Shown here piece after piece: positions 1 through 64,000 of a DNA stretch of 64,000 bases (position 1 is its first letter; each line of letters begins with the position of its first letter). The translations under genes were made by a program, and so were the position numbers. The DNA comes from Xiphias gladius. Taxonomy: Eukaryota; Chordata; Actinopteri; Istiophoriformes; Xiphiidae. Below the pieces are notes generated by a model. That model worked only from the letters and a program-made list of their open reading frames with translations, searched no databases and was not told the origin of the DNA. The stretch lies in the NCBI RefSeq assembly GCF_016859285.1, contig NC_053407.1, positions 18,204,632 to 18,268,631 of the forward strand, written 5' to 3'.

Positions 1-3000
1 GTACTCCAGCTGGCTTTCTGCACCGTGCTGCGCGGTAAGATCCCTGACGAGCGCACGAAGAAGCCCATTTAAAAACTTTACACGCACTTATAGATTTGTG
101 TCAAGTAGAGAGAAGGAGAGAAAAGAACTGGCTATGCAGCAAGGTATTTGGGCCGTTTGACACTTGAAAGGTCTTGAGCAGAGAGGATGCTTCATGGCAG
201 GTGTCTCCATCCACCTGCACATGCTCTTCCTGAGTAATGAGGTTGACATGAAAAGTGACCATTTGTCTCTGAGATTAAAACTTTGGATGTTTTTGACAGA
301 TACATTATCTTCTATTTATTTTTGCTTTATGTATAAATGACTATTACTTTGCATCATGTTGAATGTGTGTAATTGCATGTCTGGTGATTATAATATATTT
401 TAAATATGCAGTGGGACAGTTTTTTTTCTGTCTGTTTCAGGTGCCAAATGGACATACAGTGGTAAGTCTGAGAATATTTTCCTCACATTTCCTCACAATT
501 TGTCTGTTGTAGATCATTAGAGGGGATAGAAATATATTTTTTTACATCCAGTTTTCATCTTAGGCGCATCTGCAGTCCCAGTCCGTCTGCACTTGTGTGC
601 CTTGGTCACCCACAGTGGTATTCTTCCCTTAAACCAGCACTAACTAATTGAGTGATAGAATTCGATTTGATGCAACTCTCTGATAGGCAATAACGTTAGT
701 GCCCCCGCAGCAGTGCTTTGAGCTGTCAATGCCAAATAGTAAAAACTGAAGTGATAACAGCATCAAATGCAGTGCTTTCTGATCAAAAGGGAAAAAAACC
801 ACTCTGTGGCCCCTCTCTGATCCCCAAAGACAACTAATGTTGACAACCCTCCTGTCACCTCATGTAATTGTAGACTTCATTGTAGACTCTGCAATTACAA
901 CATATCATAAGTGGCTGACCGCCTTTGCCTCATGCTTTAAGGTCTATACGCAGAAACTTCTTGAACCATGACTGTCTCTTACATAAACTGTGCTCAGAGC
1001 ACATAAACCGTGCTCTTGTCATTGTTAGTCAAAAGGCTGTTGCGTTCAGGGACTGAATGTTAAAACCAATAAGTAGGTAGGTGCAGCAAATTAATGTATT
1101 ATCATTTTCCTTCTTAATGTTTTTTCAGACAAATAGTTTTGACTGTTCCAGTCATTGCTCAAACGTACTGTCACCTTTTTAAAATAACTTTACAGTGTGC
1201 AAATTCACACAGACACATCAGCGAGGAATGTAATAAAAAGAGCTATCATTATTGCTTGATTCAGACCTCTGAGAAAGGCTGATCCATCCAATCTATTTTT
1301 ATTATAGCAACAGCTTGGAATTAATGGCAGCAAATGGCCCTTCGTAGATACACAGTTGTTCATCTCCTACCTGTAGAAATTCAGAAAACTGGGACAACAC
1401 ATAGACAAACAATGGAAAATTAGTAAGAATACAGGAATAAGTACCACAGTCATATAATCACAAACCTTCTTAATGATAACACATTATCTAGTAGTCAAAC
1501 TGGAAAGGTTTGTGATGACCACTGAGGAAAAGAGTTGATGTGATAAGAATATCAAAAAAAACAACAACAAAGAAACCCTCTGGCCTCCCCCAAAAGTGCA
1601 GCGTGGTGGATTTCGTCCTCACTTACAGTCAAACACTTGAGAGACCTTGTCATAGTAGACAGGAGTCTGGAGGGCTGGTGGCACTTTCTGTTGAGAGAAG
1701 CACAGCTGACTCATACGACTTATCTCCACCTCAACACTCCACCCTCTGGCAAAGGACAAACAGTGAACCTTAAAATGGGAGTAAAAGAAAAATGATACTG
1801 GTGATGATTGTTGATGTTATGTTCAACGGTTTACCCTGCAAGAAGCCTTGTATAAATCTTCTTATTTAACAGTCCTTTTACATAGAAAAGGCCCTATATT
1901 TAAGAATTTGCCCACAGTCATGTATGTCCTACCAAGGACTCCCAAGGGGCCACTAAAGGCCACCGAAGGCCATTCTTAAAGGACAGGCTTGGTCTAATTA
2001 AAACAGTAAATGAAGTGGATACTGTTTAATTATAGCCATAAGAGTAACTTTCTTATTATACGGAGTGTTTGCCCGGATTGAAATATGATTTTTGCTTCAA
2101 ACAAGTATGCAGTGATCTCACAGCTTTGTTGACGCCTTTTGGCATGTCTTGTACAATCAGTCCACTGGGAACTGACAGTCGCGTTGGAGGCAGGCTTCAT
2201 GCTGTGTCATTCATATTTAACCACAGTAAGCTGGCATATGGTGAATGGTGGATTTTTATATTAATTCTGGCCAGATATTGAATTAGTGGTAAATATGCAG
2301 ACATGTAAGAGCACTGGTACATTAAAGGCCTTTCATGGCATTTGCTATTCAGCTACTATTATGATTTGATGGGGTCCATTCATCGCAAACTATTACCCTC
2401 ACTTTATACTGAGCATCATGTTTGAAAAGCTCAGTATGGATGATTACACTTCAGTCGACAGACTGAATGAAAACATCAGAAATCAAGAATGTCCTGTTTT
2501 TCTTGTCAGTCAATTACGTATTACCATTTTCTTCTCTCTTGCAATGTTTCAAAGCCCATTGAGCCTCATTGCTTTTCGCAGACACGCCATTGAGAGACAC
2601 CCTCATGCAGCTGAGGTCACTTCATAAACTGGATGACTTGATTTGCAAATGTGGCCATTTTTTCACTGTCTTGTGCTTTATAGTAACCTCTCATTTGGAG
2701 AGAGACAGCGTTCTCACTGGCTCTCCCCACACACAACAGCCTGGTTCTCACTCTCGCCGTTTTAGAAAGGGCCAAGAGCGTAGCCGCGGGCCTTTCCCAT
2801 GCCGCCTTGTACAAAGATAATAATACTTCACTTAGATTACAGATAAAATGTTTAGTAAGCCAGGACAACCCTGGCTCTCTTTGGAGCCATCCTCTATTCA
2901 GTTTCATACTGGGACATGTGCATTTGCTCATTTTCCCTTTAGAATGGAGCAGTTTAACATTTGAGAAGACATGCAATGTGTCCCTAGTACAGCTGAGGTG

Positions 3001-6000
3001 AAACACACTTTTTGGATGACTTAATGTATATGTAATATCACTGTACAGTATATTAAAACTGTGAAAATTTCAGTTGGGCTACATCAAGTGGCAGCTATGT
3101 CTGAGAGGTGTTTTATTGGTCATGATTTACATTGATGCTGTTTTAAGGGCCAGAAGGAGAGCACCACTGGTCCAAGAATTATCCATATTGTGGTGGAGCT
3201 TTCCAGTCTCCAATAGACATCAAGTCAGATCTGCTAAGGTTTGACCCTACTTTGCGTCCGATTGAGGTTCAGAACTACAACCTGTCACCCGATGAGCAGC
3301 TCACTCTTGGAAATAATGGACATTCCGGTGAGTATAAACCATCAGTGGTATCCATAAAACATGTAATAATGTACAATGCTTTAAGTGTAATGTTTACTTT
3401 AACCTAATTTCATTACAGGCAACAAAAGTGTGTATCAACCTAAGAAAATATTTAACAACAGTATTTTTTGTTTGGCTTCAGATCCAGAAGTTCTTCAAAT
3501 CAAAGTGATGCACTAGTCGTAATCATTAGAGATGGCCCCACATAAACGTGGAGTGGTCTGTTCTTGCTGTAGAGACCTGATTTCTGGGTCAACCTTGAGA
3601 AAATGATAGGAGGATTTTCTTTCTACATCTGACACAGCAATTTTCCAAAATCACTGTCTTATTATCTTAGCTGTCCAATTACCTAAAGAGAGAGCTCCAG
3701 TTTTAGTGTGGGAAAATACGAGCAGAGATTAGTCATCTGCTCTGCATCTATTAGGTCTGATACATCTTAACAAGAGAATCAAGTTTAGGTTTAATGTTTG
3801 ATAAATATTTATAACGCAATCTTAAATTTAATTGTTAAATACAGTAATCAGTACATAGATAACCGTACTCCTGTGCCACAGAAAAAATATTTGGAGGACT
3901 AAGGCAGATGAGTGTGATAATAGATTTATTCATTCTGCTTTTTTTTAAGGTAAGAAACTGTTTCAGTCAGAGAAAAGTGAGGTAAACTAAAAAGTATCTT
4001 GCCGAACTGGTTTGAATTGTGTCTTACATGTTACTTTAAAGGTGCTATATGAAAGTTTCTGCTATCGCTACATAGTCAACGTTAGCATTAACAGCTGTTT
4101 ACTTGCCAAGAGCCTCAGCCATTGTTGCGTTTACAAGAGGTTAGAATACACCCTCTGGGCAGAGCTATTTCTTCATCCTCTCATGTTGGACTGAGGGCGG
4201 AGTGGATGCTACAGTGTATCACTATCACAAAGCAGTATCACGAGACGGGCGGGGACTAGCTTATCATGCTAACTTCAGTAGAAGAAAATAAGTGATGGAA
4301 ATATAAGCAAAACAGGAGTTAACAATTGCCGTTGCTCTCCACCGCTGGAGACAGCTCTTGGCGAGTAAAGGAATGAAGTTTGATGCTGAACTCACAATGT
4401 TTCTTCAACACTGGTAAGTAGAAAGTTGTTAATGCTAATGTGGTCTATGTAGCAATAACAAAAACGTAAATACAGCCCCTTTAAGTGCAATGTAGAGATT
4501 GCTTTATATGCGGAATTTCAGTGACAGCCGCTGTATAGCTGAACAAACGTGTGATGTCTGCCCTGTGTTGGTGATGATTGAATTGTTATAATATCTGTGT
4601 AAGTAAACTTTTAACCACTGACAGACTGCAAAAAACAGACAATGGCTTATGTATGCTTGCCTGATGGGCCTCAACACCACAAGCAGAGTGGCATCATCAG
4701 CGTGACGTGTGTCTGAAATAAGCTGACAAAGGCTTTTCAATGGTAAACATTCGTCATACAATGACAAACATGTGGACAGCCCAGCGTCACTCCGCCATAA
4801 TGTATCTTAAACGTAGCTACATCGCTTTTGCAAAAGCACTTTGACATCCCAGAGTGGGCCACGCTGACTTCTTTAAATAAAGTTAAAGTCGATGTTTCTC
4901 AATTCCCCTGATGTCAACTGAAGTAACCCATTCCCTGCTTTTATGTGTGCTGCGGTTTCACTTCTTTTGATCCACAGTGCAAATCTCCCTGCCCTCTAAG
5001 ATGCATATCTCCAGCCTTCCTCATCGTTACACTGCAGCTCAACTGCATTTCCACTGGGGCTCGTCCAGCAGACCTGCCGGCTCTGAACACAGGGTGAACA
5101 GTAAGCAGTATGCAGCTGAGGTAAACAAAGCAAATAGCACTTCTTACTACCCTCTATTGATGTCAAACACAGCGGTGGAAAGTAGCTAAATACATTTTCT
5201 CTACTACTACAGTTTTAAGGTACTTGTACTTTACTTGAATATTTCATTTATTTTGCTCCTTTATACATCCATGCCAGTAAATTTCTGAGACAAATTTTCT
5301 ACATTTTTTACTCCACTACATTTATCAGCCAGTTGTGGCTAATATAGTTAATACGTGTACATTGAAGATGAAGATTTTACAGGGCAAACAATTATGCATT
5401 GCCATGCATTGCTACTGAATACGTTACCCAACATTATGTTAGTTATAAAAACAACTCCACAAACAAACAGATCCACCTTAAAAGTTAATGCATAGTAATA
5501 ATAATCTATAATATATACAAATACATGTTGTGATATATTTAACACTCTGAGTGGCGCCATTTTGCAGTACATTTTGTTGATAATACTTATATATACTTTT
5601 AAACAAGTGAAATTTTAAATGCAGGACTTATACTTGTAATGGAGTATTTTTATACTGTAGCATTGCTACTTTTACTTGGAATGGTTAGCTTTCAGCATTT
5701 GAGGTTAGCTCAGACCTTTCATTTAAATAGGTATCTCAGTTATCTGCAGCATCAGGCGACTGCACCTCTGGCTCCAGACAAATGATCTAACACTTTATGA
5801 CCTAAACGTGCGACATTTGACTGGCAGAGAAATTAGAGCCACTGACACACTTCAAGACTTACAGACCCTGCTTAGGCTTAAGGAACTCTCAAAAGCTCTG
5901 CATCTGCATTTTACTGTTCCAGTTTCTTGACACTGAGGCGTACCCGCCAGACAAAAGTCAGACAATGCTTATTGTGCATCTTCCATTTTATTGTGTATTC

Positions 6001-9000
6001 AACTGCAACATCAAATTGGATGCTTGTATGAAACGCATTCTAATTAAAGACACTTAGAAGTTTTTAACAATTAACAAATTTTGAGTCTTTAAAATCTCAA
6101 CTACTAAGATTATAAAGCGTTAAGCTCATAGTTTTCATCCCTTCACCAAGCAATTTAGCATGATTTGTCACTTAGTTACACACATTAAAAGGCAAAGACA
6201 TAATTTCAGTTAGCCTCAGTCTGTATAGTATGTCAGCGTTGCTTATTTTTGAAGGGTTTAAGAGGATTAGAGTACCAGACTATTATATGCTTTGGTTTTC
6301 ACCAACCTCTGGAAAGGAGTGGCTGTCTGTGCTGTTTAATGTGTCAAGCCCTGTAGGCAGTTTTCACACACTAGTTTTCTCTTTTTACTTTCCTACTTTC
6401 AGCGAGGCAGAAGATTTGACAGTAGCATCTAAAATTAAGAGTCTATTTTATGAAAAAAACAAAAATAGGAGTCTGTTTTATATAATTTGGTATCATTTGA
6501 ATTACAGTGGGTAGAAGCTGTAGTGGTTACAACCTGTGTGCTTTTATGTGACTATGCCCCAGCTGCAGCAGAGCCACATATAAGGTGCTGTGGTTTGACC
6601 TGAGTTCTTGAGTGGACATGTCGAGGACATGCATCTTTTCAAGTCTCTCCAGACTACAGAACCACAGGTCCTTGATGACATGTTGTTATTGAGGGATGCA
6701 ATGATGGGAAATGTAACTTATCCCATAAATAGTGCAATTGTCTATGTTAATTGTCAAGAGAGAACAAAGACCATGAATAAATTTTGTCATATTTGGCTGG
6801 AATGACCAACATGCCTTTGTGTTGCACCGAACACACTATACTGTCCCCAACACAAGTGTATCTGGTGTTTATTTATGTGCTGTAAAAGAAAACCCACTGT
6901 AATAAATCTCCAGTGTTTCTTGCGTGCTTTTGTCATAGACTTTTCACAAATATCACATCCCCTGAACACCACAAGTTATTTCCGATTGAATAAACACCTA
7001 CAGCGCATTTGAAACATGTTATAATTAGTGACAACAGTCGCTGAAAATTTGCTTTTATAATAAGGAAATTTAAAAGAAATCTAAAGAGATGGTATAAAGA
7101 TCCAATCTGTTATCTCGCCTGCATGCTCTGTGAAACTACACTGCATGGGCTGCACACAAAGAAAAGATATAAAAATACAATATTAGTAAAAAAAACAAAC
7201 AAAACAAACATTTTTCCCTCATCAATGCAGTCCTGTTGATAGATGGTGGTGTCAACATGCGTAGCCAGGGGTTCATTTGTTGTGTGTGCCATTTTCCCCC
7301 AATTCCTAACAGCTTTTTCACTTGCTATTAGTAGTATTTTTACCAAATGTCTGTTGCTTCACATTATACTTTTTTACAGAGAAATTACAGAGACAAAGTA
7401 CCATAAAACTCATACTGTAGGGACCTAATTTCCTAGTATTTGCTTTACCATTTTAGTTTCCAACTCCCAAAAAACAGCTCTCTGAAATTTCAAAAAAAAA
7501 AAAAAAAAATATGTGAGTGATCTACATCGACTGATCGAGACTGTCCGACATCTACTGCCTATGTAACTGCCTACTTTTAACCTGGGTCTAATAAGGAAAC
7601 AAATGAGATTTTTCATCTACATGCTATTTTTGTTTTGTTTGCTTCAGATGCATGTGGTACACTTCAATTCAGACAAGTACCCCAATATGTCCATGGCTGT
7701 AGACAAATCTGATGGCCTGGCGGTACTGGGTGTCCTGGTTGAGGTGAGACACTGCGGACTCTGTTGTGGGGGGCAATGATCTTTTAATATCTGTGGAGCA
7801 GAACCATTTAACTATGTTTTCTGTCCAGGTTGGTGAGTTCAATCCTGCCTTTGAACAGTTTCTGAAGTTCATCAATGGGATTAAATACAGAGGTAAGTAA
7901 AGTGATGTTTTTCTTCAGCAATGTCTTTTGCAGTTTAGCCATGTTGAATATTAAGTATAAGTTATGAGCATGAGTAGTTAATATGAAAAAAACAGTCATC
8001 ACCAATATTCAGGCTTTGTTTGTGACACCTCATCCAACTAAAATTGTTGAAAACCTCCTGGAAAGGCTAATTTAGGCTTTTAACGCACAAACAAAGAGCA
8101 TTGGTTTATCCATTTTTGGGGTCAGAATCAACCCAACTCTTCATCACCTCATTCATGTGGCCATTATGGATTTTACTCTGACATAGTTGCTAAACAGTCA
8201 CAAAATACTTCTCTTATTTATTTAACCTGCAGATCAGAGAGTGCAAGTGCCCGGTTTCAACATCAGAGCACTGCTGCCTCCAAGTTTGGATCAGTATTAT
8301 CGCTACGATGGGTCACTGACAACTCCTCCGTGCTATCCTAGTGTACTGTGGACAGTGTTCAAGAATCATGTAACAATATCTCGCAAACAGGTGCTTCATC
8401 AATTAAAGTTAATTTTTCAAAGCAGATTTGAGACAACGATAAACTAGAGTGGCTCTCAGTAGAGCACAGACCTCCGCCAAGGCCAATGTCAAACCACATA
8501 CACCAGCCTTCAGAGAAAAAAAAAAAAAATCAAATTCCGGATCTGCCCCAAAATTGAATGGGTTTTCCCCTGGTCCATGCCAGATCCCTCCATCAAGTTC
8601 AGTGCAAATCGGTTCATTACTTTTTGTGTAATCCTGCTGACGTATAAACCAACAAATCAACAAACAAACAGACGTAGGTGAAAACATGACCTCCTTGGCG
8701 GAGGTAATAAGCCACAGAGAAACTAATGCTAAATTGATTTTTCAGACATCTTAATGTAGTCAGTCTCTTATATTTAAACTTAACTGGTGTGGAAAAATCT
8801 CTGTGCTTGTGTTTTGTCTTCCCAGTTTCTGGCCCTGGCAACAGCCCTCTACTCCTCCCATACCCAGGACTCAGCCCCTGTGCCACTGAATGGCAACTAC
8901 AGGAAACCACAGCTTGCCGACAGCCGAGTTGTCCTGGTATCTTTTAAGGAGGGTAAGTATGCCCTTTAAAACGGGCTGTCTTTATTGTTGGAGCATGAGT

Positions 9001-11455
9001 GCAAAGGTCACATAAACGACATGGCCACAGCGCTACTTTAAAAACGGCTAAAGGACAGGCTTGGGTGATGTGCGGGCATTTTTTTCTTTTGCAAAGCAAA
9101 GGGCTGTCAAGTGGGCTTTAGCTTGTGTGAAATCACCTGCTTGTGGTTGAGCTTATTTGTTGATGTCACTCTCAATCATCTTTAGAGTTGAGGGACTTTG
9201 ATGAGCTTGTTGGAAAGTAGGCCATCTTTTAAGACACAACAAATTAACTGTCCCTCTGACATACCGAGAATGTCTGCAGCCCTTAAATTTGTCCCTGAAG
9301 GCTTGCTTTTATGTGGCGGACTGGTTTACCGCACTGTATGGCATTTAGGTCCATATAGTGCAGTACTAATGTGCTTGTTTTCTTCATGGCAAAGCTTCCC
9401 TCTCAGTGCTATGCTTTTCTAATGGCACGTGTTTTGACATGGCAGTGGGGAATCTTCTGCTGTTAGCTTTCATAAGCGGCATTTAGAAGGCGATTGGCAT
9501 GTGCTCTTAGTTTATCACTCCAGGGAGTGCTGTTGCATGGTGGGCGTGAAGGCCCAATTTTGTTCCAGGGAGTATCCCAAGGACTGGGATGTTTTTTACA
9601 AGCTGTGATTGGCTCTGTGTCCGATGCAGGCAAAGGACTGCATGGCACTCTTACAGCCACATCTCCACTCACGAGGAAGCGAATCATTCAGCAGCTGCTG
9701 GTTGGCGACCTAGCAGACCTTGCTGATGAAGGGCTCTATCAGCTCCTACCGACTCACTCAGAGAAGCTCCATACTGGCAAGAAGAAAGTCAAGAACGACC
9801 TCAAGAACCAGCAGACTGAGACTCTGGCCAAGTCCAAACAACAGACGCTGAATCCATCCCTGTGGAAGAAGAGCCAGACCAACCGCTCCGTGGGAAAGTT
9901 AGGGCTGGCTGAAGACGCACTCTGCTACGTCTTGCTAGAGCAGAGAGTTTTCCATCAGCTCAGACAGTCCCACACTGAGAACCAGCTGGTTCACGCTCTC
10001 AGAGATGCAGTTTTCCCTGAGCTCAACCTCAAGAGCTACCTGGACTGTAAATCCGATTTAGCCCTCCCAACTGTCAGACATATTCTCCGCGGACGGCCAA
10101 CAGACGAGGCATTTGAGTTGGATCGCTCTCTGACAAAAGCCTTGATGAATCAGAAGAAGACCTCCACAGCAATCAATCAAATTGTGCCAAAGACAAACTA
10201 TGGCAGTTTCTCCCCTGCCTCTGTTTCCAGGAGACCACACAGCCAGGGTTATCCACATCCTTGGCTTTTGCCAATGGAGTGGGAAGACTAGAGAGATTCC
10301 TGACATAGTTGAGACTCACATTATGTCACTTTCTGTAGCAGACAACAGTTGTGTGTCCTACAATGAAAGACTAAAGTCACGCCCTGCATTCCTTTGACCA
10401 ATGTTTCTCACAGATGTATTTAATATTTAAATTATTATTTCCAGTATGTGCACATAATTATAGATTCTATCAGGAGGAAAGAGTGTATTATGAGTTAATT
10501 TACTGTAGTTATTGTTTTTGCAAACTTCCTCAACTGCATAACCAGTCATCACTAGTGACTCTGCTTAGTACTCTGTAAGCCGATTCTAAAACATTAAGCC
10601 AATCTGAATATGTACATTTTTGTCGTGGAGATTTGCAAAAATGAGAAATGGTTTCCTTTTTCACAATAGTTCTGTTTGCATAACTTTGCCTTTGAATAAA
10701 CTTCTCCATAGCACGTATTTCATGCTTGAAAATCTATATGCATCAAGCTACATGTAGTACAGAAAATGTCTGGCAAGGAACATTTACATTGTTATACTGT
10801 TTGCCAAGTTCAGGTCTATAGGGGCTAATTGTGGAGCTAACTAGTAATTATTGCCTTGCATAATATAGAAATGCAGACATAAACCAAAAGAACTTGCAAG
10901 AGCTAAAGCGCTTTACATAACATATCTATGTTCTCTGACACTACGCACATCTGTACAAATTGCCATTTACAATAAGTAGGGGAACAGCTACTGTAAAGTA
11001 CACAGTGGAGTTATTTTCAATAAAAGCATTATATTTGAATCATACATGGCAGATTTCTTCCCTACTGCATTTGCACCTTTCACTCTGAACTTATAGAAAT
11101 GGTATTATTACTTACATTGTGTTTTCTCTGCAAGGTTAGTCCTCTGCACGGTCACAGAAAGTTGGCGACTCTGCCAGCATATACAGGGCAAAACCCAGCC
11201 ATAGAGACTCACTGTGATATTGAACTTTTATACATTTATCTTCTATATCTCTACAGCAGAATGTGTAAAGCATATCAGGTTTTAGCTGCACACTTTTGAA
11301 CAGAAACAGAAGTCAGAACAGAGGAAACGGTCTGTGCCTTAGCCAAGGTATACATCCATGTCATGGAAGTGTGCTGTTTTGTGTCTTAAACTGTCCAGAT
11401 ATGTATCCCTGAATATGTTTTATTCATAATGACTTAAGTCAACCATCTAGCTGGG

Positions 11456-11505
<50 letters not shown>

Positions 11506-14346
11506 AATGGAAAAGATAACCAGATCCAGGAATGACATGGCATGGGCTCTATGGCTCACATGTTTACTGATATGCTTAATGAAGCTGTGAGCTGCCTGCC
11601 AAACTGCAGAATATCGAGATGAAATGGCTTTAAAACTTCGCTGCAACACGTAGTTCATGATGTCTGAATTTGAGTGAGTCAAAAACTGTCAATTTGCGTC
11701 ATGAAAAGGCTTGTTTCAGATATGAAAGACATTAAACTTATGATTTAATTGTTTTCTTTATTTGTCATGAAACCCCTAAAAATTTTAACTCTTTTTCCTC
11801 GAAAGGAACCGTATCTAAGGTGTCTGTCCCTCTATGAATTTCATTTTCACCTTCTCTTCTCTGTTTTTCTTTACTACTCAGCTGATCTATCTTGGATGAG
11901 CACTGGTATGTTGCTTTTGTGTACATTTTTTTATACATCTACACTTTTTGTCATATGTTGTCTTCTGCATCATCTCACACTTAGACAGCATTGAGGGATC
12001 CTGCCTTTGTGGACCACAGACACCTTGTTTTCTCTTCCGGAGTTTTAACAAATAAGGAAAATAATAGTTACAATGACCTTTTCCTTGTCTGAATTTAATT
12101 CCGTTAACTACTTAATAAGGGAAAGGAATAATCGCTTCAACATCAGAATCATGGCTTCAAATTTAAAGCTAATAAATTACCAAACTAAACCATTACTGGA
12201 ATAAATGTGCAGTGTATATTGCATATAACAGACTATGATACAGCACTGCTAATTAACTTAACAGCATAACAAATATTTCTTTCACCATGAAAACTACACC
12301 TTAACAAGTGAATATTTTCATTGTTTTAATTTGCAATAATTTATTTCCACTTTTTTTTTTTTTTTTTTAACTACACACACATACTCTATGCAAATATACA
12401 AGCCCACATACCAGATGAACACATGCAGACAAACAGTCCAGTTAGCACATAATCCTTTCTGCTTCTGTTGCCCCCATGCTCTGCAGGTTTACTGGTTCCC
12501 ATTCTGGTGGGCTCTGCACTGGGACTTGTTCTCATTGTCTCTTTAATATTCTTTCTATTAAGGCAAAAGAGGTAAGCAAAGGGCTGAAACAACAAAACAA
12601 GACCAAAGTTGTGCTCGTTGAAAACATGCTCTGCATCGTTGGCACAGCTGGTCAACTTGAAGATCATTAAGAGATGAGATAAGAGCTTGTGAGTTTGTCA
12701 GATGGCTCGAAACTGGTGTATCTCACACCTTTTGAATATGTCTGTATGTCTCTCAAAATCTCCCAATCTCACGGAAATTAAATTGAAAGAGCTGAACTAT
12801 TTTAGTGGGCAAATTCGGAGCTTACCATGACTGATCTTAGAGGGTGAGATTTAAATATATACTGTATAAATTGCACAATTGCAGAGGATATTTCAAGAGA
12901 ATGGTTAACCTTAATTGAACCATACATCTAGGTTTTACAAAAGAAATGATGGAGTTTATAGGGGTGTGTCCTCATTAGCTGGGATTTTTGGGAATGTTGA
13001 CTCACTTGTGGCACTTTTAGTCACCCATGACAGTGTGATGTGTAAATTATGAGTCAACTTTGTGTAATTGTGGTTTTCTATAAAAGACGAGCTGTACCCT
13101 GGAGAAGATTTTCTTGGGTTTGCATTGGTGTGTAATTTGAAGAGATTTTTATGGTACATAGATAAGAATACTTTTGAGAATTAACTTGAGAAATAAATTT
13201 GAGAAAAATAGCTTTTGGAGGAAGTGAAATAGTTATGGTGACTCATGTATTAACACTTAGCAAATTTGTACATAGTTTGTTAGGGAAGTGATTTTTATTA
13301 AAAAGCCATGCATAGCAGCAAACAGATTACTGAAAATTCAGCTTTAGTCATGCTGACATGAAACCTAAACTGAAGGAAATGAAAACAAATTAAAAAACTC
13401 TGTGGGAAAGAACTGAGAGTAATTGACAATTTTAAAATATTTAAAATATTAATTTCAAAAATATTTTTCATGGTCACCAGCATTAAAGCCTGACAAGCAT
13501 GTTTCATCTGTGTTAAAATGAATTTTGGTCAATAAGGGTTTCTAATGATGAAACGTTCAAATCTCATTAAGTTAAATATGTTCATATCATTTATTTCTGC
13601 AAGTAAATACCAATAAATACCTTCTGCTTTCAAACCAAATGTGTAGAACGGAAAAAAATAAGAGAAAGAAAAGCAATAGCAGCACCCAGTCACACTCCAG
13701 AGCTAAAATGTGCTTTGAAGTTGTCTCTTCACCAGCAGATATCACGTCCCCTCTTTCATTTTTCTATGCTAATGATGCACAATCCCCCTTTTGTTGGTAA
13801 AAGGCTAAGTGACAGTCTCATCACAGATGGGCTGGTTGCAGGCTTTCTGCATTAAACAGTGTCAAATGTTCCTCCTTTCTTCAAATTTTCCGCATATCAT
13901 CTCTTCCTCCCAGCTTCTGAAGTGATTATGTTTCCCTACAGCAAAATATCAGCAACAGCAGTTGTCTGTGTATACGTGGCTAATCTCTTGTGTAAAGGGA
14001 ATGGGTTGTAGTAGAAAATATGGAGAAATTAAGAGTTGGGGGGGGTAGATCACTTCGACATATTGCTCATATACAGTATCATGGAAGTAAAACACAAACA
14101 TTAACCTGATGGCAAAACAAACCTCAGCAAGAGACACTCAGTGGCAATGAAATAAACCGGCAGCCGATAGTGGTTGAAACTTCATTTAAGACTTCAAATT
14201 GCATGTATTTAAAGATTCAATTAAATTCTGAATGTCCTATTCCTATATTCCTTCTTTTATTTCTTAGATCTGCTGCTGAACAGGACAAAGGCAAAGGCGT
14301 TGGATACAACATTGGAGAGAGAGATGAGTACAGCTCAAGAGTATAG
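1..14346 (+). CDS. ca12: Carbonic anhydrase 12, transmembrane isoform (5' partial)
   Basis: This is a zinc enzyme that hydrates CO2 to bicarbonate at the cell surface. Exons: <1-34, 441-461, 3148-3327, 4978-5120, 7648-7743, 7829-7892, 8233-8390, 8826-8952, 11882-11905, 12487-12571 and 14268-14346; all have GT-AG introns and phase is kept throughout (1011 nt visible). The window opens inside the signal-peptide exon. Visible landmarks are the KWTYSG start of the catalytic domain, a YCGG cysteine and a TTPPC cysteine (the expected disulphide pair), NNGH (proton-shuttle His), E-M-H-V-V-H (two zinc His) and the GSEH motif region, then SLTTPPC with the catalytic Thr pair. A single membrane segment ([19 protein letters not shown]) contains a GxxxG motif, as in mammalian CA12, followed by a basic RQKR stop-transfer and a short tail ending SSRV. 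CA14 is the main alternative; overall similarity and the 15q-type linkage favour CA12. Confidence 0.9.
4036..4484. mobile_element. MITE-like element with short terminal inverted repeats in ca12 intron 3
   Basis: The left end TTAAAGGTGCTATAT and the reverse complement of the right end, TTAAAGGGGCTGTAT, match at 13 of 15 positions and enclose about 450 bp without coding capacity. This is the form of a non-autonomous DNA transposon. The family was not identified. Confidence 0.55.
5170..5690. repeat. Teleost dispersed repeat ('gtggaaagtagctaaatac...' type), ca12 intron 4
   Basis: The sequence around 5175-5690 contains the characteristic phrases ggtacttgtactttacttgaatattt and ctccactacatttatcagcc. 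I recognise these from an abundant non-coding repeat in fish genomes. A second, diverged copy lies in a commd4 intron at 31316-31900. Confidence 0.6.
8447..8706. repeat. Dispersed repeat with GGCGGAGGT end, copy 1 (ca12 intron 7)
   Basis: A run from 'agagcacagacctccgccaaggcc' to 'gacctccttggcggaggt' is repeated in reverse orientation at 19752-20008. A fragment in the same orientation as that second copy lies at 45330-45410. The short open frames in it are not genes. Confidence 0.6.
9630..10291 (+). CDS. ca12: Alternative 3'-terminal coding exon of ca12 (soluble long-tail isoform)
   Basis: An open frame runs without a stop from 9494 to the TAG at 10289-10291. A good acceptor (gtccgatgcag) at 9629 joins the ca12 exon ending at 8952 in the right phase and reads SFKEG-KGLHG. 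The resulting enzyme would carry about 219 extra residues in place of the micro-exon, membrane segment and cytoplasmic tail. The tail has a leucine/aspartate-rich stretch ([20 protein letters not shown]), a lysine-rich stretch ([11 protein letters not shown]), a predicted helical part ([20 protein letters not shown]), one N-x-S sequon (NRS), and no membrane segment. I do not recognise a family for it. No strong donor was found inside the exon. AATAAA signals follow at 10695-10700 and 11019-11024, consistent with a true last exon. The open frame, acceptor and phase are seen directly; use of the exon in a transcript is inferred. Confidence 0.6.
10695..11024 (+). terminator. Candidate polyadenylation signals for the long-tail ca12 transcript
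   Basis: AATAAA occurs at 10695-10700 and 11019-11024, about 400 and 730 bp after the stop codon at 10291. They would end the alternative transcript before the transmembrane exons. This is motif evidence only. Confidence 0.4.
11456..11502. repeat. (TG)n microsatellite
   Basis: About 23 uninterrupted TG units ending in tgcgcaatgg, in the long ca12 intron before the 24-nt micro-exon. Confidence 0.95.
11882..11905 (+). CDS. ca12: 24-nt micro-exon of ca12 (juxtamembrane stalk)
   Basis: The segment between a pyrimidine-rich acceptor (ttactactcag) and a gtatgt donor is only 24 nt, phase 1 to phase 1, and encodes A-DLSWMST-G across its two junctions. It links the catalytic domain exon (ending 8952) to the transmembrane exon (12487). 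Skipping it keeps the frame, so an isoform eight residues shorter is possible. Confidence 0.7.
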
Positions 14347-15958
14347 CTCATCTCCCAGGACCTCGTTTCAAAAGAACTCAATAGACTGTTGTCCTTATGC
14401 ACCACCCATACTGTATTTGTGAAATTGTCCTATGGGTCAGTTGGGACGTTCGAGACAGCATGCAAGGTTTAAGTACATGACATGATAAAGTTTGCATGCA
14501 GCTCTGGGGTTTTGGGAAGCACTCGTTTTTCTCAAGCCACAGTCTGGACTTCCTTAGCTGTGTTGTGGCAGGCAGAACATGAGAGGCCTCTGTGCTGGAT
14601 GCTTAAAAAGTTGTTTAGTGCTGTATGACTACTTCCTTAGAGCATGAGGAACAGCTGTCCTCTCTAATCGCCTTTTATTTAATGTGACATGATGTGGTCA
14701 GTTTCTTAGGGAGACCAAACACAGTAAGGCCAGAGCTGAACTGGTGAGAATCTCAGGTCAAGTGGGACCGTGGCACCCGTTCCCTTGGGCTGTCCTGGTG
14801 CGGTGGAAAGCTCGACCACAGTCCAAACAATAGGGGGATAGGAGTCAACAGACATCCCTGATGGTAGGGTGGCCTGAGAGGGATGGGCTATACCACATTT
14901 TCACCAACCCTGTACTTAGAGCTTCTCTATGGATTTTATAATAAAAGGCCACTCAGCTCCGCAAAAACACAGAAACACACAGCTCCTTCCCTGTGAATAA
15001 TGCTGAGAGAAAAAAAAAGGCTTTTGTATTTTCAGGCTGCATGTGGGCTGACCCCTAACCCCCGTTCGCCAGTGCGATCACAAGACTAACTCCCCGGCAC
15101 TCCCGAGACCCTCTCAGTTAGACTGTAGCCTGTGAAGTTAACCATGGGACGACTGGAGAGTTATTACATCATCATGCCATCCTCACAGGGTTTCCCTCGG
15201 CCCTTTTATCACCTTTTCTCTCTCTGTTATGGCCGTATACTTCTCTCGGCTCCTTGTAGGTGTTCCTGAGTTTATGCTCAATGTATTTGCATGCTTATGG
15301 CACAGAAGATGACACTTTTACCGTGAGCCCGAACATTAGCCACATTTAGACTGATTAAGCAGGCTGCCCGATAAAATGAGGAAATGATTTAATTGTAAAG
15401 AGAGGACAGGGTATTGCTCTTCCGCGACAGGGTGTTATTTACGAGTTCTCCAACACAAGTCCTTTTTGCCTGCTCATTGCTGCTTGTGGCCTGATTTCGC
15501 TGTTGATATCCAGTTGCCATATTTAAAAAAAAAAAAAGTGTGTTAAACTGTTTTATAATTTGATTTGTGCCATAGTGTTTTTCAGTTGTTACTTTGACTA
15601 TAATAAGTGTAAATACCTGAATATCTGCTGTCTCGATTAAAAAAAAAAAAAAAAAGTGTCTTTAAATCAAATTTCCTTTTCATTGCATTTTTTTTTCATC
15701 GTATTTTGTAACCCTCAATGACCTAAAAGTCTAGCGGGCTCACGTCCGCCAGTGAATCACGCTCCCGGTTCCTCAGTGCGCAGCGCACCTGCCCCTTCCG
15801 ACCCGCCGGTGGTTGAACGGGGGCTGCCATCTAGCGGCCGGTTGCCGTAAGCAACAGTGTCCGGACGTTTCGCTTCCGGGTCCCGTCTGAAGCGCCGGGG
15901 TTTTCAGTGCTCGCTGTCGTGTGGACCCTGCAGTCGTGCGTAAGTGCCGGTTTTTGTG
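14347..15958 (+). other. ca12 3' UTR and ca12-man2c1 intergenic region
   Basis: No coding exon was found. The first part is probably the ca12 3' UTR; the only clear late A-rich signal is ATTAAA followed by poly-A near 15637. From about 15720 the base composition turns GC/CpG-rich as the man2c1 promoter begins. Poly-A runs lie near 15525 and 15640. Confidence 0.5.
15720..15958 (+). promoter_or_regulatory. man2c1 CpG-rich promoter region with ETS-type site
   Basis: The sequence turns CpG-rich just before the man2c1 start codon and has no TATA box. CTTCCGGG at 15873-15880 matches an ETS-family (GABP-like) core, common in housekeeping promoters. The role is inferred from motif and position. Confidence 0.45.
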
Positions 15959-18900
15959 ATGTATCACCGGCCCGTGCTGAAGAACAGGCGCACTCTCCTC
16001 GAGAGGGCAGAGAAATTCGTCTCTGATGTTTATTTCGCAGACTGCAACCTGAGAGGGCGGTAAGGCTTCCCCCTGCACGGCTGCACTGACACTGACCTAC
16101 ACCAGGCCAACCCTGTGTCTGCTGCCTCTTGGGCTAGTTTCTGCAGAGGATTGGTAGACATCAGACTCAGCCATATCATGTAAACTGCACATCATGCTGC
16201 TCCCATTGTTTCTTTGTAGATCAACACCACTTGGACACCAGTCTGCAGGATTTGGGGGGGGGGTGTAAATAAATCTACAGGCAGTAACGTATAAAACTAA
16301 ATAGTAAATTGTCATAGTTAATAGTAATTTCTAGGCTCTAAAATAAAAAATCCGATTCCGCCAGCTTGCTCATCTGCTCACATGCTTTATAGTCTATGTT
16401 TAGGTCATTGCAAACTGCACATTGATCAGATCTGGTCAGAGCATCATATGCAACTCAGTTTGAGTTACATCTAACATCAGAGCTATTGTGAAGCCCTTTG
16501 AGGGAAATTGAGATTGTTATTCGTGATTTTGGGCCATATAAATAAGTTTGACTCCGCTCTGTGAACGATTGTTCTCCTCAGACTCTATGGAGACTCTTGC
16601 CCGCTGGAATCCCTCTCCTCCTTCTTGTCCCCTAAACGGATCACATTCACAGAAGCTTCCAAGCAGAACTTTGCACCTTATCAAGTTGGCGATACCTTTG
16701 GACCGACGTGAGTGATATTGTCAGATTTTATCACCCTCGTATCTTTTTTTTTTCACTCAAATCTTGGCGCTTAATCCAAGCTTGATGCTTGTTCGAGGTG
16801 GTGGACCTGCTGGTTTAAGGTGTCCCTGAAAATCCCTGAGTCCTGGAGAGGGAAAGAGGTTCATCTTCTGTGGGAGAGTGATGGGGAAGCCATGGTATGG
16901 AGAGATGGACAGCCAGTTCAGGTAACGTAGCAGCAGACTAGATTAAAGTGCCAAAATAACTACGGTTAGCTCATGTGTAGGTTTAATTGCCATGTGTGAC
17001 ATACTGTATGGACTTGCAGGGCCTGACTAAAGAGGGTGAAAAGACGAGTTACATCCTTTCTGAATGTCTGAAAGATGAGGAGCCACACAGGTCAGTTAAG
17101 TAAAACCTGAGTTCAGTGCTGCTTCTGTAACCAAACTTCGCCGATTGAACATTTTTTCATTTCTTTAGTGTCACCCTTTATGTGGAGATGGCCTGTAATG
17201 GGCTTTTTGGAGCTGGTCAAGGGTCCTTTATTGCAGCTCCAGAGCCCAACAGGACGTTTTCTGTACAGAGAGCTGAGCTAGTGGTATTTAACCAGGATGT
17301 AAGGGAGCTGCTGACTGATTTTGAGATGCTCATTGACATTGTGAAGGTATTTTCACACAAAACGATGCACAACAACACATTATTTTCTCTGAATATAGAA
17401 GTTCGATTAACGGAGAAATACAATTCTTTGTATCCTTTACTCTTCCTTCACAGGAACTAGGGGAGGGAGCGCAGCGAGGCTACCAGGCCCTCTTCACTGT
17501 AAATGAGATGGTCAACCTCTGTGACCCCTCTGACCCCAGCTCTTTCTCCAAAACACACAGTCTGGCTCACAATTTCTTCAACCAGCGGAATGGACAAAGC
17601 CAGCACACTGCCCATGCAATGGGTCACTGCCACATAGACTCAGGTTTCGTCTTTAATATCTGTTACCACGTAGAGCTGAGTATCAAATCACAGTACTGTT
17701 ATGGTACTGGCTGAAATGTGTTTGTAGCACTGAGTATCAAGAACTGTCAAACACCAAAAGCCAGCATCAACATCGCTAAGATCTGTAGTCTTCTTACTTA
17801 TTCTGGAATTAGGTATTTACTAATTTGAATCATAATTTTGCCAATTTGAGTATATTTTATTAAGGCAAAATTCAAACAAGGCTGCTTGTGTTCATGCAAA
17901 ATGTAACATTTTAGAACTGTGGGCTCTGGAAAGAAAGAAAAATATGTATCAAAAAAGTATTGTTTTGATATCTTTACCAAAACTCCGGTATCGAAAATTC
18001 TTATACGACACTCACATTTATTATTGTAATGAAAAACAAAGAGAAAATGCACATAAAATCTTGCAATATTTGAAAAATGTTTGAAATTAGTTAATTTTTA
18101 TGACTCCTTATTCCTAGCCTGGCTGTGGCCTTATGAAGAGACCATCCGCAAATGTGGCCGAAGTTGGGTGACAGTGATCCGTTTAATGGAGAAGAACCCA
18201 GAGTTTGTGTTTACTTGCTCTCAGGTAATTCCACGCCAGTATAGTTTTTCATGAGCTATAATCTATAGCTCATAAAAAACTCTATAAAACTCTATAAGTT
18301 CATGTATAACTCTACTCTATAAGCTCTATAATTTCTGAGCAGTCATCTTCAGTTTAGACTTTTTTGCTTTTCGTCCAGGCCCAGCAGTTCCAGTGGGTAA
18401 AGACCTGGTACCCAGGACTCTTCTCCCAGATCCAGCATTTTGTGAAGAAAGGCCAGTTCATTCCAGTTGGAGGAACGTGGGTGGAAATGGTAAACCTGGT
18501 CTCAGAAATAAATCGCGTATCACATGTATCTTATGAATTTAGCTGTATTATTTGGCCTGTAGTCATTCAGACCTTTTTTTTTTTATATACATCATGTTCT
18601 AATGACATGTTTGCATGTCAGGATGGAAACCTGCCCTCAGGTGAGTCCATGGTCAGGCAGTTCCTGGAGGGTCAGCGCTTCTTTAGCCAAGAGTTTGGGA
18701 TCCATTGCAAAGAGGTGGGTGTTCATAAGACATGTCTACATAACCTGAGTTTACCTACATATCGAATCTGTGCCGCATTTGTGGGGCACTTTTTCCTCAT
18801 GAGCATATAATATAAAGCTCTATTCTCTTTACTCTTTAGTTCTGGCTTCCAGATACATTCGGCTACTCTGCCCAACTTCCTCAGATAATGCAGGGTTGTG

Positions 18901-21900
18901 GCATTTCCAACTTTTTGACTCAGAAGCTGAGCTGGAACCTAGTCAACACCTTTCCTGTAAGTAGGTAGCAAACACTATCGTTGAAAAAAGTTGAAAGGTT
19001 TATAATTTTTGATTTCTCTTTCCCAGCACAACACATTTTTCTGGGAAGGTCTGGATGGATCCAAGGTTTTAACACACTTTCCACCGGGGAATTCCTATGA
19101 AATGAAGGGCAAGGTTGAAGACGTGAGTTTGGTTTCTTGCACACATAACATGGTAAACGTTGAGTCAGTGAAGAGGATATTTACAGTCCTCTACAGTCTC
19201 CATGCATCTGGGTTTTTCTCTGCCCACAGCTTGTGAAAACAATGACGAATAACAAAGACAAAGGCAGAGCCAACCACAGTGCAGTGCTGTTTGGTTATGG
19301 TGACGGCGGCGGCGGACCCACACAGTTGATGATAGACAGGCTGCACCGGGTCCAGGACACGGATGGGCTACCCAGGTCAGTTCTTGACCAAAACTTCACC
19401 TCATTGTTCATCACAAACATTGACCAAGCCCAGGCTAGCTGGAAACACAGCATGTAGGCAGTAGACCAACCCAATCAATACCAAAGGATATGAGTTATGT
19501 CCACTGATGTCATTATAGTAAACACATTAGTGTTTTAGTCAGAATGAATAACAAAGGTGTAACCGGAGAGTCATTGGTCACTTCCATCTCCAAATTCTTA
19601 TTTGTTTCTCAGAGTCCAGACGTCTACTCCGGAAATGCTTTTCTCTCAGCTTCGCGCTGACTCCGCTCTGCTGTGCACTTGGACCGGAGAGCTCTTCCTT
19701 GAGCTGCACAATGGCACCTACACCACACAGGCACAGGTGGAATAAAAATCCTCATTACCGCCGCCAAGGAGGTTATGTTTTCACCCGTGTCTGTTTGTTG
19801 GTCTGTTTGTCAGCAGGATTACGCAAAAAGTACTGAACCGATTTGCACCGAACGTGGTGGGGGGATGGGCCATGGCCCAGGGAAGAACCCATTCAGTTTT
19901 GGGGCAGATCTGATTTACTATCAATTTAAATTTTTTCTCTGAAGTATGGTGTACGTTGTTTGACATTGGCCTTGGTGGAGGTCTGCACTCTACTGAGTGC
20001 CATTCTATTTATAAAATGAAATTTTACTTTCTGAAACAAAATTAATAGCATTCCTCTGAGAAAAAGGGAAAAAATATAAGAACACAAATAGGATAGAACA
20101 GACAAAATACCAAGAATAGTGTGAATTATAAAATGTATAAATACATATTTTCAAGGTATAAATATTCTCTATTGGCAGTTTTAACAATCAGGCAGACTGT
20201 TTGGGAAATAGATTATCTACATGGATTTACAATCTTACTAACAGTCTTGATTCTAAATATATTTCTAAAAATATTTTTAAAATATGAATGAATGACTGTA
20301 AATAAGCAAAAGCAGACACACAAGTATATATGCAGAGAGTAGGTAAAATTACCACTTGCACCTTACAAGATAAGAGTCCCACACAAAACCACAAAATAGA
20401 AATGAAAATGAGGGGGGAAAAAAGGGTTATACTTCATGCAGGGTCGTGCAGGAAATAGATGTGGAGTGTGCGAAGTGGAAAAAATGAAAGAAAAGACAAT
20501 AACACCACCAACTAGTGATGCATTAAAAAAGTTAAAAACGTGGTTACTGCATAAAGTGCAGCTATCTTTATGCTTGCTTTGTCTTTTCCAGATTAAACGA
20601 GGGAACCGCCAGTGTGAGACCCTCCTTCATGACGTGGAGATAGCCAGCAGTTTGGCGCTGTGTCGGGAAAAGACATTTAAATATCCTGTGGAGAAACTGC
20701 AGGAGCTCTGGAGGTCCAGTCACACCTATTAAAGTTTGATACTGAAGATAAGTAAATAGACGGTCTCTGTTGAAACTTTATTAAAATAGTTTCACTGATA
20801 TATTTTTTTTTTTTTTTCCAGGCTGCTACTTCTGAACCAGTTCCATGATGTGATCCCTGGCAGCTGCATAGAGATGGTTGTGGAGGATGCACTCAGGCAT
20901 TATGAAGGTACGGTTCTCATTACAGCAGCTGTCCATTAAAATCGGAGCCATATTAGCTTCCCAAAATTAAAAATACGTCACAATGTGTCTTAGATATCCG
21001 TAGCGATGGCGGCGCACTGCTCCGTGATGCGTGTGGAGCACTGGGGTCCAAAGGGAACAGTGCTGGCGTGTTCAACTCTCTGCCATGGGAGCGCCACGAA
21101 GTCATCCAGATTCAAGATGAGGCTGGTAACCCTGATCTTGGTATGTTAGATACTTTAGAATAATTAGTAATTAAATAAAATTATCATTTTAATTATTTTA
21201 ATAATTAAAATAATGGTGCCTTCCAAGCCGCGATTTCATATCTGATGCCGCGTGGTCTCTGTGTTGCTGCAGCTCTGGTGAGAGTTCCCAGTGTCGGTTT
21301 ATCTCCTGTCAGAGACACACACCCTTTGGCTCCAGTCTCTGTCACTGTCCAGGTGCGTACTATGTTTAGTATAGAGAGCATCAAATTCATTTAGCCATGC
21401 TGTAATTGAATTTGGATAACTGAGCTGCTGTCTAACATTACAGGCTGACGGCACCGTCGTCATGGAGAATGGGATTTTAGAGACTGTCGTAGCCAAAGAT
21501 GGCACTTTGGCCTCCCTCTATTTGCTCAGTGCAAACAGGTACTGTAAAACCACGTGAAACATCTGTATCTGCTACATAAACATTACTAAATTAACATCTG
21601 TTTCACTCTCGGCTGGTTTCAGAGAGGCCATCTCTGACAGCTGTCACGGGAACCAGTTTGTCATGTTCGATGACGTCCCCCTGTACTGGGATGCTTGGGA
21701 TGTAATGGACTACCATCTTCAGACAAGGTGTCCGTCATTGCTCATACATCTATCTTATGCCACTTTGAAACACAGGAGAGTATTCGCAGGTGTTCTAGAT
21801 ATATAAACTATGACCTTGTAGGAAGCCAGTGCTGGAGGTGGTGCAGCCTGTTCATGTGGTGTCCTCAGGTGGTCTACGAGGCAGTGTAAGCTTCACCCTC

Positions 21901-23402
21901 AGGATCAGTGACAAAAGCACTATCACACAGGAGATTGTCATGGATGCCGTTTGTCCTTACATCAAATTCAACACAGAGGTACTCAACAACATTAACGATA
22001 TCTGGAGAAATCTCTAGACAAAAATTCTCCAGTACCCAAGAAATACCCTGCATCCTTGCGTCCTCCACTTTCAGGTGAAGTGGGCAGAGTCACACAAGTT
22101 TCTCAAGGTGGAATTCCCAGTGCGAGTGCGCAACCCCAATGCTACGTATGAGATCCAGTTCGGCCATCTGCAGAGACCCACACACCGGAACACTTCATGG
22201 GACTGGGCCAGATTTGAGGTACGGCACCACGAGAGTCAAGCGAATGAGTAGGTTCAATTTTTGTCTTGATGTAAACAGGTATTTTGACAGCAACACCTTG
22301 TGCCATGTTTGGGCCCTGAACACCTAAACTGTAAGACAACAGATGTCAGTGATGCCGTTAGAATGAAAGTAATGCTGTTGAGGTGCTTTGTATTGCCTTT
22401 ACTCATTTTTCATCACGGTGTCTTTCTCAGGTTTGGGGTCACAAGTGGGCCGACTTCTCGGAGCACAACTTTGGAGTCGCACTGCTGAATGACTGCAAAT
22501 ACGGCTATTCAGTCCACAAGAACACAATGACGCTGTCCCTGTGAGGTTTCCCACTGTTAATACATAGCAATTCTACCAACAGCGCAATCCTGTTACACCA
22601 AGTTTAAAGAACCCTTGCATCTAACAGTAGATGTCTTTGTCTTAGACTGAGAGCACCTAAGGCCCCTGATGCCAATGCTGACATGGGGACTCACCGTTTC
22701 ACCTATGCAATCATGCCACACACAGGTTTTACACGTCTTTCAGATGTTTTTTGAAAATAAAGCATATTTATTAGAATTTAGAACTGTGACCGTGTCACTG
22801 GTTAAGCACATATGTAACGTGATAATACTGTGTTTTGTATAGGATCCTTCCAAGACGCCTCTGTAATCCGGTGTGCGTACAACCTCAATTTCCCTCTGAG
22901 GTTAATCCAGTGCACTCCTGACGCTGTGCCCTGGAGTGCCTTTTCCGTCAGCACTGAAGCAGTCATCCTGGAAACCATTAAACAGGTATCTAGTAAACGC
23001 TAAGGTCGAACTATCGTGACTTAATCCACTCATCCCATTGAATGTTATTTCCTCTATTTACTAAAAACTGCACTGTTCTTTACCATAAGGCAGAGGACCG
23101 GAAGGGGGCACTTGTAGTCCGACTCTTTGAGTCACATGGGAGCAGCGTGACCGCAACTCTCCGCGCCACCATTCCAGTGAGGGAGGCCTGGCAGTGAGTT
23201 TCAATTTCTGTTTCTAGTGTTAACTGCTGTCTGGCATCTTTTATGTTGTATTGTCTGCTGAGAAACACAACCTTTTTTTCCTCCTTCCAGTTGTGACCTC
23301 TTGGAGAGACAGGACCCCACCAAGCCAGCATACATTATGTCAGAGGGAATCACTCTGAACTTTAGCCCCTTCCAAATTGTGTCACTTCTCCTCATCCTGT
23401 GA
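15959..23402 (+). CDS. man2c1: Alpha-mannosidase class 2C member 1 (cytosolic, GH38)
   Basis: It trims free oligomannosides in the cytosol (cobalt/zinc-dependent GH38). It has 26 exons: 15959-16059, 16582-16707, 16798-16921, 17020-17090, 17169-17346, 17454-17643, 18118-18224, 18379-18489, 18622-18714, 18840-18956, 19027-19122, 19230-19375, 19613-19736, 20592-20713, 20822-20907, 20994-21140, 21273-21352, 21444-21538, 21623-21727, 21822-21978, 22075-22218, 22431-22540, 22646-22725, 22843-22985, 23090-23193 and 23291-23402. They sum to 3069 nt, 1022 aa (human about 1040). Motifs: GHCHIDSAW (metal-binding His and Asp), [14 protein letters not shown] (nucleophile Asp), [21 protein letters not shown]. 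There is no signal peptide, as expected for the cytosolic member. The start is [20 protein letters not shown], aligning with the family N terminus. All phases agree. Confidence 0.96.
19752..20008. repeat. Dispersed repeat with GGCGGAGGT end, copy 2 (man2c1 intron 13)
   Basis: The segment from ccgccaaggaggttatgttttc to cttggtggaggtctgcactctactgagtg is the reverse-orientation relative of the element at 8447-8706. Confidence 0.6.
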
Positions 23403-23438
23403 TTGCCAAGTCTCAGGGTGATCACATTTGTAATACAG

Positions 23439-23465
23439 ATTAAATGTGTGATGGAGGGAATTAAA
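23439..23465 (+). terminator. man2c1 candidate polyadenylation signals
   Basis: Two ATTAAA hexamers at 23439-23444 and 23460-23465 lie 37 and 58 bp after the man2c1 stop codon. No AATAAA intervenes on this strand. The convergent neil1 gene ends 345 bp away. Confidence 0.5.
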
Positions 23466-23667
23466 TGAAGTACAAATCGAGGATTCAGACAATAATAGGA
23501 CAGTCAGTCCAGTAAAGACAACGGTCCTGAAGGTGGAATATAGTTAAACGCGGGGTTGGTCAGGGGACTTATGAATTTAGAATTGTTTGATACTGAATGA
23601 GGCACATCCATTTGAGGTACACATTGTTGCCAAATCAAACACTTGCAGAACTTTTGTAGAAACATGT

Positions 23668-23673
23668 TTTATT
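23668..23673 (-). terminator. neil1 polyadenylation signal
   Basis: AATAAA on the minus strand, about 75 bp after the stop codon. Another AATAAA overlaps the stop codon itself (AAATAAAAA at about 23745-23751). Confidence 0.5.
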
Positions 23674-23746
23674 AAAAAACTTTTAATAGTATAAAAACAT
23701 AAAAATGGTCCCATATGGCGATGCCTCCCCTTTTTTCTCCCCATTT

Positions 23747-26700
23747 TTATTTGCTGCTGTTTCTGGTAATTCTGCTGCTCCGCCTCTGTGAGCCTGTAAC
23801 AAAGAGGACTTATTAGAACGAAATTCCCCTAATACAAAAAACTTGTTTCATTTGAGAGAATATCAAGAGCTCACCTGCAGTTGGCTCTGCACTGCTGCTC
23901 TTCCTCCTACGTGCATTTGCTCTATTTTCATGAGGAGGTGTGTCTACTTCCCGAGCCTTTTGAGTCTTTTTCTTGGATCCGGCTTCCTTCGGACGTACAT
24001 CCTTTTCTTTCTTTTGCGTTTTGGCTGCAGTTTCCTGTCTGACTGCTTTTTCCTTTATTTTGCTTTCAGAAGGACTCCTGGCCAGCTGTAGAAAAAACAA
24101 AGTGGTGTCAAGAGTTATATCTGGAATTTATCACAGGCCAAGCAAAAGAAAAAAACCAAGAGAAAAAAAAACAAAACATCTTAATCTGTCAATACCTTTT
24201 TCTTGTCTGTGTAATCGTGGTCATCTTCTTTCTTTAGTCTCTTTTTTACCTTGGGTGACTTTGAATCTACGATGAGCAAAAAAAGATGACACCCGTCAGA
24301 TGCATTGACTGTTCTCAGATACATTTCAGTGCTCAGTATGATGTATTCAAATTATTACATACCTTTAGGTGCCATGGGGCCTGGATCTCCCTGGAGTTAG
24401 AACAGTACGTATTAGTATCAGTGACATAAAATCTTGTGCCAGAGATGAATATGTAGGATTTTGCTTTAACTCACCTTGAACCACATAGTTCTGCCATTGT
24501 GGTCGCGGATAGATTTCATTCCATCCACGTAGTAACACTGCAGCCATGCCTTGAAGTCAGAGTAGTCTGCCTTCTCGGGATCGTAGCCCTTTCCACCTAA
24601 GTCACAAAATGTGTCAAACATCAGAAGGCATTTCACAAGATCCAAAAGGAAACTGTACCAGTCTCTGAATAAGGATGAAGCCTTTCACACTAAATGAACG
24701 CTAAAACAATCTCAGAGTCGACTTTCAGAGTGGACCAGACAGTCGAAACGTGATAACCCACCCAGGTTCACCACCTCCAGAGGTACTGTATGACACAGTC
24801 TGAGCAGGTCACCCGTCTCCCCTTTCACCCCTCTCTTTTTAGCGCCTTCTGAGGTCTTTTGGCAGGGATAAAGAGAGGCCGTGTTAGAGAAGTGATTGTG
24901 ATTGAGGATCTAATAATCTGAAAAATGTGTTCCTCTGTTTGTGCTCTTTCACCTTTGTGTGTTTGATCTCATGTTTCACAGGCTTGTTGCGTTCACACAA
25001 ATCTTCTGAGCCAAGGCCTTCCAGCACGCTCCTGGCGGGCACGAAGGGCGGAATGTTCAACCTTAAAAACGATTACACTACATTAGAACCCTTCTTTTGT
25101 AAAACAAGAAAGGGTCTTTTGTTTTCGCTTTCTGAATCATCGTGTCTCCCCACGGGAAGTAAGACGTTGAGAATTGAAAGAAACCACTCATTTCATGTCT
25201 GAGGGAAACAGACCTTGAAAAACACACGGGCTGGTGCTGTGTTTGGGTCGTGCTTTTCAACAAAACAAAAACGCACCATCCGGCAAACTAGAACCTCACA
25301 GGAACAGTGCGTTACAGAAATATAGGAAACCTCTATAGTCCCCAAGGTTTGACCATGCCCATCATATAAAAGAAGCACTAAGGTGACGACATTCTTGTTT
25401 CCTTCTTACTAATCTCAAAATACCTTTTTGTTTCGTTGTGAACAATGTATAAACCTACTATTAATAAAGGTCAGTGACAGGCTTTCTGCCTTTTATACAT
25501 GCATGCCTGTGATCTCTTAGTTTTTGTTCTCTGTAACCACTAGCTACATCTGGCAAGGTAATCCAGCTGCAAACTAGTCATACGGGTGCATCTAGAGAAA
25601 TATTTTTGTTTCTCTTCAAATGAGCAAATACGGTAATATCAATTAGGGATGCACTGACCCAACCTTTTCTCTACCAATACTGATTCCGCTACCTCAACTC
25701 AGGGTACCGATCCAACGCCAGTGCTCTCTTTTTCCCAAATTTGACATCCGTATACTACGATGCGTGGAACTCATTGGAATTGCTGTGCCACTAAGAACTG
25801 GTTTTTAAATCAGAGCCTAAACGATTAGTGAGTAGATAGAAAACTGAATGGCAGCTATTTTGATCAATGATAATATTAGCTACTTCTTTTCTTATTTGAT
25901 TGATTGTTAACAATATTTTTGAGTTGTAGACTTTTGGTCAAAACAAGTCGTGAAGGTGTCACTTTTAGCTGTGAGAAATTGTTTCCTCTATTTTAGCGTG
26001 TTTTAAAGACTAAATAATTAAAAATAATTGGATACAGCAGATTAATCCAAAATTAAAATAACTGGTATTTAGAGCCCCATCTTCTAATTGGATTGTCATG
26101 TCATAGCTGATACCCGACCCACTTAATAAGGTCAATATCTGTGCATCCCTAATACAGAACTGTATAATGTGTCATTTGAATAGTTCTGCTGGTTGAGATG
26201 TGTATCACCTGAAAAGGATTTCAGCCCTCAGATAGTTCCCAATGCCATTGAAGTACTTCTGATTGAGCAGAACTTCACAGATGGGCCTGTCAAAGGCACG
26301 GTCAGACAAGTGCAACATGACGTTCTCCCTGCAAAATGATCAACGGGTCAGTGCGACAGTGATACTTTGATTGAGCAGGGGACACACGTGACGCTGTCAG
26401 CATTACTTACCTGAAGCTTTTGTACTCGAACATGATGCAGGGCCCTCTGTCGGGCTGCCACGTCCCATTGGGCTGCCAGCTGCCAAACCTGCGTGTATCC
26501 ACAAAGCTCAGCACCCTGCAGGGCTTCTCTTTGGAATAAAAACGCAAATGGGCATGTTTGGGCAGGTCATCCTCTGCGGTGAAACGGAAATAGCCCGACA
26601 TCCCAAAGCGAAAGACGACGTCCACGGGCTGGTCCGCGTGTCCTGCTTTCACTCTCGGTTTAGGATCATCACTTTTCATGGGTGTCAGTGTGAGCTTCAC

Positions 26701-26865
26701 TTCCTTCCCTCTGGAAGCAGCTGTGATGCGATATGCCTCACAGATGAAGGGCACGTCAGGACTCTTGCTGACCTCAGATTTTCTGACCGGTCCAGTAAAC
26801 ACCACCCCATCACACACTTTGTTGACGTAAAGGCTGGCCAGGTGGAGCTCCGGTCCCTCGGGCAT
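23747..26865 (-). CDS. neil1: Nei-like DNA glycosylase 1
   Basis: A bifunctional glycosylase/AP-lyase that removes oxidised pyrimidines in base-excision repair. Coding exons in transcript order (minus): 26865-26411, 26328-26209, 25061-24953, 24855-24762, 24596-24475, 24390-24363, 24266-24196, 24085-23875 and 23793-23747. They sum to 1257 nt, 418 aa (human 390). The N terminus MPEGPELH gives the catalytic Pro2/Glu3; Lys54 lies in SRGKEV; FRFGMSGYFRF and DTRRFG follow. The H2TH region (FDRPICEVLLNQKYFNGIGN) comes next, then the zinc-less finger (NGRTMWF) in place of a zinc finger. The C-terminal 120 residues are lysine/arginine-rich and low in complexity, like the disordered interaction tail of NEIL1. 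The gene is tail to tail with man2c1. Confidence 0.96.
25644..26151. mobile_element. Non-autonomous hAT-like element in neil1 intron 2
   Basis: The left end TAGGGATGCACTGA and right end ...TGTGCATCCCTA are inverted copies (TAGGGATGCAC core), typical of hAT-type fish MITEs. The 508 bp between them have no open frame. A clean 8-bp target duplication could not be confirmed. Confidence 0.55.
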
Positions 26866-28080
26866 TTTGTTGGAACAGATGCGTGCTACGATGGCAGAAA
26901 AAGTGTCTGAGCAAAGATTGCATCACAAGAGCTCACATCTAGGGCTGTAACTGCCATTAAGCACACTGAGGCCATCTCATCTGTTTCTAGCTACAAAGGG
27001 AGAAAACTTTTAAAAAAAACTTCAGTATTATTCAGTAATTCAGTATTTGAAGACTCTATATATTTACAATTAACTACTTTTATGTCAACAAAATAATATA
27101 AATGCAAGCTTCAACATTTCTTGTCCAGAATTATGTTTCTTGGAGTGTGGAGACGACTTTGAAACAGCACTTAGACCTTGTTCTGATATAAAAATACGTT
27201 AAAAAAATATATCTTAGTTTATGTAGAGAGTGGCTGGATGTGTGTTGAGTGGACTTGTGACCTCTGTATTTCTAAAATCCTGGCTTGGGCCCTGAAAACA
27301 TAAAGCACCACATCCAAGCCTGCACATCCTAAAACCTAACACACATTCACCCTGAGACGTAAACATTATACGATACACATCAATGCTTGGGCGTTACAAT
27401 ACTGCACACATCTTTATGACACATAGGACAACAACCCTTTAAAAAAAACAAACAAAAAAAACACACACTCAGAACAGGCGAGTCCCAAGTGTGTTCGGTT
27501 AACCATTTGGCCCAGTCTGAAAGAAAAAATGTGTTTGTGCATCGCCCATTCCCCTGACGTGGGGAAAGAGTACCGGCGGGCGCCACACACAAGTCAAATC
27601 TGGCGTTTTCACTGAGTTGCAAAGGGCATCGGTTCAAACAACTCACCCACACCAGGGAGGAAACCTCGCCGCTGACAAACCTGCGAATGTATCAAGCCGA
27701 CAGTGCAATTACATAACCTACAGAGGTTGTCTTGCTCCTCCACTCCTGCCCGCGGCTGCTGCAGTGGGCAGATGTGGCTCTAACCAGAAGCCCTTTCACA
27801 ACATGCTGGTTACCAAACAAGTTGTGTAACGCCAGCGCTCGCCATTCACTCAGTTGAAAATGTCGCGAGATCGCCATGCCTCTCGCGCTCGCTGTTTGTA
27901 ATCGAGCACTTCACAAGTATTTTCTGGTCAGAGTAGGTGTTTCTGTCACGATCTCTGATAATTCACTGAAAATGTTTGCCTGGGAAACGCACCCAAGAAA
28001 CCTAACGTGAGCAAACAGTGCAGCCCGATGCGTGATGGGAGATGTAGGCGTGCGGGAAGGGATACAAATATCTCAGTAAT
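26866..28080 (-). promoter_or_regulatory. neil1 5' region and CpG-rich probable promoter
   Basis: There is no other coding exon. Just upstream of the ATG are possible acceptors (ctttgctcag, catcgtag), so a non-coding first exon further up is likely. The stretch 27540-28050 is CpG-rich. At 27863-27870 TCGCGAGA matches eight bases of the palindromic TCTCGCGAGA promoter element known in vertebrate housekeeping genes. The promoter assignment is inference. Confidence 0.4.
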
Positions 28081-28198
28081 TTACATTTTATTTAGACTAG
28101 TGCAGTGCCCGATCGCGTGATTATTGTCTAATTAATAGTTGAATATTTTATTCAGTCATATAATCATCCTCAGCTAATTTGCACGTCACTACTGTGTT

Positions 28199-28243
28199 AT
28201 TATTATTATTATTAATAATAATAATAATAATAATAATAACAAT
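28199..28243. repeat. (TTA)n/(TAA)n self-complementary microsatellite
   Basis: Six TTA units are followed at once by about eight TAA units, so the tract is a perfect inverted repeat able to form a hairpin. It directly precedes the fold-back at 28257. Confidence 0.85.
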
Positions 28244-28256
28244 AGTAGACCCTATT

Positions 28257-28397
28257 TCTGTGGTGCTGTTGAACGGTACTGGGTTACACTGAGAGGTGTT
28301 CCTGATATTTTGTCAACCTTAATTCATATAAATGGGATGGACAAAATATTAGGAACACCTCGCAGTAAAACCCAGTAGAGTTCAACAGCATCACAAA
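28257..28397. mobile_element. Fold-back (inverted-repeat) element
   Basis: Arms 28257-28314 and 28340-28397 are inverted copies with about 8 mismatches in 58 bp and a 25-bp loop. The inner motif gaggtgttcctaatattttgtc is one I recognise from dispersed fish repeats. Related repeat sequence continues to about 28570 (aaccaataaattggcaagtgagtg). Confidence 0.7.
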
Positions 28398-28973
28398 TTA
28401 CAGCCTGCAAAATGACCCTTATAATAAATCAACATCCTCTTAAACAGATTCAATAAAAACTGAGCATTATAATCCTCATGAAAGGGATTTATTACAGGCC
28501 TGTTGCATCATAATAATTTGGTTTTATGTAGGGTTAACCAATAAATTGGCAAGTGAGTGTAGATTAATTTAATCACTGTGTGTCACAGTTACCCTTTCCC
28601 AGAACTGGAGAATCAGTATTTTTACTGAGGAACTTCAAACTTACAATGGGTATGACATGGATTTATTTCATCATTGGAGTAATATGCAGTGAAGAAAATC
28701 ACTCGTAAATGTATTTTTACTTCAGCAAGGAAAATATTTGAAACGATTTACAGACTGTAACAACAGTCTATGCAATGTTAGTTTAAGCCATTCACCCACT
28801 CATACACAGCTGTTTAAGGAAACAGAAAACATACAATGGCAGAATAACAGCATTAGACGATGCAAGGTCTAACATCCCGTTACCAGAACAGCAGCAGTGC
28901 ATAAATAACTTGTTCCGCCTGTTAATAATCCTAATATATCATGCTTGGGCAGGGATAAAGAGTAAACAAAACA

Positions 28974-29221
28974 TTACAGTCTTGCTGTCACTGCTTCTGG
29001 TCTTACATAAAGTGCTCCGGATTCTTTCGCCTCAGCTGTAGCAGCTGTACTCTTGTGATAAGCCATTTCCAATTTGCAGAGCTTGGATCTCTGTCTAAAA
29101 TAGTCCCACACCTTTGATGATCCTGTGCGAGGTTTTGTCGCTGCAGCTTGCTTTCCAGGGTATCCATGCTTTGACCAGGCGCAACCATCTTTGCGACGCA
29201 CCGTTGTCTAATAGATGACAT
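28974..29221 (-). pseudogene. Degenerate BED zinc finger from a hAT transposase
   Basis: On the minus strand the translation includes SSKVWDYF, then KLCKLEMAYHKSTAATAEA. This resembles the BED finger core (S-K-V-W-x-Y-F, then C-K-x-C, then Y-H-x-S-T) of hAT/ZBED transposases. The second cysteine and the downstream histidine pair are missing, there is no continuation into a catalytic domain, and the frame is short. I read it as a relic, not a gene. Confidence 0.45.
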
Positions 29222-29259
29222 CGGCTACGTGGATGCGTTGCCCCAGCCCTAACCGACTG

Positions 29260-29460
29260 TCGTTTAATACTTCTCTTTTTATGTTTCTCGAGAACTGCTC
29301 AGCCAAAAACCTTCACAGTCGACACTGCACTTCCTTGGGTCCTCAACAATACACGCGTGAAGTTTGAAGTCGAATGGATGAGCAGTTGTCGAGAAAATCA
29401 AAGGACAGACAGACAGAGAGACAGACTGAGATTTCTCCATTTATTAGTAGGATATATATA
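29260..29460. repeat. SINE-like dispersed repeat
   Basis: Contains gtcgacactgcacttccttgggtcc, tgaagtttgaagtcgaatgg and gagaaaatcaaaggacagacagacagag, ending in a short A/T-rich tail (ttattagtaggata). This is the style of a fish interspersed repeat; the family is not named. Confidence 0.4.
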
Positions 29461-29792
29461 AGCATATGAAGACAAAGCACAAATGATCAGCATCATTCAA
29501 ATCCAAATGTATTAAGTAACATTCAATATTTTACAAAAAATGGTCCGTTCAGCATTTTTGCTTCAGTGACAAATCACCCAGACTGGAAAAATTCCCACCA
29601 ATTACTACTAATGTGGTAGAAAAATACAACTAAACATCAGTCAGTCCAAATAAGGAACGAGCCTTTCACTTAACCTCTGAGATTACTAAACTCATAAAAA
29701 CAAGTTATGCTTTCAAAGATGTAAGTATGGCACTTGTGGCGGTCTATCAGCACCGACTGTGTCGAGCTCTGATCAGACATTGAGGTCAGACT

Positions 29793-32587
29793 TTATTGTA
29801 GTGCATTCATCATAGCCTGGGCTTGTTTCAGCTCTGTAGAAACACACATAGGAAAAGATTTAATCACAACATAATTTTGGCTAATAAGTTTCATTCGAAA
29901 GGGATAAACTATGAAAAAACTGTGAATTGACAAGATGCAGAACTGACCTGCAAGCAGGACTCTGAACTTATCAGCAGAAACAGAGACAACAGTTGTCTCT
30001 GTGGAGCCCGACTCTGCTCCCTGTGCTTGGAGTTTAAGCTGAATCACTGGTTCATTCACCTCTCGCAGCTCACTGGAACTCAGAGTGTAGTCAACTCGCC
30101 ATGACACAGCCTCCAGTCGTCCCACTGAAATTCATTCCAGAGCAGAATCAACGGCGGCTTCAGTCAGCTGCCTCACAAATGACAGTGCTCGTCATCAGCA
30201 GTTTCTGTCTTCCTCTTTGAAAATGGCAAGATAGACAGAAATACTCACATCTCAGGCTCGTCTCTCTTAGTTTGTCTTGCAGCGTAGAGTGCTTGTCTTC
30301 GTATGATTTGCAGAGCCCCGTTGTGTGTTCTAAAAGTCCAGGTGTGCGTAATGAATAGTAAAGTCAAGATTTATTTTAAGCACAATCATATAAAAGTGTT
30401 TTAATGTCGTATCAGCAGAAGTACTAAGACTGTACAATAACACAGCATTAACATCTATTCAAAATATCAGAAAAAGAGAATTAAGAGAACTGGCAATGAG
30501 TCAACTGTGAGTGTTCTACACTATTAATGCACCAAAGTCACAAAGCAGCCCACCATCCACCCCACAACTCTGCCTTGTCCTTGCTGTACACTGTCCCCTT
30601 CCAAGTACGAGTTGAACACGGGTCATACATCAGTCAGACAATAGGCAATTATACAGTGCAGTAAGCTCTAACAATAACACAATAGGCTGTCATCTGGGAC
30701 CTGTATGTTTCTGGAAATTAGGCGATTGTTTTCTATGAACTATGGCCCTTTTCCAAATAGATTAGATCTCCTAGGGCTCATATTCTGGGCACAGTTTAAT
30801 GATAAAAATTAATTAAGGAGCCCTTGGTTGTATGGGTCTGTTAAGTACGCTCTATTTAATGCAGACATCGCACTGAAATATTCCAAGTAGTTAAAGAACT
30901 TGCTCAGGTGATGTTTTTCCACCTTTGTTCTGCTGTAATAACCAGTCTGTCCTTGCTCTTGGCACAAACTGAAGTATGGAAAGAGGTCTGTGCATGTGTG
31001 ACCCCAGATTATGCAACATAATCAGCATTTTCATACCCAACATGGAGAGCGGCAGTGGACTAACCTTTAGGCAGGCCAAGCTGCTGCAGCTCACTGGACA
31101 GAGATTCACTGTCAACATCGTGCTTTGCTGCACTGGAGAAAATGAAGCTGAGCACTGCGACACTAGCTTTGATGTCTCCGCTCTCTGCAAGATGGATTGA
31201 TGTCATGAATGCATGTTATTTAACAAACAATACAATGCAAGTATGAGAGTATCATAGGCTTGTGTGTAAAGTAAATGACTCAGATTTAAAAGCAGAACCA
31301 ACAGTAAAGGAATATTACCAATAACATTTACTCAAGCACTGTACTTAGGGAAAAATTTTGAGGTACTTGTACTTAAGTTTTGTGCCACTTTATATTTCTT
31401 TTCCACTACATTACTACAGTTTGAGAACTATAGTCACTAGGTACATTGCTGATTAAAACTTCACATACAAAATATATGATCAGCTTGTAAAAGATGCTGC
31501 GTTGTAATAGATTAAACATCCAAATCAGTATATAAAATAGCTTCCCCATGAGCTTAGATAAGAAACTTAAATGTCACATCAGCAAAATTATGAGAACAAA
31601 TGCATAGAGAAGTGACTTTCAAAAACTATACTATATACATTATGTAAATCTGCTTTACAGAAATTGAACATTAACTATAAAGTGTATTAAGACAAAAAAA
31701 TCCCAAATAAGAAAAGGAAGTTGCCATAAAAAAATACATACAAATGCTAAATCCAGAAATTGCACTTGACAGAAAGGAGCTGGGTGGTCGTTAGAGTTTC
31801 ATGTGTCTGTAGATAATAGTGTTAGCAGCGTAAAATACGGTTATTGCACTTGCAGATGTAGTGAAGATCTAAATACTTTTGTCAACCACTGAGCACCAGT
31901 AGAAGGGAAACTCACCAAACTTTGCATCTGCAGTAAGCTTTGCAACCTTGTCATACTAAAAAAGAGAGGGAGCGAGACGGAAGACAGCATTAACCAGCGC
32001 AGGGGAAATGTGTATATATATTAGATGAAGGCAGCATTAAGCTCTTACATCAATGCCCTCCCCAAGCAAATCCTTCAGCACTTGAGCGCAAAGGAGTTTC
32101 ATCTTGACACTTGACTGTCGAAATAGTGGGGCAGAAGACACACGAATTATTATTATATACTTTTTAAAAAAGAACTTATAAACTGCCACTGAAAACTGTA
32201 ATATTGCCTTGTTGATTATGTATAGGACCTTTGTAACTACTCACAATTTTCGCTAATGTGCTAATTTCGGCAAGCACCCAGTCTGGGCAGTCCAAATCTC
32301 CGCAGAAACGGAACCGCTACAACAGACAAGACGTCAAGTAAGTGTCGTATAATGTACTGTAGCAAAAGCATCCCCAAAATACACTGCAGCGTGAGCTTTA
32401 ACATTAGCGACCCATCATTAAGGGCTACTAGCTTAGCCTGCTAGCTATAACCGAAAGCCGGGCTAAACGTTGATAGTGTTGAGCTCAATAGTTACGTAAG
32501 GCATTTATAAATCATGCGACTAAAACGTCCTCTGAATAAACTGACTTCTAAATAAGCAAACAATACGATAATTAAACGTTTTACCAT
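29793..32587 (-). CDS. commd4: COMM domain-containing protein 4
   Basis: A member of the COMMD family, which assembles in the Commander complex (endosomal recycling) and has been linked to NF-kB and cullin regulation. Coding exons in transcript order (minus): 32587-32585 (ATG only), 32316-32245, 32114-32049, 31955-31916, 31184-31065, 30329-30249, 30124-29948 and 29833-29793. They total 600 nt, 199 aa, the same length as human. The N terminus is [19 protein letters not shown]. The C-terminal COMM domain runs from about residue 125 to the end, with [17 protein letters not shown] and [16 protein letters not shown]. All phases agree. The stop codon is embedded in CAATAAAG, so a polyadenylation hexamer overlaps the end of the frame. 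Confidence 0.96.
31316..31900. repeat. Teleost dispersed repeat, second copy (commd4 intron 4)
   Basis: Shares ttactcaagcactgtactt, ttttgaggtacttgtactt and ttttccactacattactacag with the fish repeat family also seen at 5170-5690. Confidence 0.55.
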
Positions 32588-32672
32588 GGCTGTGTGTCAG
32601 CTGAGTAGCTACAAAAAAAAATAATAATAAAAATAGACTGAACAGGAAGAACTTTCTGTTTCCTCTCATCTG

Positions 32673-32701
32673 ATTGGACGATTGGGGAGCGGGGCGGGGC
32701 G
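32673..32701 (-). promoter_or_regulatory. commd4 proximal promoter: two CCAAT boxes and a GC box
   Basis: On the gene strand CCAAT occurs twice (complement of ATTGG at 32673-32677 and 32681-32685), and a GC box (GGGGCGGGGCG, 32691-32701) lies just upstream. The group is 85-115 bp before the start codon, with no TATA box. The function is inferred from arrangement. Confidence 0.55.
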
Positions 32702-33287
32702 CTTCTCTTCAGTAACAGATTATGGTCCTGATGTTGGATGGCATTATTAACTCAGATTTATACCAAATTTATTTAGTAATAACGTTCTGCTTGGGCCTAG
32801 TTAACAGCTCAAAAACACACTTTGCACTGTTTCACCACCTTGACTTTTCCTGCTTTTGTGATAACTGCTTATAAACATGATTTTAAATTGATGCTTTGCT
32901 TCAGAAGTCCACCACAGAGAATGGTAAAATAATTCCGAATGGGGTCTCAGAAGCCCCAGGAGTAAAAAATGGCTGAATACCATGGCTTTTCATATGCTCT
33001 ATATCGATGATGGGCGTAGACAGTACAACACTATCTCCCCCAAATCTCACATAAGTCTATTCGGATTTACGATTTATTGGAATTTGACAACAGGACTAAT
33101 TTACTTCAAGCAGAAGTAGCGTTGCTATGTAGAATAGTATATAAATGCCTTTTTGCAAACGAAAGTAATTTATATAGTCTTGTGCAACGATTTTTCACAG
33201 TTATGAAAAAAAAATACTGTAAAGTGAGAGGCAATAAGTCATCTTTTATTCATCAGTTAACTTCATAAAAAGTGCCGTGAACAGAAA

Positions 33288-34474
33288 AAAACCTAAATCA
33301 AATCCGGCAAGGGGAAGGGTTACCACTTCAGTAGTTTTACGTTTTAATGAGTTCCAAAGAAGGTCAGCATCCATTATTATTGTTTTTATGTTTTTATTAT
33401 TATTTCTTCACCTGCGGTGGGGTGTGTGGAACCCTGAACACAGTTGAAGTAAAGCCAGTGTCAACAGAACACAAGAGTTCATTTGTTTAACTTTTGCAAT
33501 TGTTTCTGTCCTGGTTTTAAGATTTAGCAGGGATACAGCTGAGAAAACCGACAGTTTAAATAAGACTTTATAGAAAAATGGAATATACAGGGACAGAGAT
33601 AATGTAGGGAGATAGAGGATAGATGCAGGGAAGAAAGGAAAACAATTCTGTTCTGCTTGAAAAATAATAGTGAAATACATACATGAGTGCTTTTTAGTAT
33701 CACGTTCCCCCCAGAAAAACTGCAGAACATGACAAGAAACTGTAGAAAGTTGAAGAATTTGAATCTCTTGGAATATTGCTAAAAGAATATCAATGAAAGA
33801 TTGGCATGGAGGATGCATATTAACAAGACAGTAAGGTCTAACTGTGACCCTTTAGGTGTACTTCAAAGCCTTGTGGTGTGAAGTAGGGAGGAAGACTGAT
33901 TATATCAGATCTATTCTTGATCATACCTGCATGGTTCATCTCCAACTTCCACTGGGAAAAAATCTGTCGGCTAATCTGGCTAATCTAAACTCTAAGTATC
34001 TGCAGTGAGACCAACATGGACAAGTTAATCTTACAATTCTAAACAGGTTGAATTTGCAACATGCCAAGAGATCCGAGAACTGGAATGAAAAGAATTTGGC
34101 ACAGAAAAACTATTCTACAAAGCTGAAAGTGAAAGAGTATGTAACTTCATATAAACACTTATTCCTTTTCCGGAGCTGCTGATAATGTTTATGTATATTT
34201 ATTCGGGAGAACGGGGAAGATATGTTTAGTACAGTGGGGAAAAAGGATATACATGCGTCAGTTGGGTGAGTCAGTCTATCCAGGAAAACAGACTACGGTG
34301 TACGGTGTTCCTGACTCCTCTTTATGTCAAGGGAACCATCCGTTTTATTGGTAATGTTGTAGATTCATGTAAAACCAATGTCCCAAATCAGTGTAGCTGT
34401 TTAGATAAACTCAGTGACAGAGTTAATCCGGTCTTCAAATCCTCTGTAAACCCGTCTAGATAACAAGTACATCA
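33288..34474. repeat. Tandem duplication unit 1 (lacks sema7a promoter and exon 1)
   Basis: Block A (33288-34344) and block B (34345-34474) are joined directly here. Block A recurs at 34475-35540 and block B at 36582-36710. Differences are few: a 9-bp indel near 33335/34525 and about half a dozen substitutions over 1.1 kb. In this unit the roughly 1,041 bp that separate A from B in unit 2 are missing. The 136-codon minus frame (33408-33818) repeats in unit 2 and shows no family features. Confidence 0.9.
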
Positions 34475-36710
34475 AAAACCTAAATCAAATCCGGCAAGGG
34501 GAAGGGTTACCACTTCAGTAGTCTTATACATTTTACGTTTTAATGAGTTCCAAAGAAGGTCAGCATCCATTATTATTGTTTTTATGTTTTTATTATTATT
34601 TCTTCACCTGCGGTGGGGTGTGTGGAACCCTGAACACAGTTGAAGTAAAGCCAGTGTCAACAGAACACAAGAGTTCATTTGTTTAACTTTTGCAATTGTT
34701 TCTGTCCTGGTTTTAAGATTTAGCAGGGATACAGCTGAGAAAACCGACAGTTTAAATAAGACTTTATAGAAAAATGGAATATACAGGGACAGAGATAATG
34801 TAGGGAGATAGAGGATAGATGCAGGGAAGAAAGGAAAACAATTCTGTTCTGCTTGAAAAATAATAGTGAAATACATACATGAGTGCTTTTTAGTATCACG
34901 TTCCCCCCAGAAAAACTGCAGAACATGACAAGAAACTGTAGAAAGTTGAAGAATTTGAATCTCTTGGAATATTGCTAAAAGAATATCAATGAAAGATTGG
35001 CATGGAGGATGCATATTAACAAGACAGTAAGGTCTAACTGTGACCCTTTAGGTGTACTTCAAAGCCTTGTGGTGTGAAGTAGGGAGGAAGACTGATTATA
35101 TCAGATCTATTCTCGATCATACCTGCATGGTTCATCTCCAACTTCCACTGGGAAAAAATCTGTCGGCTAATCTGGCTAATCTAAACTCTAAGTATCTGCA
35201 GTGAGACCAACATGGACAAGTTAATCTTACAATTCTGAACAGGTTGAATTTGCAACATGCCAAGAGATCCGAGAACTGGAATGAAAACAATTTGTCACAG
35301 AAAAACTATTCTACAAAGCTGAAAGTGAAAGAGTATGTAACTTCATATAAACACTTATTCCTTTTCCGGAGCTGCTGATAATGTTTATGTACATTTATTC
35401 GGGAGAACGGGGAAGATATGTTTAGTACAGTGGGGAAAAAGGATATACATGCGTCAGTTGGGTGAGTCAGTCTATCCAGGAAAACAGACTACGGTGTACG
35501 GTGTTCCTGACTCCTCTTTATGTCAAGGGAACCATCCGTTCGGAGTTCCCTCATGTTAATGAGTCTCCAGATGTTTTGTCTTTTTGCTGAGAGTCGTATC
35601 CTTGTATCTTTGCATTTCAATGACACAAAGAAAAAGGATTTTCATTTTCATCTGGTATCTGTCACACCTTACTCATAGTGTTTGTCTCCACGTGCAACAT
35701 TTGTCCCTCTCACTTGGCGGTTGAAGCACCGCTGTCCAGACGAACCAGCTCACTCTGAGGGACAAACCACAGAACGTCGTCTAGTCCCTGCACATAGCCT
35801 AACGTAGACACAGCATTTACGTGAACACATTTTAGTTTATAAACATTGTATAGGCTGCCTTGCCCATTTAATGGCTTTGCACTCTTTGTTTCTCTTTCTT
35901 TCTTTCTTTCTTCCTTTTACGTTTTCGTTCTATTTTATGCATCTGCTCGTTTCGACGTTAAGCGACGACACTGCCAATCAAACGACGAAGAACTCATAAA
36001 TAAATAAACCTTGCAGGTGCAAACACCACTGCGGACACCGCCGGTTGAATTCCGACCGGAGTCTCCGCTTTGGTCGCGCGGTCCGTCTCCTGCTTAATGA
36101 TCGCCCAAACGCACGGCGGCTTTCTCCGGCTGATATTACACTGTATTCGGCTATAAACAGTAAACTCCAGTCGCCCTTGCAGGTTCTGGGGCCGGCGGAG
36201 AAACGCTGTGTTACGATCTAGCGCAACTCTGCACCTTGACGATTAAACCTAGTCCAACTCGCCTCTTTGAGATGACTGCCCCCTTGGGAGATGGTTAAAA
36301 ACCGGCCCATCCATTGAAAGGGTAGGATCTGTAGGAGGTGGCTTGGCGGCACATTTCGCTCTGGCTGGAGTTCCTACTTCTAGAAATAACACATGTTCAC
36401 TAGCCGAGGCGCAAAATGAGGCGATTGGTTTTACTCTTTATTTTCCTTACTTGGGATTATCAGATAGTTTTTAGTGTTGGTTTGCAGGACGCACCGACTC
36501 TTGGATCTAAAAACAACCCCAGACTTCTCAGCAAAGGTAACGTTCATTTTTCACTTCTACCCTATGACTTAGTTTAAATTATATTGGTAATGTTGTAGAT
36601 TCATGTAAAACCAATGTCCCAAATCAGTGTAGCTGTTTAGATAAACTCAGTGACAGAGTTAATCCGGTCTTCAAATCCTCTGTAAACCCGTCTAGATAAC
36701 GAGTACATCA
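34475..36710. repeat. Tandem duplication unit 2 (contains sema7a promoter and exon 1)
   Basis: Unit 2 is A' (34475-35540), a unique segment X (35541-36581) and B' (36582-36710). X holds the sema7a 5' flank, the 5' UTR, exon 1 and the start of intron 1. B' lies inside intron 1. The junction between units reads gtacatca/aaaacctaaatc. The units are nearly identical where they overlap. Confidence 0.9.
35541..36415 (+). promoter_or_regulatory. sema7a 5' flank and 5' UTR
   Basis: Unique sequence upstream of the sema7a start codon. It becomes CpG-rich from about 36020 to 36240 (for example gccggcggagaaacg). No TATA box is obvious, and the transcription start cannot be placed from sequence. Confidence 0.45.
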
Positions 36711-39700
36711 GTTTAGTTCGGTGGCCCATCCTGACTCCCCAAGAAGAATGAACAGATCCCACTGTCCGTTGATGTCTGACTGCACAATGCTGCCATTGAC
36801 ATTGTTCAGGCTGATCTTCCCTGACATCCTCCCACATCTAAAATATGATAATGACCCTTCGTTTTTCTCCCCCCGTCGCCTCAGATACAGTCAGTGGTGC
36901 ATTCGAATACCAGGTCTACCAGAACCACAGCGTCTTCTTCTACCACGAGGACTCTGGGGAGATGTATGTGGGGGGGAATGATTTCGTCTTAAAACTTGAC
37001 ATGGATGACTATGGCATCGCAGAGGTGGGTGCTCCTGGGCAAACAGATCCCGAACCTCTTTTTTTTTTGGCTCTGTTTATTTTGTCGCCGGCAGCACATG
37101 CACCTGTGTGTAGCCTTTATCAAGTTGCCTCCCTTGATTCAGTGATTGTACTCTCAGCTGGATGTCGGCGGGGTTCATGAGTGTGGCGGTGCAGCTGCTC
37201 GTGATTGGACGCCACGGTAACAGACGGCCGTCGCAGACCCATTGTTCGGTGGGTCTGTCAGCGCCCACTGACAGATAACCCCTTTGAAAGCCGGCTACCA
37301 TTCGGCTTCGAGCGGCCGATTAAGTGCTGGCGGAGACACGCTTGTCACAAACAGACCCCTGTTGACATATCATACACCGAAGTTTCCATAACATAATATC
37401 AAGGGAAATTCTGGTAACTCCACCAGCAGTGAGACTACTATGGTTCATCCTCTATTAAGAATTAATGAGTACTGGGCTATTGACTGTTGTCCTTTAAACT
37501 AGAGCAAACGAGGGCTCTGACCATATCACACACATATTTCAATAATGGATACCAGTCTGTGTCAGGGGCAGCTGAAGCCGTATGAGTACAAGAAATGATC
37601 TTGTCTATCTTTTTTAAACCGAAAGTAAACCTGAGAGAGAAGATTCTAAAATGGGTGCCAGATTTGGGATTTTTATCTATCCTCAAGCTAGTTCAAACAT
37701 TATGTAATCACCACAATCAGCAGGTTTCTGGGCAGTGCTATTAGTGCAACATTCTTTATTGGTAAGTAAGTGATAAGGACTGTTTGAAATGTTCATTTTC
37801 TATATATAAATACTCATTTGAAACTAAAAGACTTTGTTAACATGTTTAATTTGTCCACTATTTGTCCACACATTTCTCCGCAGAAATTTATCCTGAATAC
37901 AACAGGGCAACAGCAGTGCCAAGAGGTTAGTAACTAGAGAATGATGATTTGTGCTATCAGAAATGACTGTTCAACAAGTTTGCTAAATAACAGATTTTTA
38001 AAATGAAAGATAGAATCAATTCTGTGTACTGACTTTGCGATAACGGCCTCTGTGTCGCAGGGCCCCTGTGAAAATGTTATCACTGTCATTGAGAGGTTTC
38101 AGGACAGCCTGTTTGTCTGTGGAACAAATGGACATAGACCACAGTGCTGGAAACTTGTGAGTGTTTGCGCACGTTACACTTAATGTCATATCTTTCCGAC
38201 ACACTGCAGTCTTTGTGGCTCTACTGGCAACAGGAGGGCGCAGCTGATTAAAGCGTGGTGCTGTTTGATGATGTGGCTGTGATTAAACTTTAATTAAAAA
38301 CCCTGTTTTATAATTTAAGTAGAGTGCTGGGCGGCTGGTGTTGGGTATTTTGGTATTTTTCCATCGCAGCCGTCTAGAGCTAACTTTCATAATACTCTGA
38401 CGACTGTTTGTGGTTCTACAGTTTTCATCCACGAACAATCAGTCCCATGAAATAGTGGAGAGTTATGAGGGAACAGGCATCTCTCCGTTCGTGTACACCC
38501 AGAACGCCCTATCGCTCACAGTAGGTATGTGCAGTACCGTACAGCTTCTTGCATAACTGTAGGCCGGCTTTCTTAAAACATGGTTTATAAATGTCGCTCA
38601 GAATAGCAGACTTATGTAACAAAATCAAGTCATGTGTGATTGGCCGGGTTGGCAAGCCAGTGCCTTTTCACAGAAATATACTCAATAATTAATCATTTCT
38701 GCTCATTTTCATGTGATGTCTTGCTGCTGTTTTTAGAGGGGGACCTATATGCAGCAGCGTCTTTGGATACTGAGAGAAATTCATTACAATTCAGAAGGAA
38801 GGCCGGCAGCAGAAGTAATGTCTGGATGTATGACAGCTGGGTCACAGGTGGGTAAATGAGCGATATCAGTTTGTAATGTAGGATGATTACTGCAGTGTAC
38901 GTCCGTTATTATTGTGACGTGACAGCATACAAAATTAATACAAAAATACTCCCATAAACAGGGAAAATAAGCAAGAATTAATAATACCGATCTTGCATGA
39001 AGCTATGCACCTGGTTACCATCATTTAATGTGAACCAGTTAGCTCTGTTTTGTACTGAAACTGTTCAACTGTTTGTTTTGACGGACAGTTTGTCCTGAAA
39101 CTGTTCAACCCTTACCTCATATTATTCTGTTCTTTCCTCAGTGCAGAGCAACAATCTTATCTTGATTTTCCTATGCCAAGCTTTTGCATCACATATGGTG
39201 TGCTGGCCCTGCCTTTTACTATAAACAGTGGAGTGTGGTATTTGTACAGTATCCTCCTGTTTTCACAGAGCCCACGTTCATCTCTGCGTCCTTGGTGAAG
39301 CAAACAGAAGACCCCGACAATGAGAAAATTTACATCTTTTTCCGTGAAAAGAACTCAGACCACAGCCCAGAAGCTGATCCCTGGATATCTAGGGTTTCCC
39401 GAGTTTGTAAGGTACGCTGGACACTGGAGTGGACTCGGATTACAGTGAAGCGCTCACCTTTCTAGACTGCTAAGCTCCCAAAAACCTCATTAGCTCAGCT
39501 TCAGTAATCAAGCTAATAGCCATTCAAGTCTTGTTCAAGTAACATGGAAGGTCAATACCAGTAGATCACTTCTGAAAATTTGAAAAATGTTTTTATTTTT
39601 GAAGCTACAGTAGGCTGCAGCCATAAGCATGACATTCTGAGTCACTCAGTTCAAACTAGGGATGAGAAACAACAGAAAATTTGGTTTTGGTTATTAATCT

Positions 39701-42700
39701 GATTCTGATACCAGGACAAGTATTAGCCTAAAATATTGATCCTTAATTTTTTTTTAAACGCTCCTGAATTCGCCAGCCAAAGGAGATGAAATGCCACCAT
39801 CTGTCAAACCAGTGTTTTTTTGATGTTGACATTAATCCTTGTCTCTTCCAGAAACAATGGTTAAGGTCAGCCACTATTTAAAGGTTTATCAGTAGAGTAT
39901 TGGATATGGATATGCCTGTACTGAAGGCTCGGGCTGTCATCATGCACAATATGATAACCTTGTAGGGAATTAATGACTTGCTTGCATTGTTCTAAAAAAC
40001 AAAGGGTGATGGAAATATACTGGACAATGTCATATGCCAAGGTTTTGTGAATACAATCCCAGGCTTTGACAAGCGTACACATAATTAAAGTATTTAACCA
40101 GATTAATGTAGTAGAGCAACCATCTGTTGCAGGATAGTCTCATTTCCACTAGCTGTACCAAAGAATCAGGGTTCCTCTTCCTTCATTAACTACAGTCTTT
40201 TCAACACCCCTTGTTATTTGACATCTGTGCAAGACAAGCACTAAAAGAAGCTAGGTGTTTTGTTCCAGATATCCCTATCAAATAACCCTTAGTTGATGAA
40301 TTTCACCTTGCGAGAAAAGTGAAAGAACATCTTCCTGGTGTAATTTATAGGTATTATTTTGCAGGTAGATGAAGGCGGATCAAAAAGATTCTTCCAGAAC
40401 ATGTGGACATCGTTTCTGAAGGCCCGTCTTGTCTGTGGGTTTCCAGAGGAGTCTCTGTATTTCAACCGTCTTCTAGACGTTTATATGATGCAAGCCGAGG
40501 ACTGGCAGGACACCAGAGTCTATGCCCTTTTCACAAGCAGCTGGTGCGACACTTTCCCTTCCTTTTATTATCAGCAACTAAGCGTCAACAATCAAATTGA
40601 AAGCTCAGCATTTGCAATGTTTTGGAGAAAAAAACTAACCTTGGCCTGTAAGTTTTGAACTACACAGTGTGTTGCGGAACAGGTTCTGTTATGAACAAAA
40701 AACACCAAGGGGAGTAAGTCAAATGTCAAGTCAAGTTCCAAAAACAAAACCTCAAAAAATACTGGATCCCACGTTCCCCATAGTGCTTTATTTTCATTAT
40801 GTCATTTGACCGTCGCTGCCTAGTAGGAGGCATTTTGTTGCCACACAGACTTTCTGTTATGCATTTTTAGTCTCCAAGCCCAAACAGATAATAGCATCAG
40901 GTTTATCTGGTCAGAGTTGACAAAGCACTGCCAGGGCCACAGAAGATGTGATACGAATGTGGGACATGCCTCCCTGAATTCAAGCCTGAGCAGATTATCA
41001 CACCATGTGGAAAGTCAGTACTGTATTTGCTCTATGGCCAAGGGAGCTGCCCTTCTACCACTCGACCAAGCCTCTAAAGTATGGAGGGTTTGCCACTTAT
41101 TCTGTCAGATACACAGTTGTTTAATTGATGGGGTTGCATGAATCTGGTGTGCTCTATTTTGTGAGTACTGCACCCAAATAATCAAGGAGAATTTTTTCAG
41201 TTCTTTTGTGCCCTGTGCCAAAAAAGTTTTGTGAAAATCCTATCATTAGTTTTTGAGATAATCTGCTAACCATGCTAACTTCAGTTTTTTTTGTTTTTTT
41301 TGTTTAACTTCTAGGAACTCTACAGCAGTTTGCATCTATTCTGTAGGAATGATTGAAGATATATTCGAGAACTCAACTTTCAAAGGCTACGACAAAGACA
41401 TTCCCAGACCAAGGCCAGGAGCGGTAAGGATTTGTTTTGTTGCTACGTTGATTTGCAGATACAGACTACTTCCTCTAAGGATTTTAGTCATGACTACTTT
41501 TCACTCACATCTATTGTGGGCAGTCTACTCTATGTCACATGTGCCTGAGTAGGCTTGGAAAAAACAGGCATGGTACATAAATGGGTGGAAACCTGGAAAA
41601 TGTGAATCTACATTTCATATCCACATCAAGTGCTGTTTAATGTTTCCATCTCTAGTTTTAGAGATTATAGTTTTTTACATTACATTTATTGCAGTTCAGC
41701 CCTGTTGTTAAGGAACAAAAGCGGCCCATAAACATAGATTTGCAGAATTTTCTTCTCTATACAGTTAACAATTTACTGTCCAATGAAAACCTTTCATTTT
41801 AGGAGGTGGACTTGTTGCAATGTTTTATAAAGGAAACCAAAAGAAAACCACCCCCCATCTATGTTGCTTATAGCTTGAGGAAATATTTGTCTCTAATTTT
41901 TTTGTAAACAACTTCAGATGCCTTCAGTTTTGTATACCTGAATACATTAGAATTGCTCGACCTTGGTGTCTTGCAAAAATTCAGTTTATGTTTCTATTTC
42001 CTGCTTGTGGTTTAGCGCCCTCTATGGGCACTGAACTAGGCCACAGCGATTAAGACGAATGTCACCTATGGCTGGTATGTAATTCACACTAATTATGCGT
42101 TTGTCAGACCCTGATGAAGACCTAGAGTCGATATGTGTTGGTCTGTTTGTTTGCCTACATGCTCGAGGAATAAATTAATAGTATTATTTCACCCGATGAC
42201 AGAGTGACTTAGTTTTTTTGGTTTGTTTTTAATTTTCTTCCACAGTTTTCCCTATCTAGCAAAAGTTCTGAAAAAAAAAATTTGTGACCATGTATATTTC
42301 AGTGTGTAAAAAACAGCAGGAGCCTGCCACGGGCCACGGTCAATATGGTGAAGGACTACCCAGAAATGGCTGACTGGGTTCACTCCGTGCACTACACAGC
42401 TCCATTTTATATAAGCAGCAACAACTACACCAAGATAGTGGTGGACCAAGTTCGGGGAGTGGACCACCACATGTATAACATCCTGCTTCTAGCCACGGGT
42501 AAACTGTTCAATACAGAGACAGTCTTCAGAACTTTGTTTTGCTATTTGTATCCGGTGTTTCCCCAATGACCTGGCTTGTTTATAATCTCTGCTAGAAACA
42601 ATGGGCTAGAGATATAACATAGAGTAGCCCTCCCAAAAAAAACAGCATTTCAAAATGTTGTTTGTGTGCCGTTCCAACAGATTGTGGGAAGATCCATAAA

Positions 42701-44228
42701 GTGTTAGCGGCCGGATCTGAACCTTTCATCATCTCTGAAACACGACTCTCCAACAATTCATCCATACAATCAATGAAACTTGACTCCAAAAAGGTACAGC
42801 TGATTTAAAATGCCATTTCTAAATGTCATACATCGTGCATTGCAGTGATGTCAGTACTGTTTTTGTCACTTTGCCAATGCTTTTAAATGAAAAATATTTT
42901 TATACATGAGTGAAATTGAAACAATCAATTTTACATATTAATAATGGATGAAATGAAATGTGTAAAGTCAAAGGGGTCTTGCAGCAGTCAAGCACGGATG
43001 AATACACTGTATTCTATTTGTCTGGCACTAAATGGCACACAGTGGTGCATTTAAATAAAGACTCAGCTGGTGGAGACCAGAAACTGAGCTAAAAGGGGAG
43101 TGACTCAAGTGGCCAAAGACACAACTTCAACACAAATGCTAATGTTGCTCCAAATCTGCTGAATGTGTGAATAGGCAACTATTTGCCAATATGTTCCCCA
43201 CTTTTTTTAAAAGCAATAATATCAGTCAGTGTTGTTGTTATTGTTGTTTATAGCTTATTGCACTGTAGTCAAGGGGGAAAAAAACAATCAATGCAGGTTT
43301 AAAGGAAAATTATGTTTTTGTCTTTCTTAACTCAGAAAAAGTTAGTCGTGGGTTTTTCAGAGAAAATCTCCACCGTGGACCTCCAGAGCTGTCAGGAGTA
43401 CAACAACTCCTGCGCAGATTGTGTCCTGGCCCGGGACCCATACTGTGCCTGGACTAAGTTTGGTTGCGCCCCGACAGTCCCGTAAGTGTGGACACTGTTC
43501 ATACCAAGACTCTTTAGTCCACAATGAGAGGCTCAAACATTTTACAGTATAAAACAGATCAGCAGGGCAACGTCATAGTTATTCATCTCTCACATATAAA
43601 AAAAAAAAAATGCAATAGATGGGAACATATGTTTTGTTTTTGTTCACAGTGGGGGCATTCAGAATGTCAGAGATGGGCAAATAAATGTCTGCTCTACATC
43701 AGTAGAAGGTAACTAGTTATTACACTGTTATCATTCATATTACACACTGGCTAGAGGCTCACAAAAAAACGGTCACATCCATATCCACATCCTTATCTTC
43801 TTTTTATTCTTTTAGAACAAAAGCAAGTAAACCGGGCCAAACGGGAGACAGTTTCATCATCACCAGTGAATTTGAGGACAGTTCATTCAGTCCCCCTGGG
43901 TGTCCCTTTCTACCTGTCATGTCCCATAGACTCTTACCACGCTGTCTACACCTGGGAACACAGGGGCCAGAGCAGCCCTTGTCTGCAGATGCAGTCTAAC
44001 TGCCTGCACCTCATCCCTGCCATGGCACAAGAGAACTATGGCGTCTACGAGTGTGTTTCCAAAGAGAAAGACTACATTAAAGTGGTGAAAAAATATCAAC
44101 TTACAGAGCAAATAATCCCAGACACAAATACGAGAATCATTAATCCTAATGAAATAAATGGTGCATCAGCTGTAGTGTTGCACACAGTATCGATTATACT
44201 TGGACTGGCTGCAGCAATGTTGCACTAA
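36416..44228 (+). CDS. sema7a: Semaphorin 7A (GPI-anchored)
   Basis: A membrane-anchored guidance and immune semaphorin that signals through plexin-C1 and beta1 integrins. Exons: 36416-36536, 36885-37024, 37884-37925, 38061-38156, 38422-38524, 38737-38847, 39269-39411, 40365-40543, 41315-41423, 42303-42498, 42681-42793, 43336-43481, 43650-43708 and 43816-44228. They sum to 1971 nt, 656 aa (human 666). The order is signal peptide (MRRLVLLFIFLTWDYQIVFS), sema domain (GEMYVGGNDFVLKLD, DTRVYALFTSSWN, CGTNGH), PSI domain (SCQEYNNSCADCVLARDPYC), Ig-like domain (FYLSCP to YGVYECVS) and a hydrophobic C terminus after NGASA, as for a GPI signal. Odd points: no RGD motif at the integrin site (K-V-D instead) and a furin-like RAKR between the PSI and Ig domains. 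Confidence 0.94.
41150..41290. repeat. Interspersed repeat fragment in sema7a intron 8
   Basis: Contains gtgaaaatcctatcattagtttttgagataatctgctaac, phrasing recognisable from fish interspersed repeats. A few hundred bases either side show no coding signal. Confidence 0.35.
42010..42190. repeat. Probable SINE-type fragment in sema7a intron 9
   Basis: Runs from tagcgccctctatgggcactgaac to ccctgatgaagacctagagtcgatatg. The wording resembles fish short interspersed elements. It is not coding. Confidence 0.3.
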
Positions 44229-46126
44229 TAAGAGAGGAGACACACCACTTAAAGCATTCTGAATCTAAAAGTCTGTAACACCAAAGATGGCAGTTGTATG
44301 ACACATATCCCACCCCTTCCCCCCAAAAGCCAATCGTCTGCTTTATAACAGCCGAAAAGGAAACATATCAGGCCTATCTTGTTGTTGCATTGATGCAAGT
44401 GAAACCTTGTGTATGCGTAGTAGAAGTAAAACCTGTGGGGGGAAAAAAGCATTTTAAACCTTATTTTGGGGCACAGTCACCAAACTTTTTAAGGAGTTTT
44501 AATCTGATTTGACTGGTGATTCTATAATTGCAGCTTTTAAGTCCCAGTGACCATTGAAAGTGCAATTATGGCTCTCTCCGATTTCATTTAGATAGGGGCC
44601 TTTTCTTGTTAGATCTTAGACTTGCCTAGGACCTTATTTAAACTTTACTCTACTTTCTCTGTTTGAAAATATAGCAGCAATATTCTTGGGGCCTTTGTGT
44701 CTGCCACTGTTAATCAGGCCAGGATGTAGATAGCACTGAAAGAAATTTACTATAACACTAATACAGCTCAACAGTTCAAACCGGAACACTCCCACCGTGA
44801 AAACCAGAACAGTTAGGTTACGAGTTTAAAGGGAACGTGCTGTAGCCAAGGTTGCAGCATTTTTCAAAGAGACGTCAGCACAGGAAGAGGTTGATGTGAT
44901 GGAGGGAGAAAGCAGCACAACTGGTCAGCAGCAGGATGTATTTTAAATGATCCGAGGGGCCCTAATGTTGCCTAATGGGGTTTTGTTTAAATCTGGACTC
45001 GAGCATCCTGCATGAAGCACTACAGTGATTCATTAGGTGAGTACTTGTCTTTCTTTTCAGACAAGGAAAAAAGGGAAGGTGTAAGAAGTAATCGGAATGA
45101 TTACCTTTTAACAGGGTTCAGTCTGTATTACCAAATTACCAAAACACCATTAAAATGTTGTGATCATAAGTGAAAAAGCTTCTAGTCAGACAGCCACAGA
45201 CATAATATATAGTAAGCAGCTGTAGTGTAGTTCAAAGTCCTGCACATGTAGAGGCCAGCTAGCAGCTCTTTGGTTCATTAGGTCTCAGGAAATTGTTATG
45301 TTCCCCTTGTGAATTTCCTCTGTGTTGAATGTTTTTTTCTCTGAAATCTGGTGTATGTTGTTTGACCCTGGCCATGGCGGAGGTCTCCGCTCTCTGAGTG
45401 CTCTTCTAGTTTTGACTCTATCTACACAATGTGCACACTGATGTTTTGAATGAGCTACTTTTCTAGATAGTTATTTATATGAAAACGAGACCATGTAACT
45501 TTAGTTGAAGGGTAGCAACTGTTGCCACAACCGACAATTGTGAGGTAATGGTAAATGTTAAGCAATAGTGCACCAGTGGCAAAAATAGAGACAAGTCAGA
45601 GAACCGGCTTTGTAATGAACATTACAGAGCAACATCTGGCTAAAGTTTGCTGATATTAGCTTACATTTAGTAACTGCTACAGGCATTTTCGCAAGCCTGT
45701 AGCAGCAAACACCTGATTGTAATGAAGTGAGCAGTGGTGCATTTTATCGCATATGAATTCAACTTTTCCCTTGTAAGAAAATTCATGTGATTTCTTCTTC
45801 CAAAAGGTATATAGTCTCACCTACTAAGCTAAATATATTTATCATGTAAATATTATTTTGGTACGATATCAAATTTTATTTTATTACTAAATATTGTTTC
45901 ATATTCTAGATTTTTATATGTGCGTAATCATTGCTTTCAAAATGTACATGACTATTACTGATGTCCTAACTGTTAAAATAAAAAATGACAGAATGGAGCT
46001 GAAAAGCCATATTTTTTCACGAGGAGTCAAACTCACAACCTTGTTCCTCTCTCGTCATAGATCCACTCATGCATGATTTGAAGAGAGCAATGTATTCTTC
46101 CTCAGTAGGTCAGGGCACTCAGTAAA
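44229..46126 (+). other. sema7a 3' UTR and flank, no gene
   Basis: No exon was recognised. The first clear AATAAA on the plus strand is near 45976, which would give a long 3' UTR of about 1.75 kb; this is uncertain. A fragment of the GGCGGAGGT repeat lies at 45330-45410. Confidence 0.4.
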
Positions 46127-48060
46127 CCACGTGCAGTCTAATCAGAGTACAGACAACACTGTAAGGATCTTTAGCTTAATCTGTCTTGTTCCTGGATCCA
46201 AAGTCTCAACCCTACTAAGGATGACCAAGTGTGTACATCTTGTTTACACGAGGAGAAAAAACCACACACAACTACTCTGCATCTCTTTGGCCATCACTCC
46301 AGAACCAGTTTTGTGGAAATTCTGGATTCTTGACAGATTTTCTTTCAGATTAACTAATTGTGAAGCTTCATAAGGATTCTCATGTTGTTTATATTTCACT
46401 TATCCTAGATCCAAGATGAACATCAGGATTGCACATCTACACAGCACCTCTCAATCTGATTTCCATTTTCAGATACAGAACACTGCTGTAACAAAATGAA
46501 CTGCTCTGATTTTTAGTGATGCTAAAGTAAGAACATCATAAACAGGACAAAAATAATGGAGCACCATCATCCTGGGGTGTTAGCTCTCGTGTTTGTGACC
46601 AAACCCTGCCGTTGCTATGTTTGGTTGGGAGGATGGCTTGTTTGTGTCAGTCAACTTTACTTTGGAAAATTATTTTCATTCAACACAACAATGACTTTGC
46701 ATGCCATACAGTATATGAAGTCAAATATTCTTTCCACCCACAGGCTCCACACAACACCACAAATCTTGCCAGTTGTTTTCATCTGGGTTTTCATTACAAA
46801 GAAAGACTTAGCTCTTCCTGATGTGCGGGACTGTTATTTTGTCTATTTTTGTCTGTAAATTTGTCTTGTGGTCAGCCTCAGCTCCCTTTAATGAAGATCA
46901 TGAAGCCTCTGGCTTCAGCCATGGATGACACAACACCTGACCTAACAGCTAAGTGCCTCTTGTGGTTAAGTAGCTACCTGGCCTGTAGGTAGAGAGGCCA
47001 GGTAGAGAAGGTTATTCATAGTTCAGGTGGCGATGTAAAACATGTTGTTATGGATCTTGGATACCATAATTTGTCTATGGTATCTACATGAGTCATTTTA
47101 TGAGTCATCCTGTTTAATTAATCCAGCCCCTCTCTGCTCAAGCTGTAGGAGAAACACAACACGGTTTCATGGCAACCTTTGGCTTCATACTGTACAGCTA
47201 AGCATCACTGATAGGATTTCCTGTCGGCCTACTTTAAGATACTTTCAGTATCTACATCTCTTTACTGTCAGCAGCTCTGATTCTGGGCGGCACCAAGCTG
47301 CAGTCCAAACTCTGGGATATGGTGTCGGTGAGGTTCTGGTCTCTGATATGAATGAGAGGTAACTCTCCCCGGAGGACAAGTTACAGTTCTGAGTTTTCCT
47401 GTTGTGCTTCTGTGATGGGAAAGTATTGTAATTAAGCTAAAATAAACAATATAATGGACCAAAAACAAACAGAATCATTTTGTTCTATTTAAGGAAACTA
47501 AAGGGCTGGTCCAAGGTTGTACCCAAACCCTCTGGATTAAAAACACTGTAACTGTTCTGAAAACATTTGAAATAGAGAGACATTTTCCAGAACACACGAT
47601 AACCCAGGAAATTAACATTATCTAAAATATATTTAACATTTGTATGCTTTTATAAGTTACCTACAGGTTTGTTGGACCTACTTAGAATTATACAAATTCT
47701 GTCTGTAATTACAGACCAGGGGTCACGGCCGTCTGACAGAACCAACATGTTTACAACCACACCCATAACTAGGGCAACTAAATTCCTAACTCCAAACCCT
47801 TCAGCCAAGACGGGCCCTTCATCATAAAAGCATGGGCAGTCTGATCAGAGTACAGACAACACTGCAAGGACCTTTAACTTCATCTGAAGTGTCAACACTC
47901 CTAATGGGATTACTATTTGTAAGCATGAGGTTTGTTAGATTTACAGGAATTATACAGATTCTGTCTGTAACTACACATTTGACAGCAGAGGTCACTGTTG
48001 TCTAAGAGGACTGACACGTTTACAACCCCCAGCTTTAACTAGTTAAAGTTCAATATGTAT
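46127..48060. repeat. Diverged duplicate repeats
   Basis: A segment with cagtctaatcagagtacagacaacactgtaagg near 46134 recurs near 47836 with a few changes. The stretch 47665-47760 (ttgttggacctacttagaattatacaaattctgtctgtaatt...) recurs at 47930-48030 with perhaps 20-25% divergence. The 100-codon frames here follow the repeats and are not genes. Confidence 0.6.
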
Positions 48061-50067
48061 ATTGAAACAGTTTTCCCTTGCTGTAATCATTTATCCTGTT
48101 CAAAATGCCCATTTAAAGATCCCTTCCCAACACGTTTCCGGTCTAAGTGATGCTAGGCAAAATCCAAAAGTCAGCGCAAAAACAAACTCCAAGATTTCTC
48201 TGAAAAGTTTGAGGCTTCAGCATTCTGCGTTAATCAAATCAAGTGAGTATCTTCCAAAGATTTTGCGATGGTGTTTGGGAATCTCTTGATAAATATCACG
48301 GGTTGTGGAGTTTGTAATTACTGTTGTGTATTGGCTAGAGTACACCGGAAGATGCAATATTGGGTGAGTTTTTCAGTAATGCAATCTTGTGATCACGTTT
48401 TTGTCATCAATTAAAAAAATAATAACCCTACATGTGATACTTTTCTGAATTCCTCAAGGTGTCTACTTTCTTTGTGTGAAGAAATGAACTGTGCATGATA
48501 TTTCTACAAAGCAGGGCTCAGCATTTTGTTTTAGCTGACACAAAACTATTTTTAGTGTGGGCCCTCACTTTCAGATTAGGCCTTATAAAATAAGATATTG
48601 ATTAATTCATCCAAATATTTTGAAGCATATTCGTGTCTATTCATCAACTCATTCAATTTGTCAAAAAATGTACCAAAACATTACAAAGCAAAACAAAAAA
48701 ACTCAACACACTTGCTGTACTTCTTCTTCCCTACAGTTTCCCCCTGGTTTTCCACTCTCCCTCACGCCCTCTCTCTCAATCTGGCTGCCCGTTTCCTGGG
48801 TGCCAAAACATACAAAGTGACCAAGAGTTCTGTCGGCTACACCTGCCCCAGCAAGCACCAACTTTGCTGCTTGATCAGACTAAATTCCTTGTTACACCAC
48901 ACGAAACAAAGAAAACAACATTTGGATCGATCTCTATTGTTTGCCATCGACAGAGAAACTGATTCGGACTGGCTAATTTGAGCAAATTATAAATCCTACG
49001 ATTACACACCGGATCATTAAAAAGTCTTAAAACTGTCCCACTGTCCCTCTTTGTCTGATGGCCCAATACACCTGACTTGAGAAGACCAGTACAGGTTTAC
49101 ACTTGGTGTGTGTGGTTTCTTGAATATCATAAAATAGAATAAAAGTCACCATAATATAAAAAAAACAAGTCAATTAGTTACACTTAAAGTCCCATGAAAT
49201 TTTGTCCACAGAGGGACAATGATATAATTAGTCCCAACAAGGACAAAGTGGACAGGCAAACTTTGAACTAATACAGTTGCTTTTTGCTCGTATATGAGTA
49301 TTAACTAACAATATTCGCTCCTCACATTAAGAAATAAACAATAGAACTGCAAGTAGGCCATGTATGGCAATGCCGAGTTACAAAGAAAAGTCATGTGTTT
49401 AAACTTTGATAAGCAGCATTTCAATTGACCTATTACCGACGCTGGCTGCCGAGCTACATATTGTCAAGTCTCGCCAGGTTATGACTGAGTGTTCAGTTAA
49501 ACACTGAACACTCAGTCATCCTACATATCTACAATGGACGCTCCAAATAAAAAGCTTACTCAATCACATAATCTCTGATACAGCCAGAAAGACACCTTTT
49601 GTCCCAAACATACCTGTTAAGCTCTCTGGCGTGAACTGGCAGATAAAGCAAGCAAACCACTTAAAAGAGCTGATCGGCTCCTGACATGCTCCTATACCTG
49701 CTGTCCGATGAACCAAAGGATACTTGAGCGGGGCTGATGTGCCTGGGACTTTATCCGCAAGCCCTCTTTAAAAGTTATTGTGGATTTGGTACTAAATTCC
49801 CGTCCATGAGTTTCCCTTGACGGTGTTTCCATGCTAAGCTGTGCTGGTGGGATAGAAACACAGAGAAGAAACCGTAGCCTAACTTGGGAGGATGCTCACC
49901 TCATATTAACTTCAGAAATACTTTGAAACACAGTTTTCCACAGACTGAGGATTGTGGATTTGGTTCCCCATCATTTACATTGGAAGCATGTTAGGAAAGA
50001 GATCTTTTATTGGCCAGAACACAAAAACTGTTTCGCTGTACATGTTTTTAGACGGACTTGAAGAATT
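48061..50067. other. Gene-poor stretch
   Basis: No gene was recognised. A 127-codon frame at 48598-48981 has no family features. A 17-bp perfect hairpin lies at 49481-49519 (separate entry). Confidence 0.4.
49481..49519. repeat. 17-bp perfect inverted repeat
   Basis: ATGACTGAGTGTTCAGT, a 5-bp loop (TAAAC), then its exact reverse complement. It can form a hairpin or cruciform. The arms are too short for a typical pre-microRNA. Confidence 0.9.
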
Positions 50068-50567
50068 NNNNNNNNNNNNNNNNNNNNNNNNNNNNNNNNN
50101 NNNNNNNNNNNNNNNNNNNNNNNNNNNNNNNNNNNNNNNNNNNNNNNNNNNNNNNNNNNNNNNNNNNNNNNNNNNNNNNNNNNNNNNNNNNNNNNNNNNN
50201 NNNNNNNNNNNNNNNNNNNNNNNNNNNNNNNNNNNNNNNNNNNNNNNNNNNNNNNNNNNNNNNNNNNNNNNNNNNNNNNNNNNNNNNNNNNNNNNNNNNN
50301 NNNNNNNNNNNNNNNNNNNNNNNNNNNNNNNNNNNNNNNNNNNNNNNNNNNNNNNNNNNNNNNNNNNNNNNNNNNNNNNNNNNNNNNNNNNNNNNNNNNN
50401 NNNNNNNNNNNNNNNNNNNNNNNNNNNNNNNNNNNNNNNNNNNNNNNNNNNNNNNNNNNNNNNNNNNNNNNNNNNNNNNNNNNNNNNNNNNNNNNNNNNN
50501 NNNNNNNNNNNNNNNNNNNNNNNNNNNNNNNNNNNNNNNNNNNNNNNNNNNNNNNNNNNNNNNNNNN
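50068..50567. other. Assembly gap (500 N)
   Basis: Exactly 500 N, which suggests a placeholder of arbitrary size and not a measured gap. Frames reported across it are meaningless. Confidence 0.99.
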
Positions 50568-52770
50568 AATTTTACACTTGGGAACATAGCGCTATATGTC
50601 CATAAGCGCTGCTCACATATGAAACAGAGAGCTTGATTGGTTTACACTGTTAACTATAAAATTACACACAAAATTCACAGTTCTGCTTTTGTTTTAAGGT
50701 AGAAATATTTAACTTCTCACTTTTTGTGTAGGGAAATATAGACTATAGTGAAACAGCACTGCATGTTTTGTGTGTAATTTTTTTTTTTTTTTTAAATCTT
50801 TCAAAAGAGTTATAAAACAGTTTTTGGACATATTTGCAGCAACAGTGTCCAAGGTTCAAGCCTTTGGTTGGGCGTTTCCATGGCAGCGGGTGATTGACTG
50901 AAGGCCAGGATTGCTAGGAGACGCACTGTCGACGTCCGTGGAGTGCCGCTGACTGGAGCACATCACAGCACATGGAGCGTATGAACATTGATACAAGACA
51001 TGATTTTTTTTTTTCCCTCCCTCTTTCAGCAATTACACGGACTGGTACAAACCGTCAAAACTCTAAGGAACAGGCAGTCCCTTTAGCCTCAGCGCTATGC
51101 ACGCTACCCTGTTAGTAAAAATCCAAACTCAAGAGTAACTAACCTGTCCAGCAGAGTAACGTGGGGAGTACTCAAACCAAACATTCATGGCCCCTGGAGA
51201 ACACCAAATGCAGGTGGCGCTGTCAAAACACGAAGAGAACTTAAATTCCCTCTCTTTGGTCACCACAGTTTCGACAAAATGAGCACACGTGTCAAAACCG
51301 ACACCCGGGATACTGATTAATAAGCAAAGAGGAATTTTAATTTCACTTAAAATCTAACAGACCTGATGTGTGAGATTTATTAGTGTGTTCTCTGAGAAGC
51401 AGATCCGCAAAAGTTTGGATTCTTTAATGGATTTTAATAATCTAGTTTTGTGGTAGATGTGCTTCTATATGGCATTTTGACACCTAAAGGTTGATCAGAC
51501 CAAACGAGCCACTAGGAAGAGAAAAAAATCAATTTCAGTCATACAGGTCATTTCTGTTTTGATATATCACTGTTATTGTGGTAGGCCAGGAGTGAGAGAT
51601 TTATTCCCCGGTTTATGAGCACTGAAAATAGGATGTTATATCTAAGGAGCCACAAATCTTCCTGATAGTTATTAAAGTGGTCATGATCACTCTGCCGCAG
51701 ACACGCTGGTGTGCAGCGCTCAGTCTGTCACGTTCCTGCTGCGACTGCCTGACAAGCGCCTTGAATTCATGGTGGGGCCCCAGGGTCGTGTCTGAGCTGC
51801 TGTGTAATAATCCTCTTTATATAACCGTTTGGAGAACACCTTGGCAAACGAAACCGCGCACACTTAAGAATTTGATTTGATATTGATGATCTATTTAAAA
51901 TGAGAGTTACACTTGATGTTTTACTGAAGAAATACTTTACAGACATCGTACAGTAACTGTGCACTTATGCTGACTTGCCAGTTTATTAGCTACAACTACA
52001 CAAGCTAATGTTCACGCCATGTGTGTAAATGGGGCTGGACAAAATGTCCCCTTTTAATACAATACAAGTAAATTATCACTGAAACAGTACTTCTCTGAGA
52101 CAGTGTTGCCAAAACTGAACAATAAAAGCTTCACATGGATGGGATTCATTGCACAGCTGTTGTGTTAGACTGTGTTAGATTGTGTAGGTGTACCTAATAA
52201 ATTGGTAACTCAGTGTATGTACTGTATGTTGTGCCGAAGGGAGCTGATCCTGTGAGATAAAAAAGGTTGAAATGCAGAGTTTGTAAAGCCAATGGAGGAA
52301 GGATTCTCTCTTCGATTGATATCAGGTGTTTATTGCTCTTTGATATAGTATATGTGTGTGGGTGTGTGTGTGTGGGTGTGTGTGTGTTGATGTCTGTTTT
52401 AGTTGGGGTGTTGTACATGTCAGTGTGATGGATGATGTCCTTGCCATGGCCTCTATTTTTGTGTTTTGTTTAGGTGGTCTGTGTGAGACTAAATTTAAGA
52501 GCTTTGGTTACATGCTGATACAGGTCATGTGTGCAATGGATTATTGGCTTGTTGTTGAATTTCGGATGATGCAGTCTTATCTTGTGACCTATAAAACTCC
52601 AAGGTAGAAAGTTCGATCATATTGATATATTTTCATGAACTTGAATTTTTTTTCCTAGAATGAGGAGCATGATGTGCTTTGCTTTGTTTTTGTTTTGTAC
52701 TTTGGTGTTTAAGAATAATATTTCATTACTTAAGTGTTAGAGAAAGCCCCATTAACTTAAAAGCTGGCTT
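50568..52770. other. Gene-poor stretch with a TG-rich tract
   Basis: No exon was recognised. At 52187-52220 tgtacctaataaattggtaactcagtgtatg is a dispersed fish repeat end. A TG/GGTG-rich tract lies at 52349-52390. At 50873-50887 tttccatggcagcgg resembles an RFX half-palindrome, but the match is weak. Confidence 0.4.
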
Positions 52771-54407
52771 TTAACAATAGAATCGCCAACGGGTAAAATT
52801 TACTCACGGCTGTTTTTCAATTGTATGCAACTTTATTTCAATAAAATATTGAAGTCCCCAATTCTTTGAATTTCCCTAAAAGTGTGTTATGTAGCACCTC
52901 CAATTGTTAACGAGACTAGGTCAAGACCTAATATATGGCGCGACCGCGTAGGGTCAATGTGCGAAATTTATGATTGAGTTGAAAACTATTGTGGATCTGC
53001 TGTAAACAACTACTTTCAATGGAAAGTAGCTAAAGTGTGCTTGACACCGTACACACAAGTTAAAGACAACAGCTGTGCTATGAGTTCGGCTATATTTACC
53101 TGTAAAATGATTCAGAGAGAAAAGTCAGAAACCAGTTCATGTCTATGTCAGCTGCTGTGCGGTCAATTGAGTGGGACGTATAGACAGGTGTGCCTCCCGA
53201 AGGAAAGCCCGACCTGGCACTCATGGGGGCAATACTGGCAACTCTCTTCTACGCAAAGTAGCTAAGGTTTGTCCAAAAAGTTGCTAGATTTGTCGCTAGG
53301 TGCTTTTGTGAAGAAAAGTTGCTAAATGGGTGTTAAAAGTCAGTAAATCTAGCGACAAAGGCGCTATATTGGCAACACTGCCTGTAAACGCCCCCTGATG
53401 ATGTAATAGAAATGTTTGCACCAATTGATTTTTAAAAAGAGCAACAACCAATGGGGAAACTCCAAAGCTCGGCTGGCCGACCAATGGTGTAACTTCATCA
53501 TTCAGTCAGTCACGGATATTCACGTTTGTAGGACTGGCTCCACTGTTGCGGTCCAGCCAAAAATTGTCAAGATAAAGCCAGATTTTAAAAATGGCTCCTT
53601 ATACCTATAAGCACCAGCGGGTAAAATTTACTCCTATAGAGAAAACGGTCATTTTCGCAATATTAATTTATCGGGTATTCATATTTTCTAAGTGTTTAGT
53701 ATGTTGATTTGAGGGGAATGCTGGCTGATTGCTAGTCACCTCTGACACAGGTGTGTTGTGCGGCTCCCTCATCAGTGTTTTTTTTTTTTTTTTGCAGCAA
53801 GTATACTGTTTTCAACAGCAGTGTAGTCTATTTTTAATCAAAAGTGATTATTATACATTGTTTCGTTGGGTAAAAATCTACTTTGAATGATGAAATTGAG
53901 TAGAATTGTTTCTTTTCAATAAATGTTTTTTTGGACTTTGAAACTTTTGCTTGTGTAATTGTTTGGATGCACCTAAGTCCGAAACAAACCAGCGGGAAGA
54001 ACACCTTAGATTCGTATTCTGCATTATTATTATTATTATTATTATTAATATGTAGGCCTTTAAAAACACTGCCATAGTAAGTTGTATTTTCTAAATTTGT
54101 AGGTATGCTGCGTTTAAATTCAGACTATGTTTAGAATATAACTACAATATCTCTGTCTCTCTCTCTTTCTAGGCAGCACGCATTAGGGAAAGATCATATA
54201 AATAAAGTTATTATCATATTATTTTATTGTCTCATTGTCATTTTGTGAGTAGCATTAAGGGACTACAGCTAGCATTTCATTATACACTAATGTGTTATAG
54301 AATGATAAATAAATGTACCTTGAAAATCAATGCATTCTTATAGCGTGTAAATTTTACCTGTTGGCGGTCTTAGGGCATACACCGAACCCTGGCTGTTCTA
54401 GTATTAA
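52771..54407. mobile_element. Non-autonomous piggyBac-like element
   Basis: The left end reads TTAA-CAATAGAATCGCC-AACGGGTAAAATTTACTC. The reverse complement of the right end reads TTAA-TACTAGAACAGCC, and further in it has ACCGCCAACAGGTAAAATTTACAC. TTAA is therefore at both outer edges (52771-52774, 54404-54407), the target-site hallmark of piggyBac elements. A further internal CAGCGGGTAAAATTTACTC lies near 53626. No transposase frame was found in about 1.6 kb. Family assignment rests on the ends only. Confidence 0.5.
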
Positions 54408-55057
54408 ATCAGGGAAACACAACAAATGCTCATGTAGGAAAAAAGAAAATGAAAGGCACCATCATCAGTTTGTGCTGAAATGATCCACACACAGAATGTA
54501 TCCCAGAAATGTACCATGAATATGGATTTCCCTGTTAAAGCAACATGTCCTGTCGCAGCCTTGATGGGGGATTTGCATTTCTCACATCTTTTTTAATTAT
54601 AAAATGAAAAATTCAACACTGCATGCCAAACATAATTGCTATCAAAATGAGAGATTTGCCAAATTGTCCCTAAAGAGCCAATTGAGGACAAAGAAATACT
54701 GAAATACAGTGTTTTTTTTTTTTTTTTTAGCTTTAATTCTCTAAGCACACAGGGTTATGTATGTCATGTGTGTGGATGTGTGTGTAGTGTTTCTGTTTAG
54801 AGATATATAGTGTTGTTTTTTTTGTTTTTGCAGCAATTATACTGTTTTAAACAGCAGGGTAGTCTATTTTTAATAAAAAGTGATTATTATACATTGTTTC
54901 GTTGGGTAAAAATCTACTTTGAATGATGAAATTGAGTAGAATTGTTTCTTTTCAATAAATGTTTTTTTGGACTTTGAAACTTTTGCTTGTGTAATTGTTT
55001 GGATGCACCTAAGTCCGAAACAAACCAGCGGGAAGAACACCTTAGATTCGTATTCTG

Positions 55058-55103
<46 letters not shown>

Positions 55104-55862
55104 ATGTAGGCCTTTAAAAACACTGCCATAGTAAGTTGTATTTTCTAAATTTGTAGGTATGCTGCGTTTAAATTCAGACTATGTTTAGAATATAACTACA
55201 ATATCTCTGTCTCTCTCTCTTTCTAGGCAGCACGCATTAGGGAAAGATCATATAAATAAAGTTTATTATCATATTATTTTATTGTCTCATTGTCATTTTG
55301 TGAGTAGCATTAAGGGACTACAGCTAGCATTTCATTATACACTAATGTGTTATAGAATGATAAATAAATGTACCTTGAAAATCAATGCATTCTTATAGCA
55401 TTCTTAGGGCATACACCGAACCCTGGCTGTTCTAGTATTAAATCAGGGAAACACAACAAATGCTCATGTAGGAAAAAGAAAATGAAAGGCACCATCATCA
55501 GTTTGTGCTGAAATGATCCACACACAGAATGTATCCCAGAAATGTACCATGAATATGGATTTCCCTGTTAAAGCAACATGTCCTGTCGCAGCCTTGATGG
55601 GGGATTTGCATTTCTCACATCTTTTTTAATTATAAAATGAAAAATTCAACACTGCATGCCAAACATAATTGCTATCAAAATGAGAGATTTGCCAAATTGT
55701 CCCTAAAGAGCCAATTGAGGACAAAGAAATACTGAAATACAGTGTTTTTTTTTTTTTTTTTAGCTTTAATTCTCTAAGCACACAGGGTTATGTATGTCAT
55801 GTGTGTGGATGTGTGTGTAGTGTTTCTGTTTAGAGATATATAGTGTTGTTTTTTTTTTTTTT
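53797..55862. repeat. Tandem duplication of about 1.03 kb including the element's right end
   Basis: Copy 1 is about 53797-54828 and copy 2 about 54832-55862. Both are flanked by poly-T tracts, which could have mediated unequal exchange. Differences: a few substitutions at the left end, (ATT)n of about 8 against 14 units, and loss in copy 2 of about 22 bp carrying the GTAAATTTTACCTGTTGGCGG subterminal repeat. The 65- and 71-codon minus frames inside are copies of the same non-coding sequence. Confidence 0.9.
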
Positions 55863-56027
55863 GTTTTTTTTTTCCACTCAATTCTCAACAAATTAATAGA
55901 CTGTCTGTCTGTGTCTGACTTCATGTGTTCGGTATAAATTGGAATTCATCCAGCCTTTTATTTCAGTATTGTGGTTGCTCTGATCACCACTGTGCATTGC
56001 ATTAGATTCGTGTATTTTTAGATTTAA

Positions 56028-56345
<318 letters not shown>

Positions 56346-59300
56346 TATATTAAATCTTAAGTGACTCCTCTATGGGGTTTGAAAATGTAATGGCTGGTTA
56401 TTCAGCATGCCTCTCAGCAGAGTGTCATTTGTGCCACAGGGCCTGAGTTTGACCAGTTTTTCATAAGAGAAGAAGCCTTCCGGTCTGCAAAGCGTAAGAT
56501 TTTTCTGATGAATAATGTATTCATAGTCTGAAGCTGCAGACGTGTCTCACTGTGTGTTCAGAGATGCTTGACTTTCACACGTCTCTGCTGGAATGAGGCT
56601 GAATCAAGAGCTCATCTCGGTAATCAACAGCTGTGGGGAATATCCTTCTATGTACAACAGACAGTGCTGTTAGGATATTTCAAAGGCGACATGTTGGCTT
56701 CAGAGGGCTTATAATGGTGACTGTATTGTCTGATTTATTGGCCACACAGGTGGAACTCTGGCTGATAGTGTTAGTGCTAGTTTTACATATTTAGTGTCTC
56801 CAACCTGAAATTATAGTTGTTTTTTTTTTGGTTTTTTTATGTCAACGATATGTCAACAATAATTACAACGGATATCATAAATTTAAGTTGAATTGGCAAA
56901 TAGATTACAGTATTACAGAAATTACAGTATTATTATAACCTATAATGCAATAAAATAGACTAGCTTTGAAATATATCCTATGTTTGGGATTTTTATAATC
57001 TTTCATTTTTGTGATGACCATGTCAGGTAAATTTTGATTTAACTCTGTGGTAAGTCTTTAGGCCATATTTTGTCTTGTTGTTGGACTAGAATGATTTTAC
57101 TATCGTGTTCATGGATCTTTGCCCTCCACATACAGTGTACGTATACCGTACACACATGGGTCTCAAAATTTTTGGGAACATTATTAAAGTAAGTACACTA
57201 GCGTTCCTTAGTCAGGCGACACATGAATGTGAGATAATATTATTGTATCTGTCTGTTCAAAATCAGAGGTTTCATTATTTGTCTTTAGTTTTATTTCTAA
57301 CATTTCTCTACTTTTATTTTCCAACAACAATTATGGAGTCTGAAACTACTGTGTTATAGTTGAAGAGGATCAATATGGAGGATCACGTTGCTTCCGTGGG
57401 GCACAAAATCAATCAGATCTGTTTTCCTTTCATACCAAAAGTCATCGAAGCACATGAAAAGTAGTTTCTCTACAACATAGGTCATGGTTTCTACCTGCTC
57501 TTTGGTCGGTGGAAGGATTTTGACCTGCAGTCATAAAACAGGTTGATGGTTTGTTATTTCAACTGTTGTTGTCTGAGGACAGAGATAAGGCTTGGTTACT
57601 TACAAATTATGCCAGAAAAAAAAAAAAAAGGACATGTTATGGGGCTAATGTCAGTGCCTTTTATAGTTTGTTGTAACAATAGATAATAGTTCTACATACA
57701 GTGATTATGACCTCCTTACATTAATTCTAAATTGCTAAATAATACAAAAAAATGTAGATTATACGTTGATTTGTAATTTTAAGAGTTAGGTTTCTTTTAG
57801 AGTTTCTAAAAACAAATCCGATCCCTCCTGTCAGAGAAAATGGATTGCAGTGGTTGCTTTGAAGACGGGGAGGTGGTCAGCGTGATGATTTGTACAAGTC
57901 ATTCCAGCACAAATGGCCAGACGACCGGGAATCTGGGTGTTCTCTGAGGCTGGCGGTAAATCCCGTAGAGACTTCAGTGCCATCACGCTGTTTAGGTCCC
58001 CTGCAAAGATCACTCATGCCAGACTCCATTAGCAAAAGGCTGCTCTCCACATGTCACTGCCTGAACAAAGACACATGTATTCATCTGACACTAAAGGAGG
58101 GATGCTCGCAGCCATAAATAAGGTTTAGGTAAACAGGGTCTGACACAAGAAAAAGTGTGTGTAATTTATAAATTACAGTATCGTGTAATGCTTAAACTGC
58201 AACATTTGCTGCATTACTTGGTTTAAGCGCTATACTTGACACACATGCATAATGAAAGGGTTCTCAGATAATCTGAACTGATGTGTTTCAGAGTCAGGAC
58301 CAGCTGATAAAAGAGAGTGGTTATTCTCAAAGACAGGAGTTGATTGTCAAAGCAACATCTGTGTCACCTCCTGCTACTGTGTGTGCTGCTTCTCTAAGGA
58401 AGCCTGCTCTGTAATTTGGTGCTGTTGACATTATGTGATGTTATTTCTGCTGCACAATCTCAAGTGCACTATTGAATTCTCTGTACAGAAGAAAGAAATA
58501 TTGCAGTCATTTATTAATAGTGGTTTTATACACTTTTTTGGAACATCTGCCCAGTATTATGTTACTGCATTTGTGATTATAGTTTCCCTGATGTATTATC
58601 GGTATTGGTTTTATCCACCTGCTATCACAGTGACATCATGGTATTGATTCCCTGTATGGCTGCCACGGAAAACTGAGTCATGTTTCCCGGAGAGGTTTGA
58701 CGACAAGCCAGTAAGGCAACCCCTGTGGGCTTTGTATGGGCAGGGCAGGATACGGTTATTTTATTGCGAGGTTCCGAAACGCTTCTTCAAAGACGGATTT
58801 CTGACACGCTTCTCATAACATCACCTCTTTGAGCTCAAGGAGTCGAACGGCTCTCTCTCACGTGACCTAGACCTTATTTAGTATGGCAGCAGATTGTCAT
58901 TTGCATGTATGTGCCCCAGTGAGTAGATGGGAGGTGGCGCGCATATGGGGGAAGGATAGTGGCACTTCAGGGCCAATTTGCTTAACAGACCCCAAAGGTA
59001 CAGTCAATTCAGAAGTGTTGTTATTGTAGCTAGTGAACACATTTATTGAGCCCGGCTTCCCTTTAAAATGAGAATAATCCTAAATGATAAATTTAGTAAA
59101 ATGACATTATAAACTTCATTTTTTATGTCAGCTTGCCTCTTGAATTTTTTCTGCTTTTCCAAATTGAGAGGGCATAGAAATAGTTTGTGTTAGAATGTCA
59201 CACTGTTCACCATCGCTGTGCCATTTGGCAGTATTTGATATGCACAACAGATAAGGAAACTCCACAGAGCGTCATTATTACAGTCCACCCTGATCCTGAC

Positions 59301-61740
59301 AAACGAGCCACCTTATGCCTACCGGGAATTTCTGCCTCTGGAGAAAAGAGGTGCGCTGCGCTGCTGTAACACTCTTCCTTTTATGTAGCAAGCAGCAACA
59401 TATAGACGCTACATGCCTTTGGCTGTTTGCTTTAAAGGAAAAAAAAGCCTTGTCTGCCAAAGAGATGCCGCTTTGTTCTGACACTGATACAACATCTGTT
59501 CTGTGGTAACAGGTTGTGATTTTATGAATTATTGGAGTGAGTCATGAAAGGTGTGTTCCATGCTTCTGTGTTTCCGCTGAATGCTGGCTCATTGAGGCTG
59601 AAGACATAATCTGCCTTATAGAGTATTGTTCATTACACGTAAGCTTTGAATTGAAACAGAAATTGCACGATACATAACAGCAAGAGGAAAACTGATTTAT
59701 TGACCAGGCTTCTTGTTTTTACCTGTGTTCAATAGATGTTCTTTGAACGCCTGTAATGATTATAATTAAACACATTTTTTTAATCTTTTAACTTATCAAA
59801 ATCCCTATCTTTTGTAAATTTCAGTTACCTGAGGTTCTAGCCCTCCATCAGGAAAATCAGCTGTTATGTGCAAAAAATCTCATTCCGTACCCTGTGTTGA
59901 ATTAGTTTTTGTAGTTCATCATCTGTATCTTTTGTCATGCTGGTTGTCGGTTGTACACATGCTGCTGGCCAGTTTAATATCTCACATCATCACTCATACT
60001 GTTATTAAGCTGCTAACTACAGCTCATGCAAATATTCTCTGCAGTGATTTGCATCCACGGTGCAGACGCCCGTCAGTGCTCCATTCCTCTATTGTCCGTT
60101 CCAGTGTCTGCTGTTCATACCCGTGGCCAACATATCCCTTGGCATATTAGCTTGCAGTCGTTATTTCTCTGATAAAACAGGAGCCGGAGAAAATGTTTTT
60201 TTTCTTGTACCCAATATTGACCGTTCCCTCTCTACTGAGTGTCTTGTTGATTGACAGGTAGAATCCCTGAAAGCCTCTGCTGACATGTTATTGCTCTGGG
60301 TCAGGAGCAGGCAAACAGGAGTTAGCCTCCATACTCCCCCATATCTACTCTTTGGCTTTTTCTCCCTGCTTTTTTGTCCACTTTCTTTCTGCCTCCTTAT
60401 AAAATGTATCACCCCGCTCTGAATTATTGACTAGTCTGGATTCCTATGAGACTAAGATAGTGGCGTGTTGTTGTCCATCAGGAGCAGCAGCAGCACAGAG
60501 CTTGTGGAATCCCTAAAACCAAAATGAGAACATGCCGGGATTTATCATGTTCAGAGTCAGAGGGAATGGTAAGGACAGCATTTCACTGCGCCCCATATAA
60601 TAACAGCTACATAGTGTACCAACGGGCAGAGAATGGTGTATGAATAAATACATTTTTAGTGTATGAACTGGGCTGCTTTAGATGACTGAACACTATACGC
60701 TGAATACAGTTTAAGAAATATTTCCATAAATGTTATGAAAGGCTTTGCATGTCACTTTATCCCCAAAATGTCACCTTCTACTAGAACAGTGTAACCAATA
60801 GACCCAATCACAGGTGTGACTTTACGTTAACAATGGCAGCGTCTCATGGAAAGTGGCACACCAATGTAGAGTGGAGCCATCATTAATGTCATTAGTTACC
60901 CTTCAGTTTTTTTAGCCATGAGTGACGAGTGTTATTTGCCATGAAAAAAGGCCATAACTGGGTCATTTCTATCCGTTTTCTTGGTATGTATTGATTGCCT
61001 TGTTTGTGTGTTAACATTTGCACTTTGTCAAGGTCAATCCATTGCAGGAAGTAGATTTTTAAGATTATCAGTAGGTTCTGACTGATAAAATATTGAGAAA
61101 TTTGGCCGTGAAGTGTCACTCTTTTGGAAGGTAAACAGTAGAGACGACCGTACTATATCTTCCAACCAGATATGGTTGGCAGGCTGATGATATTCTAAAT
61201 TTCTCTTATTGTCAAGAAATACCATTAAAAGATCAAAACTAACAATCACCCTGCCTCTGGCCCTCAGCGTCAAGTCAGTCTGCTCCTATTGAAGATGGAA
61301 ATCTTTAAAAATTGCTCATTAAGATATAGTTTGATTTTCCTTTTTTTTTTTTTTCTTTTTTTTTAAAGGCCCGGTAATTTCCTGAAACTGTAGTTTTTAG
61401 CAAATGCTACTGAAACAGAAGGAAATAGAGAATTTACTTGGGACCATTTTCAACCACAGATTCGAATTCAGTATTTACGGAAAGACACATTGATGTGTTT
61501 TTATTTTTTTTGGAGGTCTATGGCATAGAGAAATAAGCTATATCATACACAAAAAGTGATACAGAAGTAGATTCAACTGATTTTTTTATTTTTGTCTTTT
61601 CATTGGACCAGTTAATTAAAAAAAAAAAAGTAGAATATCACCAGACTCCAACTTTAACATAATTCTAAATTTAAGGTAGCCCCTGATGCTAATTATTGTA
61701 AATACATTGAACAATAATGATTACACTGATTCAGCTTCAT
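56346..61740. other. Gene-poor stretch
   Basis: No exon pair with consistent splice sites was recognised on either strand. Short frames of 60-94 codons occur at the rate expected by chance. Less A/T-rich patches near 57830-58110 and 58650-59000 might be conserved non-coding sequence, but this cannot be judged without alignment. Confidence 0.4.
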
Positions 61741-61746
61741 CAGTGC

Positions 61747-61792
61747 ATCACCAGTTGACTGTCAACTGGTGATAACAGTGAAAACACTGTTA
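61747..61792. repeat. Two adjacent perfect hairpins
   Basis: ATCACCAGTTGAC, a single T, then its exact reverse complement (61747-61773). It is followed immediately by TAACAGTG, AAAA, CACTGTTA (61773-61792), so the two stems share one base. Confidence 0.9.
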
Positions 61793-64000
61793 TGAAAATT
61801 CATGCAATTTTGTTTTTAACTTCACCTCATTTTGACATCACTCTCTATCACATCAAACTAACTCTGAATAGTCTCCGCTCACTGTGTGACGCTATCACGC
61901 AGTCATGCTGAATCTTTTAAACCTGAGCATTAGGTTTTGCCGGAATATTTTGGTAACGCTGAAAGCTGATGGGAGCAGCTTGGAAGCCGCCTTCTGATGA
62001 GTTGGTTTTCATCATGACCGTTTAAACCCAGCAAGCTGAGCCCGTGCCTGGAAACCGCAGTCTGTGCAGGGGAATGTCGATTCATGCGGAGCTGGAGAAG
62101 ACCTCGCTGCTGAAGACGAATGCTACTTCATTGTCCTGAGCCAATTATTCCAGTGACAAGTGTAACATCGTCCCCCATCTTTGAACAGAGCTTTGAACAG
62201 TATTGAGTGGCTCAAGGTTGCCATCTGATGTGACTTTAAATTGGCTTGAAACCCCGCTATGAAAAGCGGCTGCTGCACATACAGCAGTGTGTGCTGTGAA
62301 ATTACCTGTTGCTTAGGAACCAGCGTGACTTGACGCATGAGAGCAGACTTTGCCAAGGTCTTTATACACAAGAATTTTTCGACACTCTTGTGTTGAGTCA
62401 AATCTTAATTATTGATATTTCCTTTATAACGTATATGCTAAACACCATTGACTCCAATTACAAACTGACCATCTTACCCTCTTCTCGTGCTGCTGGAGAG
62501 TTCTTTATTTTCATTATTTTTCACACACTTTAAAAGACTTTGCACATTTTGAAATGGCCTCTTTGAACTGTAACTCTCAAGACAGGATAAATCTCTTGTT
62601 TTGCTCATATGAACATACTTGCGAATGATAATGTCATAATCAGCATGTTTCTATGGTGTTACTCATCCACGCCGTAGCCGATCGTTTTTAGAATTCCCTA
62701 TATTTGCACATTTCACAACCGTCCAAAGGGACGTGTGAAAATATCTTTTCCAGGTTACTGGGGATCTGAGGGAAGGAGAGATGTCGGGAGAAGACGGCCA
62801 CATGTTCAGAGATTATTGTCGCATGGTGATTAAATCTTCCTGCGCTGAATGAAAGATGTAAGACATCCAAAATCTCAGTAAAGAACAACATGAACAATGT
62901 GTGCAACATCTGGAAATTGTCAATAAAAAATTAGAAAAAAACCATGATGTTGTTTTTCAAAAGTAATGTTTTAAAAATGTGTGCATAATCACAAAAAATC
63001 CTTAGTGACGTTGCGATGTTTAGGTTGATCCCCTTTTTACTTGTTGCTTCGTTTTGTATTTGTTAATGGCATTTCATTGGGAAATGCACTAAAATGCCAC
63101 TTTTTCCATAAGTGAATTTGGATATTTTATGGAAAAGAAACAAACAAACCCTGGAAGTAGAAAATGTATTTTGTTCTTATGTTATTTTTGTGAAGAAAGA
63201 CAAATTTAACTGGAAGTTAATGGGAAATGTACAGAGTGACTCTTTAGTACAAATCCTGCCATTTTTGATGGTCAGGCTGCTGTGACAGTGTTGGAAAACT
63301 GTGTAATATGTGTACTGTTAAAGAATTTCTGCAAAAATTGGCCTTTCATATAATGTATTACAGAGTGAAATAGATGTAACTCAATTAAAATGCTGATTAT
63401 ACACCAGAGAGGGTCTTGAGTGGCATAGGAGGGTAATCCTCAATAATTTATACATAATATGTAATTTATACACTGTAATGAAAGGGGATACTGCAAGTGA
63501 ATATAACCTTTTACAGCTAAGAGTATAAGGTCCAACATCACATCTGTATAATATGACCGGCAACATTTTTCTAGTATGATTATTGTCCAAAAATGAGCTA
63601 GAGCATAATGCAGACAGATTGCTGTACTGTGAGGGAAAGTGTGGGGGCGAGTTTACATTCTGTGGCTTTTAAAAGCAGCCTATCAATGTCTTATTGCACA
63701 CAGCCAAGAGAAATCTGCCCTTGATTAGTGAATAATAGTAAAGTGGTGTAAAGCCACGGACACCGTCCCACCCTCTCTCCCTGATTTGCACTCCCACTGT
63801 GAGGAAAAGCGCCGGTCAAATAAAGACGGCAGACACAGTTGCCATCAGTGGGGGCTGCATCAGAGGAACAGCAGCACTTCAAATGGAATGTGAGGTTTTC
63901 AAGGCATACAGTCATAAATTTTTCATCTGCAGCCGCCTTTGAGGCAGGAGAGGGGGGCAGGCCAGCCGGGCTCCAGTTGAAGGCTTCTAACAACAAACCA
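61793..64000. other. Gene-poor stretch at the window end
   Basis: No gene was recognised. The patches 61860-62330 and 63650-64000 are more GC-rich than their surroundings and could be conserved non-coding elements or an exon of a gene beyond the window. A 101-codon minus frame at 63691-63996 has no family features. Confidence 0.35.

Follow-up and report, generated by a model that had tools for sequence, protein, structure and literature searches.

The question raised by this locus is whether the carbonic anhydrase gene ca12 of the swordfish (Xiphias gladius) has a second way to end, and what that second end encodes. The window, i.e., the whole stretch of DNA that was analysed, comprises 64,000 nt of contig NC_053407.1 (assembly GCF_016859285.1; positions 18,204,632–18,268,631, forward strand). 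The coding part of the exon in question lies at 9630..10291 on the + strand, encodes a tail of 219 residues and ends with the stop codon TAG at 10289–10291. Quite probably, it is a real and conserved alternative last exon of ca12, derived from a piece of an LTR-retroelement gag gene that was inserted in a ca12 intron.

The gene in the window is the swordfish ca12, encoded on the + strand, with the window starting inside exon 1. The 3′ part of this exon (1..34, donor GTAAGA) likely encodes the end of the signal peptide, since its translation resembles the hydrophobic N-termini of the proteins P0006 and P0010. The predicted isoform X2 (P0002) starts with MLGAKW and is devoid of this normal-looking signal-peptide end; thus, the first exon of the X2 model was probably mispredicted. 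Reading frame and GT/AG borders define, all on the + strand, exon 2 (441..461), exon 3 with catalytic-domain sequence (3148..3327; PF00194 is listed for P0002), exon 4 with the FHWG region (4978..5120), exon 5 with H119 (7648..7743), exon 6 (7829..7892), exon 7 (8233..8390) and the last catalytic-domain exon (8826..8952). The exons from 441 to 8952 form a single open catalytic-domain frame. The membrane isoform continues on the + strand with a juxtamembrane exon (11882..11905), a transmembrane exon (12487..12571; maximal Kyte-Doolittle value of 2.84 over 19 residues) and an exon encoding the cytoplasmic end and the stop (14268..14346). A GSALG stretch is located in the transmembrane exon, and GxxxG is a dimer motif. 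Among 96 tail-bearing proteins, H93 and H95 of the FHWG region, which we take to be two of the zinc ligands, were invariant, and H119, presumably the third ligand, was conserved in at least 90%. The gene thus combines a PF00194 domain, retained active-site histidines and a downstream transmembrane exon, as carbonic anhydrase XII does, the assignment to XII resting on the source names of the matched proteins. The next downstream gene (15955 to about 20000, + strand) reads like man2c1 (alpha-mannosidase class 2C1), and the open frame at 43755–44228 reads like the last sema7a exon with a GPI-type end; both assignments are presumptive. At about 50070–50570, three frames look open because of a run of N, i.e., an assembly gap or a withheld stretch.

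The last catalytic-domain exon ends with a phase-1 donor (GG/GTAAGT after 8952), which would be common to the tail and membrane isoforms. The acceptor before 9630 (GATGCAG/GC) joins this donor in frame, and 219 residues follow the junction codon up to the TAG. Thus, the claim of an earlier sequence-only reading that the acceptor at 9629 is in phase with the last catalytic exon was borne out. The tract before the acceptor is, by eye, poor in pyrimidine runs, which would suit regulation. Immediately upstream of the acceptor, positions 9600–9629 read GSVSDAG in frame, and similar residues occur in the read-through proteins P0062, P0094, P0117 and P0121; this similarity may mark a conserved splicing element. 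The same reading had held that the frame is open far beyond chance. In agreement with this, its open length was matched by none of 20000 sequences simulated with a Markov model fitted to the flanking intron and by one of 20000 (5e-5) simulated with the exon's own composition. The frame belongs to a stop-bounded stretch of 271 codons (9476–10291), the longest on the + strand of the window. The part from 9476 to 9629 is also open, but its GC content by codon position is not coding-like; that of the tail exon resembles the carbonic anhydrase (CA) exons. The swordfish open frame comprises 272 codons, the first ATG being codon 224 and thus deep within the tail, and, therefore, the tail in swordfish depends on splicing from an upstream exon. 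Two candidate poly(A) signals (AATAAA) of the tail isoform follow on the + strand at 10695..10700 and 11019..11024, and an ATTAAA is present at 11731. All three precede the membrane exons, which start at 11882, as had been proposed for the AATAAA signals.

The tail itself contains three conserved elements on the + strand: block 1 (9665..9751), with two predicted helices and a motif; block 2 (9917..10159), a predicted four-helix module that gave the best gag match; and the C-terminus PMEWED (10271..10288). The AlphaFold model of the tail (mean pLDDT of 63.6) placed helices within tail residues 12–38 and 99–182. The helical blocks reached mean values of 69 to 86, and the values were lower elsewhere. 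Fold searches with this helical model of moderate confidence returned nothing at E ≤ 0.001. Searches of Pfam and PDB with the tail gave no acceptable match; in particular, it was not matched by a SCAN, gag or pentraxin model of Pfam.

The tail exon was found in many fish. When the fused protein was used as query and the tail alone was scored, 104 proteins among 1178 candidates matched at E ≤ 0.001, of which 88 end with MEWED and 101 with ED. Most are named carbonic anhydrase or ca12, one is named carbonic anhydrase 14, and the others are hypothetical, uncharacterized or unnamed. Two names of tail-bearing ca12-like proteins, carbonic anhydrase 14 for P0072 (Synchiropus picturatus) and carbonic anhydrase 3 for P0110 (Colossoma macropomum), are probably misnamings. 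The best match, 'carbonic anhydrase 12 isoform X2 [Xiphias gladius]', was 100% identical; hence, the tail isoform is already an NCBI prediction. A search with the tail of Scleropages yielded 79 matches, 11 of them new, including Arapaima, Brienomyrus, Megalops, Albula and Aldrovandia. The tail-bearing species thus fall into Osteoglossomorpha, Elopomorpha and other teleosts, which indicates that the tail was already present in the teleost ancestor. With a tail-only profile, for which the best 7994 of its candidates were scored, 114 matches were obtained at E ≤ 0.01, the newly found ones being mostly unnamed. LOC117428008 of the sturgeon Acipenser ruthenus (E 8e-40) was the sole named non-teleost among them; it is annotated as a separate locus without a CA domain. 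None of the named matches of this profile came from gar, bichir, shark or tetrapods, the search covering predicted proteins as length-limited candidates. The expectation that the frame is conserved in related fish was therefore confirmed by the 104 proteins, the further Osteoglossomorpha and Elopomorpha and the sturgeon homologue.

Identity statistics were calculated for 96 of the 115 proteins of both searches, after 19 mostly short or odd models had been removed by hand. Mean pairwise identity was 0.763 for the catalytic domain and 0.553 for the tail, within which block 1 (0.759), block 2 (0.626) and the last seven residues (0.825) stood out against the linker (0.387). The identities of CA domain and tail correlated with r of 0.81 over these 96 proteins, the largest value in 500 permutations being 0.22. 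At the protein level, this pattern points to purifying selection on the tail as part of the host gene, and CA domain and tail occur together in full-length models. Two tail cysteines were lost independently in several species, which argues against a required disulfide. In the salmonid proteins P0086, P0089 and P0104, the block 1 motif is repeated several times in tandem. P0103 of Myxocyprinus asiaticus combines a SCAN domain, a CA domain, the gag-derived tail and a transmembrane end; its SCAN part is another retroelement-like piece, and the protein may be a fused gene model.

The origin of the tail was indicated by a further match of the tail-only profile, the gag-like protein P0217 (E 1e-7), which is unlike the other matches and aligned to the tail in two collinear parts. 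A test profile of 99 tail sequences, with P0217 and the sturgeon protein left out, scored P0217 with 46.1 bits (C-terminal part alone: 32.2), as compared to 11.1 for the best of 5000 shuffles. In the swordfish genome, P0217 found six dispersed partial copies on five contigs (E 8.3e-18 to 7.8e-6), two of which carry internal stops. Searched against 387 open pieces of the six loci, which had been chosen with P0217, the 99-tail profile matched four of these six copies (E 1.3e-8 to 6.9e-7). The 4.5 kb downstream of five of the six copies were then scanned for pol domains. One copy is followed on the same strand by RVT_1 (E 3.3e-8) at a distance of 637 bases, another by RT_RNaseH (3.2e-11) and Integrase_H2C2 (1.3e-8) at 2.7 and 3.4 kb, respectively. 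Both pol-flanked copies belong to the four that were matched by the tail profile. The pieces scanned in the remaining three flanks (4, 3 and 6) had no Pfam match, and some looked RT- or gag-like by eye. In the window, no pol relic was detected (best E 0.45). The profile matches show that the tail is homologous to gag of retroelement copies in the swordfish genome, and the flanking pol domains show that these relatives belong to an element with pol. The earlier remark that the tail is not recognised as a known domain stood as far as accepted Pfam and PDB matches are concerned, and fell in that the tail is not an orphan.

A passage of PMC8278194 gives QX3EX4-hydrophobic-X2R as the consensus of the retroviral major homology region. 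P0217 has QSSKETPQGFLIR near the end of its aligned part, which fits this consensus; such a motif occurred in 311 of 20000 shuffles and is thus weak on its own. At the corresponding position, the tails do not preserve this region; the single in-tail match (P0075) lies elsewhere. Since the major homology region is missing from the tails, the assembly part is absent and the tail is no complete capsid.

An unlikely competitor of the retroelement reading is that the tail is a host-born exon and that its likeness to gag stems from uptake of the exon by a retroelement or from a shared host ancestor. In its favour, neither the tail nor P0217 was matched by a curated gag family; solved capsids did not match them either. 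Moreover, the genome-wide swordfish searches missed each other's places: the tail query returned a single match, the ca12 exon itself, and the ca12 exon was absent from the six places found with P0217. The link is therefore distant and rests on profiles, with P0217 as the bridge. However, the gag relatives are spread over five contigs, two of the six with internal stops and two with pol pieces, whereas the tail occupies one place. In addition, P0217 runs on into the MHR-type motif that is absent from the tails, and the tail is encoded in one block without introns, which is what exonization of gag should give. Accordingly, descent of the tail from an LTR-retroelement gag, exonized into ca12 before the teleost radiation, is the most likely origin as judged from sequence comparison; exonization would be older still if the sturgeon copy sits in ca12.

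Very unlikely, in turn, is a separate nested gene, with the ca12 fusions as products of gene prediction. The sturgeon LOC117428008 and LOC127535205 of Acanthochromis, both annotated as stand-alone loci without a CA domain, would fit such a gene, but the late ATG of the swordfish frame, the in-phase junction and the parallel divergence of CA domain and tail speak against it. So do the three proteins P0006, P0010 and P0069 (501, 502 and 490 residues), in which a signal-peptide-like start, the CA domain and the tail are found together. The contigs behind them comprise at most 2232, 1791 and 2030 bases, whereas the corresponding parts span more than 10 kb in the swordfish genome. Since CA domain and tail lie on contigs of 1.8–2.2 kb, these proteins most likely represent spliced sequence. 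Transcripts that join the catalytic exons to the tail in related fish are thereby supported indirectly.

The tail exon as a last exon of ca12 would replace the membrane anchor, as the sequence-only reading had proposed. In support of this, no transmembrane stretch was found in the tail (maximal Kyte-Doolittle value over 19 residues of 0.69 vs. 2.84 for the transmembrane exon). The N-terminus is hydrophobic in the relatives and at the end of swordfish exon 1. From the tail lacking a transmembrane stretch and the signal-peptide-like start of the relatives, we infer that the tail isoform would be a secreted enzyme. There is little to favour the converse arrangement, in which the tail would lie mostly within the membrane form, between catalytic domain and transmembrane exon. 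The predictions P0061 and P0103 do combine CA, tail and transmembrane segments, and a weak in-phase GT (CAGG/GTTATC) is present near the swordfish tail end, at about the exit point of P0061. Yet, these two are the only ones among the 104 proteins that end in this way; the third protein not ending with ED is a partial one. Finally, a chance open frame without function has next to no probability and was ruled out by the conservation in teleosts, the coding-like GC content by codon position and the conserved C-terminus.

For the gag-derived last exon of ca12, the following mechanism is proposed. An LTR retroelement would have inserted in a ca12 intron, and a piece of its gag would have been exonized. 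Splicing from 8952 to 9630 and polyadenylation after 10695 or 11019 would omit the transmembrane exons and yield a secreted enzyme with a helical tail. The choice between the acceptor at 9630 with early polyadenylation and the acceptor at 11882 would then decide between secreted and membrane enzyme. The gag-derived helices may let the soluble CA XII self-associate or bind a partner, thereby making up for the lost membrane anchor and the GSALG stretch in it. This last step is the least certain one.

The precedent for such a role of the gag module after loss of the anchor is CA VI-pentraxin. According to passages of PMC5723433 and PMC9032886, ca6 of non-mammals encodes a secreted CA with an added C-terminal domain, in which a pentraxin exon has taken the place of the exon that encoded the cytoplasmic domain when CA VI was, ancestrally, a membrane protein; a passage of PMC9032886 reports the protein to be pentameric in solution. 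As far as these passages go, both systems comprise a CA with an added C-terminal domain, the CA being secreted in CA VI-pentraxin and predicted to be so in the ca12 tail form. They differ in that the added domain is a pentraxin and its replacement fixed in the former, whereas the ca12 domain is gag-derived and comes from an alternative exon of a gene that still encodes the intact membrane form. The domesticated metaviral capsid genes of mammals and the SCAN domains are likewise long-kept host coding sequences from LTR-retroelement gag, as described in passages of PMC11011659. In contrast to them, the gag-derived sequence of ca12 forms a single alternative last exon in a gene for an enzyme, and, unlike the domesticated capsids, the ca12 tail retains what precedes the major homology region but lacks the latter. 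Compared with membrane CA XII, the tail isoform shares the gene, the catalytic exons and the active-site histidines and is devoid of the transmembrane (GSALG) and cytoplasmic exons.

Domesticated gag sequences are usually described as stand-alone genes. The swordfish locus would be an example of gag domestication in which an enzyme gene acquired an alternative last exon. The retroelement origin of the tail is new here and appears to be undescribed in the literature searched, since no paper on the tail was among the matches listed. The exon itself is already contained in NCBI protein records, plainly named carbonic anhydrase 12. A far-reaching and rather unlikely reading is that ray-finned fish have long possessed an enzyme-gag chimera whose secreted CA is multimerized or delivered by a module derived from a retroelement capsid. 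Such a chimera would be an extracellular pH-regulating assembly that works like the capsid-forming domesticated gag proteins, e.g., Arc, without being one of them. If the retroelement origin is true, ca12 has long retained a fragment of gag as its alternative last exon, in contrast to domesticated gag genes that stand alone. Should CA XII be secreted throughout the teleosts, it would be a second secreted CA and would bear on work on acid-base regulation in gill, gut and ear of fish.
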